This document shows, piece by piece, positions 1-64,000 of a stretch of 64,000 bases of DNA (within the stretch, counting starts at the first letter, position 1; each line of letters starts with the position of its first letter). A program made the translations under genes and the position numbers. Source of the stretch: an uncultured Pseudomonadales bacterium (lineage in GTDB: Bacteria; Pseudomonadota; Gammaproteobacteria; Pseudomonadales; Pseudohongiellaceae); contig CALSTS010000007.1 in the NCBI GenBank assembly GCA_943789335.1, positions 1-64,000 of the forward strand. Direction: 5' to 3'. A model generated the notes under the pieces. The model saw only the letters and a list, made by a program, of their open reading frames with translations, searched no databases and had not been told where the DNA came from.

Positions 1-499
1 CACTGATGAAACCGGACCCATGCCCTCTGATTTCGACAATCAACAGGGGCTTCATGGTTGGCTCCATCATAATGCACTCCCCCGGCAGGATGAATCATAA
101 AGCCGCCAGCAGGAATGGGAGTGGTGCGATTAATATCACGGCTGGCATCCGTTCCTGCATACCAGGTGCCTTCAATCACAGACACGAAGCGATCCTGAGT
201 GTGATAATGCGGTCTGCTAGTCACACCAGCTGGAAAGCGAGCACGTAGTATATAAAGTCCTTCTCTAGAGGGATCACCATAAATCACTTTTTGTTGTAAT
301 TCATTTCTACTCTCGTTCCCATTCCAAATCATCGGCCTGAACAATTGCAAAACCTTCAGCTTCTACCCGAAGACGCGCTAATGATGCCAAAGTCATTAGC
401 GGCATCAATAATTTCTATATTATTATCGGCAGCAAAGCTGTTTGCAGTTGTGAATACAAAAAGGAAAGCTACTAGATTAAAAAATTTTGTTTTATGCAT
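1..499 (-). pseudogene. secreted cupin-domain protein, frameshifted and cut by the window edge
   Basis: Read in three frames, the minus strand gives one protein: a signal peptide (MHKTKFFN, cleaved near ANSFAA), a short N-terminal region (ASLARLRVEAEGF), then a cupin core with RPHYHTQDRF, VIEGTWYAG and GGVHYDGANHE. The His-rich strand and the glycine turn are typical of small metal-binding cupins. Reading needs three frame changes, near 379, 321 and 32. Each fits one extra base in a short homopolymer (TTT, GGG, CCCC on the coding strand). After the last change the protein continues as LLIVEIRGHGSGF. The start at 499 follows a purine-rich GAGAAAAGAA stretch. The 3' end lies outside the window. 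The substrate cannot be told. The family fit is good. Whether the gene is truly dead is open, because these are also the commonest sequencing errors. Confidence 0.7.
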
Positions 500-544
500 T
501 TCTTTTCTCAATAGTTGAAATTAATTTCTATTAAAAATACCTTA

Positions 545-2023
545 TCACTCTTCAATTTCCGGATCAAATCTTGGGTCAAATCCATTAGGCGGAACTATAA
601 AACTAGCAACTTGACCATCCGACTCTTCATCATTTGTATAAAAAACCAGGTCATAGGTGTCAGCCTCATTGCCATCTATAAATTCTATATGGGTGAAACT
701 TTTATCTAAATAAAATACATTTTCAGAGGTCGCGCCTAAATTCATTTCTGGACTCCCATTAATTCTCAGGCTAAGCGCTTCATCACTAACTGACACTTCG
801 AAATGAATGCCCCTTATAGTCTGATATTCTCCTGTGTATCCATTCAATATTTCAGAATCTACTGATTGGAAATCTTTTGCCGGATAGGGATCTCCAATAG
901 CCATGGCTAACATACTGTTACCTTCATAAACTCGAGATTGGAAACCAGTATTACCGAGGACTGCCACGTACATTTCACTTTCAGGCAGATAAGCAGAGTA
1001 GGTTATAAATCCATTAATACCACCCGTGTGCGAAATCATTGGCTGACCTCTTAAACTTTGAACCGCCAGGCCAAAACCATAGTTTGATAAGTCCCCATTG
1101 TTTAAAACAAATGGTGAGGTCATCACTTCCAAGGACTCTTGAGATACGACTTCACCCGCAAATAATGCTGTATTCCAAGTTAAAAGATCATCCACATTGG
1201 AAATAATTGCACCAGCTGCACCAGGAATTGTCATGCTTAAATAGGACGAGTTTTCATAACCATCTGGCCCCATTGCATAACCAATCACTCTATTTGGAAT
1301 AATTCTTTTGAAATCGCCATGATAAGTATTGTCCATTCCTAGAGGATTAAAGATTCTTTCCTGCACGAAATCTTCATAAGATTGACCCGATAATTGTTCA
1401 ATTATCGCACCCAACATTACATAACCAGAATTGGTATAACTATAAGCTTCTCCTGGTGCAAAATTCATCGGCTGATTTTGGAAAAATTCAACAACATCCA
1501 CCGCCGTTATATCTTCTTTCTCAATGTCAGAAAATTCTTCTATTGCCAGGAAATCAATAATGCCTGAGGTATGGGTCATTAAATGGCGTAAGGTGATTGT
1601 GTAGCCATGAGTAGGATAGTCTGGGAAATATTGAGTTATAGAGTCATCAACCTGCAACAAGCCCTCTTCCGCAAGCAGCATAATGCTTGCAGTTGTCATT
1701 TGCTTGGTGAGAGAACCCAGTCTAAAAACCATATCGGGTGATATAGAAATATTATGCTCCAGATTAGCCATGCCATGACCGTTTCTATAAAGAATTTCGT
1801 CACCCTTGGCTAAAATAACAGAAACACCCGGCTCGTTGTTAGGATAAAGTTCTGTCAGAAATGCACTTATTTCTTGCTCTAATTCTGACTCTACAGCTGA
1901 AGATTGAATATCTTGTGCGATCTCAACACTTGCAACATTTACCTCTTGCTCACCAAAATTTTGATACAGCACCCCAATAAAAATCGCTATTAATACAGCT
2001 CCTACTAGTAATTTATTTCTCAT
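545..2023 (-). CDS. serine beta-lactamase-family hydrolase, membrane-anchored or secreted
   Basis: A 492-residue protein of the class C beta-lactamase / D-Ala-D-Ala carboxypeptidase / esterase superfamily (Pfam Beta-lactamase). The catalytic signatures are complete: SxxK at S104-K107 (SLTK), YxN at Y196-N198 (YTN), and HTGG at 332-335 in place of KTG, which is common in the esterase-like and LACTB-like members. Residues 5-20 form one hydrophobic segment without a clear cleavage site, so the protein is probably an N-terminally anchored periplasmic enzyme. A C-terminal region from about residue 390 (GYTGEYQTIRGIHFEV) is the small beta domain often found behind this catalytic domain. It stands alone, and neighbours do not reveal a substrate. 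True antibiotic hydrolysis is unlikely to be its role, since most relatives act on peptides or esters. Confidence 0.85.
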   Translation of the reverse strand: MRNKLLVGAVLIAIFIGVLYQNFGEQEVNVASVEIAQDIQSSAVESELEQEISAFLTELYPNNEPGVSVILAKGDEILYRNGHGMANLEHNISISPDMVFRLGSLTKQMTTASIMLLAEEGLLQVDDSITQYFPDYPTHGYTITLRHLMTHTSGIIDFLAIEEFSDIEKEDITAVDVVEFFQNQPMNFAPGEAYSYTNSGYVMLGAIIEQLSGQSYEDFVQERIFNPLGMDNTYHGDFKRIIPNRVIGYAMGPDGYENSSYLSMTIPGAAGAIISNVDDLLTWNTALFAGEVVSQESLEVMTSPFVLNNGDLSNYGFGLAVQSLRGQPMISHTGGINGFITYSAYLPESEMYVAVLGNTGFQSRVYEGNSMLAMAIGDPYPAKDFQSVDSEILNGYTGEYQTIRGIHFEVSVSDEALSLRINGSPEMNLGATSENVFYLDKSFTHIEFIDGNEADTYDLVFYTNDEESDGQVASFIVPPNGFDPRFDPEIEE

Positions 2024-2293
2024 TTTGAAACCTGTTTTTAAGCTAAAAAAGAAAGTCTACACTTTCTGTTTGAAAATGTAACTTTTTAAGGAATTTAGGA
2101 TTATTGGCATAAAAGAAAATGCGGATTGGCGCTAACAGGAAGAAAGACGCATAAAAACGCTCACATATCGAAAAGTATTTATTTTATATTAGGTGCTCTA
2201 AAACCATTAAGGATTTCAAAACGTTTACAAAGCTATATTGCATCCCTGCATAGAATCTAACTTATTAAGCATCTATTTAAAAACCTACCCCAA
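2024..2293. other. intergenic gap, nothing recognised
   Basis: About 270 bases between the beta-lactamase-fold gene (its start side) and the end of the TfdB-like gene. It is AT-rich. I see no ORF with coding character, no strong hairpin with a T run and no RNA gene. It must carry the promoter of the 545-2023 gene. Confidence 0.5.
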
Positions 2294-4060
2294 TTATATT
2301 TTACCTAGAATCTTTTGCATTGCTGCTACCAGATCTTGAGCAGATTCATCTGAAACTTCTTGGGCGCGCCAAGCAATAATATTATCAGGCCTTACTAACA
2401 AGGCGCCGGTTTCTGATATGTCTCTTACTCGAGCAAAATCTCCATAGACATCCTCATAATCTTGCCCAGGGCCAATGATATGTAAATTAACACTAAGACC
2501 ATTTATATTTTCAATCTCTGTTAAAGCTGCACGCCATTGGTCTTCACCACCCAAGCCGGTAATTAATGAGAACTGACCTTTACCACAAATATCTACCGTC
2601 GAGACTTTTTGTTGTTGCGGATCAATCAACCATACATGAGGGATCATCGCTCCTGGACGACTACTGGCTTGATGATAAAGTTCTCTGTCTCGCTTGAATT
2701 CTTCATCAGGACTGCCATCTTGCACTACTGCAGAAGACTCATAACGCATATTCATTTCCACACCATGGCAGTTATAAATATATTGCGTGCCCTCTACCGC
2801 AAGACGTAAATTTTCTCTTTGTTCTTCAGCCTCAGGCGTATTCAATTTACGCTTAGCAATACTTTGAATCTTTTGTTCAGGGCTATCATTATTCGCCAAT
2901 CCTAAGGCTCCCATGATTGGTCCAAGGTCTCCTAGACTTTTTGTCGCGCGTTTAACAATCTGTTCACCTACCGGTATACGTTCATCGTCATACGAATCAA
3001 GCAAGCTTGATTCCGCTTTACCTTTTATGACCAAAGCTAGTTTCCAGGCTAAATTAAAGGCATCCTGAATTGAGGTGTTAGAACCAAGGCCATTCATTGG
3101 GGTGTGGCGATGTACTGCATCACCCATACAAAATACTCGGCCATCCATATTCTTCTTGGCATACATACTGTTGACTGTCCAAGTAGACGTTGAGTCAATT
3201 CGAATTGGAATCTGATCATCACCGATTAATTGATGAAGAACAGCTTTAGCCTCATCATCAGTATAATTTGGCGGACCTGCATTAATATCATAGCCCCAAA
3301 TACACAACCATTTATTCCATGGCCGCACCATTCTTATCAATGGAACCCCCAGTCCAGCTAATTCTCCACCAGGCTGAATCAGCCAATACAAAAGGCTGGG
3401 GCGGTGAGCCACATATTTTGTTAAATCTGCTTCAAAAACAATATTCATAGACCCTGCCATGCCCATTTCACCTTCCATCGGTAAGGCAGCATCTTCGGCT
3501 ATTTTTGAATTACCGCCATCTGCACCCAGCAAATATTTTGATCTGACCTGAAATTTTTGCTGCGTAATTAGATCAAGCAGTGTAGTTGTCACACCATCAG
3601 CATCCTGCTCAAAGGATATATATTCAGTATTAAAGCGTACCTTTGATCCCCTATGAGCTGCGGTACGGGTGAGAATAGGTTCCAATAAGTTTTGCGGCAA
3701 ATCGAACATCTTTGCAGGACTCGACATTTCATAATCAGCTTTCCGAGCTGGCGGCATTCCCCATGCCAAGACACGTGCTAACTCTTCACCTGCGAGGCTG
3801 GCCGCAAATGTATTTTCGCCCATGAGCTCTTGCGGAGAAGCCAAAGCCAGACAATCATCTTCTACCCCTAAATCACGTAATACTTCAACTGTACGTTGGT
3901 TGGTTATGTGTGCTCGGGGTGTCCGGCAAGTCCAGGCAAATTTATTGATTACCATATTATCAATGCCATACGTGGCTAATAATGCCGAAGCACTAGCACC
4001 TGCGGGTCCTGTTCCAACAATCAACACGTCTGTTTCTATTACTGGTAACTTATCACTCAT
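2294..4060 (-). CDS. FAD-dependent phenol hydroxylase, TfdB-like (2,4-dichlorophenol 6-monooxygenase family)
   Basis: A 588-residue flavoprotein aromatic hydroxylase that inserts one oxygen atom next to a phenolic OH, giving a catechol at the expense of NAD(P)H and O2. The Rossmann FAD motif GTGPAG is at 16-21, the DG motif (GADGGNS) at 179-185 and the GD motif (GDAVHRH) at 313-319. Stretches such as PRAHITNQRT, LMGENTFAASLAGEE, RPWNKWL and NGLGSNTSIQDAFNLAWK closely recall TfdB of Cupriavidus 2,4-D degraders, and the length matches (about 590-600). It diverges from the LysR gene and faces away from the ring-cleavage genes, so LysR could control both sides. The substrate may be a plain, methylated or halogenated phenol; sequence alone cannot decide. 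Family confidence is high, chlorophenol specificity low. Confidence 0.85.
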   Translation of the reverse strand: MSDKLPVIETDVLIVGTGPAGASASALLATYGIDNMVINKFAWTCRTPRAHITNQRTVEVLRDLGVEDDCLALASPQELMGENTFAASLAGEELARVLAWGMPPARKADYEMSSPAKMFDLPQNLLEPILTRTAAHRGSKVRFNTEYISFEQDADGVTTTLLDLITQQKFQVRSKYLLGADGGNSKIAEDAALPMEGEMGMAGSMNIVFEADLTKYVAHRPSLLYWLIQPGGELAGLGVPLIRMVRPWNKWLCIWGYDINAGPPNYTDDEAKAVLHQLIGDDQIPIRIDSTSTWTVNSMYAKKNMDGRVFCMGDAVHRHTPMNGLGSNTSIQDAFNLAWKLALVIKGKAESSLLDSYDDERIPVGEQIVKRATKSLGDLGPIMGALGLANNDSPEQKIQSIAKRKLNTPEAEEQRENLRLAVEGTQYIYNCHGVEMNMRYESSAVVQDGSPDEEFKRDRELYHQASSRPGAMIPHVWLIDPQQQKVSTVDICGKGQFSLITGLGGEDQWRAALTEIENINGLSVNLHIIGPGQDYEDVYGDFARVRDISETGALLVRPDNIIAWRAQEVSDESAQDLVAAMQKILGKI

Positions 4061-4170
4061 GGGGAATTCACCTTATATTTCGTTCAATTTACCTGATGCA
4101 GATAAACTGTTGGAAAAAATTCTAACTAGTATGATGGTATGAGTTCCAATACTTTATTTTGACCAAATCA

Positions 4171-4186
4171 ATACCTAATATGGTAT
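4171..4186. promoter_or_regulatory. candidate LysR-type operator in the divergent promoter region
   Basis: An interrupted palindrome ATAC-N8-GTAT lies in the 182-base gap between the divergent TfdB-like and LysR genes. Chlorocatechol-type LysR regulators (CbnR, CatR class) bind ATAC-N7-GTAT-like elements, so place and shape fit, but the spacer is one base longer. A second GGTAT copy lies at 4136-4140. This is inference from position. Confidence 0.4.
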
Positions 4187-4242
4187 GACGATGTGTAATA
4201 TATGTTACTGGTACTCTAAAACATATAGCTAAGGAGGATCGC

Positions 4243-5127
4243 TTGTTCGACTTAAGAAAACTCAGACAATTTATCGCCGTCGCTGAAGAGCTGCACTTTG
4301 GCAGAGCAGCAATACGTCTGCATATGAGCCAACCCCCACTTTCTCGCAGTATTCATCAAATTGAAAAAGATCTTGAAGTCGAGTTATTTATTCGCCATCC
4401 GCATGGTGTTGAACTCACTAATGAAGGCGAAGTCTTTCTTAATGAAGCGCGTAATATTTTACTGAGCGTAGAACGCGCCTATGAGCGTACTTTGCAGGCA
4501 AAACGCGGTGAAATTGGCCGTTTAGTAATAGGTTATCAGGGCTCTACCGTTTTTGATTTACTGCCGCGTTTGATAGCTCGATTTAAGCAAGCCCACCCCC
4601 AAGCTCAAATCGAATTGCACAATATGAATAAAAACCAACAACTGCTTAATTTGCGCAACCACAGCATCCATATTGGCATCATTCGCCATGTCAATGATGA
4701 GCCCGGCATCACAACACACACCATCGCCAAAGAACCTATCTATGTTGCTGTATCCGACAGCCACTCACTTGTTAAGACTAAAAGCCTTGCTATGAAATCT
4801 CTGGCTGCTGAGGCCTTAATCGTATTCCCAAAAGCCAACCGCCCCAGCTTTGCTGATCAAACTATTGCTGAATGTCGTAAAGCAGGCTTCGTTCCCAACA
4901 TTGTGCAGGAAACCGAAGATGTCATCAGCGCTTTAGTTCTTGTTAGTGTAGGCCTCGGTGTTGCTCTCGTGCCACACTCAGCCTGTAACATTAAGATCCC
5001 TGATGTCACTTTTATTCCGCTTTCCAACCCTAAGTTTTATGCTGAACTGTGCTGCATACATTTAACTGAACGACGCGCCCCAGTATTAGAAGCCTTTTTA
5101 CAAATCATTCAAGACAGCTCTCAATAA
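4243..5127 (+). CDS. LysR-type regulator of the aromatic cluster (CatR/CbnR-like)
   Basis: A 294-residue LysR-family activator. The winged helix-turn-helix fills residues 1-60 (LRQFIAVAEELHFGRAAIRL, then MSQPPLSRSI), with the effector-binding domain after about residue 90. The start is TTG at 4243, chosen because a perfect AAGGAGG lies at 4231-4237, five bases upstream, and the HTH begins at once. The gene is transcribed away from the TfdB-like gene and toward the dioxygenase-DLH-cycloisomerase genes, the usual arrangement of CatR/ClcR/TfdR regulators, which respond to muconates. It therefore probably senses a (chloro)muconate and controls both directions. The effector is inferred from context only. 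Confidence 0.88.
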   Translation: MFDLRKLRQFIAVAEELHFGRAAIRLHMSQPPLSRSIHQIEKDLEVELFIRHPHGVELTNEGEVFLNEARNILLSVERAYERTLQAKRGEIGRLVIGYQGSTVFDLLPRLIARFKQAHPQAQIELHNMNKNQQLLNLRNHSIHIGIIRHVNDEPGITTHTIAKEPIYVAVSDSHSLVKTKSLAMKSLAAEALIVFPKANRPSFADQTIAECRKAGFVPNIVQETEDVISALVLVSVGLGVALVPHSACNIKIPDVTFIPLSNPKFYAELCCIHLTERRAPVLEAFLQIIQDSSQ

Positions 5128-5176
5128 ACTCTCAGTACTATTGTAGTAAGCTTGCAATAACCTTTTAGGTATCAAG

Positions 5177-5212
5177 CAAGAGCACAATCGGTATTGGATT
5201 ATTGTGCTCTTG
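5177..5212. terminator. strong stem-loop between the LysR gene and the dioxygenase gene
   Basis: A perfect 12-bp inverted repeat, CAAGAGCACAAT / ATTGTGCTCTTG, with a 12-base loop, 50 bases after the LysR stop and 71 before the dioxygenase start. There is no T run behind it on either strand, so it is not a classical intrinsic terminator. It could end or stabilise the regulator mRNA, attenuate the downstream genes, or be a protein-binding palindrome. Confidence 0.45.
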
Positions 5213-5282
5213 GCTATTATTGTGCCTAAAATTGAATAAATAAATGAATAAATAAATGAATAAAACATTGGAGATTCCCGCG

Positions 5283-6044
5283 ATGACTGATCAAGAAAAC
5301 CTGCAAAGAACGCAATTAATTGTCGGTGATATTATTGATGCTATTAGAGGCGTACTACGTAAGCACGAGGTCACTTTTGATGAATATCGTGCCGGTTTTT
5401 TCCATCTTATTGAATTAGCAGAAGCGCATGAAGTTCCATTGTTATTAGATTGTTTTTTAAATCAAACCATCTGCGATATAGAAATGGAAACTCGACAGGG
5501 TAGTCGCTCAAATGTTGAAGGTCCTTACTTTTTACAAGGTGCGCCGATGGTGACCGATGCTATAAAAGTCCGAGGTGATACTAAACCTATGCTGATTCGT
5601 TGCCAGGTAAAAGATTTACAAGGCCAGCCAGTTGAAGGTGTTGTCACTGATATATGGTTTGCTGATTCTAATGGTGATTACAGCGGCTACAGTGAAGATT
5701 TTCCCATAGAATATTTTAGAGGAAAGGCAACGACAGACAGCGAAGGGAAATATGCTGTGATGGGATCAATTCCAAAAGAATATCCAATGACTTCGAATGA
5801 ACATGGCCCTACTGGCAGCATTATTGAAATGCTTGGCGGTCAGGGCATGCGTCCACAACATGTGCATTTTAAATATTTAAAAGAAGGTTATGCACCCTTA
5901 ACGACTCAAGCCTATTTCAGTGGTGGCCCTTATCTAAATGAGGATCCGGTTGGCGCTGTATTTGATGACCTGACCCATGAACTAAAAGATGAAAACGGTG
6001 TTGCAGTATTAGAGCTAAACGTCGTCTTAGACCCAGCTGCATAA
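5283..6044 (+). CDS. intradiol ring-cleavage dioxygenase, chlorocatechol 1,2-dioxygenase-like
   Basis: A non-heme Fe(III) dioxygenase that splits catechols between the hydroxyls to cis,cis-muconates. Start: the ATG at 5283 has GGAG nine bases upstream; the in-frame ATG at 5256 (nine codons earlier) sits in an AT repeat with no ribosome site. From 5283 the protein is 253 residues, the length of chlorocatechol dioxygenases (about 250-260), well below classical catechol dioxygenases (about 300). The four iron ligands are visible: Y133 (DYSGY), Y167 (KEYP), H193 and H195 (RPQHVHF). Stretches such as EGPYF, YFRGKATTDSEGKY, GPTGS and APLTTQAYFSGG recall TfdC. It opens a run with the DLH (24 bases on) and cycloisomerase. 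Hydroxyquinol cleavage is the main alternative, but the cycloisomerase argues for a muconate product. Confidence 0.87.
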   Translation: MTDQENLQRTQLIVGDIIDAIRGVLRKHEVTFDEYRAGFFHLIELAEAHEVPLLLDCFLNQTICDIEMETRQGSRSNVEGPYFLQGAPMVTDAIKVRGDTKPMLIRCQVKDLQGQPVEGVVTDIWFADSNGDYSGYSEDFPIEYFRGKATTDSEGKYAVMGSIPKEYPMTSNEHGPTGSIIEMLGGQGMRPQHVHFKYLKEGYAPLTTQAYFSGGPYLNEDPVGAVFDDLTHELKDENGVAVLELNVVLDPAA

Positions 6045-6068
6045 TATTTAAAAAAGGTCTTACTAACT

Positions 6069-6782
6069 ATGTGCCATGACACTACGCCAAGCTCTTTACC
6101 GGCTCCAGGGAATTACCAATTAGGTAATTCCAATGGCTTAAAGTATTGGGATTTTTCTAACGCCGCTAGTAAGACGGATTCTGATGTGCGAGTTGCACTA
6201 CTAACAGACATCTATGGTTGCAATGACTTTTATCAAAGTATGTCAACACACTTTGCTAACCAGGGTTGGCAATCTCACTTGATAGATTTATTTGCAGATT
6301 TAGGTGAGCTGCCAGAAGTAACCCGAGAGGCTGCCTTTGAGCGGCGCCATAAATTAAATGATCAGGAATGCTGTGATCTTATTGCTCAATATATTCAAGA
6401 TAACAATATTACTGCAGTCGTAGGTTTTTGCTTAGGTGGAAATTTTGTATTTGAATTAGCCAGACGAAATGTAAAAGTTAATTTAATCGCTTACTATCCA
6501 TTCCCTGCTGGTTTACCTAACGAGAATGGACTTGATCCTGCCTTTAACTACCTAGAGCTCTTACAAACCGAGGTTACCGTTTTAATTGGCGATGATGATG
6601 ATCGTGTCGGCCTGGAAAATGTCACAAAACTAAAAACCATCAGTGAATCAAATGCTGCACTCAGCGTAAATGTCTATTCAAACAGTAAGCATGGATTTTT
6701 AGAAGATTTAGATAGTGAAGATCCAACTTTAAAACAAAATGCTGAAGATTCTTTAGCTACTTGCCTCGATAAAATTTCATAG
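6069..6782 (+). CDS. dienelactone hydrolase family protein (TfdE/ClcD-like)
   Basis: A 237-residue alpha/beta hydrolase of the dienelactone hydrolase family, expected to open a dienelactone to maleylacetate. The cysteine nucleophile sits in GFCLGG (C121), the acid is in GDDDDRVG (probably D178) and the histidine in KHGF (H208). The usual EIFG near residue 36 of characterised enzymes is DIYG here (D47), a conservative change at the residue that orients the cysteine. It is cytoplasmic, with no signal peptide. It follows the dioxygenase by 24 bases and precedes the cycloisomerase by 12, so the three are almost surely co-transcribed. A DLH rather than muconolactone isomerase plus enol-lactonase points to the modified (chloro)ortho pathway. 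Confidence 0.85.
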   Translation: MCHDTTPSSLPAPGNYQLGNSNGLKYWDFSNAASKTDSDVRVALLTDIYGCNDFYQSMSTHFANQGWQSHLIDLFADLGELPEVTREAAFERRHKLNDQECCDLIAQYIQDNNITAVVGFCLGGNFVFELARRNVKVNLIAYYPFPAGLPNENGLDPAFNYLELLQTEVTVLIGDDDDRVGLENVTKLKTISESNAALSVNVYSNSKHGFLEDLDSEDPTLKQNAEDSLATCLDKIS

Positions 6783-6794
6783 AAGTCTAGATAA

Positions 6795-7916
6795 ATGAAT
6801 ACAGAAATTATCGAAAAAATTGACACAACTATTATTGATCTTCCCTTAAAGCGAATTCATAAATTTGCAGCGACCACGATTAATTCTAAGTCTTTTGTCA
6901 TTGTTCAAATTTATACAAAAAATGGTGTTGTTGGCATCGGTGAAGCTACCACTCCTGGTGGACCTTGGTGGGCGGGCGAAGCGGTTGAGACCATTAAAGT
7001 AATGATAGACAGCTATCTTGCACCGGCTTTAGTGGGCGAGAACGCATTGCAAATTAATACCTTATTACAAAAAATGGACTGTGTTGCAGCTAACAACCCA
7101 TTCGCGAAAGCTGCGCTTGAAATAGCCTTACTTGATATAAAAGGTCAGGTCTTGAGGGTTCCAATCTATGATTTATTCGGCGGCCTATCACGTGAATCCA
7201 TGGCCCTTAAATGGCCATTGGCTCAAGGAGACGCCAAAGCTGATATAGAAGAAGCAGAGCAATTGATGTCCTCCAATATCGCCCAGGAATTCAAGGTGAA
7301 AATGGGTTACATGAGCCCAGAGGATGACGTCAATTATATTGCTGAATTGTGTCGAGGCTTAAATGGCAAGGCGACTTTATTAGGCGATTTAAACGCCACT
7401 TGGAGTGAACTGACAACACAAAAATATTTGCCCGATCTAGCGGCACATGGCATGGATATGATTGAGCAACCCGTCGCTGCCTGGAACCGTCAAGCTCTGG
7501 CAAGAATTAGAGACTTTTCTCCAATACCCATTCTTGCCGATGAATCTATTTGTACACCACAAGATGTAAATGAAATAGGCAATCTCCATGCCGCTGACAT
7601 GTTGTCATTAAAAATATTTAAACACGGCGGCTTAACCAGAACCCATCAGATCATACAAATTGCTGCAGCCTTCGGGATCTCCTGCTATGCCGGCACTTTT
7701 CTGGAAAGCTCAATCGGTACTGCTGCATTTATGCACTTAGTTGCATCACAAAATAATATTGATGGTGGCAATGAATTGGTCGGACCTATCTGGTTAGCAG
7801 ATGATATCGTTCAACAGCCAGTGCAATACAAAGATAATCATATTTGGGCAAAACAAGAACCCGGCCTAGGCGTAAGCTTGGACCAAGATAAGCTTTCTCA
7901 CTATCAGCGTGTATAA
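6795..7916 (+). CDS. muconate / chloromuconate cycloisomerase (enolase superfamily)
   Basis: A 373-residue enolase-superfamily lactonising enzyme. Active-site residues fall exactly where they do in Pseudomonas putida muconate lactonising enzyme: K167 and K169 (FKVKMG), metal ligands D198 (GDLN), E224 (IEQPV) and D249 (LADES), and K273 (LKIFKHGG). The N-terminal capping domain covers roughly residues 5-130, the barrel the rest. Length equals the family norm. It converts cis,cis-muconate or chloromuconate to a lactone, between the dioxygenase and the DLH in the pathway. TfdD-like and CatB-like enzymes cannot be told apart here by eye; the neighbouring DLH favours a chloromuconate or methylmuconate-type pathway. 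Confidence 0.88.
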   Translation: MNTEIIEKIDTTIIDLPLKRIHKFAATTINSKSFVIVQIYTKNGVVGIGEATTPGGPWWAGEAVETIKVMIDSYLAPALVGENALQINTLLQKMDCVAANNPFAKAALEIALLDIKGQVLRVPIYDLFGGLSRESMALKWPLAQGDAKADIEEAEQLMSSNIAQEFKVKMGYMSPEDDVNYIAELCRGLNGKATLLGDLNATWSELTTQKYLPDLAAHGMDMIEQPVAAWNRQALARIRDFSPIPILADESICTPQDVNEIGNLHAADMLSLKIFKHGGLTRTHQIIQIAAAFGISCYAGTFLESSIGTAAFMHLVASQNNIDGGNELVGPIWLADDIVQQPVQYKDNHIWAKQEPGLGVSLDQDKLSHYQRV

Positions 7917-7950
7917 TTACTGGTATTAACAACTCGCTCTAGAAACCAAA

Positions 7951-8904
7951 ATGAATTCACGACAAAAAAATAGCGCCCTTGGCGTATTAATTGCTGATGC
8001 AGCAGCCCTAGGCTTACATTGGCTTTATGACTTAGAACGCATGCATCAGGTTGTCGGAACGGCAAAGCCTACGTTCTTTACACCCAATGCAGAACATTAT
8101 GAAGGCAAGGTTGGATACTTTGCTCATGCCGGCAAACAGGCCGGAGAACAATCTCATTATGGTGAAAGTTATCTATTAAATTTGAGGCATCTATCAGCAC
8201 AGGAAAAATTTATTACTCGGATTTTCCAACAGGACTTTATTGCTACATTTGGACCCGGCGGCAGTTTTAATGGCTATATTGATTCGCCGACTCGACAAAG
8301 CCTGCAGAATATACAAGCACTCGATTTAAATGATGATGATAATAATGCCAATACGGAACCATCCGGTGCAGATGACCACCAAATCCCCGCGTTAACGCCA
8401 GTCTCGGCACTTTGTGCTCATCACCCCGCTGGAGAATTAACAGACACAGAAATAATCAGTGCTATTCACGTTACCCACAATAATGATCTGGCAGTGAATT
8501 GCGGTTTATATTATTCGAAAGTACTCCAGGCAGTGTTAAATGGAAATTCCATCGCCGAAAGTTTTGCCGGAGCTGCTGCACATGTTCCCGATGCAATAAA
8601 AGATAGTATGACTGATGCTTTGAACATGCCGGCAACTGATCTTGATTCCGCAGCAACTCTTTTTGGTCAAGTCTGTGGGCTGGAAGAGACCATACCGCTA
8701 TCAGCTTATATTCTTTCAAACAGCACGAGTTACCAGCAAGCCATAGAAATGAATATCCTTGCTGGTGGTGATTCTTGTGGTCGCGCCATGATGCTTGGCG
8801 CAATTGCGGGAGCCCACTTCGGTTTAGGTGACATAGAAGGCATTCCACATGCCTGGTTGCTGCGCTTAAAACGTCAGCAGGATATTGCCGTTTTACTCAA
8901 TTAA
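7951..8904 (+). CDS. ADP-ribosylglycohydrolase-fold protein
   Basis: A 317-residue protein of the ADP-ribosylglycohydrolase family (ARH/DraG fold, dinuclear Mg). Typical pieces are the N-terminal ALGVLIADAAALGLHWLYD, the middle PALTPVSALCA, and the C-terminal GGDSCGRAMMLGAIAGAHFG. The last normally reads GGDTDT; here the second Asp is replaced (GGDSCG), so metal binding may be altered. A low-complexity Asp/Asn stretch lies at about 128-136. It follows the cycloisomerase by 34 bases and is probably in the same transcript, yet has no known role in aromatic degradation. It may be a metabolite hydrolase or only a passenger. Function is not assigned beyond the fold. Confidence 0.75.
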   Translation: MNSRQKNSALGVLIADAAALGLHWLYDLERMHQVVGTAKPTFFTPNAEHYEGKVGYFAHAGKQAGEQSHYGESYLLNLRHLSAQEKFITRIFQQDFIATFGPGGSFNGYIDSPTRQSLQNIQALDLNDDDNNANTEPSGADDHQIPALTPVSALCAHHPAGELTDTEIISAIHVTHNNDLAVNCGLYYSKVLQAVLNGNSIAESFAGAAAHVPDAIKDSMTDALNMPATDLDSAATLFGQVCGLEETIPLSAYILSNSTSYQQAIEMNILAGGDSCGRAMMLGAIAGAHFGLGDIEGIPHAWLLRLKRQQDIAVLLN

Positions 8905-8970
8905 AATTAGCTTAATAGCGGACACATATAACAGTTCAGAAATTTCTAAATTAGATACCTGTTACTGCTA

Positions 8971-9801
8971 TTAAATTCCTTCTTCAAGTGCTCCATCAAA
9001 TTCAGCATATTCACTAGGCACACAGATAAATTCCTGCAAGCGCTCTCCAGGCATTAACGCAAAAGTTTTCGTAAGATCGGACCATGACGCTCCTTCTCCC
9101 CAGGCTTTCTCATCATACATATCCATCACCAGTTCAAGTCGGTCGTAGCTCACACGGGTATAACGTTCAATCAGGTGGAAAGCATCACTTGGTCGGTGCC
9201 CAACCCCCTGAGTAAGTTGTATCAAACCGTTGAAACCAATGGTATCTACCACCAAAGTATTACCTTACCAATAAGCAATTGAATCGCCCATGTAGGATGG
9301 GTAAACATCTTCCGGATGTTCATCTGCCAGCCATAGATTTCGCCATTCCCGATGGTATTCCAGCATTTGAATGATGCGCTCACCGGAACGTGAATAGACA
9401 AACTCGAATGGACCAAACGCAACATAGTCCAGGTTCCCCGGCATTGCTACAGGTTCGCAATCCTTGCCTGGATACTGCCCACCAAGGGTATTGGTAGGTA
9501 CGCCATTAATGGTGGTTGTAGCAGTTCGATCTCCAACAGCAGGATGAGTAATCGATTCCATCCGTAAATTCTCTATACCCCATGGCGTTAATGGCGGTGG
9601 GGGCGTCTGCATACCATAATTAAAATTATTGCCCACTCCAGGCAACTGGCCCCAAACACCACTCAGATCTCTTGGATCAAAAGAAGAGTCATCCTGTGCT
9701 GAAACTATCGAAAAAGGCAGAAGCAAAAAGCACGCGACCAGGATTTGTTTAAATTGTTTCGCTACTCTAACTAAATCTCTCACTATATTTCTCACTCTCA
9801 T
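8971..9801 (-). pseudogene. secreted conserved hypothetical protein with one in-frame stop
   Basis: One reading frame carries the whole protein, interrupted by a single TAA at 9265-9267. The first part (178 residues) has a signal peptide (VACFLLLPFSIVSA), then DPRDLSGVWGQLPG, DCEPVAMPG and QMLEYHREWRNLWL. Past the stop it resumes as GNTLVVDTIGFNGLIQL and VGHRPSDAFHLIERYTR. Relatives, widespread in proteobacteria and acidobacteria and of unknown function, have W-E-G-D-T at this place, so the stop most simply replaces a Glu codon (GAA to TAA). The start at 9801 has AGGAAA just upstream. It is the last gene of a minus-strand group with the DUF6152 gene and the 10304-12432 gene. A point error in the sequence would restore it. 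Confidence 0.75.
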
Positions 9802-9824
9802 CGTCTTTCCTGTTTCGATATTGA

Positions 9825-10220
9825 TTATTGGCGGGGAGTTGGTGCCGGCATGATGGTGCCATCGGCAAATTCAACACTCCTGAATACTGCTGTACGATCT
9901 CCATTTATTGCCGGGCTTACCACTAATGTCACTTCATCACCCGGTTTGAGCGTATCAGCAGCAAATCCTTTCTGGCGCATACCTCTTAGGGTATCAGTGG
10001 TTTCAACCGCCCAGAGCTCTTCTTCACCATTTTCATTAATCACTATAATGGTCATATGCGAATGCGGATTTCCCATACGAAAATTGCCAATCGTGCCCTG
10101 CAGAGAAACACCAGGACCACCCATATTGTATTGCGGATAGCCATGATGGGCTGCCGTCTGGATTGAAAATCCCAATAAACATGACAGGACTACTATTTTA
10201 AAATTGAAAATTATTTTCAT
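9825..10220 (-). CDS. DUF6152-family secreted small protein
   Basis: A 131-residue exported protein. The ATG at 10220 is preceded by AAGGAG with an eight-base spacer; an earlier in-frame TTG at 10226 has none. The signal peptide runs to about IQTAAHH, and the mature part begins with a His pair, followed by a small beta domain (SLQGTIGNFRMGNPHSHM, GDEVTLVVSPAINGDRTAVF). This matches DUF6152, a family of unknown function often encoded beside larger secreted heme or propeller proteins, as here. It lies 23 bases before the interrupted 8971-9801 gene and 84 after the 10304-12432 gene, so the three look co-transcribed. Its role is not known. Confidence 0.75.
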   Translation of the reverse strand: MKIIFNFKIVVLSCLLGFSIQTAAHHGYPQYNMGGPGVSLQGTIGNFRMGNPHSHMTIIVINENGEEELWAVETTDTLRGMRQKGFAADTLKPGDEVTLVVSPAINGDRTAVFRSVEFADGTIMPAPTPRQ

Positions 10221-10303
10221 AAGCAAATCTCCTTAAAATCTATATTCACACAAATACGAGCATTAGCACTGAATTTAATGAGTAAGCCTTTTAGCCATTG
10301 TTA

Positions 10304-12432
10304 TTAATGTGCCAAAGGATGTGGTCTAAATTGAAACTGGGCTGCTGTAGGTGTCTGGCCTTTCCCACCCTCAATATGCCAGGGGTTACGCACTTCGTTG
10401 GCCGCCCAAATTCCACGCCCTTTCCAACCGATATAAGGATTGTCAACTCGCCCGCCCATGGACCGTGTATAAAACCCCATCGGATAAGGCACACGCATGA
10501 CAAACCATTCTTCTTCTACAGGATCGAAACCCATTAATGAATCAGAATTAGTGCCTGTCAGATAGGGCACATTTGTACCAAAGCCCAGAATATTAAACTG
10601 ATCAACCCAACTGCTGTACATATAATCCGCACTACCCGCTATTGCTTCAGCATTATCCATATCGGGTGTTGGTAGAGGGTATAAGGTCCAGCCTTCTGCA
10701 CAGTGCTGAGGATCAAGCTTGCCAGGGCCTTCCTGAATCTCACAAAGCCTGCGATCAAATTTTCCCAGATGTCCACTGCCTGCCAATGCTGTCCAAACCA
10801 CACCATTACGGTCCGTTGCAGATCCGCGCGGAAGCGCGGCAATCTGTCCAGGGGCCTCATCATTATAAAATGGAGGCTCGTAAATTTCTGTAGTACAACT
10901 GTAAGGAGGGTTTTCACCAGGATGAATTCTCACCATCGCACCTGGGTTAGTTCCGGTAAAGGCATACCAAACTGATCCGTCCAGAGGGTTCCAGGAGATA
11001 AAATATCCATTCATATTAGCCAGTTGATCTTCATCCTCATCATAGGTGCCGTTTTGGTTAGTATCATAATAAGCTGGACACCATCCTGATGCCGCCGTTA
11101 TATCACCCGTTTCATCCCAAATTCTGGGTTTAAACCAGCCGATAGCATTACGTAATCCCAATGCTGCCTGATAAATAGTATCGTCTTCATCCTCAGCAAA
11201 TGCTGCATGATGGGTGTTAAAACATGTATCTATTAGTTCAAACTCTCCGCTGTCGATATCGTAAAGCACCTGCTGTCGGCTTGCTGCCTGCAAAGGGAAG
11301 AAATCAGCAAAGGTATTCCCGGAAGTGCAGCGATCCGGGTTTCCTGCTGGACGAAAACTGTGGTTAATTACAGCTCTGCCATCAGGCAATAGTCCCTGAA
11401 TTTCTGAGCTTCCATATTCCCGGTAAATAATCTCATCACCCCAATACAATGATGGAAATTCCATTGATGGCGGTGAGAAAGTATTGATGTCTGTGAGTTC
11501 AACGCCCTGAGCATAGGGAAGTTCAACTTCTTCAACGCTATGTGTAATAGGATCCAGAATCCACATGACACCCAGACTGTAATCAGTCGCAATCATTTTG
11601 CCATTTGCATTGACGCTTGGGTCGCGTGGATCCGTGCCATACATGTCATGCAGAAAGGAAATATCACTGGCAATGTCCCATTGCGTGATTACTACATTCC
11701 TCTCTACTCCCTGAGGACGAGGCGGAACAGGTGGTAAATCACCTTCAGCTATGCGATCTATCCAGTCAGCATAAACTTCCAGCCCACGATCGTAACCCAT
11801 TGAGTTCATCATCCGAACCATCGTATTACCAAGCTGACCCTGGCGTATTCTATGATTCCAGGCTTCTTCGGTGGAATTAAAGCTACCCATCTCAGGGTTA
11901 AGTTCCCTGGTAATCTTGCTGCCCATTTGGTGACACATCAGGCAGTTTTGCATCGCAGCTTTAACTCCCCTTGCGTTTCAGCCCCACCGAACAGTGGAAA
12001 CTCTTCTGGGTCAGGAAGTTCTAATAATGAATTCCAGTAACTTGCCGGATAGTATTCAGCGGCTGCAGCTTCACTTGGCGCGACGACTGCTGTTAATGCC
12101 AGCTGCTGACCAGGTATAGAATCGACACGTGGAGAATCAATCAAGCCATAACCACGTACAAATACTTCATAAGAAGCCTCCGGTAAATCAGGAATCACAT
12201 AACGACCCTGCTCATCAGTAATGACTGTTTTACTGTATCCCGTAGGCAAATCATAAGTCTCAGCGATAACCCACACGCCTGCTTCAGGACCATTGGTGCT
12301 GGTAACAACACCGCCAATATCATCTTCATCAATCTGGACAGCTGATGATTCAGCAGCAATACCAGGTTGACTGATCAATGCGACTAACAATCCTGCAATA
12401 AAAAGGGCCATAGGCTGCTGACTGTATTTCAT
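10304..12432 (-). pseudogene. secreted carboxypeptidase-regulatory-like / c-type heme / propeller-like protein, frameshifted
   Basis: Two overlapping minus-strand frames make one protein of about 709 residues. The first (12432 to 11938) has a signal peptide (LISQPGIAA) and a carboxypeptidase-regulatory-like beta-sandwich (GGVVTSTNGPEAGVWVIAET, TDEQGRYVIPDLPEASYEV). The second (to 10304) opens with a heme motif CLMCH and continues with a large domain of repeated short beta motifs (VNANGKMIATDYSLGVMWIL, GSATDRNGVVWTALAGSGH, GFDPVEEEWF), possibly a propeller. The frame changes at a GGGG run on the coding strand (11967-11970); a fifth G would join them as GAETQGGVKAAMQNCLMCHQ. I recall related full-length proteins with the same order. 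The start has GGGAGA upstream. A redox or sensory role in the periplasm is possible but not shown. Confidence 0.75.
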
Positions 12433-12475
12433 TCCAAGTTCTCCCTTGGTTTTTATTATTTATCGGGAAAGAATA

Positions 12476-12496
12476 GCTTAACTTAATAAGTTAAGC
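12476..12496. promoter_or_regulatory. 21-bp perfect palindrome in a divergent promoter region
   Basis: GCTTAACTTA-A-TAAGTTAAGC, ten-base arms round one central base, lies between the secreted-protein group (starting 12432, minus) and the ECF sigma gene (starting 12630, plus). It has no T run, so it is a good candidate operator for either side. The binding protein is unknown. Confidence 0.45.
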
Positions 12497-12629
12497 ATCT
12501 AGTTCGGACTTTTTTGATTAATTGCCATAATAGATTCACGATTTCAAATTATTTTCACTAAAAAACAAACTTTCTTCTATCAATTGGCGTCTATATGCTT
12601 AAGAACACAAAAATAAAGGTTGTTTTTTA

Positions 12630-13205
12630 ATGCTCTCATTAACAAAAACAGACGAACAGTTAATTAGCCAAGCTTTAGAAGGCTCACAACGTAGTTGGGT
12701 GAAGCTGGTTAAGCGCTACGAAAACCTGGTGTATAACTATTGCTTACGAATGACTAGGAATTCAAGCGAAGCCATGGATATGATGCAGGAAGTCTTTCTG
12801 GCAGTTTATCGCAACCTCCCCTCTTATCATGGTCAGAACCAGTTTAAAGGCTGGTTAATGCGAGTGACGTCAAATAAGACTATTGATTTTCTTCGCCACA
12901 AAGAACGTAACCCATAAAATTATGGGGAAAACTTCCAAGAAGATGACTTTCAGCATAACACTCAAAACCATTTTTCAGAGCCCGCGGAGAATTTTGCCAA
13001 AGCTGATAATCAAAAGCAGGTAAAGGCTTTAATGCAGAGCCTTCCCGCAGAACAACGTATGGTTGTCGAGTTAAAATTTTTTCAGCAATTCACATTTGAA
13101 GAAATCGGCATGCAACTGAACGTGTCAACTAATACTATCAAAACCCGACTTTATACCGCCTTAAACACTCTTAAAAATCAAGCGGAGAAACAACATGTCT
13201 TGTGA
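12630..13205 (+). pseudogene. ECF sigma-70 factor with one in-frame stop between sigma2 and sigma4
   Basis: The frame encodes a full ECF sigma factor of 191 positions interrupted by TAA at 12915-12917. Before the stop is region 2 (SWVKLVKRYENLVYNYCLRM, EAMDMMQEVFLAVYRNLPSY, FKGWLMRVTSNKTIDFLRH). After it comes the linker and region 4 (SLPAEQRMVVELKFFQQF, FEEIGMQLNVSTNTIKTRLY). The stop falls in the variable linker. An ATG at 13032, in frame, has AAAGG five bases upstream and could start a 57-residue sigma4 fragment by itself, so two separate polypeptides are conceivable. More likely this is a nonsense mutation or a sequence error. The start at 12630 has AAAGG upstream. The anti-sigma-like gene overlaps its end by 11 bases. 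Confidence 0.75.
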
Positions 13206-13872
13206 TCATAAACTCATTGCCGACAATGTCATTGATTATATTGAAGGATCGCTGCCTTCCTATTTGCGCTCGCAGTGTGATGAAACCCTGCAACATTGCC
13301 AGCACTGCCAACAAACTGTGCAGAAGGCCCATGAAATTTATCAACTGGCCAATGGCTGGGTGGACCAGGAAGCTCCAGAATGGTCACACGCTCAACACGC
13401 TGTGCGCCCTCCGGTTAAACAACAACTAAGCTGGCCCAACATGGCGGGATTCGCTTTTTCGCTAATGGCAGTTTGCCTAGTCGTTTTTCAATTTGAAGTC
13501 TCTGTAGATGACGGCTTACTGATCAGTTTCGGCGGCTCACAAAGTGATGCTCGTATCCAGGAATTGCTGACGCAGCAACTCGAAGACTATCAATCCGAAC
13601 AAAACTTGGCATTTGAAAGTCGCTTGAATGATTACACAGAACTTCAGGATCTCAGCAACCAGCTCGCCCTTAACGAATGGCTGGATAGAAATCGTGAAGA
13701 ACGTCAGGACGATCTGAACTTTTTGATGAGTGGCTGGGAAACACAACCCTTTCAGGACAGGCAGCGTGTTAATCAACAATTGGGCATTCTAGCCTCAAAT
13801 CAAATTAACAGTAATGAGTATTTATATGAATTAGGACAAACCGTTGGCTATCCAATAGGAGGAAGTTTATGA
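13195..13872 (+). CDS. anti-sigma-factor-like membrane protein
   Basis: A 225-residue protein. The N-terminal 40 residues form a short cytoplasmic zinc-finger-like segment (C3, H5, C28, C35 and C38, with HCQHC at 34-38) like the zf-HC2/ZAS anti-sigma domain, though the usual HxxxCxxC has Cys or Thr where His is expected. One transmembrane helix follows at about 83-100 (MAGFAFSLMAVCLVVFQF), then a periplasmic, Gln/Asp-rich, probably helical region. The start has GGAG seven bases upstream and overlaps the end of the sigma gene, so translation is probably coupled. The order sigma, anti-sigma, secreted coiled-coil protein suggests a small signalling operon. If the sigma gene is dead, this gene has lost its partner. 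Confidence 0.7.
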   Translation: MSCDHKLIADNVIDYIEGSLPSYLRSQCDETLQHCQHCQQTVQKAHEIYQLANGWVDQEAPEWSHAQHAVRPPVKQQLSWPNMAGFAFSLMAVCLVVFQFEVSVDDGLLISFGGSQSDARIQELLTQQLEDYQSEQNLAFESRLNDYTELQDLSNQLALNEWLDRNREERQDDLNFLMSGWETQPFQDRQRVNQQLGILASNQINSNEYLYELGQTVGYPIGGSL

Positions 13873-14774
13873 AATCTTTTACCCGAAAATCTTGCGTAAT
13901 AACTCTAACAGCTATTCTTGGTCTCAGCGCTTTTAAAAGCATAGCCCAGCAAAATGAAGACTTTAGTGATGCCATCAGAGAATTAGACATCATGAGTAAT
14001 ATTTTTGAGGCCGCTCTTGAACCACGTCGAGACACTAATAACTACAGACCCGTATCCATTTTAGATGAAGCGAGCTACCTAGCAGATCAGGGTATGATTT
14101 TTTCTTTTATCCAACCTGGTGGCAGAGGCATGATGGCTTTTATTGATATTGACGATATGCCTGGTGATGCCTCAGCTGAAATGGGAATTAACTTGTCTGA
14201 AATGGCAAGAGAAATTAGTACTGAAGTCAGGCGATCTATGCCCAATGGAAACTTCCCCTTTTCAGGAGGTGCATTCAATTCTATCTCAATACTTGAAGAT
14301 GAATTCGAAGAAATGGAAGAGATGTCTGAAGATATTCGAGATCAGCAGGAAGAAGTTCGGGACTTACAACGAGACATGCGAGATTTACAACGTGAGTTAC
14401 GAAATGACGATAACGATGATGCTGAAAATGCCGAAATTGAAGCGCGTATTGAGCAGCTGCAGGCACAAGTCGATGTTGAAATGGAAGAGCTAGAATCTCA
14501 GACCACTGCTTACCAAAGTGTCATGCAAGAGTACCGACAGGACCGGGAGCAAGAGGAAGCAAACAGAAACGAAGCGGCACAAAATTTGATTATTTCAACA
14601 CTATGCGATTACGGCAACACGCTACGATCATTACAAAATGATGAGCATGTTACTGTCATAATGCAAAGCTTCAATGACAATCTGGATCAGGTTTATGTAT
14701 TTGACTATGCAGATGTCGCTTCTTGTAGCTCTGAAGAAGAGCTATTACAAAGCGCTATAGCCTACCAAATGTGA
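13869..14774 (+). CDS. secreted coiled-coil protein of unknown function
   Basis: A 301-residue protein whose ATG overlaps the stop of the anti-sigma-like gene (ATGA), with GGAGGAAG upstream. It has a signal peptide (LTAILGLSAFKSIAQ). The mature part begins with a globular region (about 28-150; NNYRPVSILDEASYLADQGM, QPGGRGMMAFIDID), then a long charged coiled coil at about 155-225 rich in Glu, Asp, Arg and Gln (QEEVRDLQRDMRDLQREL). The C-terminal 60 residues contain two Cys. I do not recognise a named family. As the last gene before a terminator, and behind sigma and anti-sigma genes, it may be the periplasmic sensor or effector of that system. This is inference from position. Confidence 0.65.
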   Translation: MKSFTRKSCVITLTAILGLSAFKSIAQQNEDFSDAIRELDIMSNIFEAALEPRRDTNNYRPVSILDEASYLADQGMIFSFIQPGGRGMMAFIDIDDMPGDASAEMGINLSEMAREISTEVRRSMPNGNFPFSGGAFNSISILEDEFEEMEEMSEDIRDQQEEVRDLQRDMRDLQRELRNDDNDDAENAEIEARIEQLQAQVDVEMEELESQTTAYQSVMQEYRQDREQEEANRNEAAQNLIISTLCDYGNTLRSLQNDEHVTVIMQSFNDNLDQVYVFDYADVASCSSEEELLQSAIAYQM

Positions 14775-14830
14775 TAGCAGGATAAGAAAGATTTGATAGA
14801 AAAAAACTAATCAATGTAGCGCCACTTTTT

Positions 14831-14861
14831 AGGCCGGGCTTTATCCCCCCGGCCTTTTTTT
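14831..14861 (+). terminator. intrinsic terminator after the sigma/anti-sigma/coiled-coil operon
   Basis: A GC-rich stem GGCCGGG / CCCGGCC with a nine-base loop (CTTTATCCC) and seven T directly behind, 56 bases after the stop of the coiled-coil gene. It is a textbook intrinsic terminator for the plus-strand operon. The minus-strand nuclease gene ends 30 bases further on. Confidence 0.9.
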
Positions 14862-14891
14862 ATTAGCATATTTCAACGAACTAGAGAGCCT

Positions 14892-15506
14892 TCAGCGCAC
14901 AAAAGAGCCATCATCAAAAATACCAGTGATGTGACAACCTAAGCCTTGCTCAGCAGCGGCTTCTTCTAACATTACAAATTCATCATAAAAATTATCGTCC
15001 GAACGATAACGCACTACTTCGGCATAACCTTCTGTTATTAACTGCCTTTCTACTAATAAACCATTGGCATAAACGTAGCGCAACAATCTGCCATTTGTAT
15101 CTCGATCGGTTTCATCACGCTCAAGGATCAAATCAAAGCCTTCAACTAAGCGTCGGTTGGCAAGACTAGACTGCTGGTAACAAGCTTCACCAAATTCTGG
15201 TGTATTAGCCCCAATATAGCGAACACGTTCGACTTCGCCGTCCATAAATACATCTATCGTGTCACCATCGATGACTTGTCTAAGCTCTGCAATTTCAAAG
15301 TCCTGATTTTCTTCAGAGCTTCCATTGTTTCGAGTTGACGAGGGCGCTTCGTCGGATCTGACAATATCAAGCGCGGATTCTAAGGTTTCATAAAAGAAGG
15401 GCTGCACATATTGCACAATCAGGCTGTTATCTTTTAAGGCAAGATTAAACTGGCTAAGCAACACCGCCAAAGCAATTAACAATGTAACAATCAGTGTGGA
15501 TTTCAT
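14892..15506 (-). CDS. secreted thermonuclease-like (SNase-fold) nuclease
   Basis: A 204-residue protein with an N-terminal hydrophobic segment (LIVTLLIALAVLLSQ) acting as signal or anchor, a spacer, and a staphylococcal-nuclease domain from about residue 74. Recognisable family pieces are QVIDGDTIDVFMDGEVERVR, YIGANTPEF, a helix with ANRRLVEG, DRDTNGRLLRYVY, LVERQLITEGYAEV. The family's calcium and catalytic Asp/Arg/Glu positions are plausibly present (D79 and D81 in DGDTID, R92 in VRYIG, E101). It probably cuts extracellular or periplasmic DNA and RNA for nutrition or defence. It faces the terminator of the upstream operon and is separated from the ABC gene by 72 bases, from which it diverges. 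Confidence 0.82.
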   Translation of the reverse strand: MKSTLIVTLLIALAVLLSQFNLALKDNSLIVQYVQPFFYETLESALDIVRSDEAPSSTRNNGSSEENQDFEIAELRQVIDGDTIDVFMDGEVERVRYIGANTPEFGEACYQQSSLANRRLVEGFDLILERDETDRDTNGRLLRYVYANGLLVERQLITEGYAEVVRYRSDDNFYDEFVMLEEAAAEQGLGCHITGIFDDGSFVR

Positions 15507-15578
15507 GCGCTACAACTTAGCAGCAAAATGCTATGCTTAACAATCATTAGTCAGTTAAAACTTTAATCAGGTCACCCT

Positions 15579-17408
15579 TTGTCAGAAGATTCACCCGCAG
15601 ACCGTTTAGGAAAATTTCTTTCGGTATTCAAATACAGCCGTGTTGCATTAAAACTGGTATGGAGCACTAGTGCCGCACTGACAGTAGCTATGGGCTTATC
15701 GACCCTAGTCACTGGCATACTGCCCGCGGCAATTGCCTCTGTAGGCGGCTTAATTGTAGACGCCGTTGTCACAGCCCTGAACACAGCTGGAGCAGATCAG
15801 GATGCTGCTCAAACGAGAGTCCTCTATCTGGTATTGCTGGAAGCAGCCTTAGTAGTATTTATTTCAGCGGCTCAACGCATTAATTCTGTGTGCCAATCAA
15901 TTCTACGTGTACTACTTGGCAACAAGATCAACGTGATGATTCTTGAGAAGGCGCTAACTTTAGAACTTGCACATTTCGAAGATTCTGAGTTTTACGACAA
16001 GCTGACGCGGGCAAGACGTGAAGCATCAAGCCGTCCTTTGAGCCTAGTCATTAAAACCTTTGATCTCATTCGCAACATGATTTCGCTGTTGACCATCGCC
16101 ACTTTCTTATTTCAGTTTTCACCTTATGCCGTCTTATTGTTAATTACTGCCGGCATTCCAGCCTTTATCGCAGAAGCTAAATTTTCTGGTGAAGCATTTC
16201 GCATTTACCGCCGCCGCTCTGCAGAAAGACGCATGCAGCTTTATTTGGAAATGGTCTTAACTCGTGAAGATGGGGTAAAAGAAGTCAGACTCCTCGATCT
16301 TGGCAAGCTTTTCCTTGAGCGCTATATAGGCATCTTCAAAAAGATATATAAAGAAGACCGTAATCTGGTTTTACGCAGAGGATTATGGGGTTTCGTGCTT
16401 GGAATCTTAGCCAGTGCGGCCTTTTATTTTGCTTATGGCTGGGTTGCCTTTGCCGCTATTGCCGCGTCTATAAGTATTGGCCAAATGACCATGTATATTG
16501 CTCAGTTCCGTCTGGGTCAAAATGCCGTCAGTGACAGCCTTACCTCTGTTAATGGAATGTACGAAGACAATTTATATCTATCGACTTTAACTGAATACCT
16601 TGATCATAAAGTACCTGAAGCCAGTGGCGAAATCAGAATTGGGCCAAACCCTGCTGAAGGCATTCGTTTTGAGAATATCAGCTTTTATTATCCTGGATCT
16701 AACATTCCTGCTTTAGATAACTTAAGTCTTGATATCAAACCCAGTGAAAGCTTGGCCTTAGTGGGGGAAAACGGCAGTGGTAAAACCACCTTAATAAAGC
16801 TTTTGACGCGTTTATATACCCCAACAGAAGGTAATATTTATCTGGATGGTTTAAACATTAAGGATTGGGATATTGAGAGTTTGCGAGCAAAAATCGGTGT
16901 GATTTTTCAGGACTTTGCTCGTTACCAACTGCTTGTAGGAGAAAATATCGGAATCGGAGATGTCGACAAACTCATGGAGAAAGAGCTGGTAAGTGAAGCG
17001 GCAAACAAAGGTATGGCTGATGCTTTCATTCAGGATTTACCTGAAGCTTACGACACACAACTAGGCACTTGGTTTAACCAGGGTAAAGAACTGTCAGGAG
17101 GTCAATGGCAAAAAATTGCTTTGTCGCGCGCCTTTATGCGTAACCAGGCCGATATTCTGATATTAGATGAGCCTACGGCAGCTATTGATGCAAAGGCCGA
17201 AGCGGAAATATTCAGCCATTTTCGTGAACTGACTTCCAATAAAATTTCGATTATTATTTCGCATCGTTTTTCCACTGTCCGCATGGCTGATCACATTATT
17301 GTTTTAGAAAAGGGGCGAATTTCAGAACAGGGTAGCCATCAAGATTTAATAGACCTAAACGGTCATTATGCTACGCTATTCCACCTTCAGGCTAAGGGCT
17401 ATCAATAA
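15579..17408 (+). CDS. ABC exporter half-transporter (fused permease and ATPase)
   Basis: A 609-residue MsbA/LapB-type exporter subunit. The membrane domain (about 20-320) has six predicted helices; the ATPase domain has Walker A GENGSGKTT (about 396-404), Q-loop FQDF, signature LSGGQ (about 505-509), Walker B ILILDEP (about 526-532) and the H-loop in ISHR. The best start is TTG at 15579; AGG lies eight bases upstream and the protein begins well before the first helix. It would work as a homodimer. Substrate is unknown; lipids, peptides or drugs are all possible. The next gene is the DUF7230 mini-protein, 33 bases on, probably in the same transcript. It has a long family-typical cytoplasmic region between helices (EDSEFYDKLTRARREASS). 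Confidence 0.85.
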   Translation: MSEDSPADRLGKFLSVFKYSRVALKLVWSTSAALTVAMGLSTLVTGILPAAIASVGGLIVDAVVTALNTAGADQDAAQTRVLYLVLLEAALVVFISAAQRINSVCQSILRVLLGNKINVMILEKALTLELAHFEDSEFYDKLTRARREASSRPLSLVIKTFDLIRNMISLLTIATFLFQFSPYAVLLLITAGIPAFIAEAKFSGEAFRIYRRRSAERRMQLYLEMVLTREDGVKEVRLLDLGKLFLERYIGIFKKIYKEDRNLVLRRGLWGFVLGILASAAFYFAYGWVAFAAIAASISIGQMTMYIAQFRLGQNAVSDSLTSVNGMYEDNLYLSTLTEYLDHKVPEASGEIRIGPNPAEGIRFENISFYYPGSNIPALDNLSLDIKPSESLALVGENGSGKTTLIKLLTRLYTPTEGNIYLDGLNIKDWDIESLRAKIGVIFQDFARYQLLVGENIGIGDVDKLMEKELVSEAANKGMADAFIQDLPEAYDTQLGTWFNQGKELSGGQWQKIALSRAFMRNQADILILDEPTAAIDAKAEAEIFSHFRELTSNKISIIISHRFSTVRMADHIIVLEKGRISEQGSHQDLIDLNGHYATLFHLQAKGYQ

Positions 17409-17441
17409 GCTAAAGGCTTTCAATATGTTAAAGGCTGACCC

Positions 17442-17588
17442 ATGCCAAAGAAAATTGACAAAAAAATCAAACATAACCCCGTAGCTAAATATGCTAGAAA
17501 ATTTAACAAAGCTGCGGTGCACAAGGATAGAACCAAGTACAAGCGAAAGCCAAAATATCAATCTGATAAATCAACCGCTGAGGAGTAA
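17442..17588 (+). CDS. DUF7230-family basic mini-protein
   Basis: A 48-residue, very basic protein beginning PKKIDKKIKHNPVAKYARKF and continuing NKAAVHKDRTKYKRKPKY. This KHNPVAK-FARxFN-AAVHKD-KTKY pattern is that of the small DUF7230 family found widely in gammaproteobacteria; function unknown, though the charge suggests nucleic-acid or ribosome binding. It is too short for many gene finders. It sits 33 bases after the ABC gene, and its last codons (GAGGAG) supply the ribosome site for the GST gene two bases downstream, so the two are tightly coupled. Confidence 0.8.
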   Translation: MPKKIDKKIKHNPVAKYARKFNKAAVHKDRTKYKRKPKYQSDKSTAEE

Positions 17589-17590
17589 TC

Positions 17591-18211
17591 ATGAGCACTA
17601 TTAAAATAATTTATTTTGATCTGGATGGTGGTCGCGCTGAACCAATCCGTCTTGCCCTATCCATTGCAAACACCGAATTTGAAGACAAACGTATTTCATT
17701 TCCAGAGTTTGGCGAGCTTAAAAGTACGCTGCCTCTAGGCGCTGTTCCTGTCGCTGAAATTGATGGTGAAACTTACACTCAGTGTAATGCTTTAAACCGT
17801 TATTTTGGCAAACAGGCTGGATTATATCCTGACGATGCTTGGCAGGCTTTTCTTTGTGATGAAGTCATGGACATCATAGAAGATGCCTCTAATGCCATGG
17901 GGAAAACTATGGGGCTGCAAGGCGATGCCTTGAAAGCTGCTCGTGAAGAGCTAGCATCCGGCAAGCTTGCCTCTATACTTAGATTGCTAAACAAACGTCT
18001 TGAAGATGCCGGTAGTGAATATTTTGCCGACAGCAAACTCACTATGGCCGATTTGAAGATGCTGGAACTATTAGGAACCCTGACAAGTGGCTTTTTCGAT
18101 CATATCCCAACTGATATTGTTCAAAAACAAGCTCCACTTCTAGTCACTCATATGCAGAAAGTAATGAGCGATCAGGGTGTAAGCGCTTATTACCAAAAAC
18201 GCTCTCAATAA
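17591..18211 (+). CDS. glutathione S-transferase family protein (sigma-like)
   Basis: A 206-residue soluble protein with a thioredoxin-fold N-terminal domain (IIYFDLDGGRAEPIRLALSI, PLGAVPVAEIDGETYTQCNA) and an all-helical C-terminal domain (from about 85; LFDxx-like SKLTMADLKMLELL). The YFDLDGGRAEPIRL motif is that of sigma/prostaglandin-synthase-like GSTs, with the catalytic Tyr at about residue 8, the Q/S glutathione contacts (Q64-C65) and a cis-Pro (VP, 53-54). It probably conjugates or reduces small electrophiles with glutathione, which the cell seems to make since frmA/frmB-type genes are nearby. The start at 17591 has GAGGAG five bases upstream. Confidence 0.85.
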   Translation: MSTIKIIYFDLDGGRAEPIRLALSIANTEFEDKRISFPEFGELKSTLPLGAVPVAEIDGETYTQCNALNRYFGKQAGLYPDDAWQAFLCDEVMDIIEDASNAMGKTMGLQGDALKAAREELASGKLASILRLLNKRLEDAGSEYFADSKLTMADLKMLELLGTLTSGFFDHIPTDIVQKQAPLLVTHMQKVMSDQGVSAYYQKRSQ

Positions 18212-18226
18212 TTTTCTGGCTTTTTT

Positions 18227-19036
18227 ATGACGGCAATTATTACATTACTGTTAGTAGCAATTGTCGTCATCTCAGGCCTGTTTTATCCAAGCTGGCAACG
18301 TAAACAAATACTGCGCAAGCCTTTTCCAAAAAGCTGGCTAGATATCGTTGCTCGCCGACTAACTTTTTTTGAAAAACTAAGTCCTGATGAACAACAACAA
18401 TTAAAAGGTTTAATACAACTTTTTCTCGCTAAGAAGAAGTTTTTTGGCTGCAATGGCCTAACGATTAATAATGAGATTCGCGTCACCATTGCCGCCGAAG
18501 CCTGTCTTTTATTACTAAATAGAAGTACTTCCGTCTACTCACGTCTTAAATATATTTTAGTGTATCCAACAGCGTTTAAAACTGGACATGAGCACTACAA
18601 TCCCGACGGTACAGTTAGTCATGGCATAAGAGGTTTATTAGGGCAGTCTTGGCATCACGGTAAAATCATTCTGTCATGGGATGATGTTACTTATGGTGCT
18701 GAAAATATCCATGATGGTCATAATGTCAGTCTACATGAATTTGCCCATCAGCTTGATAGTGAAACAGGATCAACTAATGGCGCACCATTGCTAGGGAAGA
18801 ATGCTTGTCAGAGCTGGGCGCAGATTTTATCGGAAGAATATACCGAGTTAAATCAGGCTCTGGAGCGGCAGCACAAGACAGTTATGGATAGTTATGGTGC
18901 TACCAATCCAGCAGAGTTTTTTGCCGTTGTAACTGAAACGTTCTTTGAAAAACCTAAGCAATTGGCAAAAAGACATCCAGAACTTTTTACTGAATTACAA
19001 AAGTTTTACAGAGTAGATCCTAGGGCTTGGCAATAA
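18227..19036 (+). CDS. MtfA-like zinc-dependent peptidase
   Basis: A 269-residue protein of the MtfA/DgsA anti-repressor family (zinc aminopeptidase-like, M90). The metal motif HEFAH is at 170-174, with downstream Glu residues E230 and E237 in PAEFFAVVTETFFE, where the third ligand is expected. Conserved family pieces are FLAKKKFFGCNGL, ILVYPTAF, LGQSWHHGKIILSWDDV. Unlike E. coli MtfA, it has a transmembrane segment at residues 3-19, so it is probably anchored to the inner membrane. It follows GST by 15 bases. In E. coli MtfA binds and inactivates the glucose repressor Mlc; no Mlc gene is visible here, so that link is untested. Confidence 0.85.
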   Translation: MTAIITLLLVAIVVISGLFYPSWQRKQILRKPFPKSWLDIVARRLTFFEKLSPDEQQQLKGLIQLFLAKKKFFGCNGLTINNEIRVTIAAEACLLLLNRSTSVYSRLKYILVYPTAFKTGHEHYNPDGTVSHGIRGLLGQSWHHGKIILSWDDVTYGAENIHDGHNVSLHEFAHQLDSETGSTNGAPLLGKNACQSWAQILSEEYTELNQALERQHKTVMDSYGATNPAEFFAVVTETFFEKPKQLAKRHPELFTELQKFYRVDPRAWQ

Positions 19037-19058
19037 TTAACTTCTAGCTTGAAGGCAT

Positions 19059-19307
19059 TTAAGATGCTGCGGCTTTTTTTATCATTGTAAAGAGCTCATC
19101 TTTCAAATGCACTCTTCGCATCTTGGCTTCTTCTTCTGTTAGCGTTGCAACCGGTGTTGTTTCATTTTCCATTTTTTCGATATCAATTGTCAGTTCATGG
19201 TATTCATCGAATAACCGTCTGAAATGATGATCATTTACTTTAAGCTCATGAATCTGACTTTTATATTCTGGGAATTCGTGCAATAAATCATGGTGTTCAA
19301 CGGTCAT
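19059..19307 (-). CDS. DUF465 / YdcH-family small protein
   Basis: An 82-residue, highly charged helical protein: HHDLLHEFPEYKSQIHELK, DHHFRRLFDEYHELTIDIEK, and C-terminal RRVHLKDELFTMIKKA. This is the DUF465 (YdcH/SlyX-like) family pattern of short two-helix coiled coils common in proteobacteria; function unknown. It is transcribed alone, convergent with the MtfA-like gene (22-base gap) and in tandem after pspF, 112 bases away. Confidence 0.85.
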   Translation of the reverse strand: MTVEHHDLLHEFPEYKSQIHELKVNDHHFRRLFDEYHELTIDIEKMENETTPVATLTEEEAKMRRVHLKDELFTMIKKAAAS

Positions 19308-19418
19308 ATTAACTTCTGTTAATTAACTAAATATCAATGTCATCATTCTAACCAAGAAGTAAAACTTGGCTTTGATTTACATCACCTCGAGTAAAGTATA
19401 AAGGTAAAATATTTAATG

Positions 19419-20417
19419 CTAAAGTTCGAGCTCTTTGACGTACTTACGCAAATAGCCTCTTAACTGATCATAACTTAAACCAAGCAAATCTGCTGTTTTA
19501 CGCTGATTGAACTGACACTGTTGCAAAGCATCTTGAATCATGGCGATTTCAAAATCCTGCACTTGTTCTTTCAGGTTTTTATCACCGGCCTTTGGCAAGT
19601 TTTGTTTAGCCGCACTTTTACTTTTAGGACGATAAGGCGAATCAAAAGGATCAAAGACTATTTCTTTGATAGCCTGCTCAGGATCTTCACTTTGATAAAT
19701 CGCACGCTCCACTACATTTTTTAATTCTCTGATATTGCCTGGCCATGAGTATTCCAACAATTCATTAGCAGCACTTTTGCTGAAACCTGGGAAGAATTCT
19801 CGGTCTAATTCCTTTATCATTTGAATAGCAAAATGCTGAGCCAGCACCGGAATATCTTCTATCCTCTCACGTAAAGGCGGAAGCGTGATGACGTCAAAGG
19901 CCAACCTGTCCAGCAGATCTTCGCGAAACTTCCCCTCCTCGGCTAATTGAGGCAAATCAATATTGGTTGCCGCGACTATGCGCACATCAACTTCAATAGC
20001 CTTGTTTCCGCCAAGTCTTTCCAATTCACCATATTCAGTAATACGCAAGATCCGTTCTTGAACAGCCATTGAGGTTGTCGCGAGTTCATCTAGAAACAAA
20101 GTGCCTTGATCGGCGCGCTCGAAATATCCTTTCTGTTGCTTACTGGCACCAGTAAAAGCACCCACTTCATGCCCAAATAATTGTGATTCAAGCAAGGCTT
20201 CATTGAAGGACGCGCAATTAATTTTCAGAAATGGATGCCCCCATCGCTCAGACAAATAGTGCATACGAGAAGCGACTAATTCTTTGCCGGTTCCTCGCTC
20301 ACCAATGATCAATACAGGCTTATTCAATGGTGCAAGACGGGATAGATGCTCCTGCATTAACAGGAAGCTGGATGACTCCCCGATCATGCGTTCAGCTAAT
20401 GCCGCTCTATCCATCAT
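19419..20417 (-). CDS. pspF: PspF-type sigma-54 enhancer-binding activator
   Basis: A 332-residue bacterial enhancer-binding protein without an N-terminal sensor domain, as in PspF (about 325). The AAA+ domain carries Walker A GERGTGKE (39-46), the sigma-54 contacting GAFTGA loop (86-91), Walker B TLFLDE, and the arginine-finger region; the C-terminal HTH is at about 295-328 (QFNQRKTADLLGLSYDQLRGYLRK). Two ATGs are adjacent at 20417 and 20414; AGGAG is three or six bases upstream, so the second may be used. It diverges from a strong sigma-54 promoter before the psp genes, which it should activate when PspA releases it. Identity is supported by sequence and context. Confidence 0.92.
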   Translation of the reverse strand: MMDRAALAERMIGESSSFLLMQEHLSRLAPLNKPVLIIGERGTGKELVASRMHYLSERWGHPFLKINCASFNEALLESQLFGHEVGAFTGASKQQKGYFERADQGTLFLDELATTSMAVQERILRITEYGELERLGGNKAIEVDVRIVAATNIDLPQLAEEGKFREDLLDRLAFDVITLPPLRERIEDIPVLAQHFAIQMIKELDREFFPGFSKSAANELLEYSWPGNIRELKNVVERAIYQSEDPEQAIKEIVFDPFDSPYRPKSKSAAKQNLPKAGDKNLKEQVQDFEIAMIQDALQQCQFNQRKTADLLGLSYDQLRGYLRKYVKELEL

Positions 20418-20541
20418 TTGCTCCTATAAATTCTTGGTGAAAATTACCATATATTGGTTTTTTACCCAATCAAATACTTACAAAAGACTTAACTAAATTA
20501 ATTTATTCTTATATTTCATATGGTTACAAATTAATAAAAAG

Positions 20542-20559
20542 TTGGCACAGCATGTGCAA
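20542..20559 (+). promoter_or_regulatory. sigma-54 promoter of the psp operon
   Basis: TTGGCACAGCATGTGCAA has GG at 20544-20545 and GC at 20556-20557, exactly ten bases apart, matching the -24/-12 consensus (TGGCAC-N5-TTGCA) except at one T. Transcription should start near 20570, giving a leader of about 70 bases. It faces away from pspF. The 124 bases upstream to pspF are the likely PspF binding region. Confidence 0.88.
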
Positions 20560-20640
20560 ACACATGTATAGAAGACAAAAGGATTGGCAGAACCTCAAAT
20601 TTTGCCATGAAAATAGAATTAACGAACAGGAATGGATGAA

Positions 20641-20853
20641 ATGAACAAGAAAACACTGACATTGAGCACAATTTTACTGGCCTCTCTATTATTAGGAGGC
20701 TGCATCCATGTTGACCGTGATGGTCCAGCCAGCATCAACGGCCGGGGCACTACTATTGGAGAAGAGTTAGAGGACTTAACAGAAGCTTATGAAGATGGTC
20801 TGTTAAGCCAGTCTGAGTATGATCGAATACGAAATCACATACTCAATTATTAA
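20641..20853 (+). CDS. SHOCT-domain lipoprotein, first gene of the psp operon
   Basis: A 70-residue lipoprotein: a signal sequence ending in a lipobox LLGGC (Cys about 20), a short Gly/Ser linker, and a C-terminal SHOCT-like motif (EEYED-type LTEAYEDGLLSQSEYDRIRNHIL). SHOCT domains are short oligomerising segments. The likely start is 20641; the ATG at 20632 has the AGG only one base away. It is the first gene behind the sigma-54 promoter and lies 48 bases before pspA. Residue 21 onwards has Ile and His, not Asp, at the +2 position, so outer-membrane sorting by Lol is expected. Its presence in front of pspA is unusual and it may report on the outer envelope. Confidence 0.75.
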   Translation: MNKKTLTLSTILLASLLLGGCIHVDRDGPASINGRGTTIGEELEDLTEAYEDGLLSQSEYDRIRNHILNY

Positions 20854-20901
20854 ACCTTACTTATAAATAAATACTAATTAAGAGCTAAGAGGAGAAAGAT
20901 A

Positions 20902-21591
20902 ATGGGAATTTTTTCAAGATTATCAGATATTGTAAATTCAAATATTAATGCCATGCTGGATAAAGCCGAAGATCCGGAAAAAATGATTCGTATGGTAATC
21001 CAGGAAATGGAAGAAACCCTGGTTGAAGTGCGCAGTACAACTGCACGCATTATTGCCGACAAGAAAGAGTTGACCCGCCGCGACAAACGTCTGGAAAAAC
21101 AGGCCGTTGAATGGGAAAACAAAGCTGAACTGGCCATCAATGCGGGCCGTGAAGATCTAGCCAAAGCTGCACTTATGGAAAAAACTGCAGTCAATGAAAT
21201 GATAACCTTAGTACATGAAGATATGGCCAAGCTCGATTCGGCACTGAACCAACTGAGTTTGGAGATCGAGCAATTGCAAAGTAAACTTAATGAAGCCAGG
21301 GCAAGACAAAAAGCGCTTTTAATGCGTCATGATGCAACTTCGTCACGTCGTACAGTTAATGCTAAGCTATATGATGGCTCAGTGGACAAGGCTATTAATA
21401 AGTTTGAACATTACGAGCGAAAAATTGAACACATGGAAAGTGAAATAGAAGCCTATGAAATGTCTGGTAAAAATGTAGAAGCCGAATTTGCTGCCCTGGA
21501 GAAGGAAGGTAAAATCGACGAAGAGCTTGAAAGCTTGAAAGCCAGGCTTGATAAGAGAAGTGCTGATAATAAAAGTACTGAAAATAAATAA
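20902..21591 (+). CDS. pspA: phage shock protein A
   Basis: A 229-residue PspA/IM30 (ESCRT-III-like) protein, almost entirely helical coiled coil. The amphipathic N-terminal helix (GIFSRLSDIVNSNINAMLDK) and the EDPEKMIRMVIQEMEETL motif are diagnostic. It binds damaged inner membrane and inhibits PspF in the resting state. GAGGAG lies 9 bases before the ATG. It heads pspB and pspC, with 29 bases to pspB. Length is close to E. coli PspA (222). Confidence 0.95.
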   Translation: MGIFSRLSDIVNSNINAMLDKAEDPEKMIRMVIQEMEETLVEVRSTTARIIADKKELTRRDKRLEKQAVEWENKAELAINAGREDLAKAALMEKTAVNEMITLVHEDMAKLDSALNQLSLEIEQLQSKLNEARARQKALLMRHDATSSRRTVNAKLYDGSVDKAINKFEHYERKIEHMESEIEAYEMSGKNVEAEFAALEKEGKIDEELESLKARLDKRSADNKSTENK

Positions 21592-21620
21592 GCCGCTTTG
21601 GCACAAAGAAGGAAATAACT

Positions 21621-21866
21621 ATGGAGTTCTTTGGAGTACTAATAGCCCTCACTGCCATTACTTTGCCAATCTGGATAATTTGGTTAGTGTTGCATTACAA
21701 ATCAAAAAGTAAAGAGTTTAGTAGCTTGAATGCCAATGAGAGCCAACAGCTAGATGAACTCAATATGTTGGCTGAAAAAATGGCAGAGCGTATAAAAACG
21801 CTGGAAACAATACTTGATGCCGAAAGCCCTGAATGGAGAGATAACGATGCAGAACGATCGGCCTAA
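21621..21866 (+). CDS. pspB: phage shock protein B
   Basis: An 81-residue inner-membrane protein: one N-terminal transmembrane helix (FGVLIALTAITLPIWIIWLVL) followed by a charged cytoplasmic coiled coil (QLDELNMLAEKMAERIKTLE). This is the PspB layout, length typical (about 75). With PspC it binds PspA during stress and frees PspF. AAGGA precedes the ATG. The end overlaps pspC by 20 bases, which implies coupled translation. Confidence 0.92.
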   Translation: MEFFGVLIALTAITLPIWIIWLVLHYKSKSKEFSSLNANESQQLDELNMLAEKMAERIKTLETILDAESPEWRDNDAERSA

Positions 21867-22497
21867 ACTTTGCCTCAATGAAAAAGACAAAAAGTTTCTT
21901 GGCGTCTGTGCAGGCATTGCTGATTTTGTTGGTATTGAAACCTGGATGATAAGACTGGGATTCATCCTCAGTGTGATTTTTGGTGGCTGGTTTATGGTCC
22001 CTGCTTATTTTATTGCCTGGTTTTTTATGGATAAAAATCAATCTGCTGATCTGAGCGAAAACATAAAGAAATTCAAACCTAATTCCACAATCAATCATTT
22101 TCGAAATGTTGATTACAAAAAGAAGCTTTACAGAAACTCCAAAGAAAGAAAAGTTCTTGGTGTGTGTGCCGGAGTAGCTGACTACCTGGAAATTGATGTC
22201 ACTATTGTTCGTATCGTTACCGTTCTGTGTATGCTAATTCCAGGTTCTGTTGTTGTTATCCCCTATTTCATCGCTTACTTTATTCTGGATGACAAGCCTG
22301 CTACCAGCTATAACCCTAAAAACCCTGAATACTCAAAAGTGAAAGAAACTCTTGATGAAACCAGTAATTCTTCTCGCGCTACTTTTAAAAACTGCTCAAG
22401 AAAATTTTCTGCCATACATGGAAGATTAACCCGCATGGAAGCCTATGTAACTTCTAGCAAATTCAAACTTAATCGAGAATTTAAAAATATCGATTAA
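21847..22497 (+). CDS. pspC: PspC-family protein with two PspC domains
   Basis: A 216-residue membrane protein. The ATG at 21847 has GGAG at 21835-21838; an upstream ATG at 21814 lies inside pspB with no ribosome site. Two PspC domains follow each other: KFLGVCAGIADFVGIETWMI (about 13-68) and KVLGVCAGVADYLEIDVTIV (about 100-155), each with a conserved GVCAG motif and a transmembrane segment. Common PspC has one domain in about 120 residues. The C-terminal tail is cytoplasmic, Ser/Lys/Arg-rich. It works with PspB as the sensor that relieves PspA inhibition of PspF. Its stop overlaps by four bases the stop of the convergent oxygenase gene. Confidence 0.9.
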   Translation: MQNDRPKLCLNEKDKKFLGVCAGIADFVGIETWMIRLGFILSVIFGGWFMVPAYFIAWFFMDKNQSADLSENIKKFKPNSTINHFRNVDYKKKLYRNSKERKVLGVCAGVADYLEIDVTIVRIVTVLCMLIPGSVVVIPYFIAYFILDDKPATSYNPKNPEYSKVKETLDETSNSSRATFKNCSRKFSAIHGRLTRMEAYVTSSKFKLNREFKNID

Positions 22498-23159
22498 CGT
22501 GGAGGATCGACTTTATCAAGAGTTGATCCATTTACTCTAAACCAACCCGCAATTGAATATCGATCCCGTTTAGTGCTCAATACTTCATGTGAAAATTCTT
22601 CACTTAGAAAAGCTACTAAGGTCCCAAAATTTGGTGTCACCCTAACTTTTTCTTTTTCATCTAAATGAAGTATCAGTTCACCACCATCATCAGGCAACCA
22701 TCCTGGATTCAAATATAAAACGATAGAAAGAACTCTGTTCGACTCCCCTTTGAAGGCATCAACATGTTTTTTGTAAAAAGCTCCAGGGGCATAGTGAGCA
22801 AAATGACTTTCGAAAGAAAATAAGCCGAGGAATAAGCGGCTATTTAAATAAAGTTGCAAGGCTTTCATCCACTCTAACCAGGCCTTACCTGCTTCGGAAT
22901 CACCGTTGATCCAGCAAATTTCATCACTGCGGATAAATGCATTTAATATATATTTATTTTTTCTACCCACCCCTGCTGGGGAATATTTTTCAAGATTCAT
23001 ATTTTTCATATGTAGCCATAAAGATTCCCCCAGATCCGTTGGAAGAGCATTGAAATTTATGCTGAAACCTTTACCTCTAATAGCATCTGCTATAGTCCCA
23101 AACAGCTCAATATTATTCTCAGAGAGATCGTTATTTTTTAAATAAATAACTTCAGTCAT
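22494..23159 (-). CDS. 2OG-Fe(II) oxygenase (prolyl 4-hydroxylase / SM-20 type)
   Basis: A 221-residue cytoplasmic protein with the double-stranded beta-helix signature of 2-oxoglutarate, iron-dependent oxygenases: HxD at H132-D134 (KKHVD), the distal His H191 (EEFSHEV) and the 2OG-binding Arg R200 (KRDRYSIAGWFR). It fits the SM-20/PHD-like group that hydroxylates protein prolines or similar, for example EF-Tu in Pseudomonas. It overlaps the next minus-strand gene, mgtC-like, by four bases (ATGA), so they are co-transcribed with mgtC first. The substrate is not known. Confidence 0.85.
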   Translation of the reverse strand: MTEVIYLKNNDLSENNIELFGTIADAIRGKGFSINFNALPTDLGESLWLHMKNMNLEKYSPAGVGRKNKYILNAFIRSDEICWINGDSEAGKAWLEWMKALQLYLNSRLFLGLFSFESHFAHYAPGAFYKKHVDAFKGESNRVLSIVLYLNPGWLPDDGGELILHLDEKEKVRVTPNFGTLVAFLSEEFSHEVLSTKRDRYSIAGWFRVNGSTLDKVDPPR

Positions 23160-23662
23160 GAAGATTCATTATCTTTATTTTGTATATCTTTTCGATGCAT
23201 ATTTTTAATACTCGTATGCACACCTCTACTCAACAATTTTAAATGCCTTTCAAGAATTTCCACACCAACTAAAATGCCGACAACCAGGAATGACACTTTT
23301 ACACCTGTAATTAAATTATCAGTGCCGATCATAAGCCCTATGGCGGCCAGCACCCAGATAGTTGCCGCTGAAGTTACGCCAACGACGGCACCATCCCTGG
23401 CAAGCATTACGCCAGCACCTAGAAAACCTATACCAGTAATAATTTGACCCATCACCCTGGAGGGATCATAAGAGCCTTCCGCAAAGGAAGATGATGTCGC
23501 CATAAACAAGTAGGTTCCCAGTGTTATAAGAGATGCAGTCCTGATGCCGACAGGTTTACCTCTGATCTGACGCTCACACCCGATCATCCCGCCACAAATA
23601 ATCGCAGTCAAAATCGAATGCCACTGGTAAGGAGAGATATCGAAAAAGTCTATGATGCTCAT
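23156..23662 (-). CDS. MgtC/SapB-family membrane protein
   Basis: A 168-residue inner-membrane protein. Helices with GGMIGCERQIRGKPVGIRTA (about 24-43), the conserved GIGFLGAGVML segment (about 76-86), and GVTSAATIWVLAAIGL are the MgtC/SapB signature. Full MgtC has a C-terminal ACT-like domain; here only a short, charged tail (SIKNMHRKDIQNK) remains, so it is the short SapB type. Family members influence Mg limitation survival and ATP synthase in enteric pathogens; nothing here suggests virulence. AAAGGA lies before the ATG. It is the promoter-proximal gene of a two-gene operon with the 2OG oxygenase. Confidence 0.85.
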   Translation of the reverse strand: MSIIDFFDISPYQWHSILTAIICGGMIGCERQIRGKPVGIRTASLITLGTYLFMATSSSFAEGSYDPSRVMGQIITGIGFLGAGVMLARDGAVVGVTSAATIWVLAAIGLMIGTDNLITGVKVSFLVVGILVGVEILERHLKLLSRGVHTSIKNMHRKDIQNKDNESS

Positions 23663-23956
23663 GTATTTTTCCTTTCACTCTCTTCAATTACCTGGTTTAG
23701 GTACCTAAAATATTTGTTCATTCCGATCCAAGCATCTCAGCCTTACTTAAGTTGCAAAGCAATTGATTTATTTTGCAAATATCTAAGCTTACAAATTATT
23801 AGCAACTCTTTTAGCTAAGCCGTATTTCTATAAAGATATACGCGTTGTATATGCCTGTTTTTCAGTATTAGCAAGCGATATTTATCGTATTTGTTTCCCA
23901 GAGAAATCCCTGCCAGAATAGGGCTGGAGAATACAGAAAACCTAAGGATCCTATTT

Positions 23957-25060
23957 ATGAAAACACGCGCTGCTGTCGCTTTTGAAGCTGGCCAACCCCT
24001 AGAAATTTGTGATGTCGACCTGGAAGGCCCAAAGGCCGGTGAAGTCTTAATCGAACTCAAAGCGACAGGTATATGCCATACAGATGAATTCACGTTAAGT
24101 GGTGCTGACCCAGAAGGAGCTTTCCCAGCAATTCTTGGCCATGAAGGTTGTGGCGTAGTGGTAGAATTCGGTGCTGGCGTTAGCTCGCTCAAGCCGGGCG
24201 ATACAGTCATTCCTCTTTACACAGCAGAATGTCGGGAGTGTGATTACTGCCTGCATCCTAAAACCAATTTATGCCAGGCGGTTCGCGCTACTCAAGGCCA
24301 GGGTGTTATGCCCGATGGCACCAGCCGTTTTTCCCTGGATGGCAAACCCATACTTCATTATATGGGCTGCTCAACCTTTTCTAATTACACCGTTCTACCC
24401 GAAATTTCGGTAGCTAAAATCAGATCAGATGCGCCTTATGATAAAGCCTGCTATATCGGTTGTGGCGTTACTACTGGTGTTGGCGTTGTTATTTTTCAAG
24501 CAAAAGTCGAGTTTGGTTCTACTGCAGTTGTATTTGGCCTCGGGGGAATCGGCTTAAATGTTATTCAAGGATTAAAACTAGCTGGCGCCAGTAAAATTAT
24601 TGGCGTTGACCTTAATCCAGCTCGTGAAGCCTTGGGCAAAAAATTTGGTATGACTGATTTTATTAACCCTGCAAAGGTTGAGAACGTTGTCGATCACATT
24701 GTGCAAATGACGGGTGGAGCCGATTACAGCTTTGAATGCATTGGTAATGTTGACGTGATGCGCCAGGCTTTAGAGTGTACTCATAAAGGCTGGGGTGAAT
24801 CTTATATTGTTGGGGTAGCCGGTGCTGGCAAAGAAATTTCAACTCGCCCTTTCCAACTGGTAACTGGACGTTCCTGGCATGGCACAGCATTTGGTGGCGC
24901 TAGAGGGCGAACCGATGTGCCTAAAATTGTTGATTGGTACATGGAAAATAAAATTAACATCGATGATTTAATCACTCACACCATGCCGCTTGAAGATATT
25001 AATAAAGCCTTTGACTTGATGCATGCCGGGGAAAGTATTCGTTCAGTTGTCATTTATTAA
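23957..25060 (+). CDS. frmA: S-(hydroxymethyl)glutathione dehydrogenase / class III alcohol dehydrogenase
   Basis: A 367-residue zinc medium-chain dehydrogenase that oxidises S-hydroxymethylglutathione (formaldehyde plus glutathione) to S-formylglutathione with NAD+. Catalytic zinc ligands C40 (TGICHTD) and H62-E63 (GHEGCG), structural zinc cysteines C92, C95, C98, C106 ([11 protein letters not shown]), and the cofactor motif GLGGIGLN are all present. The ATG at 23957 has AAGGA nine bases upstream and gives the usual N-terminus (MKTRAAVAF); a longer frame from 23891 does not look real. The S-formylglutathione hydrolase follows, so the two form a formaldehyde detoxification unit, although a repeat now lies between them. 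Confidence 0.94.
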
Positions 25061-25063
25061 ATT

Positions 25064-25210
25064 TTATAAATTCCAAAGTAGCCATTTGGTCATGTTTTGC
25101 CTGAGTAAATTATTCGAATCAGTGCGAGGACTGTCCGAGGAGCATAGCGACGAGTTCCGCAGCACCGAATAATTTATGAGGGAAGTGACCAGGCTGCGTG
25201 GAATTTATAA
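25064..25210. repeat. MITE-like inverted-repeat element between frmA and the S-formylglutathione hydrolase gene
   Basis: The outer ends are a perfect 12-bp inverted repeat, TTATAAATTCCA (25064-25075) and TGGAATTTATAA (25199-25210). An inner perfect 10-bp pair, AAATTATTCG (25107-25116) and CGAATAATTT (25166-25175), sits in register, with partly pairing TGGTCA / TGACCA between. The core (25117-25165) is more GC-rich than the surroundings and carries GAGGACTGTCCGAG and GAGTTCCGCAGC. It has no ORF and no T run. The whole can fold into a long hairpin. I see no other copy in this window and no target-site duplication I can certify. A non-autonomous mobile element or a dispersed intergenic repeat is the best reading. 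Confidence 0.6.
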
Positions 25211-25235
25211 CAATTTTAAACAGTAAAATGAGAAT

Positions 25236-26081
25236 ATGAAAATAAATACAATAAGTGGTATTAAGTGTTTCGGTGGAAACCAATTAAAGTTTTCACATCA
25301 ATCTGATGTGCTTAATTGTGAAATGACTTTCTCAGTTCATTTACCTCCTCAAGCTGAGGACAGTCCTGTCCCAATAATCTATTGGTTATCTGGTTTGACT
25401 TGCACTGATGATAATTTCGTACAAAAAGCTGGCGCACAACGCTACGCAGCTGAAGCTGGTGTTGCGTTAATTTGCCCTGATACAAGTCCGCGCGGAGAAG
25501 GAGTACCTGATGATCCCGAAAGTGCTTATGACTTTGGCTTGGGAGCGGGGTTTTATGTTAATGCAACTCAGCAACCTTGGTCGAAGCACTATCAAATGTA
25601 TAGTTACATCACTGAGGAATTGCCAGCCGTCCTCGCTGCAAGTGAATTACCTTTGCAAACAACTAATGCATCAATTATGGGGCATTCCATGGGAGGCCAT
25701 GGCGCTCTAACAATCGCCTTAAAAAATCCAGGTAAATACAAAAGCGTTTCTGCTTTCTCACCTATTTGTTCTCCCTTGAATTGCCCGTGGGGCGAAAAAG
25801 CCTTAAGTAATTTCCTTGGCAATAATAAAGATGATTGGGCCGAATATGATAGTTGTGCCTTAATTGCGAAGGCAGAGGAGAAACTCCCGATTTTAATTGA
25901 CCAGGGTGATGCAGATGATTTTTTACTAAAACAATTAAAGCCCGAGTTGTTAAAAGCTGCCTGTGATAAAGCGGGACATCCGCTAAAGCTGCGCATGCAA
26001 CCCGATTATGATCACTCCTATTTCTTTATAGCCAGTTTTATAGGTGATCACATTAAATATCATGCCGACTTACTAACATAG
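25236..26081 (+). CDS. S-formylglutathione hydrolase
   Basis: A 281-residue alpha/beta hydrolase of the esterase D / FrmB-FghA family. It releases formate and glutathione from S-formylglutathione. Nucleophile S151 in GHSMGGHGA, the Asp in DQGDADDF (about 227) and His in DYDHSYF (about 260) give the triad; YWLSGLTCTDDNF and GEGVPDDP are family hallmarks. Length is the usual 275-285. Cytoplasmic. It follows frmA and completes glutathione-dependent formaldehyde oxidation, but the repeat element between them could insulate its expression. The gene symbol could be fghA or frmB. Confidence 0.92.
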   Translation: MKINTISGIKCFGGNQLKFSHQSDVLNCEMTFSVHLPPQAEDSPVPIIYWLSGLTCTDDNFVQKAGAQRYAAEAGVALICPDTSPRGEGVPDDPESAYDFGLGAGFYVNATQQPWSKHYQMYSYITEELPAVLAASELPLQTTNASIMGHSMGGHGALTIALKNPGKYKSVSAFSPICSPLNCPWGEKALSNFLGNNKDDWAEYDSCALIAKAEEKLPILIDQGDADDFLLKQLKPELLKAACDKAGHPLKLRMQPDYDHSYFFIASFIGDHIKYHADLLT

Positions 26082-26084
26082 TTC

Positions 26085-27078
26085 TTAAATTAAAAAACTA
26101 GCACTACGCTCTATCACCCAATAAGCAGATGGAATACCAATCAGGTAGGCGATCATTAATTCAAGATTCAAAGATGAAACACTATGGCTAAATTCTTTTA
26201 ATTTAATCCGTAAATATATCTCTTTAAAAATTAAATACACTACTACCACAGCCGCAATAAAGGCGAGCTGCCCAAGCTCAACACCGACATTAAAAAACAA
26301 TAGTGATAATAAAATCTGATTAGCCACAACGCCAACATCACCAAGTGCGCTAGCGAAACCCAAACCATGTAGTAAGCCAAAACCAAAAGAGACAATTACC
26401 GGTGCACGATAGGTCCAGGAATTGGTTTTTTTCAGAGCTATCTCATGCGCTAAAAACAAAATTGATAGCGCAATCACAGCTTCTACCGGGACTATCGGAA
26501 TATTAATCAGCCCCATAGTGGATAAAAACAAACTAATAGAATGGGCCAAGGTGAAACCAGTAACCGTGAGCAAAATTCTTTTTGCTGTTCCGGAAATTAT
26601 CAACAAGCCAAGTACAAAAAGCAGATGGTCAAGCCCTGCCAGAATATGTTCAAACCCCAAGATCGTATAATCTTCAATAATCCCTAGCGTCGTTGGTGGC
26701 CCTTCCACTTCCCAGCTGGTTTCTGAAGGCGTCAGCATCATGTTGCGTGAACTACCGTCTAAAAAAGTTACTGTGAAATAAGATGCTAATGAAGGGTTAC
26801 TTTGAGGGTATTCCAGTGAAAAACTTTTTCCGTCTAAGCCGCTAGAACAGCGCCAACTGTTACTGGCACCCTGTGCACTTTGATTTACACAATCTTCTGG
26901 CCAAGCCAAAACCGGGTAATTATTTACCCCAAGTACGGGAGGCGCTCTAACAATTGAGATAAAAACATTGGGCGCCTGCTCAGTAAGGTCAATAACGACA
27001 GGGCGCGCATCATGAGCAAAACTTATCTGAATGTTGCAACAAAAAAAACAGAGTCAGAAGTTTAAATATTAGATGCAT
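26085..27078 (-). pseudogene. HupE/UreJ-family membrane protein, frameshifted at a poly-T tract
   Basis: The conserved part (26085-26909) is a HupE/UreJ-type protein with a soluble beta region then seven or so helices: GFEHILAGLDHLLFVLGLL, FTLAHSISLFLS, GFGLLHGLGFASALGDVG. Upstream coding continues to an ATG at 27078, directly behind the stop of the PpiC gene (TAGATG), but only if the run of eight T at 27041-27048 (coding strand) is read as seven. The result begins MHLIFKLLTLFFCCNIQISF, a good signal peptide, then AHDARPVVIDLTEQ. Without this correction translation ends after 22 residues. A homopolymer miscall, true phase variation or polymerase slippage could each explain it. HupE-type proteins beside a PpiC isomerase recur in gammaproteobacteria; the substrate is unclear (nickel in some). 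Confidence 0.78.
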
Positions 27079-27984
27079 CTATAATTCACCTGCTAATTCA
27101 CTCCACAATTCACCCACTTCAAGCTGATATTTTTTTATCAGATTATTTTCAGCTTCCAAGCGCAACATGTACTCACTTTCAATATAAAAATCTTCCTCTA
27201 CCCGGTCTCGAATATCATTCAGCGCCGGCAATTCAGCCGGAAAGCGATTACTTAACATGACAACATGAAAGCCAAATGGTGACTCGATTGGCCCTTGCCA
27301 GAGTCCATCCTGAGCATCTATTGAGTCCAACCAATTAGCAAACTCATCGTCAAAATTATTACGTATAAAGTCTCGAGATCGTCTCACATAATTTTGCAGA
27401 TAAGGGAAAGTGTCGCCAAAATCAGATGCCCCAAAAAAATCGATATTGTTTGCAGTTACCTCTTCCAACAAAGACTCAGCTCTATTCCTGCCTTCAGCAC
27501 TAAGTTCCTGATCATCAATGTAAACGTGCGTGAACGAATAAGAAGCCGGACGTCGATAAATATCGGCATTTTCAGCATAATAGTCTTCTAAATCCTGTTC
27601 TGTGGCTGCTGGAACTACTGGAATAGAGCCTTGCAATAAGAACACCAGCTTCTCAACCATACGTTGTTTGATATTGTAATCGCCTTCATCCATGCCCATC
27701 GCCAGCGCTTCTCGATAAAGGGCCTCTTCACGATAATAGCTTTCAACCAACAATTGGCGCTGGTTTTCATCCATTCTGTCTAGTTGTTGGGCAAAAAACT
27801 CTTCATTAAAAGCGTTTGCCTGGTATTGCATGTAACTCAGTAATTCAGGCCGGTTGACAGCGATAATGCTCTCATCAACTACTTCACCGCTGTTATCACT
27901 TAGCTTGAAAAATAAAAATAACAAAGCGCCTATTACGACAAAATGAATTAGGGGCTGTTTTAATGTATTCTGGATAACTGACAT
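27079..27984 (-). CDS. membrane-anchored parvulin-type peptidyl-prolyl isomerase
   Basis: A 301-residue protein with one N-terminal transmembrane helix (IHFVVIGALLFLFFKL) and a periplasmic part: a SurA/PpiC-like helical region and a rotamase-like segment near 147-250 (FTHVYIDDQELS, GPIESPFGFHVVMLSNRFPAELP). The Arg-rich YVRRSRDF is in the middle. This is the PpiC family, folding helper of envelope proteins. AAAGGA is before the ATG. Its stop (TAG) is followed at once by the ATG of the HupE-like gene, so the pair is translationally coupled, which fits with the isomerase folding that protein's periplasmic domain. Confidence 0.83.
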   Translation of the reverse strand: MSVIQNTLKQPLIHFVVIGALLFLFFKLSDNSGEVVDESIIAVNRPELLSYMQYQANAFNEEFFAQQLDRMDENQRQLLVESYYREEALYREALAMGMDEGDYNIKQRMVEKLVFLLQGSIPVVPAATEQDLEDYYAENADIYRRPASYSFTHVYIDDQELSAEGRNRAESLLEEVTANNIDFFGASDFGDTFPYLQNYVRRSRDFIRNNFDDEFANWLDSIDAQDGLWQGPIESPFGFHVVMLSNRFPAELPALNDIRDRVEEDFYIESEYMLRLEAENNLIKKYQLEVGELWSELAGEL

Positions 27985-28076
27985 TGTAATTCCTTTAAAA
28001 ATATCTACGCATTATAGGAAATTTATTTTTATAATCGCAATGTAACTAACTGCTTAGATATAGACTCTATATTGTA

Positions 28077-30695
28077 ATGAAAAAACTGATCATTATTATC
28101 ACCGGCTTAATATCTCTTTGCTTTGCAACCATTGTAATCGGCGTGTTATTTCTAGCAAACCTTGATTTAAACAATTATAAAGACTGGCTCAGTGAGAAAT
28201 TTTATGAACAAACCGGTAGAGAACTAACAATTACCGGAAATATTGAAAGCAGTATATACCCCTGGCTGGGAATGGAAGTAGAAGGCTTAAGTATTTCTAA
28301 TCCTGCGGGTTTTGCAGATGGTGAATTCCTGCTCGCTGATCAGGCCGCTTTTAGAATAAAGTTAATGCCTCTACTTAATCAGGAATATGAAATCGATACT
28401 GTTGCGCTTAGTGGCGCAACAATAAATTTAGCTGTAGATGCCGATGGAGTCAACAACTGGTCAACTACCCTAGGCCAGGCTGATGGGCCCGCTACAGATC
28501 CGAGCCAAAATGAAGGCCTTGCTTTTAACCAGTTAATCATTGGTGGGGTAGCTGTTGATACTGTTCAAGTGAACTACCTGAATCGGGCCAATGGCCAAAT
28601 CATTAATGCTGATGATATTACCGTGAATATCCCTGCACTGGTTTATGGCGCGCCACTTGAGCTTGCCATGACCATGCACTTAAGTGCCAGCAATCCAAAT
28701 ATGACTGAAATTGCTGATATTGAAAGCGACATAACTCTAAATAGCACAGTGACCTATGATTTAGAAAACAACATATATGCCGTTGAAAATTTAGGATTAG
28801 ATTTCCTTGATAGCAGATTAGAGGCCAATCTAATTAGTAACAATGACATTATCAGTGGCTCGATCAATTTTAATACCGAGCAAACACCTGAGCTTTTAAG
28901 CTTGTTTGGCCAAAGCGAACTGGCCGCAAGCATGCAAGAGATGGAAGACCTAGAGCCCGGCATCAACCTTAATAGCGCCCTAAGTTATGATCTAGAGAAT
29001 AATAGTTACCGGCTAGAAAATTTGGATTTGGAATTTCTGGGCAGCACGCTGGAAGCTGATCTGCGAAATAATGATGGCAATATCAATGGATCTATAAACT
29101 TCAATAGTGAAAATACCGGCGGGCTGCTTTCTCTATTCGGCCAAGCAGAGCTGGCTGAGCATATTGATGACATTCAATTATTGGTTTATCTGGATGGAAA
29201 TACCGAAAACCTTTTGTTACTGCCTTTTGACCTGAACTTTAGTTTATCCGGTGAACCGCTGGTCTCGCCTACTAACGTACACCTTTATACCAATGCCGAA
29301 CTTGATCTTAACGATCAAAACCTCATGCTTAATGACTTTACTATATCGGCGCTTGATCTTCTGCTAGAAGGAAAATTCAATATCGCTGATTTAATGAACC
29401 AAGCTGAAGTTACAGGAGAATTTGATATTGAACGCTTTAATCTAAGAGCACTGAGCTCTTCACTAACATTGGAATTACCAGAAACCCGAGATCCAAATGT
29501 TTTAGAGCAAATCGCCTTTTCCACCAGCTTAAGTGCTAGCGATGAATTTGCTGAATTAAATCGATTTATTTTTGAAGTTGATAACACGCTAATCACAGGC
29601 TCTTTAAGCGCCAACAACTTTAATCAACCTGACATAAGTTTTAATATTGATGTTAATACTTTAAATGTAGATCGTTATCTGGCTCCAGAACAGACTGCAT
29701 CAAAAACGGCCAATAATACTGATAATAACGACAGCTCACTTTCAAGTTTGCAAAATTTAAATCTGCAAGGAGAATTAAGTATTGATGAGTTAATGGTATC
29801 CGGCCTAAGCTTTAACAATGTGCTTCTTGGCCTGTCAGCTGAGCAAGGCTTGATTGAGTTATCACCACTTCAGGCTAATCTTTACCAGGGAAGCTATAAC
29901 GGTTCTATAAACTTAAATGTCAACACTGCGGCCCCTGAATTCACTATGCGGTCTACCTTGCAAAACATCAATATTGAGCCTCTTTCCAATGACTTTATCG
30001 GGGCCTCCTATGCCAGCGGCAATGGCACTATTAACTTGGCACTGGCTGGCAGCGGCAACAATACGCAAAATATCCTAAATAGCCTAGATGGATCTGCTGA
30101 TTTAACACTCAATGACGGCATATTGGATGGTGTCGATGTAGGAGCCATTCTGATTCAACTGGAAACAATGATACGCAGTAGACGAATATTAGCTGTGAAT
30201 CGAGGAGAACAAACAGCCTTCGATAATCTCAGTGCAACTATCCAGATTGAAAATGGCATAGCGCGTAGTAGTGATTTGCTAATTCAAGCACCCGGATTCA
30301 ATGTCTCAGGAGCAGGAACATTGGCAAACTTGCAAAATCAGAGTATCGACTTTGATCTGTTGGCATCTGTGAATGCAGCAAGCGCCACATTGGAAAGTGA
30401 AGAATACGATATAGGTGGATACTCTTTGCCAATCAATTGCGTTGGCAGCATGGATTCACCTAGCTGCTTGCCAGATGTGGACAGTATTTTGAGTGCGGCA
30501 ATTGGTAATGTAATACAAGAAGGTCTGGGCAATGTACTTCAAGAAGGTATAGGTGGCTTGTTGGATAGCGTCTTAGGAACTGGCGATCTTGATGCGGAAA
30601 CCGATGCAACAACTACTGAAGAAGAAACGACTACTGAGCAAACTGATCCGGCTGAGGAGTTACTGAATAACGTCTTGGATCGCATTTTTAGATAA
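28077..30695 (+). CDS. AsmA-family envelope protein
   Basis: An 872-residue, inner-membrane-anchored periplasmic protein. The N-terminal helix (IIIITGLISLCFATIVIGVLF) leads into the AsmA N-domain (NYKDWLSEKFYEQTGRELTI, PWLGMEVEGLSISNP). The middle has internal repeats (YDLENNIYAVENLGLDFLDS and YDLENNSYRLENLDLEFLGS), and a C-terminal AsmA_2 domain (YASGNGTINLALAGSG, LDGSADLTLNDGILDGVDVG, LPINCVGSMDSPSC). It ends in a Thr/Glu-rich tail. AsmA-like proteins are bridge-type lipid transport factors. Starting ATG at 28077 has no clear ribosome site. It precedes mlaA and mlaC-like genes, so this region may be an envelope-lipid neighbourhood. Confidence 0.85.
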   Translation: MKKLIIIITGLISLCFATIVIGVLFLANLDLNNYKDWLSEKFYEQTGRELTITGNIESSIYPWLGMEVEGLSISNPAGFADGEFLLADQAAFRIKLMPLLNQEYEIDTVALSGATINLAVDADGVNNWSTTLGQADGPATDPSQNEGLAFNQLIIGGVAVDTVQVNYLNRANGQIINADDITVNIPALVYGAPLELAMTMHLSASNPNMTEIADIESDITLNSTVTYDLENNIYAVENLGLDFLDSRLEANLISNNDIISGSINFNTEQTPELLSLFGQSELAASMQEMEDLEPGINLNSALSYDLENNSYRLENLDLEFLGSTLEADLRNNDGNINGSINFNSENTGGLLSLFGQAELAEHIDDIQLLVYLDGNTENLLLLPFDLNFSLSGEPLVSPTNVHLYTNAELDLNDQNLMLNDFTISALDLLLEGKFNIADLMNQAEVTGEFDIERFNLRALSSSLTLELPETRDPNVLEQIAFSTSLSASDEFAELNRFIFEVDNTLITGSLSANNFNQPDISFNIDVNTLNVDRYLAPEQTASKTANNTDNNDSSLSSLQNLNLQGELSIDELMVSGLSFNNVLLGLSAEQGLIELSPLQANLYQGSYNGSINLNVNTAAPEFTMRSTLQNINIEPLSNDFIGASYASGNGTINLALAGSGNNTQNILNSLDGSADLTLNDGILDGVDVGAILIQLETMIRSRRILAVNRGEQTAFDNLSATIQIENGIARSSDLLIQAPGFNVSGAGTLANLQNQSIDFDLLASVNAASATLESEEYDIGGYSLPINCVGSMDSPSCLPDVDSILSAAIGNVIQEGLGNVLQEGIGGLLDSVLGTGDLDAETDATTTEEETTTEQTDPAEELLNNVLDRIFR

Positions 30696-30880
30696 TGCCT
30701 TGGTGCTTTTTAACTAACTAATTAACTGGTTATTTAGCTGTTTATTCATCTGACTAAGTTTTTGATGTCCATTAGATGGTAATACAACGATGCGCCTTTT
30801 ATAATAAACACCTTAAGCACTGCATCTTATAACTTTATATTAGAACTGAATATTTTATCAAAACCGGAGTTCCTGTAAGA

Positions 30881-31615
30881 ATGACCCTTTTAATCCAACG
30901 CTATACTAAGCTCCTTGCTTTGTTTGGCTTATTGGTTTCATCTTCCCTAGTATACTCGCAAGAAGCAGATGATGACTTTTTTGCCTTCGAAGAAGAAGAA
31001 TTTTTTGAAGATGAAATTGCTGACCCATTCGAGCCTATTAATCGCATAGTATTTGCCGTTAATGACAGGCTCTTTCGCATCTTTTTAAGCCCAGTTGTTA
31101 GAACTTATCGAATAGTTCCTGAGCCAGTCAGAGTGTCCATTTCAAATTTTTACACCAATCTGACTTCTCCTGTATCTGCCATCAATGCCTTGTTGCAGCT
31201 TGATTTGCTGAATGCCGCTACTGAGACATCTCGCTTCGGCATAAATTCAACCATCGGCATTCTGGGAATATTTGATCCTGCCACCGGCTTGGGTTTTGAA
31301 GAAGATCGAGAAGATTTCGGCCAAACTCTTGGTCATTATGGTGTTGGGCATGGCTTTTATGTCGTTTTACCGCTACTTAGCTTTTCTAGTTTACGAGATA
31401 CAACAGGCCGCCTTGGCAATTCTTACTTAAACCCTATTAACCATATTTGGGATCCTGAACTAGATGACTGGATAGCATATCAGGGCCTTGATGGCATCAA
31501 TGACCTATCCTTTACAGTAGATGACTATGTATCACTCTACGATAGCGCTCTGGATCCTTATATTTTTTTCCGCAGTGCTTATTTGCAGATCCGAAAGGCT
31601 GCCGTCAATCAATAA
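30881..31615 (+). CDS. mlaA: MlaA (VacJ) family phospholipid-transport protein
   Basis: A 244-residue protein with the MlaA signature: DPFEPINRIVFAVNDRLF, GRFGINSTIGILGIFDPAT-like segment, DFGQTLGHYGVGHGFYVVLP, NPINHIWD. MlaA sits in the outer membrane and removes misplaced phospholipids from the outer leaflet, passing them to MlaC. Classical MlaA is a lipoprotein; here the signal peptide (LLVSSSLVYSQEAD) has no lipobox Cys, so it seems to be a non-lipidated, type I-processed form. An acidic stretch (FAFEEEEFFEDEIADPF) follows. mlaC is 108 bases downstream. The MlaFED transporter is not in the window. Confidence 0.9.
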   Translation: MTLLIQRYTKLLALFGLLVSSSLVYSQEADDDFFAFEEEEFFEDEIADPFEPINRIVFAVNDRLFRIFLSPVVRTYRIVPEPVRVSISNFYTNLTSPVSAINALLQLDLLNAATETSRFGINSTIGILGIFDPATGLGFEEDREDFGQTLGHYGVGHGFYVVLPLLSFSSLRDTTGRLGNSYLNPINHIWDPELDDWIAYQGLDGINDLSFTVDDYVSLYDSALDPYIFFRSAYLQIRKAAVNQ

Positions 31616-31723
31616 CGCATTAAGCCTAGAGTAAGTTTTCTACCTTTAATATGCATATATAGTATCTGTTTAAAGAAGCACTAATTATAAAAACAGTATA
31701 ATTTAAATTTTGAGTAAAACCTT

Positions 31724-32332
31724 ATGAAGAATAAAACCGTATCTAATTTGTTCCTGAGCTTCTCACTGACTCTGGCTCTAGGCCTGATTATGCCCACTCA
31801 AACATTGGCGCAATATAGTACGCCAACTGAAAGTGTACAAAGCATGTTAGATAATGTGTTTGGCATACTTAGATCGCCAGATTTTGACTTGGCAAGAGAC
31901 AAACAGCGTATTGATGAGGCTGTTTCTATTGCTTTTGATACTAATACAATCGCACAGAGTGCACTGGCAGCAAATTACCGTGAGCTAAGTGCTGAACAAC
32001 GAGCAGAATTTGAAGAGTTGTTCTTCAACATCTTAAAAAGCACCTATATTGAACGTCTAGATGCTTATACTGATGAATCAGTCGAAATTACCAATGAAGA
32101 AACTGACGGCAATCGTGGCACTGTGAAATCTGTGGCTTACACTTCCAGCTCTGATATCGCAGTGGATTACAGCCTTCGACAGCGCCCCAACGGCTGGTTC
32201 ATATATGACATAATCGTTGAAGATGTTAGTTTACTTAGCTCATATCGCTCTACCTATCGCAGCATTATCCGCCGTTCTGGTATTGATGGCCTTTTAAATG
32301 ATTTAAGAAATCAAGCATCTGAGCTTGAGTAG
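31724..32332 (+). CDS. mlaC: MlaC (Ttg2D) family periplasmic phospholipid shuttle
   Basis: A 202-residue periplasmic protein. A signal peptide (GLIMPTQTLAQ) is followed by the MlaC domain: SMLDNVFGILRSPDF, AQSALAANYRELSAEQRAEF, FFNILKSTYIERLDAY, VDYSLRQRPNGWFIYDIIVEDVSLLSSYRSTY. It carries phospholipid between MlaA and the inner-membrane MlaFEDB complex. Length matches the family (about 205-215). The pairing with mlaA but without mlaFEDB is common where the transporter is encoded elsewhere. Downstream a 70-base gap separates it from a coiled-coil gene. Confidence 0.88.
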   Translation: MKNKTVSNLFLSFSLTLALGLIMPTQTLAQYSTPTESVQSMLDNVFGILRSPDFDLARDKQRIDEAVSIAFDTNTIAQSALAANYRELSAEQRAEFEELFFNILKSTYIERLDAYTDESVEITNEETDGNRGTVKSVAYTSSSDIAVDYSLRQRPNGWFIYDIIVEDVSLLSSYRSTYRSIIRRSGIDGLLNDLRNQASELE

Positions 32333-32402
32333 CTGCAGTCTCATGTTATAATGCGCGCCGTAATTTCACCTTAAAGCGCATTCAACAACTTACTTCTAAT
32401 AT

Positions 32403-33227
32403 ATGGCCAGTAGCACTCTCAGCCTTAAAAGCCTCCGCGATACTAGTACTCTAAAATCAGAAATTAGCCTTCTTGAAAACGAGAAGAACGATTTTATTGC
32501 AAAGCTAGAGCGTGAAAAAAAACTGGTTAGAAAGCTACAGGAAGATCTACTTGAGCAGAAAAAAGATTTTGACCATCTAGAAAAGCAGTTCCATCATTTT
32601 GCGGACATTGAAGCTGACTTTGAAGCCCTGCAGCAAGAGATTCAGTTAGAGAGACTAGAAAACCTCTTAAATATTGAAAAGTTGGAAACTCAAAATACTT
32701 CTACTGATAAAAAATCCAAAGAAGAAGTTAAAGAATTACAAAAAGAACTCAAAGAACTCAAAAAACTTGATCCAGTGCGTCTAAAGCGTCAGGTAGTCGA
32801 TTTAAAGAAAAAAACCATCACCCAGGCTAGCGAAAACAAAGCTATCAACACTGCGCTGGTGACTACACGTAAAGAGTTAAAAGAAACCACTGCAGAAAAA
32901 GATAAGTTCGATTCTGAATTAAAAGCAGCACTGAGTGAAAGCCACTCATTCTGGCAATCCAAAGATGGTGAATGGGTGCTAATTGAAACTGGCTTGGTCT
33001 TGAAAGAAGAAGATGCACCAAAAAATGAAGACGACAGAGTCACAAGAATCAGATGTTTGAATCTAACTACAGGAACATCTGTACTTAGCAATGAATTGAT
33101 AACTGAGGGCAAAGAAAAAGATCTAGCAAGCTGGCTCGGTGAAATGGAGATTCCTGAAGACGTTTCCAAAGAAGCCGGTAAACGCCTCAAGAAAATAGCC
33201 GCTGATCTCGAAGACGAAGACGACTAA
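32403..33227 (+). CDS. cytoplasmic coiled-coil protein, conserved hypothetical
   Basis: A 274-residue Lys/Glu-rich protein without signal peptide or membrane helix. Residues 15-175 are long heptad-type helices (LKSEISLLENEKNDFIAK, EEVKELQKELKELKKLDP, RLKRQVVDLKKK). A small globular C-terminal region, about 190-250 (SFWQSKDGEWVLIETGLVL, TRIRCLNLTTGTSVLSNELI), looks like a conserved fold; the end is acidic. I do not recognise a named family and cannot give a function. It may be structural or a partner-binding protein. It stands between mlaC and cinA. Confidence 0.65.
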   Translation: MASSTLSLKSLRDTSTLKSEISLLENEKNDFIAKLEREKKLVRKLQEDLLEQKKDFDHLEKQFHHFADIEADFEALQQEIQLERLENLLNIEKLETQNTSTDKKSKEEVKELQKELKELKKLDPVRLKRQVVDLKKKTITQASENKAINTALVTTRKELKETTAEKDKFDSELKAALSESHSFWQSKDGEWVLIETGLVLKEEDAPKNEDDRVTRIRCLNLTTGTSVLSNELITEGKEKDLASWLGEMEIPEDVSKEAGKRLKKIAADLEDEDD

Positions 33228-33331
33228 GTCTTTTATCTTCCCCCCCTTTTATATATATTTTCTCCTTTTATCTTCAACCCCAAAATCTTTTCCCTATTCC
33301 TAACAGCAAGCTCCTTGCTATCATCTAGTTT

Positions 33332-34624
33332 ATGAAACTAGAAATGATTTGTACTGGCGAAGAGGTCCTCTCGGGCCAAATAGTAGACACCAATGCTGCC
33401 TGGTTTGCCGATACCATGATGAATAAAGGTATCGAGTTGCAACTCAGAACTACCGTTGGTGACCGCATGGATGACTTGGTTAATCTCTTCATTGAACGCA
33501 GCAAGCATGCTGATGTCATTCTGGTGAATGGAGGACTTGGTCCTACCACTGATGATTTATCTGCTGAAGCTTTAGCGCTCGCCTTGGGCGAAGAGCTGAT
33601 TGAAGATGAAGACTGGCGCCTACATTTAATGGAGCTGTTCAAAAAAATCGGCCGCAAGATACCGGCAAACATGATGAAACAATGCTTGATGCCCAGTTCT
33701 GCTATTCGTGTTCATAATTCCGAAGGCACGGCCCCTGGATTTCGCGCCAAGCTAAATAAGGCCTGGTTATTCTTCACACCAGGTGTACCGATTGAATTCA
33801 AAGCCATGGTTGAACAAGAGTTTATACCTTTCATTGAAGAAACTTATCGGCCCGCACAAGCAACGCGACTTCATAAGCTGCTTACCTTAGGTCACGGTGA
33901 ATCATTTCTCGCAGACAAACTCAATGAAATGGCCATCCCCGAAGGCATTACACTTGGTTATCGGCCTTCTGCACCACATGTTGAAATTAAATTATTTGCC
34001 CGAGGCGACGATGCAATTAAGCAACTGCCTGCTTTTATAGAAGAAGTAAAAAATACACTGGGTACGGCAGTCGTGACACAAAACTGTCCATCAATTGCTC
34101 AAGCTGTGCATGAGATGCTACTTAAGAAAAACCTTTCCTTGAGCATTGCTGAATCTTGTACTGGCGGCATGTTAACCAGTCAACTCATTGAATTTGCTGG
34201 CAGCTCAAGTTATTTGCAGCAAGGCTTAGTGACTTATTCTAATCAAGCGAAACAAAAGGTACTAGGAATCAGTGCTGAGATACTCGATACGCATGGTGCT
34301 GTCTCTATAGAATGCGCTAAAGCATTGGCACTTAATGCGCGCGCTTTGGGTGACAACGATTATGCTCTTGCCACAACGGGCATTGCCGGACCTGATGGTG
34401 GTACTGATGATAAGCCGGTAGGAACAGTTTGTATTGCTTTGGCTAACCGAGATACTTGCTGGGTACAAACTATCCAATTAAAGAATCGCTCTCGAACCAT
34501 CGTGCGTGTCATGAGCTGTGCGGTTGCCTTGGATATGCTTAGAAGAGCGTTATTATCTGAAGAGGTAATCGTGCCCTATTCCTTTATTCCCTGTTCAGAT
34601 AGCCTTGTAGAACATCCGATTTAG
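33332..34624 (+). CDS. cinA: CinA-family nucleotide amidase (competence/damage-inducible protein)
   Basis: A 430-residue, two-domain protein. The N-terminal MoaB/Mog-like (COG1058) domain begins [20 protein letters not shown] and has [18 protein letters not shown] and [11 protein letters not shown]; the C-terminal CinA amidase domain (from about 260) has [29 protein letters not shown] and [11 protein letters not shown]. The enzyme deamidates nicotinamide mononucleotide in NAD recycling and has an ADP-ribose pyrophosphatase-like N-domain. It is cytoplasmic. The length (about 415-430) is typical of the full form, not the short YgaD/PncC. recA, often its neighbour in other bacteria, is not here. 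Confidence 0.92.
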
Positions 34625-34680
34625 TAAAACAAAGCAAGATAGGTCAGGTTTTACTTATCCAATAAAGGCATGCTATCTGC

Positions 34681-35553
34681 ATGAATAAAACTAATGACTA
34701 TAATTCGCAAGCTGCTTATCAACACCGAATGCAGCTTGTACTTGATTACATTGAAAATCATCTCGATGATTCACTTAGTCTTGAAAGTTTAAGTCAGCAG
34801 GCAAACTTTTCCCCTTTTCATTTCCATCGGCAATTTAGAGCCTTTACCGGATATCCGGTTTATAAAATGATCCAACTATTGAGGCTGAAAAAAGCTTCTA
34901 AAGAGCTCGTATTCTCTACGGAAAAAAGCATCACCGATATTGCTTACGATGCGGGGTTTGATAATGCTGAATCGTTTAGTCGAGCATTTAAAAATGTTCT
35001 ACAACAAACCCCCAGTACATTTAGAGCTAATCCAGACTGGGAAAGCTGGCATCTCTTACTACCTTTTAAAACAATAAACAGGAGCGACACTATGCAAGTT
35101 AATATCATTAATTTCCCAGAGACCATAGTGGCCGCTTTGGAGCATCATGGGCCAGAACATCTGGTGTATAACACCTCGCGCAAGTTTATCGAATGGCGAC
35201 AAGCTAATGGCATTAAACCTGAACAAGGAAACACCTATGGAATTCACTACAGTGATCCCGCTAGCACATTACCAGAAGATTATCGTTTAGATATTTGTGT
35301 TTCTGTGGAAAAGCCTGTGCCTGAGAATCCACAAGGTGTTGTGAATAAAATAATTCCTGCTGGACGCTGTGCAGTCGTTCGGCATCATGGTACTAGGGAT
35401 TATATTCCTGCTGCAGATTATCTATACAGAGAATGGTTACCTGAAAGTGCCGAGGAATTGCGTGATTACCCATGCTTTTTTCATTACATCAATGTCGGAC
35501 CGAATGTGAAAGATAAGGATATGATTACTGATATATATCTACCTATTAAATAA
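34681..35553 (+). CDS. AraC-family regulator fused to a GyrI-like ligand-binding domain
   Basis: A 290-residue regulator. The N-terminal AraC DNA-binding domain (about 10-112) has two HTHs: SLESLSQQANFSPFHFHRQF and SITDIAYDAGFDNAESFSRAF. A linker and GyrI-like effector domain (about 138-290) follow: FPETIVAALEHHGPEHLV, RKFIEWRQANGI, VEKPVPEN, and TDIYLPIK. In Rob/BmrR-type proteins this domain binds lipophilic or cationic compounds and controls efflux or detoxification. A stand-alone GyrI paralogue follows 98 bases later; the two domains share FPET-VAAL-HHGP, KFIEWR and DLYLPIK motifs, so one arose by duplication. An excellent internal ribosome site at 35080 suggests that the domain may also be made alone. 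Confidence 0.87.
   Translation: MNKTNDYNSQAAYQHRMQLVLDYIENHLDDSLSLESLSQQANFSPFHFHRQFRAFTGYPVYKMIQLLRLKKASKELVFSTEKSITDIAYDAGFDNAESFSRAFKNVLQQTPSTFRANPDWESWHLLLPFKTINRSDTMQVNIINFPETIVAALEHHGPEHLVYNTSRKFIEWRQANGIKPEQGNTYGIHYSDPASTLPEDYRLDICVSVEKPVPENPQGVVNKIIPAGRCAVVRHHGTRDYIPAADYLYREWLPESAEELRDYPCFFHYINVGPNVKDKDMITDIYLPIK
35080..35094 (+). promoter_or_regulatory. internal ribosome binding site and ATG inside the AraC-GyrI gene
   Basis: AGGAG at 35080-35084, seven bases before an in-frame ATG at 35092 (codon 138), lies precisely at the border between the DNA-binding and GyrI domains (linker PFKTINRSDT, then MQVNIINFPE). It is better than the site before the main start at 34681, where I see no SD. 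Translation from it would make a free 153-residue GyrI domain, the same size as the downstream paralogue (158). Confidence 0.6.
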
Positions 35554-35651
35554 AATAGTATAAAAAGAGTAAGTACAAGAAATAATATTCCTTTGTATAG
35601 AATACAATACTCTAAAATGCTACTTTTGAATTTTCTCTAATAGGTTATGTA

Positions 35652-36128
35652 ATGTCTGGCATTAAAGTGGAAATTGTTGAATTCCCTGAAACCCATGTTG
35701 CTGCTTTACGACATCATGGCCCTGCTTACTTAGTAAAAAATACACTTCAAAAATTTATTGAATGGCGTGTCGAAAACAAAATCGGGCCTGATGAAGGTAA
35801 AACACTTGCTCTGCACTATAAGGACCCAAAAAAATTGAAATCTCCACAAGATTTTATTATGGATATTTCCGTTTCTGTAGACTCACCGATAGCTGAAAAT
35901 AAATGGGGGCTTAGAAATATGACTCTACCTGGTGGGCTTTGCCCAAAAACAAGCCACAAAGGGCAACGGGAAGACATTCCTGAAGCCGATTATCTCGCTA
36001 ATGAATGGTTGAAAAAAAGCAAATATATTCTAAGAAATGATTGCCCATTTATCTTTCATTATCTAAATATCGGGCCAATGGAACCAGGCGTTCCTCTTTA
36101 CACAGACTTATATCTACCTATTAAATAA
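35652..36128 (+). CDS. stand-alone GyrI-like domain protein
   Basis: A 158-residue protein that is a full GyrI-like small-molecule-binding domain and nothing else: EFPETHVAALRHHGPAYLVK, QKFIEWRVENKI, DISVSVDSPIAENKWGL, ADYLANEWL and YTDLYLPIK. It closely parallels the C-terminal domain of the preceding AraC regulator, position by position. AGG lies eight bases before the ATG. GyrI of E. coli inhibits gyrase; relatives hydrolyse or sequester xenobiotics. It may compete for or buffer the inducer seen by the neighbouring regulator. The regulation is inferred, not seen. Confidence 0.82.
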   Translation: MSGIKVEIVEFPETHVAALRHHGPAYLVKNTLQKFIEWRVENKIGPDEGKTLALHYKDPKKLKSPQDFIMDISVSVDSPIAENKWGLRNMTLPGGLCPKTSHKGQREDIPEADYLANEWLKKSKYILRNDCPFIFHYLNIGPMEPGVPLYTDLYLPIK

Positions 36129-36155
36129 ATATCAAACAATTAGTCTGTTATTGAT

Positions 36156-36710
36156 TCAATTATTGAAGGCTATATTATTTTCGTCTACTGTTTCTGCTAA
36201 TAAATGATCAACCCAAATCAAAGCATCTACATCATAGCCTAATGTTGTCACAGTATTAATGAAACCTTGTTTTAATTCTTGCTCTATTATTGGCTCTCTA
36301 GCTAATAACCATAAATAAGATTTATTAGTACTGGTGACAAAAGCGTATTCGTAGTTTTCACCTAGTTCAAAAATTATATAAGAGCCATAGAACGGGCCAA
36401 AAAAAGAAACTTTTAAATGCCCAATATTTTCAGAATCAACAAAATAAGCTTTGCCTTCTGCTTGGTCCCAACTATTTTCGTCAGTTAAAAAGCCTTCATT
36501 TAAAACTCTTACTCCGCCATCTTCTCTCATCTCATAAGTTGCAGTAACTTGCTGCATACCTCTTTCAAATGAGTGGTCCAATCTGGCTATTTCATGCCAG
36601 CGGCCAAGGTATTGCTCTAATTCAAAATTTGAAATTGGCTGAATACCTTCAGGAATTCCTGTGCAAGCAGTAAGACTGCATATACTTAATAAAATTATTA
36701 ATTTTTTCAT
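36156..36710 (-). CDS. outer-membrane lipocalin lipoprotein (Blc-like)
   Basis: A 184-residue bacterial lipocalin with lipobox LTAC (Cys 16), so lipidated; residue +2 is Thr, permitting outer-membrane transfer. The lipocalin fingerprint is the first strand YLGRWHEIARLDHSFERGM; other pieces are VTATYEMREDGGVRVLNEGF, GKAYFVDS, LKVSFFGPFYGSYIIFEL, and YLWLLAREP. Blc binds fatty acids or lysophospholipids and is induced with membrane stress. It is the last gene of a long minus-strand operon (Cfa-like methylase 10 bases upstream), directed by a divergent sigmaE/ChrR promoter region, so it may clear or store lipids modified by Cfa-type chemistry. Confidence 0.88.
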   Translation of the reverse strand: MKKLIILLSICSLTACTGIPEGIQPISNFELEQYLGRWHEIARLDHSFERGMQQVTATYEMREDGGVRVLNEGFLTDENSWDQAEGKAYFVDSENIGHLKVSFFGPFYGSYIIFELGENYEYAFVTSTNKSYLWLLAREPIIEQELKQGFINTVTTLGYDVDALIWVDHLLAETVDENNIAFNN

Positions 36711-36720
36711 TTTTTATAAT

Positions 36721-37998
36721 CTAGTCCACAGCAACTTTGATGCTTGATAAGGTTCTGAATTCAGGCTTAGCCATCAAGAATTGTCCTGTATGAATAACTC
36801 TTTCTCTAAAGCCCCCCTCACAAAAACATAAGTAATATTCCCACATTCTAATAAATGTATCGTCAAACCCTAGTTTTTTTACTGCCTTAATCTTTTGGAA
36901 AAATCGCTGACGCCAATGCTGAAGTGTGAGCGCATAATCCATTGTTATATCTTCCATGCCGATTAACTGCATATCAGTATCCTCTGCAATGTGTTTGCTA
37001 ATGACACTATTGCTTGGTAGCTGCCCACCGGGGAAAATATAACGTTTTATAAAATCGAGAGAATTAACTGAGCGTTGGAAACGTTGATCACTTATTGTGA
37101 TTGCTTGAATCAACATCAGGCCATCGGTTTTCAACAAACTATTACATTTGGCAAAATACTGGGAGTAATATTTAGCACCAACTGCCTCTATCATTTCTAC
37201 TGAAACTAATTTGTCGAATTGACCTTCTAAGTCGCGATAATCATTTAATAGTAATGTAATTTGGTCTTCTAAGCCTTCTTGTTTAACCCATGCTTTAGCA
37301 TACGCAAACTGTTCTTGCGACAGTGTTGTAGTGCTTACTCGACAACCATAATGTTTAGCAGCATAAATTGCCAAACCGCCCCAGCCTGTGCCAATTTCCA
37401 ATAGATGATCTGCTGGTTTTAACTGTAGGCGGTCGCAAATATGTTTAAATTTTTGCTGTGATGCCTGCTGTAAACTATGCTCCTCATTTATAAATATCCC
37501 TGAAGAGTAAGCCATTGTTTCATCCAGGAAAAGAGAGAAAAATTCATTGCTCAGATCATAATGCGCAGCAATATTTTTTTTAGCTTTCTTCAAGGAATTC
37601 GCTCGCATTAAGTGAGTCAAAGAACCTGATATTTTACTCAACCAGGACTTCTGGCCATTAATTCTCTCAAGCGCATGCATATTAGACACAAAAATCCTGA
37701 CAACATTTAATAATTGGGGTGATGTCCATAAGCCCAGCATATAAGCTTCTCCAGCACCAAGATCACCATTTTTAAAAACCATTGAATATGCTCTGCGATC
37801 TTCAACCACAACATGTGCATTTAATTCCGGACGAGAAGAGCACTCACCAAATATGAATTGTTCAGAGCCTTCTTCAATCACAAGACAGCCCTGCTTGATA
37901 TTTTTAAGCACACTAAAAATTGCCTTACGAGCGGCATCTGCGACAATCGAACTGGATTTATAAGTATTTTTGCCGGGGTTTAAAGTAGACTCTCTCAA
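36721..37998 (-). CDS. cyclopropane-fatty-acyl-phospholipid synthase family methylase (Cfa/UfaM-like)
   Basis: A 425-residue SAM-dependent methylase of the CFA synthase family. SAM motif EIGTGWGG at 201-208, KNIAAHYDLSNEFF-type substrate helix near 141-154 and MAYSSGIF at 162-169 are diagnostic. The start is TTG at 37998, chosen for AAAGGAG seven bases upstream; it overlaps the DUF1365 stop as TTGA. It methylates or cyclopropanates unsaturated phospholipid chains. In Rhodobacter sphaeroides a like protein (UfaM), with genes under sigmaE-ChrR control, begins furan fatty acid synthesis; the same company of DUF1365 and FAD oxidoreductase genes is seen here. Plain cyclopropane synthesis is the alternative. 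Confidence 0.88.
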   Translation of the reverse strand: MRESTLNPGKNTYKSSSIVADAARKAIFSVLKNIKQGCLVIEEGSEQFIFGECSSRPELNAHVVVEDRRAYSMVFKNGDLGAGEAYMLGLWTSPQLLNVVRIFVSNMHALERINGQKSWLSKISGSLTHLMRANSLKKAKKNIAAHYDLSNEFFSLFLDETMAYSSGIFINEEHSLQQASQQKFKHICDRLQLKPADHLLEIGTGWGGLAIYAAKHYGCRVSTTTLSQEQFAYAKAWVKQEGLEDQITLLLNDYRDLEGQFDKLVSVEMIEAVGAKYYSQYFAKCNSLLKTDGLMLIQAITISDQRFQRSVNSLDFIKRYIFPGGQLPSNSVISKHIAEDTDMQLIGMEDITMDYALTLQHWRQRFFQKIKAVKKLGFDDTFIRMWEYYLCFCEGGFRERVIHTGQFLMAKPEFRTLSSIKVAVD

Positions 37999-38822
37999 GA
38001 CTTTACTCCTTTGATATTTTTCAAAATCGGCTTTTCAGCTATTTTTTTCTGATTTTTTGAAGATTTTGGATTTGAATAAAATGGCACTTTTTTCAGCCAA
38101 AGCAGTAAGGCCTGCCAATAAATTCTTGCCACTACTTTTAGCGTCATTAAGGGATAAGCAAGCGTCACTTTATTTAAATTAGCGGGGCTGAGCTCTTTTC
38201 GTGTGAGTAAAAGGCTCGCCATAAAATATTTTTGATCCAGATGAAATGTGTCAATTAGTATTTTTAATTTCTCATCAGGGGTATTGCTACGCCATGAATA
38301 CTCCATTTGCATTGGCATAAATGGCGAAACGTGATGTTCTTTAGAAAATTTCCCAGCAATAAAACCTTTATCATCAGTACAGGGAATAACATAAGCATGC
38401 CTCTCTCCCCAAGGTGTATTTGTCACTTCTGCAACTAAATATTCTAAGCAATCATTTTCGTCATAACAGTAATAAGAAGTAATTGGATTATTGATATATC
38501 CGAAATAACGAAAATTAGTTAATACACAAATTTTTCCCTGAGGGCGATCACCAACTTCTTGCTCAACTTTATTCCTAACGGCTTCATCCAGACTAATGCT
38601 GTTATCACCTAAATAATCTTTTCTAAGAAAGCACGCCAAATTCCATTTCTGGAATGACCAAAACCATGATTTATTAAATATTTTTTCTACTTCAGAAAGG
38701 TCGATAAACATCATAAAGACCTTATATTGGAAACTGTGCAATACAGGCTTCAAACGACAATGCGTAACCACGCCTTCATAAATTGCGCTATTGTTTAACT
38801 GTTTTTGCATGATGCTTTGCAT
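37995..38822 (-). CDS. DUF1365-family protein
   Basis: A 275-residue protein: SAIYEGVVTHCRLKPVLHSF, YKVFMMFIDLSEVEKIF, the central FGYINNPITSYYCYDEND, and EVTNTPWGERHAYVIPC, all hallmarks of DUF1365. There is a hydrophobic segment close to the C-terminus (MTLKVVARIYWQALLLWL, about 220-240), which may bind membrane. No catalytic residues are known to me. It constantly accompanies Cfa-like and FAD-oxidoreductase genes, and probably takes part in the same fatty acyl modification. It follows the FAD gene by five bases and overlaps the Cfa gene start. Confidence 0.85.
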   Translation of the reverse strand: MQSIMQKQLNNSAIYEGVVTHCRLKPVLHSFQYKVFMMFIDLSEVEKIFNKSWFWSFQKWNLACFLRKDYLGDNSISLDEAVRNKVEQEVGDRPQGKICVLTNFRYFGYINNPITSYYCYDENDCLEYLVAEVTNTPWGERHAYVIPCTDDKGFIAGKFSKEHHVSPFMPMQMEYSWRSNTPDEKLKILIDTFHLDQKYFMASLLLTRKELSPANLNKVTLAYPLMTLKVVARIYWQALLLWLKKVPFYSNPKSSKNQKKIAEKPILKNIKGVKS

Positions 38823-38827
38823 TTATT

Positions 38828-40105
38828 TTAGGCCGCACTCAATATAGATTTGCTAGAATTTAATCCTATTTTCTCGTATACCCTTCGGGCACTCCAAACA
38901 CCATCTTCATGAAAACCATTTCGCCAGTATGCGCCACAAAACCAGGTATTATTTTTGCCATTAATCTCACTCCAGCGATTCTGTGCCTCTACACCCTTAG
39001 TCGTAAATATAGGATGCTCATATTGGTATACCCCAAGTATTTTTTCTGGGTCAATAGCATTAGTATCATTCAAGGTCACACAATAAGTAAACTCACTTTC
39101 AATACCTTGCAAAATATTCATGTTATAACTGAGACGCGGTATCTCATTTTTGGTACCAAGAGCAACATTCCAGCTTGACCAGCAACGTTTGGTTTTTGGC
39201 AACACACTGTCGTCAGTATGTAAAACCACTTCGTTATTGCTATATGGAATTGCCGTTAATATTTCAACTTCCCTAGAATTAGCATCTTTTAAACAATTTA
39301 GAGCTTGATTGCTGTGGCAAGCAAAAACCACATGATCAAAGGTTTCTGTACCATCTTTTGTTTTCAGTGAGACGTAGGAGCCAGTAATATTCCTATCAAC
39401 CTCATAAACCGGGGTATTTAAACGGATACTATCCTTATATGGTGCTATCAAAGGTTCAATATAAGAGCTGGAGCCACCTTTAATTACTCGCCATTGCGGT
39501 CTATCTTTCAAATTTAACAGGCCATGGTTACGAAAAAATTTTACAAAAAAGTGCAATGGCATTTTTAACATATCACTTTGTTTTGACGACCATATGGATG
39601 AGCCCATTGGAACGATATAAAGGTTCTTGAAACTCTCTGAATATGAGAACTTATCTAGGTATTCACCTAAAGTCATTTCATTTTTCGCTAAATTTAGCCG
39701 CACCAGGTGATTTTCTACTTGCTTGTTAAAGAAGACTATTTCTTTAAGCATTTTATGGTGGCTTAGTGAGAGAAAATTACGGCGCCTGCCATATAAGGTA
39801 TTTAAATTCGTTCCTGCATATTCAATTCCAGATACATTGTCACTAACACTAAAACTCATCTCTGTAGGCTGACTTTCAACACCTAACTCATTTAATAATT
39901 TAATAAACCCAGGATAGGTCCAGTCATTAAATACAATAAAACCAGTATCTATCGGAGTGATCTTCCCCCCATGTTCAATATGTTTAGTTGCTGTATGGCC
40001 TCCCAACCTGTCACTCGCTTCAAACAGCGTCACATCATACTTTTTAGATAAATAATAGGCAGCTGACATCCCTGAAATACCACTACCAACAACAGCGACT
40101 CGCAT
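38828..40105 (-). CDS. FAD-dependent amine-oxidase-type oxidoreductase (fatty acid desaturase/isomerase-like)
   Basis: A 425-residue flavoprotein. Start: the ATG at 40105 has AGGGAG nine bases upstream, gives MRVAVVGSGISGMSAAYYLS at the N-terminus and overlaps the SDR stop (TAATG); a longer frame to 40156 starts inside the SDR. GSGISG at 7-12 is the Rossmann FAD motif, with TGFIVFND and SRRVYE-like ends. The family (NAD/FAD-binding amine oxidase, COG2907) is regularly next to DUF1365 and Cfa-like genes, and the furan fatty acid desaturase UfaD belongs to this type, as I recall. A role in modifying methylated acyl chains is inferred. No signal peptide. Confidence 0.85.
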   Translation of the reverse strand: MRVAVVGSGISGMSAAYYLSKKYDVTLFEASDRLGGHTATKHIEHGGKITPIDTGFIVFNDWTYPGFIKLLNELGVESQPTEMSFSVSDNVSGIEYAGTNLNTLYGRRRNFLSLSHHKMLKEIVFFNKQVENHLVRLNLAKNEMTLGEYLDKFSYSESFKNLYIVPMGSSIWSSKQSDMLKMPLHFFVKFFRNHGLLNLKDRPQWRVIKGGSSSYIEPLIAPYKDSIRLNTPVYEVDRNITGSYVSLKTKDGTETFDHVVFACHSNQALNCLKDANSREVEILTAIPYSNNEVVLHTDDSVLPKTKRCWSSWNVALGTKNEIPRLSYNMNILQGIESEFTYCVTLNDTNAIDPEKILGVYQYEHPIFTTKGVEAQNRWSEINGKNNTWFCGAYWRNGFHEDGVWSARRVYEKIGLNSSKSILSAA

Positions 40106-40893
40106 TAAGAAAAACTCCCTGAACGACGCATGCGGGGTATTACAAATGAATACCAAAAGCGCTGAAGTCTGGTAAAAATGCTAAGCATCAGATGCAGACG
40201 CCAGGGAAAATTAATTCTTAAAGGGCGTTTTGTTATTTTTTTCAAAATGCCTTTAGCCGCCTGCTCTGAACTAATTAGAAATGGCATGGGGAAATCATTT
40301 TGTGCAGTCATTGGCGTTTTTACAAAACCCATATAAACAGGAATAACATCAATGCGATCGCCGATATCAGCCCGTAGGGAGTCCAAAAAATATGCCATAG
40401 CGGCCTTAGAGGCTCCATAAGCTTCCGCACGGGGAAATCCAAGATAAGAGCTCATTGAGCACAGGCCAATTATGAATGGCTTTGTATTTTGATTAAGCAA
40501 AACAGAATTATTCAGTAAAGGGTAAGCCGCAGCGCAGGAATTCACAGTACCCATATAATTAATCGAAAATACTCTTTGGAAGACGTCTAAATTAAAATTC
40601 GGTAAATCTATATATTCACAAACTCCAGCACATAAAAATATTCCGTCTAGGCTTTGAAGTTCTGGCATATTCAAACTAAATAAACTTTGCATCTCTTTAC
40701 TATTAGCAACATCGCATGGAATTACTTTTATCAGCTCTGGAAATTCCCTACTTAACTTATCCAATTCCTCACGTTTACGACTGCTAATAATGAGCTTATG
40801 GCCTTGATTAGCCAGCTCAAGAGTAAGCGCCTTGCCAATACCTGAACTTGCGCCAGTTACCCAGTATGTTTGTTGAGTTTGTGAATCCATCAT
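40105..40893 (-). CDS. short-chain dehydrogenase/reductase
   Basis: A 262-residue SDR. NAD(P)-binding TGASSGIG at 13-20, DVAN at 61-64, CAG at 88-90, and the active site S148, Y159, K163 (YGASKAAM) are intact. The C-terminal part is basic (RFWYSFVIPRMRRSG) and probably near the membrane. Preceded by CAGGAAGAC. It is the second gene of the operon after the NTF2-like gene (10-base gap) and couples to the FAD gene. SDRs of this type stand in sigmaE-ChrR regulons of alphaproteobacteria. Substrate is unknown, maybe an oxidised lipid carbonyl. Confidence 0.88.
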   Translation of the reverse strand: MMDSQTQQTYWVTGASSGIGKALTLELANQGHKLIISSRKREELDKLSREFPELIKVIPCDVANSKEMQSLFSLNMPELQSLDGIFLCAGVCEYIDLPNFNLDVFQRVFSINYMGTVNSCAAAYPLLNNSVLLNQNTKPFIIGLCSMSSYLGFPRAEAYGASKAAMAYFLDSLRADIGDRIDVIPVYMGFVKTPMTAQNDFPMPFLISSEQAAKGILKKITKRPLRINFPWRLHLMLSIFTRLQRFWYSFVIPRMRRSGSFS

Positions 40894-40903
40894 GTCTTCC
40901 TGT

Positions 40904-41365
40904 TCACTCTTGCATGCGCTTTTTCAAAAATTGAGTGAATTTACCTAATAAAGGCACATGATCATAAACCAAGGCTCCTAAATCATAGCTATCTTCGTGG
41001 TAATACACTTTTGAGGTGAATTTTAGAAGTGACATACCTCTGACGACAATTGGTTTACCACGTTTAAGACTCTTGTGAGCAAAGGTCATTTGCCAGCTGA
41101 GATGCGCACAACTTTCAGACTCAATAACTTCGATATACTGCATTTCATAATGCAACATATTGATCGCCATACGTTTGAAATAAGCTTTTAAAGCTAAAAT
41201 GCCACTAAGTGTATGTACAGGGTCTACAAATTCAACATCCTGAGTATAAATCCCCTCAATTAACGGTATAGACTCCTTAGAAAAATCGCTGTAGAAGTCC
41301 ATAACCTTGGCCACAATTCCTTTTTCTGTGGTGTTGGAAACAGATAATTTAGCTACTTTAGCCAT
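40904..41365 (-). CDS. NTF2/SnoaL-like protein
   Basis: A 153-residue alpha+beta-barrel protein, NTF2/SnoaL superfamily: KVMDFYSDFSKESIPLIEGI, TQDVEFVDPVHTLSGILALK, MTFAHKSLKRGKPIVVRGMS, DSYDLGALVYDHVPLLG. The DP-x-H near residue 51-54 and the YHEDSYDLGA stretch are conserved in this branch. Such folds are small enzymes or binding proteins; I cannot assign a reaction. It is the first gene of the minus-strand operon, directly opposite sigmaE, with a likely sigmaE promoter about 100 bases upstream. Confidence 0.78.
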   Translation of the reverse strand: MAKVAKLSVSNTTEKGIVAKVMDFYSDFSKESIPLIEGIYTQDVEFVDPVHTLSGILALKAYFKRMAINMLHYEMQYIEVIESESCAHLSWQMTFAHKSLKRGKPIVVRGMSLLKFTSKVYYHEDSYDLGALVYDHVPLLGKFTQFLKKRMQE

Positions 41366-41457
41366 AATTTTTACCGAATTTAGATTTGTACATTGATACG
41401 CAGATAGATTACTTTTGGATTAGAGACTAATTTTTAGACAATGGAAACTGAAATAAG

Positions 41458-41504
41458 TGATCTATTATTGACCTTTTTAACGTAAACAACGTTTATTAAG
41501 ATCA
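41458..41504. promoter_or_regulatory. overlapping divergent promoters of sigmaE/ChrR type (candidate)
   Basis: TGATCT at 41458-41463 (plus) and its inverse AGATCA at 41499-41504 (minus) face each other. RpoE of Rhodobacter recognises TGATC-N18-TAA-like boxes: on plus, 18 bases later comes GTAAAC (41482-41487), 38 bases before the sigma gene ATG; on minus, 18 bases later comes TTAAAA (41480-41475), about 110 bases before the NTF2-like gene. The symmetry would let one sigma serve both operons. The -10 elements are imperfect. Confidence 0.45.
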
Positions 41505-41525
41505 GTACTATATAAATAGACCACT

Positions 41526-42143
41526 ATGCTACAACTGATGCAACAAAAAGAATCTGACAATTCAAAAGATCCTACTCGGTGGAATCCACTATTGCTATCT
41601 GTGGCGCAAGACAGAAGTCGTGCTGCTTTTCAGGATTTATTTGAACATTTTGCTCCACTAATCAAAGCCTATGCTTTTAAAGTAACAGAGTTATCAAAAG
41701 CTGAAATTCTTGCAGAAGAGCTTGCTCAAGAAACTATGATTAAGGTCTGGATTAAAGCTCATACTTTCGATCCAGCCAAATCTTCCGCCGGTACCTGGAT
41801 TTTTACTATCGCTAGAAACACCCGTATTGATTTAATACGTAAGTACTCAAAACAATGGGAAGCTAATAATACTGAATTTGATGAAAACATTTTGACTGCC
41901 GATGATATTTGGCCTGGCCAAACTGACGATGTTTATACGCAAATTGAAACCAGCCATAATAAAAAGAAGATATTAGATTTAATAAACGAACTTCCATTGG
42001 AACAAATAGCTGTAATAAAAATTATTTTTCTTGAAGGCCTTACTCACTCCGAAGCGGCTTCACATTTAAATGTGCCGTTAGGAACCGTTAAATCCAGAGT
42101 CAGGTTGGCTTTACAGAAACTCAAAATAAGCATTGATTTATAA
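41526..42143 (+). CDS. rpoE: ECF sigma factor, RpoE/EcfG-unlike ChrR-partnered type (ECF11-like)
   Basis: A 205-residue ECF sigma factor. Region 2 (SRAAFQDLFEHFAPLIKAYA, LAQETMIKVWIKAHTFDP, GTWIFTIARNTRIDLIRKY) and region 4 (LPLEQIAVIKIIFLEGLTHS, AASHLNVPLGTVKSRVRLAL) are complete. It lies 22 bases before a ChrR-type anti-sigma gene, and photolyase, Cfa-like and DUF1365 genes flank the pair, so it should be the singlet-oxygen/photooxidative stress sigma described in Rhodobacter and in Vibrio/Caulobacter relatives. The ATG at 41541 is an alternative start. Probably autoregulated through the divergent promoters. Confidence 0.88.
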   Translation: MLQLMQQKESDNSKDPTRWNPLLLSVAQDRSRAAFQDLFEHFAPLIKAYAFKVTELSKAEILAEELAQETMIKVWIKAHTFDPAKSSAGTWIFTIARNTRIDLIRKYSKQWEANNTEFDENILTADDIWPGQTDDVYTQIETSHNKKKILDLINELPLEQIAVIKIIFLEGLTHSEAASHLNVPLGTVKSRVRLALQKLKISIDL

Positions 42144-42165
42144 CTCATTTAAACAAGATTAAATT

Positions 42166-42846
42166 ATGACTAAATATCACCCTGACACTCGTTTTATATC
42201 TGATTTTGCAGCTGGCAGCCTACCCATGTCTCAAGCTCTTTGTGTTTCAGCACACCTACATTATTGTGATGACTGCAAACAAAAGGTTGCACAATTAACT
42301 GACCTGGGCTCAACACTTTTTGATAAAAGTGCTCCTGTTAGCTTTGATCTAGATTTTTCTTCTTTAATGGAACGTATTGATTCAATACCTGAAGAAAATG
42401 ATCACGTTATTAGTGCCGATATTTCATCTTCACCAAATGCTGCAATATCATCCTTGCCTGAAGCTTTAAATAAGCTTACTAATAACAACCTTAAATCACT
42501 TAATTGGCGAAGAATTGGAAAAACCTTTAGTTATTCTGAATTCAATATCGGCGATCCTTTGCGGGAAACGTCGCTTTTCAACATTAAGGCAGGCGGGAAT
42601 GTGCCTAAGCATGTCCATGAAGGAGATGAAATCACCGTCGTGCTTAAAGGTAGTTTTTCAGATCAAGACGATCACTATCAGGTTGGTGATTTTATTGTGC
42701 GCACCTCTGGCGAAATTCACACTCCTGTTGCAGCGCAAGATGAAGATTGCTTATGTTTGTCTACCCTAGATGCGCCAATTAAAATGACAAACTGGTTTTA
42801 CCGCTTGCTCATTCCCTTCGCTAGTCGGACAACCCAAACTGCCTAA
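42166..42846 (+). CDS. chrR: ChrR-type zinc anti-sigma factor
   Basis: A 226-residue cytoplasmic anti-sigma factor. The ZAS zinc site is H5, H30, C34 and C37 (HLHYCDDC), nearly the same spacing as ChrR of R. sphaeroides (H6, H31, C35, C38). The C-terminal half is a cupin (GGNVPKHVHEGDEITVVLKG; EIHTPVAA) which keeps both HxH and downstream Glu/His ligands. ChrR holds sigmaE inactive until singlet oxygen or organic peroxide appears, then is degraded. It is transcribed with its sigma gene. No membrane segment, as expected for ChrR. Confidence 0.92.
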   Translation: MTKYHPDTRFISDFAAGSLPMSQALCVSAHLHYCDDCKQKVAQLTDLGSTLFDKSAPVSFDLDFSSLMERIDSIPEENDHVISADISSSPNAAISSLPEALNKLTNNNLKSLNWRRIGKTFSYSEFNIGDPLRETSLFNIKAGGNVPKHVHEGDEITVVLKGSFSDQDDHYQVGDFIVRTSGEIHTPVAAQDEDCLCLSTLDAPIKMTNWFYRLLIPFASRTTQTA

Positions 42847-42865
42847 GCTGTTTTATTTTGTTTTT

Positions 42866-44278
42866 TTATATTGAGCCTTTGTATTCTTTAAAGGTAGATA
42901 ACACGCGTTCCCGAGAATACTTTAGGTCAATTATCGGGGGCAAATACTCTGCATTGATTTTAGCGGGGTCATGAACTGTTTTTTCATTTTCATGAAGTAG
43001 CTGAGGAATATAAGCTTTTATAAATTCACCTTTAGCATCAAAACGCTCTGACTGCCGAATAGGATTAAATATCCTGAAATATGGTGCAGCATCCGTACCG
43101 GTAGAGGCGCTCCACTGCCAGCCTCCATTATTTGAAGCAAAGTCACCATCTATTAAATTCTGCATAAACCAGCGCTCACCCCAGCGCCAGTCTAGTAGTA
43201 GATTCTTACTTAGAAACATAGCAACAACCATTCGTAAACGATTGTGCATCCAACCAGTTTGCTTAAGTTGTTTCATAGCAGCATCTATTATAGGAAAGCC
43301 CGTTTCTCCATCACACCAACGCTGAAAATCATCAGAATTTTCACGCCATGGTATGTTTGCATAGTTTCTATTCCAGGCCTGATGCATACAAACATGTGGA
43401 TAGTGATACATCACATATCTATAGAAATCTCGCCATAACAATTCATTACACCAAGTTGATGAGTCGCCTTCTTCTGACTTAGCGTTTTCCCAACAAACAC
43501 GAACCGAGATAACGCCACTGGACAAATATGGAGATAGAGAACTAGTGCCATTAATTGCCGGATAATCGCGATTATTTTTGTAATTATTTATGCTGGAATC
43601 TAAGAAATCGCTTAAGCGTTTGCTGGCCTCTTTTTCACCTGCAGGCCAATGTTGCTCCCACCATAATTCTGTTTTCGGCCAATTGATTTGCTCAAGCTCA
43701 AGCTGACTATCTAACTCAGGTAATGCTTTAAGATAGATATTGTTGCTGGCTTGCAGATTCAGTTTACTACTTTTAGTTAGACCAGCTGACTCTATGATAA
43801 ATCGGCTTTTTTTCGCATAAGGAGTAAATACTTTGAAAGGTGAACCTTCTGCAGTTAATACAAAATCAGGCGGTAGCAGACATTGGTCTTCATAGCAGTG
43901 ATATTCAATTATATCTTTCTTACAAAGCGCTGCTATGCCTTCATCTCGTTTTCTTTCGTTATAAGGATACTCGGCATTACAGTGTAAAGACTGTATTTCC
44001 CAGCTGCTTAATATATTTTGGAATAACTGAGGAATCTCAGCATAGCTTGGAACCTGGAAAAAATATAAAGGAACATTTAATTTTTGTAAACTTTTCTTCA
44101 GCTCTTGCAAATTCCTGCGCCAGAAATCAATTTTAATAGGCGCATCATCATGCGCTGTCCACTGCTCTGGTGTAGCAACATAAATTGCGACAGTTGGTCC
44201 CTGGTTAATTGCCTGAATTAACGCCGTGTTGTCTTCTATTCTAAGGTCATTTCTAAACCAGAAAAGTTGAGTACTCAT
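42866..44278 (-). CDS. phrB: deoxyribodipyrimidine photolyase
   Basis: A 470-residue class I CPD photolyase. The N-terminal DNA photolyase domain starts MSTQLFWFRNDLRIEDNTAL (antenna-binding) and the C-terminal FAD domain has NGTSSLSPYLSSGVISVR, CNELLWRDFYRYVMYHYPHV, WCDGETGFPIIDAAMKQL, GWMHNRLRMVVAMFLSKNLL, and NNGGWQWSASTGTDAAPYFR, which include the flavin and lesion-contact residues. It uses blue light to split pyrimidine dimers. It overlaps the DUF523/DUF1722 gene by four bases and is convergent with chrR. In R. sphaeroides phrA belongs to the sigmaE regulon, as this neighbourhood suggests. Confidence 0.94.
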   Translation of the reverse strand: MSTQLFWFRNDLRIEDNTALIQAINQGPTVAIYVATPEQWTAHDDAPIKIDFWRRNLQELKKSLQKLNVPLYFFQVPSYAEIPQLFQNILSSWEIQSLHCNAEYPYNERKRDEGIAALCKKDIIEYHCYEDQCLLPPDFVLTAEGSPFKVFTPYAKKSRFIIESAGLTKSSKLNLQASNNIYLKALPELDSQLELEQINWPKTELWWEQHWPAGEKEASKRLSDFLDSSINNYKNNRDYPAINGTSSLSPYLSSGVISVRVCWENAKSEEGDSSTWCNELLWRDFYRYVMYHYPHVCMHQAWNRNYANIPWRENSDDFQRWCDGETGFPIIDAAMKQLKQTGWMHNRLRMVVAMFLSKNLLLDWRWGERWFMQNLIDGDFASNNGGWQWSASTGTDAAPYFRIFNPIRQSERFDAKGEFIKAYIPQLLHENEKTVHDPAKINAEYLPPIIDLKYSRERVLSTFKEYKGSI

Positions 44279-45234
44279 ATAGCATTACGCAAGCTTAATT
44301 CCTGAGGATAAGGATCAAAAAAAGCCTGTTTGCTGATGTAGTCATTTGGATGGATATTAAAATGATGCTGCAATAAAGTAACCGGCACTATTAACGGAAT
44401 AATGCCAATTCTGTATTGTTCGATAACTTCTATTAATCTTTCTTTTTCCTTTGATTGAAGCTGCTTTTTTAAATAACCTTGTAGATGCGTCAATACATTG
44501 GTATTACTTTTTCTAGTGGCTTTTTTTGTTAAAGCTGTCATTAGCTCAGCAAAATACTTTTCCCCAAGCTCGTCTGGGTCATATTTCCCAGCATCTGCTA
44601 ATAATTGTCCAAGGGTTGAATACCTTTGAGGATCGTTAGCCATCAAGCTGTATTTATAAGACACATGAAAATCCAGAATGGATGCAGCACTTAATCCCTG
44701 CTGCAATAATTTTTGCCACCGATGATAGGCAAATACTCTAGCAACGAAATTTTCCCTTAATACAGGGTCAGTTAATCGGCCCGCTTCTTCAACTGGCAAT
44801 AATGGCATGGATTCCGTAATCGCTTGCGCATAAATTCCTCTACCTGAATCAACTGGATTAGGATTGCCCTTATTGTAAACTTTCACTCTAAACAGGCCAC
44901 AACTTGGCGAACCTTTGATAAAAATATAGCCACAAATATTGTTTAAAGAAGGGATTATCTGCTCTGCAAAATCTTTTAATTTATCAGTAACATCAATGCT
45001 TTCATCCGTGGTATTAACCGCTCGTGGAGCTTCAGCATCACCAATCAAATGAATAGGTTTACGTGGTATGCCCAAGCCGATACCGACTTCGGGGCAAACA
45101 GGTTTATATTCAAAAAAGTCTGCCAGTGTGTTCACACATAAACGGGATAATTTATGCCCACCGTTAAAGCGAACTTCCTCTCCCAGCAAACAACTGCTAA
45201 TCCCAATTTTTATTTTATCCAAAATAGCGCTCAT
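44275..45234 (-). CDS. YbgA-like protein (DUF523 plus DUF1722)
   Basis: A 319-residue protein made of DUF523 (about 5-150: IGISSCLLGEEVRFNGGHKL, RGIYAQAI, GSPSCGLFRVKVY) and DUF1722 (about 190-310: SYKYSLMANDPQRYSTLGQL, HLQGYLKKQL, HPNDYISKQAFFDPYPQELS). The conserved CLLG, CPE and GSPSCG cysteines of DUF523 may bind a metal. In E. coli the DUF1722 homologue ybgA sits before phr, just as here (stop and start overlap, ATGA). It has been linked to photolyase and light-stress operons; activity unknown to me. Confidence 0.88.
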   Translation of the reverse strand: MSAILDKIKIGISSCLLGEEVRFNGGHKLSRLCVNTLADFFEYKPVCPEVGIGLGIPRKPIHLIGDAEAPRAVNTTDESIDVTDKLKDFAEQIIPSLNNICGYIFIKGSPSCGLFRVKVYNKGNPNPVDSGRGIYAQAITESMPLLPVEEAGRLTDPVLRENFVARVFAYHRWQKLLQQGLSAASILDFHVSYKYSLMANDPQRYSTLGQLLADAGKYDPDELGEKYFAELMTALTKKATRKSNTNVLTHLQGYLKKQLQSKEKERLIEVIEQYRIGIIPLIVPVTLLQHHFNIHPNDYISKQAFFDPYPQELSLRNAI

Positions 45235-45392
45235 TATTGACTAATAGAATGGATCTTATGATTGTTTTACGAGCCTAGCATAGCAAATGGATTACTCAAT
45301 ACTGAGGCATTTAATTCCGATAAAAAGAATAATTTATTCAAATTGCCGTGAGCTGACGACTTTTTATGGCTTGTTATGACCTTGAAAAAATA

Positions 45393-45626
45393 TCAGCTGT
45401 CAGCTTGGGCTTTTGTGATTATCTCAGAGCTGAGCTGGCTTGCATTTTCTGCGCTAATGGTTTTTTTATTTTTCAACGTTTGTAAGGATAGCTTGAAATA
45501 TTTGATAAAACGTCGACAATGTCCACACAAAAGTAGATGCATAGCCATACTCATGGACTGGCTCCAGCTCAGCTCCTTATCAACATAATCTGTAGCACTC
45601 GCCACTACGTCTTTACATTTCAGCAT
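45393..45626 (-). CDS. short zinc-binding anti-sigma-type protein
   Basis: A 77-residue protein with a ZAS/zf-HC2 signature HLLLCGHC (HxxxCxxC, about 30-37) after KCKDVVASATDYVDKEL. It is cytoplasmic, with no membrane helix; the rest is helical and ends in a Ser/Thr-rich tail. It comes 40 bases after the ECF sigma gene on the same strand, with AGGA five bases before the ATG, so it is surely its anti-sigma partner or a remnant of one. Many family partners have this compact form. Confidence 0.78.
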   Translation of the reverse strand: MLKCKDVVASATDYVDKELSWSQSMSMAMHLLLCGHCRRFIKYFKLSLQTLKNKKTISAENASQLSSEIITKAQADS

Positions 45627-45666
45627 TGCTTCCTCACTAATAGTGTTCTCTTATATCCGCTAAGCA

Positions 45667-46293
45667 CTAGCATTCTCCAGTATCCTGATAGTGATTGATA
45701 ACCTGGAAAAGCTTAAGACGAGCTCGGTGCAGGAGAACTCTTGCATTCGAGTGCGAAATATCCAGAATGTTACAAACTTCTTCCATGGCCAGCTGTTCTT
45801 GATCCCTTAATAGAAAAACCGACTTTTGATCAGGCTTTAAAAGCTCCAAAGTATGTTCTATACACTTTTGCAATTGTTCTTCCTGAAGTAAGGCCTCAGG
45901 TGAGCTCAAATCCCAACCTGAAGGCGAATTGAGCCAACCGCCACCTTTATTAAATGAACTACTTAACCAATCTTCAATAGTTCGATCCTGTTGATCATCA
46001 GGCACTTGCGCTTCCAAGGATACTGTTTTCGATTCTTTTTTATAGCGACTATATGCTTCATTTTTCAAAATAGTATAGATCCAGGTTTTAAGAGAAGAGC
46101 GCTCCTGAAATTTTGGTAATGCTTTGAAAATTGATACCCAAGCTTCCTGTACAACTTCTTCAGCCCAAACGTCGCCAACAATCGTTCTGGCCACTGTAAG
46201 CAATGATGAATGGTATTGCTGCACAAGTTGATTGAAGGCCTGATGATTCTGAGATTTTAGTTTTGTCAGAAAACTGGCGGAATCCATATCCAT
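45667..46293 (-). CDS. ECF sigma-70 factor
   Basis: A 208-residue ECF sigma. Region 2: HQAFNQLVQQYHSSLLTVAR, EEVVQEAWVSIFKALPKF, SSLKTWIYTILKNEAYSRYK. Region 4: LELLKPDQKSVFLLRDQEQL, MEEVCNILDISHSNARVLLH. The ATG at 46293 has an AAAAGG ten bases upstream; the extended frame to 46323 starts with TTG and no ribosome site. A Gly/Ser/Trp-rich linker (FNKGGGWLNSPSGWDLSSP) joins the two regions. It precedes the small ZAS protein. Divergent to the cytochrome P460 gene 160 bases away, which may be among its targets; nothing more is known of the stimulus. Confidence 0.88.
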   Translation of the reverse strand: MDMDSASFLTKLKSQNHQAFNQLVQQYHSSLLTVARTIVGDVWAEEVVQEAWVSIFKALPKFQERSSLKTWIYTILKNEAYSRYKKESKTVSLEAQVPDDQQDRTIEDWLSSSFNKGGGWLNSPSGWDLSSPEALLQEEQLQKCIEHTLELLKPDQKSVFLLRDQEQLAMEEVCNILDISHSNARVLLHRARLKLFQVINHYQDTGEC

Positions 46294-46452
46294 CACACAA
46301 CTACCTTTTCCTAAGGAACACAAATATTACACATTTACATCTATAAACAAAAATTAATCCTAAGAATAATGTTGGGTCTTGTAACAAAGCTATAGCACTA
46401 GCGTCTATTTGCTTGAAAGCAATTAACCCATAAACACAAAAGGATGCATGTA

Positions 46453-46971
46453 ATGAAAAAAATAATCGGTATAAGCATAGTCATGTTTGCTTTCATCGCT
46501 TTGTTAGCTAGAGCTCAAATGACTTCTTTCGGTTCACCAGAAGAGCAGCGCTACGGAATGGATTTATGGCAAGCACTAGAAGAAGTAAATTTAGTTGGCG
46601 ATAAGCAGATAATGGCATGGCCTTATGAGGGTAACGCGCCTCATGGTGACAAACTAGTAAGTCTGGAAAGTGAAATTACCGTTAATGGGCAAACAGGCAG
46701 CGTTATCGTGAAACACAACTATGGTCCTGACGTAAGTTTGAAGCAGGTTTCTAATAACCCGCAACAGTATCTGATGGCAACAACAGTCATGTTCAAGCGT
46801 GAGGCTTATAATGCCGATAATCAGAACTGGTTTTTCGCTAAGTACCTGTCTGACGCCACTTATGATGTAGCCCCAAATGGTACCCCACTGGTCGGTAGCC
46901 CTACCGGTTGTGTCACCTGTCATACAGCTGCACCTGGTGGAGACATGGTTTTTCTAAATGATAAGTACTAG
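46453..46971 (+). CDS. cytochrome P460-family periplasmic heme protein
   Basis: A 172-residue secreted protein: hydrophobic signal (IIGISIVMFAFIALLARAQ), then a P460-type domain with MAWPYEGNAPHGDKL, HNYGPDVSLK, TTVMFKREAYNADNQNWFFA-type motif, and a C-terminal heme c site CVTCH. The start at 46453 is preferred over 46444 because AAAGGA is then eight bases away. P460 heme is cross-linked through a Lys in ammonia oxidisers, but relatives in other bacteria, as here, have other roles (NO or hydroxylamine metabolism). Function is therefore open. A terminator follows. Confidence 0.8.
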   Translation: MKKIIGISIVMFAFIALLARAQMTSFGSPEEQRYGMDLWQALEEVNLVGDKQIMAWPYEGNAPHGDKLVSLESEITVNGQTGSVIVKHNYGPDVSLKQVSNNPQQYLMATTVMFKREAYNADNQNWFFAKYLSDATYDVAPNGTPLVGSPTGCVTCHTAAPGGDMVFLNDKY

Positions 46972-46982
46972 TCGCTAGGTTT

Positions 46983-47031
46983 AGAGGGCCCCTATCTACC
47001 CTCCTTCTTCTTAATCGGGGCTCTCTTTTTT
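46983..47031 (+). terminator. intrinsic terminator after the cytochrome P460 gene
   Basis: AGAGGGCCCC (46983-46992) pairs with GGGGCTCTCT (47017-47026), one G-U wobble, with a 24-base loop and a run of six T at the end. It is 11 bases behind the stop at 46971. Confidence 0.8.
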
Positions 47032-47209
47032 ACCTAATGAGATACTTTTGTCCGTTTGTCTCTTTTCACATTTCATTCACATTTTCAGATGTATTATGTC
47101 CAGCGGTGCTTTATGCTTAGCTTTGGCATAGTTTAAAACCTTTAACCCAAAGTATTTTTTAACACTCTTTAACTAGAACATAAAAAGCTCTAATCTCAAG
47201 GAGATCATT

Positions 47210-48571
47210 GTGAATAATCATAAAAACTCAATTATAAAAATAGCCTTAGTGTTACTAGTAGCTCTTTCTGGCGCTCAGGCTCTTGCGCAAGGTGGCCCGC
47301 TTGCAGGTTTTAGGGTCACTCCCATTATTCCTGAACAATCAACGATCGTTAATATTCCCAGTATCCGTCCAATTACTGGTCGTGGAGAAGCCTGGGATTC
47401 ATCTCCAGCACAATGGCCTGGTTATGGTATTGATGAATTCAACTACGAAATTAATGAATACTATATTTCTGGGACAGCTGCTGGGGAGCCTTACACCACC
47501 CGTTTGGTCATTCGCCGACCTGCAGACGATAGTGATTCCAGTGGTTTAGTCGTTGCTGAGTCTATGCACCCTATTGGTGGCGCTCATGGATTTGAATATA
47601 ACTCAATTTACATCATGGATTCCGGACATATAGCTGTTGAAGTCAGCACCTTAGGTGCAGATCAGATACGTGAGTTCAATCCTAATCGCTACGGCGATAT
47701 CCAGATTAGCCCTACCCAAACCAGTGAAGTGCTGGCCCAGGCTGGAGCATTAATTAAAAGCCCTCAAAGTCCAATTGCAGACTTAAACCCCCGCAAAGTG
47801 ATTCTATGGGGCACCTCAGCTAGCTCGGCGATCTTGACTCGCTACCTTGATGCGCATGCGGTATTTACTCTGGCTGATGGCAGCAATATTTATGATGGAT
47901 TTATGCCCACCTCGAATGGTTCCGACATTCAGCCTGTTGATGTTCCAATGATTCAGGTGCCAACGCAGCATGAATACGGAACAGGTGCTACATCTATTCA
48001 AGATGGCGATGAGCCCGGTAGCCAGTTCCGAGTCTACGAATTTGCCGGATTGGCGCATCTTGATGCCAGAAATAATGGAGAACGTGTTACCCAAAACGAT
48101 TGCCAAAATCCCATATCGATGTTGCCACAAGAAGCCTATTTTTCTGTCGCTTTGCATCATTTACTGGAATGGGTAGACAAAGGCACTGTTCCACCTCGAG
48201 CCCCTCGTGTGTTGATGGATAACTATGTCGATAATGATGGTTCTCTGATGCTGCTTGATAGTGTTGGCAATGCCTACGGCGGCATACGTAATCCTTATGT
48301 GGACCTTGCTGCTTATAAATACACAATGGTAAATGCTCCAACTGAAGCGGCTATGAATGCAGGTCCAGGGATCATGGGGCCTGGTTTGCTTTGCAGGCTG
48401 TCTGGCTGGCAAACCCCTGTTGCTCGAGACACGCTTAGGAGTGAATATCGTAGCGCGACTAATTACGTCAATCAGTTTGAAAGCAGATTGAATGAACTGG
48501 AAGCGGCTGGCTGGTCACTACCTGTTTATCATGACTTGATTATGGCAGATGCACACAAGGTTGAATTCTAA
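47210..48571 (+). CDS. secreted alpha/beta hydrolase (Abhydrolase_10 family)
   Basis: A 453-residue exported hydrolase. GTG start at 47210 with AAGGAG six bases upstream; signal peptide LLVALSGAQALAQ. Family pieces are the N-terminal GRGEAWDSSPAQWPGYG, VESMHPIGGAHGF-like stretch, nucleophile motif GTSASS (about S203) and the C-terminal FAGLAHLDAR segment holding the probable catalytic His. The Abhydrolase_10 family is often seen in steroid, terpenoid or polyester catabolic gene sets; nothing here fixes the substrate. It stands alone, with a terminator behind it and the divergent or unlinked P460 gene before it. Confidence 0.82.
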   Translation: MNNHKNSIIKIALVLLVALSGAQALAQGGPLAGFRVTPIIPEQSTIVNIPSIRPITGRGEAWDSSPAQWPGYGIDEFNYEINEYYISGTAAGEPYTTRLVIRRPADDSDSSGLVVAESMHPIGGAHGFEYNSIYIMDSGHIAVEVSTLGADQIREFNPNRYGDIQISPTQTSEVLAQAGALIKSPQSPIADLNPRKVILWGTSASSAILTRYLDAHAVFTLADGSNIYDGFMPTSNGSDIQPVDVPMIQVPTQHEYGTGATSIQDGDEPGSQFRVYEFAGLAHLDARNNGERVTQNDCQNPISMLPQEAYFSVALHHLLEWVDKGTVPPRAPRVLMDNYVDNDGSLMLLDSVGNAYGGIRNPYVDLAAYKYTMVNAPTEAAMNAGPGIMGPGLLCRLSGWQTPVARDTLRSEYRSATNYVNQFESRLNELEAAGWSLPVYHDLIMADAHKVEF

Positions 48572-48591
48572 AAAGAATAATCCAAAGTCAC

Positions 48592-48622
48592 AAAAAAGGG
48601 CTTCTTTAGAAGCCCTTTTTTT
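48592..48622. terminator. bidirectional intrinsic terminator between convergent genes
   Basis: GGGCTTC-TTTA-GAAGCCC (48598-48615) is flanked by six A upstream and seven T downstream, giving a functional stem and T run on both strands. It ends the plus-strand hydrolase gene (stop 48571) and lies 86 bases after the end of the minus-strand nitroreductase gene. Confidence 0.92.
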
Positions 48623-48708
48623 ATATAAATATTTTTTACTTGCAATAAAACGAAATTAATTCATCTTCAATATATAAAATGTTTATACAACACACTAAAG
48701 CTTGAAAT

Positions 48709-49446
48709 TTAACATTTCAAAAACCCACGTTTTTGAAGAAACTCTAACATATGTTCTCGTCTTTTACCTTGGATCGCCCGTGTAGTTGGTGCTGACCAAT
48801 TGCTACTTTTAACATTACTGCCGCGCGAACCATAATAAGCAGAAAAGGCTTCATCATAAGCATCAACATCGGCAGGAACAGCATCAATATTATAAGAATC
48901 TTGATGCATAATTACGGAAACTGGCATGCGTGGTTTAACCGCATTCTTATGTGCTGGCCAGCCCAGACATAAACCAAAAGCAGGAAAAACATGTTGCGGA
49001 AGTTCAAGAGTCTCAGCCACTATTGTCGGGTTATTTCTTATTCCCCCAATAAAAACACCACCAAGACCAGTAGATTCTGCAGCTAATAAAATGTTTTGTG
49101 CCATTAGTGCAGTATCCACAGTTGCTGCTATAAAATGTTCGGTATAACCCTTCAGCTCACCTTCTTCATTTTTAAGAGAAGCATAGTTGATACGCTGCAT
49201 ATCAGCGCACAGCACCATAAATTCGGGCGCGTCTATTATCCAACTTTGCCCACCAGCGGCATTAGCAATAATTTGACGCTTAACTGGGTCTACAACTCGA
49301 ATAACCGAATAAGCTTGTATAAAACTGGAAGATGCCGCGGACTGGCCGCTGACAATTAATTCTTCGAGTAATTCATTGCTAATTTTTTTTTCGCTATAGG
49401 AACGCACAGAACTGTGTTCTTGCATAAGTTTCATTACATCATTCAT
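48709..49446 (-). CDS. NfsA-type flavin-dependent nitroreductase
   Basis: A 245-residue FMN oxidoreductase of the NfsA/FRP group. N-terminal HSSVRSYSEKKISNELLEEL, SSFIQAYSVIRV, the central DTALMAQNILLAAESTGLG, GGIRNN, GLCLGWPAHK, and the C-terminal helical extension RREHMLEFLQKRGF are the hallmark. It reduces nitroaromatics, quinones or flavins by two electrons with NADPH, and in E. coli is SoxRS-controlled. It is not in an operon; no regulatory box stands out upstream. Confidence 0.88.
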   Translation of the reverse strand: MNDVMKLMQEHSSVRSYSEKKISNELLEELIVSGQSAASSSFIQAYSVIRVVDPVKRQIIANAAGGQSWIIDAPEFMVLCADMQRINYASLKNEEGELKGYTEHFIAATVDTALMAQNILLAAESTGLGGVFIGGIRNNPTIVAETLELPQHVFPAFGLCLGWPAHKNAVKPRMPVSVIMHQDSYNIDAVPADVDAYDEAFSAYYGSRGSNVKSSNWSAPTTRAIQGKRREHMLEFLQKRGFLKC

Positions 49447-49650
49447 AGTTCTTTATCACCCCTGTTATAAGCAATATATTTCCATAGCAATGACTAAATA
49501 TTCATTTCTTTAATGGATAAAGCAGGCTTACCGATTATATTTACAAAATAAGAAATGCTTAAAAAGTAGCCAAAAGTATAATAGATATTTCCAAAAAGAA
49601 ATAATCTATATGGTTAATATTTTTAAATTGCGATTTTAAATGATAGCCTA

Positions 49651-50922
49651 TTATTTCGCATAGATTATTTCATCTTCAACTAAGGCATCAACTAATAAAA
49701 CTTTATTTACATCAACATTTATTGCATAAGTGCGGCAAAGTTGGCGGGATTTAATATCTCTGTATACTTCAGAAACGGTAAATATTTTATTTGAAATGTT
49801 CCTGGCTGCAATAAAGGCAGGAAAGTAAGGTCGATGAGATAAGTTCATTCCCATAGTTTCTATATTCTCATGGAAACCATCAGTCGATATTTCATAATCA
49901 GGTGAAATTTTATTTCCTTTTTCATCGCAAATATAATAACGAAAAATATCCGATTGAATAATATTACTGTCAGCTTTTTTAGGCTGACCATTAAGATAAT
50001 TTTCCTTAATTGCAGTTACTACAAATTTACTTTTTTCTCTTTGTTCAGATGCTCTGACCAGCTTAATTGATTTTTCTTTTAAATAACTTTTTTGGAGGTT
50101 TCTTACTTTCTCAACAGTCGAATCAGCATTTAATGTATCAGCAAGAGCTTTATGGAAAATATGACCCTGCACATGATTGCTGCCGCATTCAATGCCAAAA
50201 TGAAATTCTTCTTCTGCTTCAACACCTTCACAAACGATATGACAGCCAACTCTATTAGCAATGCTAGAAACAGAAAGAGCTACATCTGCACTCTTCCCTC
50301 CTCGAGCTGCTTGTTTAAATAAGCGCATATCAAGTTTAACGATATCTGGCTCTAAAGCTTCTATGCGATCCATTTGAGAAGCACCAGCACCAAAGTCATC
50401 GACTGCAACCATTAATCCTGCTTGGTGGTAAATGTCTACAATTTCTTTTAGGCTATTCATGTCACCTTTAGTTTCAGTAATTTCGATAACCACTCGCTTA
50501 GGATCTATTCCAGTTTGCTTAATCATTTCCAGCGTAGGTATGGTCTGTGAAGCTAAAATATTTTCTATTCAGTGCGGTGAAATATTTAAGGTAATATAGC
50601 CAGCATCGGAATGCTTAGAGAAATACTCCAAGGCCTGGAAACGCAGTGCGCGATCAACTTCAAGTTGGTAAGAAGTACTAATTTTAGGATTAGAAAAAAA
50701 ATGCCCAAAACTTCGAGGGCTGCTTTTAGCATTGGTAGTATTATTTAAAGCTCTAGCAAGACATTCATACCCGACAATTTGGCCGCTAGTTAAGCCAATA
50801 ATAGGTTGGAAATAAGGGACAATATTTTCGCCACCTATAACAACCTGACCGACGTCCCAAGACTCTATAGATGTCTTAGTTATATATTCGTCCCATGCTT
50901 TACTATTTTTATTTTTTTGCAT
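49651..50922 (-). pseudogene. EAL-domain protein with YkuI-like C-terminal domain, one in-frame TGA
   Basis: One open frame holds a full cyclic-di-GMP phosphodiesterase-like protein, broken by TGA at 50569-50571. The EAL domain begins near residue 34 (PYFQPIIGLTSGQIVGYECL; ECL in place of EAL). The stop falls in NISPH-stop-IENIL, where relatives have W (ISPHWIE), so a TGG-to-TGA change is likely. Downstream catalytic pieces EITET, DDFGAG, VKLD and EGVE are kept, then a PAS/Cache-like domain (about 300-424; YYICDEKGNKISPDY) as in B. subtilis YkuI. Most of the active site follows the stop, and ATG at 50526 could start a fragment lacking the first strand. A point error would heal it. Confidence 0.75.
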
Positions 50923-51096
50923 GACTTATTTTTAAAATCTACTACACAATAAATTAATTTAATTTATAAAAATATAAAATGAGAGGCATTGTTGTCAGGA
51001 AAGCAAGAGCTTGTCAAACAGATAATTTAAAAAATGGAATATATTTAAACTTTGTTTAATATTTACTCATATTAACAAAGATAAAATTATAAATTA

Positions 51097-53118
51097 TTAG
51101 AAACGATACCTGGCGCCTAATTCTAAAGATCGCCCGCTTTCCGGCGCAAAACCTCTCAAAAATGATGTCGACAACCTGATTTCTTCATCTGTGATATTGC
51201 GCAGCTTTGAAAATAATATCAATTCGCCATTACTCACATTATTTATTGTGTAATTTAATTCGGCATCCAATCGCGTATAACTTCCTGTTGGGAATTCATT
51301 TGCTCCAGGATTATTTTGAGAAAAGGCATGTAGCATAGATAAAGATGATGACAAGTTACCATTATCATAATTTATTTCAGAACCAATTCTATATGGTGGC
51401 ATTCTAGGAACATCTCCGACAGTATCAAGTTTTCCTATAATGCTATCCGCGAATAACCTGGTCGCCCACTCATTATTTATAAGGTAATTTAAATCAATCT
51501 CCAAGCCATAAAATTTTGCATCTTCTTGCTGGTATCTTCTAACAGGTATCTCATTTATTTCAGCGCCTGTAGTCTCAAGAAATATATAATCTGAAAAGCG
51601 GTTATAAAAAAATGTTAATGTTGAATCCAGATCTCCGTAATCAAAATATACACTTAAATCACTGTTATTCGCTTTTTCTTCCTGCAAGGCAGTATTGCCT
51701 ATTTCACATGCTGCTGACGCAAAGTGCACAACACAATCATTTATATTCGTTAGACTAAAATTTGAATATAACTCTTCAGTCCATGGAGATCTTTCTGAAT
51801 GTGAAGTGGCTAAACCAATTGTAAAATATGCATTCAAATCATATAAAACTGATCCTGAATAACTGAATGTAGAAAAACTTTTTCTAGGTGCCACATTATT
51901 TTTAGTGGAAAATTCATCACGATTTATTCTAGCGCCAAATTCAAATGTAAAGGGGTTAATATGCAAAGCTTCTACCAGATATAAACCAAATGAATCTGTA
52001 TCAGTTTCAGGAATAAAACTCTCTTCTCCAACCGCGCCAAATAATTCACTATTGATTTGCAAACCCAGAATGCCGTGCCAATTATTTATTTCATAATGTG
52101 ATAGTTGTAAACGCTGTGAAACAGAATCGTTACTAAAACGTGTACCTATTGCACCATCTCCTTCCAGCTCCACATGTTGGTAATTTGTTAAGCTCATACG
52201 ATAAGAGATGTTCTCAATAAAGCTATTAAAATCATTCCATTCGCCTCTCAAATCATAGCGTGTACGTTCCAAATCTATACTTGTGAAATCTGCTTCTTCT
52301 GCCTCAGCGGGAACTTCTTCATGTTCATGAGCGTGAATTCCAGCAGGCAAGCCATAAAATGTTTCCATCTCATTTATTGCAAAACCGATATAACCATTAT
52401 TGAAAATATAGGATAAGCCAACTGTAGCTGAAGTTGAACGACCTCCGGTATTGGCAATAAAGCCATTGAAGTTTTCTTCATCTGGATCATCCATCCATCT
52501 CGGATCGATGGCTAAACCAGGCACTTCCAGATCATTCCAATCTCTATTAGTAAGATCCAAATGTATCGCAACCGGGCCTACAGGAAATTCTAATTCTCCC
52601 ACAAAAGTATCCATATCACTTGCTGTGTTATGACGGAATTCAAACTCAGCAGACGCAGGCAATAATGACTCAGCGATGCGGCTGTCCACTATATTGACGA
52701 CACCCCCAATCGCTCCACCACCATAAAGTAAAGTAGAAGGTCCTCGCATAACTTCAATGCTATCGGCCAGCATAGGTTCAATCGTGTTGGCATGATCAGC
52801 TGAGTTGCCTGCAGCATCAGCATTGATCATTCCATTACTTAAATTCATCACTCGCCTGCCTTGCTGACCTCTAATAACAGGTTGCCCAACTGCCGGGCCG
52901 AAGGATGCATTATTAATACCTGGCTGAGTTGCCAATGTATCGCCAACCGTGGCTTTCACTTTACTTATTAATTCGCCTCCAGTGATTATAGTGACAGGCA
53001 ATGCTGTTTCAGAATTCCTGACATGCACACCTTCAATAACTAATTCAAAGTCAGCTTCTTGAGCATTTAGATCTGTCATTGCCAGCAAAGGCAATAAATA
53101 CAAAAGTTTTGATTTCAT
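51097..53118 (-). CDS. znuD: TonB-dependent receptor, ZnuD-like (zinc uptake)
   Basis: A 673-residue outer-membrane TonB receptor. Start at 53118 gives a clean signal peptide (LLYLLPLLAMTDLNAQ); the longer frame to 53157 has none. The plug is at about 45-150 (ATVGDTLATQPGINNASFGP, PVIRGQQGRRVMNL, EVMRGPSTLLYGGGAIGGVV), the 22-strand barrel fills the rest and ends in aromatic F. Extracellular loop 262-268 is HAHEHEE, a His/Glu-rich metal trap as in ZnuD of Neisseria and Moraxella. Metal specificity is inferred from this loop and the His-rich next gene. A 17-bp palindrome lies 11 bases upstream of the start. Confidence 0.85.
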   Translation of the reverse strand: MKSKLLYLLPLLAMTDLNAQEADFELVIEGVHVRNSETALPVTIITGGELISKVKATVGDTLATQPGINNASFGPAVGQPVIRGQQGRRVMNLSNGMINADAAGNSADHANTIEPMLADSIEVMRGPSTLLYGGGAIGGVVNIVDSRIAESLLPASAEFEFRHNTASDMDTFVGELEFPVGPVAIHLDLTNRDWNDLEVPGLAIDPRWMDDPDEENFNGFIANTGGRSTSATVGLSYIFNNGYIGFAINEMETFYGLPAGIHAHEHEEVPAEAEEADFTSIDLERTRYDLRGEWNDFNSFIENISYRMSLTNYQHVELEGDGAIGTRFSNDSVSQRLQLSHYEINNWHGILGLQINSELFGAVGEESFIPETDTDSFGLYLVEALHINPFTFEFGARINRDEFSTKNNVAPRKSFSTFSYSGSVLYDLNAYFTIGLATSHSERSPWTEELYSNFSLTNINDCVVHFASAACEIGNTALQEEKANNSDLSVYFDYGDLDSTLTFFYNRFSDYIFLETTGAEINEIPVRRYQQEDAKFYGLEIDLNYLINNEWATRLFADSIIGKLDTVGDVPRMPPYRIGSEINYDNGNLSSSLSMLHAFSQNNPGANEFPTGSYTRLDAELNYTINNVSNGELILFSKLRNITDEEIRLSTSFLRGFAPESGRSLELGARYRF

Positions 53119-53128
53119 GATTCTCACT

Positions 53129-53145
53129 GTTTCAAACATTGAAAC
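53129..53145. promoter_or_regulatory. palindrome just upstream of the ZnuD-like gene
   Basis: GTTTCAA-ACA-TTGAAAC, seven-base arms around three bases, ends 11 bases before the ATG of the receptor gene (53118). It could be an operator such as a Zur or TetR-type site, but it is not close to the GTTATA-type Zur consensus I know, so the regulator is open. It might also form a small mRNA hairpin over the ribosome site. Confidence 0.4.
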
Positions 53146-53183
53146 ATAACCGCTCATAAGCGAGCAGTCAGACTAGCGCAGTG

Positions 53184-53465
53184 TTAAGAGTAAAAATGTG
53201 GGGGTGATCGACCTTGATAGGAGGGGTAATGAGAAGAAAAATAACCTTGCTCAGCAAATACACTAAAGTAAATTAATTTCGCTTCGAAGGGCTTGGTAGA
53301 AGTTTGAGTGACAATGCCTTGATCATGGGAATCAAAATGACAAAGCACACAATCAATTTGGTGCTCAATATGATCATGTATAGGTGAATTCTGAACAGCT
53401 TGAACACCAAGCAGCGTAAAGGCCAGGAACCAAACTAACAGCTTTTGTTTACTCAATTTAATCAT
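53184..53465 (-). CDS. small His-rich secreted protein beside the zinc receptor (putative metallochaperone)
   Basis: A roughly 93-residue protein with signal peptide (LLVWFLAFTLLGVQAVQNS) and the mature segment HDHIEHQIDCVLCHFDSHDQ, rich in His, Asp and Cys. It ends in RSPPHFYS; an R-x-PP ending is usual for small DUF2946-type or zinc-chaperone-like proteins found next to TonB zinc receptors. It is upstream of and in tandem with the ZnuD-like gene (gap about 65 bases), so both are probably expressed under metal limitation. The start is uncertain: ATG 53465 has AAGG with no spacer; TTG at 53456 fits AAGGA better. Confidence 0.6.
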   Translation of the reverse strand: MIKLSKQKLLVWFLAFTLLGVQAVQNSPIHDHIEHQIDCVLCHFDSHDQGIVTQTSTKPFEAKLIYFSVFAEQGYFSSHYPSYQGRSPPHFYS

Positions 53466-53536
53466 CCTTCGTAGATGATAAGGCAAAGCTACTGAAATTC
53501 AACTATAAAATTTTTTACTTTAACGAATTAGTCTGC

Positions 53537-54037
53537 CTATTCTTCTATATTTGGAGGAGTTTCCGTTCCGCCACGACGGCTTCGACGGGGATGCTGCCGT
53601 TCAAATTCTTCAGCTAATTCCTGCCGACGCCTTTCGGAAAGCTCTCGGTAGCGCCGATAGCTTTGTCTTACCGCCGCTTTCTCTTCCTCAGACATGTTCT
53701 CAAAGGCTTCAAAATTATTTCTAATACGTTCTCGCCTTTCCTGCACAAGCTCAGAAAGCTCTCTTCTTCGACGCCTAACTCTATCTCTTTGCTCTGGCGG
53801 CATAGATCGCCAACGTTCAATTCTACTAAGCATACGCTGCTGTTGCGTCGCTTCTAAATTATCCCAAGAGTCTTCGAATCGAGATAACATTTGTTGCTGC
53901 TCTGTATTTAAATTCTCCCAACTCATCTTAGGCAGCGCTGTTGGCTGAGCGGATATCTGCGCAGAGAAAAAACAAACAACTATGCTAAACAATAAACTTA
54001 AGATGCTCTTTTTAAATTTAATTTTAGAAATCATCAT
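53537..54037 (-). CDS. DUF3106-family secreted Arg/Glu-rich protein
   Basis: A 166-residue protein with a signal peptide (SLLFSIVVCFFSAQISAQ) and repeated helical segments, LNTEQQQMLSRFEDSWDNL, QQRMLSRIERWRSMPPEQRD, EEEKAAVRQSYRRYRELS, that match DUF3106. It resembles the CpxP/LTXXQ type of periplasmic metal or stress proteins in style. It overlaps by 14 bases the preceding DUF3619 gene and ends the sigma locus. Arg-rich tail (RQHPRRSRRGG). Function unknown; the LTXXQ-like repeats suggest a sensor or holdase. Confidence 0.8.
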   Translation of the reverse strand: MMISKIKFKKSILSLLFSIVVCFFSAQISAQPTALPKMSWENLNTEQQQMLSRFEDSWDNLEATQQQRMLSRIERWRSMPPEQRDRVRRRRRELSELVQERRERIRNNFEAFENMSEEEKAAVRQSYRRYRELSERRRQELAEEFERQHPRRSRRGGTETPPNIEE

Positions 54038-54401
54038 TCATGCTCAACCATTGGTAGAACTCAATATCATCATAGAGTTCAAAACTATCATCAGCGCTGA
54101 GTATTTCAATATCTTCTAATTCAGATAAAGTAATATCTGATGCTCCGACTCCCATATTGAAATAAAAACCGATACCTAAGACCAACATGCAAGCCGCTAT
54201 AGCACTACTTGATAGCAAGGGGTTTTGATTAAAAAGCCGCTGATAAAAAAATGAATTTTTTCCTTCGAGTTTTCCTTCAAGTGCCTGGTGGCGAATGTGA
54301 GTAAGGCGCGATAACGTCTGTGCATCCAGCCGATCACAGCTACTATCGAGCTCTTGTTTAATCTCTTGGGTAAATCGTTGGTCTGACTTTTTCTGGTTCA
54401 T
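54024..54401 (-). CDS. DUF3619-type anti-sigma-like membrane protein
   Basis: A 125-residue protein with an N-terminal cytoplasmic part (RFTQEIKQELDSSCDRLDAQ, LSRLTHIRHQALE), one transmembrane helix (SSSAIAACMLVLGIGFYFNM, about 70-88) and an acidic periplasmic tail (LSELEDIEILSADDSFELYD). The start ATG at 54401 overlaps the sigma stop (ATGA), so translation is coupled; a longer frame to 54479 lies inside the sigma gene. This compact single-helix form following a sigma gene is the DUF3619 pattern and fits an anti-sigma role. No zinc motif is visible. Confidence 0.78.
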   Translation of the reverse strand: MNQKKSDQRFTQEIKQELDSSCDRLDAQTLSRLTHIRHQALEGKLEGKNSFFYQRLFNQNPLLSSSAIAACMLVLGIGFYFNMGVGASDITLSELEDIEILSADDSFELYDDIEFYQWLSMNDDF

Positions 54402-55054
54402 AACCTTACCGATTCCAGTTTGTTTTTTAAAAAAGTACGAGCTCTTGAGTAATGTGATTTTATCGTTCCTACAGAACAAGACATTGCCACCGCAGTTTCC
54501 TTTTCACTTAAGCCTTCCCATGCTCGAAGTAAAAATACCTGCTGCTGCTTGAGAGGCAGTTCCTGCAAGGCCTCCTCCAGCATAGCGATAGATTGGCCAG
54601 TTTGCACCAAGCTTTCGGGGCTAGGCATTTTCTCGTCTTCGAATTCTGGTTCTCCTATATCCGTAGTGCCGTCCTTAGAGCTATCCTTAAAACTTCCTTT
54701 GTCATTTGATGAGATCCAGGTACCAAAACGCTTCATTATTGCCGTTCTTCGATGCCAGTCCATAATGCGGTTACTTAATATTTTATGAAATAATAACTCC
54801 CAATCCTGAACTTCCTTATTTGAATATTTATTAATCAATGAAACCATCGCATCCTGGACAATATCTAAGGCGTCATCAGTATTTCCTGTCGCGATTTGGG
54901 CTCGACGGAAAGCTCTCTTCTCGATAGACGAAAAAAATTTAGCCATTGCTTGAGACTTGTCCAGAGATTTTTCCCTCAGATTGACTCTATCCGTCTGAAC
55001 ATCATAGCCCAGAGCAAAAAGGCTGTCATAACTGCTGGCAAGAAGAGAACTCAT
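54398..55054 (-). CDS. ECF sigma-70 factor of the DUF3106/DUF3619 locus
   Basis: A 218-residue ECF sigma: region 2 SSIEKRAFRRAQIATGNTDD, ALDIVQDAMVSLINKYSNKE, WELLFHKILSNRIMDWHRR; an acidic linker (KDSSKDGTTDIGEPEFED); region 4 ALQELPLKQQQVFLLRAWEG, EKETAVAMSCSVGTIKSHYS. The first 36 residues (to MAKFF) are extra compared with relatives, which usually start near there, so 54946 is an alternative start, though no ribosome site is seen at it. It is followed by the DUF3619 gene and then DUF3106, an arrangement known in beta- and gammaproteobacteria. Stimulus not known. Confidence 0.86.
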   Translation of the reverse strand: MSSLLASSYDSLFALGYDVQTDRVNLREKSLDKSQAMAKFFSSIEKRAFRRAQIATGNTDDALDIVQDAMVSLINKYSNKEVQDWELLFHKILSNRIMDWHRRTAIMKRFGTWISSNDKGSFKDSSKDGTTDIGEPEFEDEKMPSPESLVQTGQSIAMLEEALQELPLKQQQVFLLRAWEGLSEKETAVAMSCSVGTIKSHYSRARTFLKNKLESVRL

Positions 55055-55065
55055 AAGATTCTTTA

Positions 55066-55485
55066 TTAACGCCCTCGGGGGCCACCTTGCTCAGGCCCTC
55101 TTCGATTCCGATTAGGCCCTTGGCCTCTCTCAAAGCCCGGCCTATCCGTAAGCATTGCTCTGTTGATACGGCCATCTTCTAAAGCTTCAGCAATATTAGG
55201 GTACTGCTCTGCAAATTCAGCTCGCGCTTGTTCACGTTCAGCCGCACGCTGAGCCCGTAAAGCTTCAATTTCAGCAGCTAATTCCGGATTTTCTTCAGAA
55301 ATTTCAACCCACCTATCTTCGCGCCTGGCCTCCATTTCACCCCGACGTTCTTCTCTGCGCTCCTCAAAAGCAGCTCGACGCTCAGCATCAGTCGCTTCAG
55401 AGTCTTGTGCAAGAACACCGCCAACACCAAAAGCAGCAGCACTTACTATTACCGTGGCGCCTAGTATTACCTTGAATTTATTCAT
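55066..55485 (-). CDS. secreted Arg/Glu-rich small protein upstream of the sigma gene
   Basis: A 139-residue protein with signal peptide (ILGATVIVSAAAFGVGGVLAQ), then a helix of alternating Glu and Arg (RRAAFEERREERRGEMEARR, EIEALRAQRAAEREQARAEF) and an Arg/Gly/Pro-rich tail (GQGPNRNRRGPEQGGPRGR). The start at 55485 has GGAGA six bases before it. It precedes the sigma gene by 11 bases. In composition it mirrors the DUF3106 protein at the far end of the locus. No family assigned; perhaps a periplasmic component of the same stress response. Confidence 0.65.
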   Translation of the reverse strand: MNKFKVILGATVIVSAAAFGVGGVLAQDSEATDAERRAAFEERREERRGEMEARREDRWVEISEENPELAAEIEALRAQRAAEREQARAEFAEQYPNIAEALEDGRINRAMLTDRPGFERGQGPNRNRRGPEQGGPRGR

Positions 55486-55688
55486 CTTCATTCTCCGTTT
55501 TTAACAATAGATTATTTTTGAATTTGTACTGATTAAAACGCTCAAACGGAAAATAGGTTTACTAATTAATAAAAAAAATATGCTTTTTAAAGAGAAACCT
55601 GAATTTAACTAAGGAAATAGCAAAGGGGTAGAATTTAAATAAGACTCAGGTAAAACGAGTCATGAGCTTTAACTAAGCAGTTAACTAT

Positions 55689-56876
55689 CTAGTAAGTATG
55701 CACACGCTTATCGGCTTCATTATTAAGCCAAGCGTAAAAATCTTCTTGTAACGCTGGAATACCCCCTGGATAACTCAAGTTTAACTGCACCGTGCTATTT
55801 GTTGGTGTGCAATAATCATCAGCTAGTTTTTGTAACAGTGCGGTCAAAGCGCCTTTTCCATTTTCATTATCTAACATGAAATAAACCAAACTCCAGCCCA
55901 AGGCATAATGTACTGCTTGCGCCTCGCCTCGCCAACCTTCAGGTGGAACATCTAGAAAATCTGCCAGAGAAGCAGGATAACCATTCGCAATACTTGATCT
56001 AGCGAGGTTTAACCATTCAAGGTTCGGTGAAACCTGGGAATACTGCTGGCGCATGCCTAATAATTCAAAATATTCCGCCAGACCTTCATGTAGCCAAAGC
56101 GGCCCAGCAGCCAACATACCGTTTAGAATTACATGGGCTGCTTCATGCCGTGTAACTGTTAGGGTCTGCTCATCATCTTCATAACTATAAGTGACCGCTT
56201 CATTGGTAGCATTCGTATAAAAACCACCAGAATTTACCATCCCCTCGCCAGCAACTGAAATTGCATATTCTAGATAACTGCTCCAATCAGGAAAAATAAC
56301 CACATTCAAATCCACCTGCTTTAAGCGTGCTTGCCCTACCATACCAGCCAAAATCTCATACATGCTGGTTGCTTGCGCTTGAATCTGATTTCTAAAAAAT
56401 GGAACTGCGTTAGCTCCCCTAAAATCTATATCCAGTTGAAAGTATTCAAATGTAGTTCCCTGCCTAGCGTCAAAAATATCTGTTTCTAAGCCCGCTGGTG
56501 GCGAATCACTGAAATGCAATAGACCGTTTTCATCCCGCCATTGGTAAATTTGATTAGAGCTGCTTTCAGTAACCTCCCTGATTGGCGCCATATTGCAAGA
56601 AAAGTCAGGCCCTGCTTCCATAATTTCTTGTATTGAGGCAGCTTCCATACGTTGTTGAGCTGTTTGCCTTAAAGCCGCCACATCAATAGCTAACTGTGAC
56701 TCTTCAGCTGAAGTTTCGATTCCAGTGACCAAGGCCGGGGCATCATCCATTAATTCTGGACGCGCCGCATAGGGTATTACATCAGGCCTTTCAGGTGTCA
56801 GCTGCTTTTGCAGATACCAAAGTCCGTATACACAGATCACTAGAAAAGCAGCAAAACTTAGGCGTTGTTTATTCAT
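55689..56876 (-). CDS. membrane-anchored metallopeptidase with DUF4124 domain
   Basis: A 395-residue protein: N-terminal transmembrane helix (LSFAAFLVICVYGLWYL), a DUF4124 module at about 110-145 (IYQWRDENGLLHFSDSPPAG), and a peptidase-MA-like gluzincin domain with HEAAH (about 244-248) and the downstream LWLHEGLAEYFELLG carrying the glutamate ligand. Residues near 270-300 form the substrate region. The active site is thus complete. The peptidase should act in the periplasm. Its target is unknown. It stands alone, divergent from the PepF gene. Confidence 0.78.
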   Translation of the reverse strand: MNKQRLSFAAFLVICVYGLWYLQKQLTPERPDVIPYAARPELMDDAPALVTGIETSAEESQLAIDVAALRQTAQQRMEAASIQEIMEAGPDFSCNMAPIREVTESSSNQIYQWRDENGLLHFSDSPPAGLETDIFDARQGTTFEYFQLDIDFRGANAVPFFRNQIQAQATSMYEILAGMVGQARLKQVDLNVVIFPDWSSYLEYAISVAGEGMVNSGGFYTNATNEAVTYSYEDDEQTLTVTRHEAAHVILNGMLAAGPLWLHEGLAEYFELLGMRQQYSQVSPNLEWLNLARSSIANGYPASLADFLDVPPEGWRGEAQAVHYALGWSLVYFMLDNENGKGALTALLQKLADDYCTPTNSTVQLNLSYPGGIPALQEDFYAWLNNEADKRVHTY

Positions 56877-56975
56877 GGTTATTGAGTATGCTTAAGTGCT
56901 ATACACTCTTCAACAAATCTTTTTACTTATGCTTTAATTGAACAATACTACTCAGTTTAACGAGGATCAAATTTG

Positions 56976-58844
56976 ATGAATGTCTCAACTCGGCTATCTA
57001 CTCTGCTATTTTCTATAATTCTTGGATTTACTTGCCTATCAGCCTCAGCTCAGGAACCAGAGCAATATGTCTGGGATCTGACAGATCTCTATGCCAGTCA
57101 AGATGATTGGGAAGCCGCTTACACTGATCTTGAAAACCGCTTACAGAACGTAAATCGCTACCGCGGCACTTTAGGGAATAGCGCTGAAGCAATGGCTGAA
57201 GCTCTTACTACTATTTCAAATGCCTACAAAGAACTAACCCGGGTCTATATCTATACAAGCCTGCGCCGAGATGCTGACCAGCGAGACCCCGCTGAACAAA
57301 CTCGCTTTGGAAGAGCTATGCAGCTTTACAATGATTGGGGAGAAGCAACATCTTGGATGAATCCGGAAATCTTGTCTGTCGGGACAGAAACTATCCATCG
57401 ATTTCTTGATGAAGAACCGGAACTGGGAAATTTTACATTCATGTTAGAAGACACTCTACGTATGGCTCCTTATACCTTAGATGAGCAAACTGAAGCCATA
57501 TTGGCGCAGGCTTCACTACTATTGGCTTCACCTGAACAAATCTATCAAATGTATGCCAATGCCGATATTCCCTGGCCTACCGTAAATTTAAGCGATGGCG
57601 AAGAGGTCCAGCTTACACAAGCGGCCTACAGCTTTTACCGCGGCGTTGAAAATCGTGAAGACAGAAAGCTGGTGTTTGATACCTTTTGGGGTGCTTGGCA
57701 GCAATATGCAGACGGTATGGGCGCAACACTCAGCTCAGAGGTCCAAGCTAATTTGTTTTCTGCTCGAGCCAGGTCTTATGATTCAGTCCTGCAACAAAAT
57801 CTGTTTCAGGATGGCCTGCCACCTGAGACATATACTCAGCTAGTCACCCAGGTGAACAACTCACTACCTATCTTCCACCGATATTTGAGTTTGCGCGGGC
57901 GCATGCTGGGTATTGAAGATCTACGCTATTACGATATCTACCCGCCACTGCTTGAATTGGATACTGGGGTTTTCGACATTGAACGCTCGAAAGAAATCAC
58001 CTTCGAAGCACTGCAACCTTTCGGTGAAACCTATCTCAATTTACTGGCTGAGGGTCTTTCCCAAGATTGGATGCACAGCCATCCGCAACCCGGCAAAACG
58101 TCCGGTGCTTATATGAGCGGGTCTGCCTATGATGTACACCCTTATATCCTACTAAATCATAATGATGACTATAACGCCCTATCAACATTTGCTCATGAGT
58201 GGGGACATGCTGTGCATTCCCTTCTAGCCAATGCTAACAACCCCTGGGAAACTGCTGATTACTCAACCTTTATTGCAGAAATGGCCTCAACCATTAATGA
58301 GATTTTGCTAGAGGAATATATGATTGCTAATGCTGCAACAGATGAAGAGAGACTGTTTTATCTGGGCAATGCCTTGGAAAGCATTCGGGGCACTTTTTTT
58401 CGCCAAACTATGTTTGCAGAATTTGAGTTGGCTATTCATCAGATGGCAGAAAATGGAGAGCCCCTTAACGGCACAGTCTTGAGTGAAACCTATGGCGATC
58501 TGTTGAAACGCTATCACGGACATGATGAAGGTGTACTAACAATTGATGACGCCTATAGCGTTGAATGGGCCTACATTCCTCACTTTTACTACGACTTTTA
58601 TGTGTTTCAGTATGCTACCAGCATTACTGGTGCTGCCTGGTTTGCCGAAAAATTTCTAGCCGGTGACGTGCAGGTGCGCGATAACTTTTTGAATGTCCTT
58701 AGTGCAGGCGGCTCTGATTACCCTCACAACATTCTGTTAAATGAGGCTGGTTTAGATATGACTCAAGCAGAGGCCTATGAGCCTGTGATTCGCCGTATGA
58801 ATTCTTTAATGGATAGAATTGAAGGTATTCTCGACCAGCAATAA
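56976..58844 (+). CDS. M3-family oligoendopeptidase (PepF-like) with signal peptide
   Basis: A 622-residue M3B zinc peptidase. Zinc motif HEWGH is at about 407-411 (TFAHEWGHAVHSL), with the third-ligand Glu in FIAEMASTINEILLEEY. The oligo_peptidase N-domain is at about 110-190. Start: the ATG at 56976 has GAGGA nine bases upstream; the TTG at 56973 is less likely. The protein has a clear signal peptide (LLFSIILGFTCLSASAQ), unusual since most oligoendopeptidase F are cytoplasmic. It may degrade short peptides in the periplasm. The N-terminal YVWDLTDLYASQDDWEA is typical. Confidence 0.9.
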   Translation: MNVSTRLSTLLFSIILGFTCLSASAQEPEQYVWDLTDLYASQDDWEAAYTDLENRLQNVNRYRGTLGNSAEAMAEALTTISNAYKELTRVYIYTSLRRDADQRDPAEQTRFGRAMQLYNDWGEATSWMNPEILSVGTETIHRFLDEEPELGNFTFMLEDTLRMAPYTLDEQTEAILAQASLLLASPEQIYQMYANADIPWPTVNLSDGEEVQLTQAAYSFYRGVENREDRKLVFDTFWGAWQQYADGMGATLSSEVQANLFSARARSYDSVLQQNLFQDGLPPETYTQLVTQVNNSLPIFHRYLSLRGRMLGIEDLRYYDIYPPLLELDTGVFDIERSKEITFEALQPFGETYLNLLAEGLSQDWMHSHPQPGKTSGAYMSGSAYDVHPYILLNHNDDYNALSTFAHEWGHAVHSLLANANNPWETADYSTFIAEMASTINEILLEEYMIANAATDEERLFYLGNALESIRGTFFRQTMFAEFELAIHQMAENGEPLNGTVLSETYGDLLKRYHGHDEGVLTIDDAYSVEWAYIPHFYYDFYVFQYATSITGAAWFAEKFLAGDVQVRDNFLNVLSAGGSDYPHNILLNEAGLDMTQAEAYEPVIRRMNSLMDRIEGILDQQ

Positions 58845-58856
58845 TCGTATTGCTGG
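58835..58856. terminator. stem-loop over the stop codon of the PepF-like gene
   Basis: CCAGCAAT-AATCGT-ATTGCTGG, an eight-bp perfect stem with a six-base loop, overlaps the TAA stop (58842-58844). No T run follows on either strand, so it may be a weak rho-independent terminator, or protect convergent transcripts; the minus-strand gene ends 55 bases away. Confidence 0.4.
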
Positions 58857-58910
58857 CCTTGAGATATTCCTACTTTTGTTTATGTCACATTTTATTGACA
58901 GCAAGCGTCC

Positions 58911-60104
58911 TTAAAAGAAAGCATCAACCTGAATAGTAAAACGATTATCGTCAGCTATCGGACCTTCTCCAGATAAATCTGAAAATTCACCTCTCAGGTT
59001 AATATTTTGACGAATGTAATGTGATACGCCGAGAGTGATTGCATCTATTTGATACAGTCCATTACTAATTTCATAAGAATCATAACGTGCTATTGGCGTC
59101 ACAAGAGTTCTTCCTTCCCTTTGCAAGTTATAAAAACCCTGTATATAAAAAGAATCATTTGCTTCCTCACCATTACCACCGATCAAATCATCATTTGACC
59201 GCATAAACACAGCATTAATAATCAGATTATTTAGGCTTACCCACTCCACATCAAGCGCCGCCCGAGAATAATCTCGATCTGCAAGGAAGCAGGGATCTCC
59301 AATATTTTTTCCCCCCGCACTCTGCATAGAACAACTGCCATTTATGTACATGCCCCCTAAAATAAAATTCGGGTTAAATTCGTACGCAACTCGACTAATT
59401 ACCGTACTTGCATCTTCACCCTCATTGTCATTAGCGACTCCGCTGAAACTTAAGCCATAAAAGAAATTATTGGCCTTGCCAAATACAGTCAGATTCTGGC
59501 GCAAACGTCGTAGACTTGAATCATTATCAGCACCACCAAAACTCTGATCGATAACAGAATTTCTGTTTATGGTGACTCGTCGAGAATTAGTATAAGAATT
59601 ATAAGGATCAAAATAGAAACTTGGAGCTCTGGAAACCTGAAAGTTAAGTGCAGAATTCAGGCTAAAAGTGCCCTGAATTATGCTGGCTTTGACATCAAAG
59701 TCATCTTCATCTTCTGCCTCCAACTCTATAAAACCGGAAAACCCCTGCGCAATCTGACCTGCCACCATAAGTTCTATTTCATGAATTGCTCGTACTTTGG
59801 TTTCACCGCTATCTTTCTTATCGAAAGGTCTGGCGATAATTCCTGCGCTTATAGGCAGTATACTTTCGAGTACATTTGAATTCCCACGAGGGTTGGGTCG
59901 AGCTGGTCTCTGCTGCCCTGGCATCACATAACCCTGTAATTTGTAGTTCCTGCCAATGCCATTTAAGGCAGGAACTGCTGAATGACAGGAATTACAATTA
60001 ATATTTTCTCGCTCTGCAAAGGCTGGGATAGCCTGACTCGAAGTAGTGAACATGAGCAAAAAAAGACCAACAACAAAACTATAGCGGTTAACTAAATTTT
60101 TCAA
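58911..60104 (-). CDS. outer-membrane barrel-like protein with an N-terminal c-type heme
   Basis: A 397-residue secreted protein. TTG start at 60104 with GGAGG four bases upstream; signal peptide (VGLFLLMFTTSSQAIPAFA). The mature N-terminus carries a heme motif CNSCH (about 37-41) after ERENIN, followed by NGIGRNYKLQGYVMPG. The remainder alternates hydrophobic and polar residues and ends in aromatic F, like an outer-membrane beta barrel (ELMVAGQIAQGFSGFIELEA, NLRGEFSDLSGEGPIADD, TIQVDAFF). A single heme before a barrel could link to extracellular electron transfer or to heme-dependent insertion; no partner genes are visible, and no function is known to me. Confidence 0.68.
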   Translation of the reverse strand: MKNLVNRYSFVVGLFLLMFTTSSQAIPAFAERENINCNSCHSAVPALNGIGRNYKLQGYVMPGQQRPARPNPRGNSNVLESILPISAGIIARPFDKKDSGETKVRAIHEIELMVAGQIAQGFSGFIELEAEDEDDFDVKASIIQGTFSLNSALNFQVSRAPSFYFDPYNSYTNSRRVTINRNSVIDQSFGGADNDSSLRRLRQNLTVFGKANNFFYGLSFSGVANDNEGEDASTVISRVAYEFNPNFILGGMYINGSCSMQSAGGKNIGDPCFLADRDYSRAALDVEWVSLNNLIINAVFMRSNDDLIGGNGEEANDSFYIQGFYNLQREGRTLVTPIARYDSYEISNGLYQIDAITLGVSHYIRQNINLRGEFSDLSGEGPIADDNRFTIQVDAFF

Positions 60105-60235
60105 AATGCCTCCAAAATTTATTTAAATGTTGAACACTAATTATTTCAACATTACATCCTGCGGCCAGAAATCACTTGATATATGTCAGAGGGACGGAAA
60201 TAATCCAAGCACCAATTATGAAGGAGGTTATTGTC

Positions 60236-60952
60236 ATGCGCTTAATCTATCAATTACTGACGGTTCTACTGTTTGCGTTAATGGCCTGCAGTGCGAATGC
60301 TGAAGTGAGTGAAGATACTAGGGAGTTTGGCGGTCTGGATGTCAGATTTCGTGTGATTCTGCCTAATAACTTCGACCCCTCCCAAACTTATCCAACAATT
60401 CTACAATTTCCTGGCGGCTCCCAGACCTGGAATATTGTAATTGGCAGTACCGATGCAGACTGGCGAGAAAAAGCAGAAAGCGATGGTTATATTGTCATCA
60501 GCCCTGCTGCCCCAAATGGCCAGTTATTTTTTCAGGGAGGAGATAGAGTTTTCCCGGAATTCCTCGAATACATTCTTGCAACTTTCCCTGTAGCAAATAA
60601 TAAACTGCATGTTACCGGCATATCCAACGGGGGATTAAGCGCATTTCATGTTGCTTCTTTGTACCCGGATTATTTTATTTCTGTCACTGGCTATCCAGGT
60701 TTACTTAATGGCGCTTCTAATGACAGGCTTGAAGCTCTACGTCCGTTATGTATTTATATGCACGTCGGTGATCGAGATTCCGCCTGGCGTTCTGCAATGC
60801 AAAACCAGTTTCAAGATCTACAAAGAGATGGTTTTAACATCGATTTCAATGTGGAAAGTGATCAAAACCATGTGCTGGATGTTAGAAAAGATAATTTACG
60901 AAATCGTTTATTCGCAGAACTAGAGCGTGCACGACCTGACTGCTCAAACTAA
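60236..60952 (+). CDS. secreted alpha/beta hydrolase, PHB-depolymerase/feruloyl-esterase-like
   Basis: A 238-residue hydrolase. ATG at 60236 is chosen because AAGGAGG lies at 60221-60227, eight bases upstream; longer frames from 60176 lack it. Signal peptide LLTVLLFALMACSANAE; a Cys sits at 18 but LMAC is a poor lipobox. Catalytic residues: nucleophile S130 in GISNGG, Asp near D181 (VGDRDSAWR), H212 (DQNHVLD). The N-terminal VRFRVILPNNFDPSQTYPTI and FPGGSQTW are typical of the poly(3-hydroxyalkanoate) depolymerase/esterase family (LpqC-like). It diverges from the heme-barrel gene with a 131-base gap. Substrate unknown. Confidence 0.82.
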   Translation: MRLIYQLLTVLLFALMACSANAEVSEDTREFGGLDVRFRVILPNNFDPSQTYPTILQFPGGSQTWNIVIGSTDADWREKAESDGYIVISPAAPNGQLFFQGGDRVFPEFLEYILATFPVANNKLHVTGISNGGLSAFHVASLYPDYFISVTGYPGLLNGASNDRLEALRPLCIYMHVGDRDSAWRSAMQNQFQDLQRDGFNIDFNVESDQNHVLDVRKDNLRNRLFAELERARPDCSN

Positions 60953-60992
60953 ATAAGATCACAATCTCACACCAAAGAATATCCCGAAAAAA

Positions 60993-61613
60993 ATGAATCT
61001 GGATAAATTAAAAGAAGCCGAATCAGCCTTTTTGCATAAATATCCCGGCGGCTTCGATAATCCGGATATACAGATTATTGGTAAAAAGCATCGAATGAGC
61101 AAACGGATCACGCAAGCACAGGCGTTTTTTGCGAAAAATAAATTCCGTGATCCTGAAGAGATTTGTTCAAATATGACAAAAGTTGTCAACGCATCGTCAA
61201 TGATCTCATTGTTCGAAAAACCAAAATTTAGAGATCTATTAAAAATTTTAAATGAAAAACAAAAAAAACAATTGAGTAATGGGCTAAAAAATTTCTTGCA
61301 TGGCAATCAGGAAAAAGGCTTTAACAACATGCTGGAAATTTTACGTTCTGGTAAGCTGGCGAAATGGTCGTTGATGACCATCATTCCTAATTATTACCAC
61401 CCAACACATGAAGTCTTTGTAAAGCCCACAACTACCAAAGGTGTTATTGCTACTTTTGAATTGGAAAGGCTAATTTATAAGCCCCAACCTAGCTGGGAAT
61501 TTTATCACCGTTATCGAGAGACCATTCTGGAGATGAAAGATCTCATAGATAGCAGTCTGACTCCAAGCAATGCAGCATTCTCAGGCTTCCTGATGATGGT
61601 AATGAACTCATAA
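60993..61613 (+). CDS. conserved hypothetical cytoplasmic protein
   Basis: A 206-residue Lys-rich soluble protein without signal peptide: LKEAESAFLHKYPGGFDNPD, MSKRITQAQAFFAKNKF, EEICSNMTKVVNASSMISLF, KWSLMTIIPNYYHPTHEVFV, LIYKPQPSWEFYHRYRETIL. I do not recognise a named family. The strongly aromatic PxYxHPxHEVFVKPTTTKG stretch (about 130-150) looks like a conserved core. It lies 40 bases after the esterase gene and 61 before ApbE on the same strand, so it may share their transcript. No role can be proposed. Confidence 0.6.
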   Translation: MNLDKLKEAESAFLHKYPGGFDNPDIQIIGKKHRMSKRITQAQAFFAKNKFRDPEEICSNMTKVVNASSMISLFEKPKFRDLLKILNEKQKKQLSNGLKNFLHGNQEKGFNNMLEILRSGKLAKWSLMTIIPNYYHPTHEVFVKPTTTKGVIATFELERLIYKPQPSWEFYHRYRETILEMKDLIDSSLTPSNAAFSGFLMMVMNS

Positions 61614-61674
61614 ACAAATATTTATGTTAAGTGATAATTGTAAAACTGCCATAAGCGGATACTTAATTCTCCAT

Positions 61675-62703
61675 ATGCAAATGCGGCGAAAGTTTTTATT
61701 CATTTTAATTTTTACATTAACGCCAATAGCTTGCAGTAATCAGCAAAACCCAAATGCTTACCAATTAAGTGGCAGTACCATGGGAACTACTTACAACATT
61801 ACTATTGTTGGAGAAAACCTTGTTAACCATGAGCTTATTAATTCCGCTCTGGAAGATATCGAAAGCGCTATGTCGACCTACCGTTTGGAATCAGAATTAA
61901 TGCAACTAAATGAGGCTCCCATTAATACCTGGATAAATGTCTCCCCAGCTTTATATGAAGTCTTGCTAATTAGCGAAGAAATTAGCGTGCTCAGCAATGG
62001 CGCCTTCGATATTACAGTTTCCCCTTTAGTCAATTTATGGGGTTTTGGACCTGAGAAACACAAGAATGACACACTGCCAAATACAGAAGCCATAGAAGAG
62101 CTATTACGAAATATAGGTTTTGAATATCTGATAATTGCTGAAGACCGAGAAGCTGTGCTTAAAAGAGAGATGATTCGTTTAGATTTATCGGCGGTGGCAA
62201 AAGGCTATGCAGTTGATGTGCTGGCAGAGTTGCTGGAAGAAAATAATATTTCAAATTACCTAGTGGAAATTGGAGGCGAAATAAGCGGTAGAGGCCGGAA
62301 TGCCGAAGGAGATTTATGGCAAATAGCTATAGAGGCGCCACTGCGATCTGCACAAAATCGTGAGCCATTTCAGATTATCGGAATAAGTGGCCTAAGCCTT
62401 GCCAGCTCTGGAGATTACAGAAACTTTTTTGAAGTTGACGATATTCATTATTCACATACTATTGATCCAAGCAGCGGAAGCCCCATCAATCATAACCTTG
62501 CCTCAGTAACCGTGATCGCAGAAACTACCGCCATAGCCGATGCTCTGGCAACCGCTTTCAATGTTATGGGTATTGAACAAGCAATGGCATTAGCAAATAA
62601 CAATAATATTGCTGTGTACTTTATAATAAAGACAGCCGATGGATTTTTAGAAAGCTACAGCATGGCTTTTGCACAATACATTAATGAAAATTATAATGAT
62701 TAA
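61675..62703 (+). CDS. apbE: FAD:protein FMN transferase (ApbE)
   Basis: A roughly 342-residue ApbE, which transfers FMN from FAD to Ser/Thr of target redox proteins (Rnf, NQR). Key pieces: SGSTMGTTYNITIVG, LSNGAFDITVSPLVNLWGFG, RLDLSAVAKGYAVDVLAELL, YLVEIGGEISGRGRN, SLASSGDYRNFFEVD, and SHTIDPSSGSPINHNLASVT, including the Mg-binding Asp/Thr. The start at 61675 (or 61681) gives a lipoprotein signal with lipobox PIAC (about 20); a longer frame from 61624 has no ribosome site. Anchored in the periplasm, probably. No obvious target flavoprotein is in the window. Confidence 0.87.
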   Translation: MQMRRKFLFILIFTLTPIACSNQQNPNAYQLSGSTMGTTYNITIVGENLVNHELINSALEDIESAMSTYRLESELMQLNEAPINTWINVSPALYEVLLISEEISVLSNGAFDITVSPLVNLWGFGPEKHKNDTLPNTEAIEELLRNIGFEYLIIAEDREAVLKREMIRLDLSAVAKGYAVDVLAELLEENNISNYLVEIGGEISGRGRNAEGDLWQIAIEAPLRSAQNREPFQIIGISGLSLASSGDYRNFFEVDDIHYSHTIDPSSGSPINHNLASVTVIAETTAIADALATAFNVMGIEQAMALANNNNIAVYFIIKTADGFLESYSMAFAQYINENYND

Positions 62704-62737
62704 TTCTTAAATATTAAGAATAAGAAAATAACCCATC

Positions 62738-63181
62738 ATGCATTCAGAATCTTTTTTAAAACATTGCTACAAAAAACTTGATAAAGGTCTGGATAAATTT
62801 AATTTAGACTTAGGCATAGTGAGTCACATTGAAAATGAAATTTATCATCTTGTGGCTGTAAGAGATTCAAGTAATACATTCACGGCTGGTGAATATTTTT
62901 CAATCGGCGACACTTATTGCCGCGAAGTATGGAACAAAGGCGCTTCAGTTTCTATTCCCATGGAAAATGATGAGCGTAAAATACAAGATCATCCTTTACA
63001 TCCAAATTTACCACTGCAAGCTTATATTTCTGCACCCATCCTTTATGATAGTAAAATATGGGGAACTATTAATTTTAGCTCTCTAAATTCTAACCCATTA
63101 TTCAAGTACGACGATATTCAATACCTTGAAAGATTGGCTGCGGATATTACCGCTGCCTTATTTGAAGAAAATTTAATCTAA
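62738..63181 (+). CDS. GAF-domain protein
   Basis: A 147-residue single GAF domain: KFNLDLGIVSHIENEIYHLV, FTAGEYFSIGDTYCREVW, SVSIPMENDERKIQDHPLHP, LQAYISAPILYDSKIWGTIN, SSLNSNPLFKYDDIQYLERL. It has the GAF core with the DTYCREV helix turn; that cysteine (about 63) is a possible redox or chromophore residue, unproven. Without any output domain, it may bind a ligand or partner. It follows ApbE by 34 bases and precedes the methyltransferase gene by 17, probably as one transcript. Confidence 0.78.
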   Translation: MHSESFLKHCYKKLDKGLDKFNLDLGIVSHIENEIYHLVAVRDSSNTFTAGEYFSIGDTYCREVWNKGASVSIPMENDERKIQDHPLHPNLPLQAYISAPILYDSKIWGTINFSSLNSNPLFKYDDIQYLERLAADITAALFEENLI

Positions 63182-63198
63182 ATTTAGGTGCTCTTTCC

Positions 63199-64000
63199 AT
63201 GTCTAATGAACTAAAAGAAATTATTAATCAACAACGTGATTCTTGGAACAGTTTTTCGTCTGGCTGGAAAAAATGGGATAGCGTTAATATGGAATTTCTA
63301 AAGCCTGTTGGTGAAGGTATTATTCAGCAACTAAGGTTAAAAAATAATGATATTGTTCTCGACGTTGCCAGTGGAACAGGTGAGCCGGGTTTATCAATAG
63401 CTGAGATTGTGAGTGCCGGTAAAGTTGTAGGCATGGATCTTTCGGAGGGCATGTTAGAAACCGCCAAAGAGCGCGCCGAAATTAGAGGCATAAGTAATTA
63501 TCAAACCGAAATCGGAGATGTCAGTAAACTTCCTTTTCTCGATAAAACCTTTAATGCTATTAGCTGTCGTATGGGTTTTATGTTTTTCCCAGACATCCAA
63601 AGTACCCTACAAGAAATGCGCCGCGTTCTAAAATCCGGAGGTCGACTTGCTGCATCAGTTTGGGGCTCACCACAGCAAAATTTTTGGGTAACCGTCACAA
63701 TGAGAACCATCAACCAACTAATGAATCTACCCCCTCCTCCTGCCGACGCTCCAGGAATGTTTCGCTGTGCCTCACCAGGCTTTATGACTGAACAATTTGA
63801 GAAAGCTGGTTTTAGTAATGTCACTGAGCATGAGGTTGGCACAGGTTTAAAAATGGATGCTGAAACTTACTGGGAAATGATTACTGAAGTTGGCGCGCCA
63901 ATTGTAGCTGCAATGAGTCAAGCAGACGCTCAAATGCGCGATCAGATTAAACATGAAGTCTTTAGAAAAATTCACGAAAAGTTTCCGGATAATAATATCA
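63199..64000 (+). CDS. class I SAM-dependent methyltransferase, 3' end outside the window
   Basis: The first 267 codons are in the window and the frame is open to 64000. Motif I is VLDVASGTGEPGLSIAEI (about 54-71), then VVGMDLSEGMLETAKERAE (motif II), GDVSKLPFLDKTFNAISCRM, and EMRRVLKSGGRLAASVWGSP, as in UbiE-like Methyltransf_11 enzymes. N-terminal QQRDSWNSFSSGWKKWD matches the UbiE-like 'arsenite/ubiquinone type' relatives and gives a credible start. Substrate unknown. The GAF gene precedes it by 17 bases, so they share a transcript. Its last residues are cut off by the window. Confidence 0.82.
   Translation, partial: MSNELKEIINQQRDSWNSFSSGWKKWDSVNMEFLKPVGEGIIQQLRLKNNDIVLDVASGTGEPGLSIAEIVSAGKVVGMDLSEGMLETAKERAEIRGISNYQTEIGDVSKLPFLDKTFNAISCRMGFMFFPDIQSTLQEMRRVLKSGGRLAASVWGSPQQNFWVTVTMRTINQLMNLPPPPADAPGMFRCASPGFMTEQFEKAGFSNVTEHEVGTGLKMDAETYWEMITEVGAPIVAAMSQADAQMRDQIKHEVFRKIHEKFPDNNI

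Follow-up and report, generated by a model that had tools for sequence, protein, structure and literature searches.

The minus-strand gene at positions 58911–60104 of the window (the whole 64,000-nucleotide stretch of DNA that was analysed, from an uncultured Pseudohongiellaceae bacterium) encodes a Cyc2-like fused cytochrome-porin of 397 amino acids, which begins with a TTG start codon and is a diverged relative of Cyc2. Proteins of this kind have already been described. Specifically, Cyc2 fuses an N-terminal cytochrome part, which carries a single c-heme, to a porin predicted to have 16 strands (Keffer et al. 2021, PMC8406198), and its biochemical characterisation as an Fe(II) oxidase in the same paper contradicts the sequence-only reading of this DNA, in which heme-tagged porins had been called poorly known. 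What is new here is a supported branch of 46 sequences, including the window protein, whose barrel is acid-rich and strongly conserved. The protein is best read, with moderate confidence, as an inward electron conduit in the manner of Cyc2 that would oxidise a dissolved metal cation, with Fe(II) as the first candidate.

A GGAGG lies directly upstream of the TTG start, and the encoded protein runs from a signal-peptide-like segment ending in SQA, through AIPAFAERENINCNSCHSAVPALNGIGRNYKLQGY, into a strand-rich part with a terminal phenylalanine. The signal peptide (residues 1–25; 60030–60104, minus strand) was assigned by eye, with a likely cut near SQA. It is followed by a mono-heme c domain (residues 26–80; 59865–60029, minus strand) of the pattern AIPAFAERE...CNSCH...PAL...GR..K..GY, in which CNSCH (residues 37–41; 59982–59996, minus strand) is the putative heme-binding motif and the sole CXXCH of the protein; shuffling the protein produced a CXXCH by chance in 4 of 20000 cases. 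The predicted outer-membrane barrel (residues 85–397; 58914–59852, minus strand) closes with F397, and the earlier description of CNSCH after a signal peptide in a protein ending in F is therefore accurate, the signal being judged by eye. Relative to its nearest relative (locus L043, 86% identical), the gene shows a dN of 0.075 and a dS of 1.11, which indicates that it is under purifying selection and has been kept. Base composition lends no support to a recent foreign origin, the GC content of the gene being 0.403, while stretches of the same size from the window average 0.404. The family libraries offer no clear name for the protein, since NCBIfam has no match, Pfam just a sub-threshold magnetochrome match over the heme motif, and the PDB none by sequence and five weak ones by profile (best E 0.11); plasmid records contain three weak matches.

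The AlphaFold2 model, built from 42 aligned sequences (mean pLDDT 82.8, pTM 0.82), has sixteen barrel strands across residues 85–396, with short turns on the same side as both termini, and a heme domain of low confidence (block pLDDT 48–79). The sequence-only reading had placed a single c-heme in front of an outer-membrane barrel and had named structure and barrel prediction as a check; one CNSCH, sixteen predicted strands and matches to porins bear it out. Foldseek ranks classical porins of the OmpT and OmpF types first, with no OprO or OprP among the best 50 matches listed. VIA-align, which re-examines Foldseek matches (so that a family missing from its list is not thereby ruled out), is headed by OprO (4rjx, 4rjw) and then OprP (2o4v_A), with Z of 25.2–25.1, 306–307 residues aligned, an rmsd of 3.6–4.2 and 12–13% identity. 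Omp32 (1e54, Z 24.3) is less than 1 Z behind these, which by the rule of the tool is a tie; given this tie and the lack of OprO/OprP among the 50 Foldseek matches, what the fold indicates is a 16-strand porin and not Cyc2 in particular. At E values up to 1, Pfam detects Porin_4 in 14 and Porin_O_P in 4 of the 42 aligned members (best Porin_O_P match E 1e-4), and neither of them in the window protein itself.

The window protein shares several features published for Cyc2. After a signal peptide (again by eye) it has one CXXCH close to its N-terminus, and it exceeds the minimum Cyc2 length of 365 aa, carries a C-terminally fused barrel with sixteen strands in AlphaFold2 and porin folds at the top of both structure searches, and has a PXL (here PAL) shortly after CXXCH. 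For the porin of Cyc2, the entries 4RJW and 2O4V have been cited as homologs in structure, and the cytochrome is placed at the periplasmic mouth (PMC8406198); a likeness to OprO/OprP, though weakly specific, is found here at VIA-align ranks 1–3. The consensus AXPXFAR[Q/K][T/Y] that precedes CXXCH in Cyc2 is absent from the window protein, which has AIPAFAERE at the same spacing and keeps CXXCH, PXL and AxPxFA. This consensus is no sharp border, as its strict form, AXPXFAR[QK][TY], occurs in just 15 of the 46 branch members and 12 of 29 distant Cyc2-like proteins; the looser AxPxFAR is present in 33 and 21 of these, respectively, and PXL in all 46 and all 29, with 3–5 residues between the two motifs. 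The combination of the heme motif, the barrel and the OprO/OprP likeness cited for Cyc2 is therefore better read as a Cyc2-like fused cytochrome-porin, and the protein is named Cyc2-like and not Cyc2 because the full consensus is missing.

A scan of 84,980 species genomes returned 51 loci, 45 of which (L043–L087) are relatives along the barrel, while L088–L093 match only around the N-terminal part. Among the 45, L080 and L081 are frameshifted, L082 is cut off, and L066 and L077 are without an N-terminal start. The carriers are mostly gammaproteobacterial or unclassified proteobacterial MAGs (including Pseudohongiella sp., L046; Ca. Tenderia, L051; Acidiferrobacterales and Thiotrichaceae), together with Nitrospirota, Emcibacter, Methylomirabilota and Colwellia sp. 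75C3; a literature search returned no paper pairing Pseudohongiella with Cyc2. A quick maximum-likelihood tree built from 75 rows (midpoint-rooted and with some long branches) puts the 46 branch members on one side of a branch with an SH-aLRT of 99 and groups the window protein with L043–L046. The tree and the counts over 46 and 29 sequences exclude L080, L081, L082 and L093 (broken, cut off, or with a picked frame free of CXXCH), L008 and L025, unnamed copies of named loci, and L028, L033 and L040, in which the script found no ORF bearing CXXCH (a later check shows one in L028); the 42-sequence alignment also omits L050. CXXCH is present in all 46 close and all 29 distant aligned relatives, partly by construction because these rows were chosen for having it. 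A fairer check is provided by the 45 close named relatives (L043–L087), all of which keep the motif, L081 in a shifted frame. The 29 distant Cyc2-like proteins have the same N-terminal heme module as the window protein, and the barrel search pattern is found in 30 of 49 named proteins, 19 of these 30 being without the heme search pattern. Sampling at the class level (369 genomes, that of the window included) gave matches that cover most of the protein at E <1e-49 in 8 other genomes. Matches of any kind, at E up to 1e-3, were found in 60 of the 369 and for the most part involve just the N-terminal region; among 194 nearer relatives, 13 have any match and 5, its own genome included, a close one.

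The barrel itself is the part in which the branch stands out. Across the 42 aligned branch sequences, 52 columns of the barrel reach at least 90% conservation, and Asp or Glu occupies 14 of these 52 in comparison to 28 of the 261 other barrel columns (Fisher p 0.003); Lys or Arg is found in 6 of the 52. More specifically, E109, E111, E127, E129 and E131 lie on the neighbouring strands 2 and 3, and their alternation suggests side chains that would face the lumen. Together with D132 and E133 they form an acidic stretch at 59706–59780 (minus strand), on strands 2–3 and the loop that follows, which is conserved in the branch. Most of the branch acids are missing from the distant Cyc2-like proteins, although E127, E131 and E109 recur in part of them. 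An acid-lined pore of this sort would fit a cation substrate. Between strands 5 and 6, the alignment and the AlphaFold2 model show a long conserved loop (residues 161–201; 59502–59624, minus strand), which appears to occupy the place of a porin constriction loop and may act as one.

The neighbourhood of the relatives points to electron transfer. Within 300 bp of the gene, the 44 named loci have 38 ORFs on the same strand, of which 23, one per locus, encode a CXXCH after a hydrophobic stretch; among ORFs lying 2.5–6.5 kb away on either strand, this is so for 3 of 177 (Fisher p 6e-18). The comparison is imperfectly matched, as the controls come from both strands and all ORFs were called mechanically. 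An overlapping three-heme ORF at L062 was left out of the adjacency count. Pfam identifies a Cytochrome_CBB3 monoheme neighbour at L049, neighbours with three heme motifs at L054 and two at L044, and at L074 a small cytochrome below the Pfam cut-off followed by an FCSD flavoprotein. The adjacent-cytochrome label requires at least 10 changes on the tree. This linkage supports an electron hand-over to a periplasmic cytochrome, and it makes the electron conduit the better of the two functions that the sequence-only reading had offered, the other being a heme-dependent porin. That reading had also called for partner cytochromes to be sought genome-wide: 22 PF13442 cytochrome-c matches, 21 of them over the cut-off, are indeed found in the window genome, but none is adjacent at the window locus.

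At that locus the gene is inverted between pepF and an esterase gene (site 56973–60949), as it is in one other member of the genus (G003). Three further members (G001, G002 and G004), whose genomes contain no match to the cytochrome-porin gene, have pepF and the esterase gene as direct neighbours with a short gap. This is a clean case of single-gene presence and absence, with the gene in 2 of the 5 genus members listed. A block at 60176–60189 (assigned to no strand), TTGATATATGTCAG, is identical upstream of the gene in L043 and may tentatively be seen as an Fnr-like box or as the −35 part of a divergent esterase promoter. The consensus of the Fnr-type box is TTGAT-N4-ATCAA, from which the block deviates at two positions; it also reads as the divergent esterase promoter. 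With at most one mismatch, the box occurs in 5 of 42 upstream regions and upstream of 8 of 288 control ORFs, and perfect boxes precede the gene in the relatives L060 and L061, which is a hint of Fnr-type regulation and nothing firmer.

Several other features of the window were noticed. A TonB-dependent receptor (Pfam) with a His/Glu-rich stretch is encoded at 51097–53486, about 5.4 kb from the cytochrome-porin, and by eye possibly serves metal uptake; upstream of it lies a small protein that has a CVLCH stretch and no Pfam match. Judged by eye, positions 2294–7916 hold a cluster resembling aromatic degradation (FAD monooxygenase, LysR regulator, intradiol dioxygenase, dienelactone hydrolase and muconate cycloisomerase), and 9265–12432 a series of proteins that appear to be secreted, one of which has an N-terminal CLMCH motif.

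Regarding the host, no match to the RuBisCO large subunit was found in the window genome (91% complete) or in the genomes of L043–L047; such a match is present in 18 of the 45 carrier genomes. Taken with the lack of a cytochrome neighbour, this makes an ordinary iron oxidiser that runs the Calvin cycle an improbable host, and the window organism is probably not one. A supplementary electron input to a host free of the Calvin cycle would be likelier than classical iron-based autotrophy. The cytochrome-c maturation gene ccmF is split over two reading frames in the window assembly (G000:C6:304632-306405, L113), which counts against the conduit. Of the four family relatives searched, three give an open full-length match and one only a fragment; in view of how many c-type cytochromes the genome has, the split is perhaps an assembly error.

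In the favoured reading, a small dissolved reductant, likeliest a metal cation and Fe(II) first, would enter the acid-lined pore of the 16-strand outer-membrane barrel. At the periplasmic end, the N-terminal domain would hold the single c-heme in place, and this heme would take one electron and pass it to a soluble periplasmic c-type cytochrome, from which it would reach the respiratory chain. In Ca. Tenderia electrophaga, a cyc2 homolog is expressed more at a cathode potential of 470 than of 310 mV (PMC5371394), and the gene of the Ca. Tenderia MAG (L051), which belongs to the window branch, is counted in favour of the conduit. Cyc2 orthologs are reported, without proof of iron oxidation, in sulfur-oxidising lucinid symbionts (PMC12442345). 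What diverged homologs of Cyc2 do is left open by Keffer et al. (PMC8406198). As a candidate substrate Fe(II) leads, and Cu(I) is the most interesting alternative.

The case for copper comes from the relatives. Of 45 loci (the window and 44 others), 10 have copper-export genes (of CopA or CusA type) no more than 6.5 kb away, when about 1.2 of 46 would be expected from all matches in the 45 genomes (Poisson p 5e-7). CopA-type ATPases are found at L047, L052, L053, L058, L076, L080 and L082, and CusA-type pumps at L045, L047, L050 and L069. A family search of the protein confirmed those at L045, L047, L050, L053 and L076, coordinates agree with genome-wide TIGR01511 or TIGR00914 matches at L052, L058, L069 and L082, and L080 has motifs only; a P-type ATPase at L066 was not counted because it has no CPC motif, and the neighbour counts omit L081, where a motif check showed no copper genes. 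The loci are not independent, yet on the tree no fewer than 7 changes are required for the 8 tips with this label. At L045, which is 60% identical to the window protein, the gene is flanked by a two-component system of Cu/Ag type and by efflux genes of the CusA/CzcA family. On this view the heme would oxidise or sense Cu(I) at the outer membrane and send the electron to periplasmic cytochromes, in the service of copper or silver tolerance. For iron oxidisers, copper-resistance PcoAB has been discussed as a possible porin-oxidase system (He et al. 2017, PMC5566968). The copper role is an unlikely account of the window protein: no copper gene adjoins either the window gene or L043, the window genome has no match to CopA at E 1e-100 and just one of CusA type, which lies on a different contig, the available flank at 35 of the 45 loci shows none, and metal-rich habitats can cluster such genes without any common function. 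The linkage nonetheless points partly to another metal. A bolder and slightly less likely proposal is that the whole branch is a copper-adapted offshoot of Cyc2 with a conserved acidic cation channel, which would oxidise Cu(I) or transfer electrons between copper and the respiratory chain. Its genes would have been brought beside cus/cop export genes repeatedly, and it would also occur in marine bacteria that lack RuBisCO; a literature search over titles and abstract openings returned no report of a copper-linked Cyc2 branch.

The remaining candidates are weaker still. Cyc2 has been proposed for Mn(II) oxidation in Ca. Manganitrophaceae (PMC9040806), the branch has Nitrospirota members and an acidic pore suits any divalent cation, but no manganese-specific neighbour was noticed by eye and a single heme near 208 mV, the potential measured for Cyc2 (PMC8406198), would be a poor one-electron oxidant of Mn(II), so that an Mn(II) oxidase is quite improbable. 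Only marginally less credible is a diffusion porin with a structural or regulatory heme and no electron flux, to which the fold match with general porins and the short heme module would be suited; the heme motif kept in all 45 close named relatives and the strongly linked cytochrome genes argue against it. An electron input linked to sulfur, in which the cytochrome-porin would work with partners resembling flavocytochrome-c sulfide dehydrogenase, is suggested by small FccA-like cytochromes (by eye) after the gene at L061, L074, L083 and L087, and by the FCSD flavoprotein at L074, with homologs at L083 and L087. Such neighbours are nevertheless confined to one part of the tree, with none seen by eye at the window locus or at L043–L046, and this role is very improbable. 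Finally, a conduit could run either way, but a single heme reached by a metal through a pore suits soluble donors, and characterised relatives oxidise Fe(II) (PMC8406198), which leaves outward flow, for instance to Fe(III) as an external acceptor, the least credible of these accounts.

The favoured reading places a Cyc2-like electron conduit in a marine bacterium that appears to be of the Pseudohongiellaceae type and in whose genome RuBisCO was not found. The conserved barrel, the linked cytochromes and the link to copper give practical ways to find out which metal these proteins oxidise, and the matter bears on the use of cyc2 homologs as markers of iron oxidation.

Among the closest known systems, compared by published criteria, is Cyc2 of Mariprofundus ferrooxydans PV-1 and Acidithiobacillus ferrooxidans, with which the window protein shares the signal peptide, the N-terminal CXXCH, PXL, a length above 365 aa and a predicted 16-strand barrel with OprO/OprP among the closest structures. 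It differs in having E-R-E where the Cyc2 motif has R-[QK]-[TY], in the conserved acidic barrel of its own branch and in a host without a RuBisCO match. Cyt572 of Leptospirillum (Cyc2 cluster 3), a characterised diverged relative according to PMC8406198, is likened here by description only, and differs by the unusual heme group reported in that paper. The phosphate-selective porins OprO and OprP share the 16-strand barrel and come first in VIA-align, tied with Omp32; they are without a heme domain, however, and the title of 2o4v names an arginine ladder, in contrast to the conserved acidic pore proposed here. MtrAB, MtoAB and PioAB likewise combine an outer-membrane barrel with c-heme for electron transfer across the outer membrane, but these use a 26-strand barrel and a separate decaheme cytochrome (PMC8406198); neither a separate multiheme cytochrome nor a 26-strand barrel is seen for the window protein, which instead unites one heme and sixteen predicted strands in a single chain.
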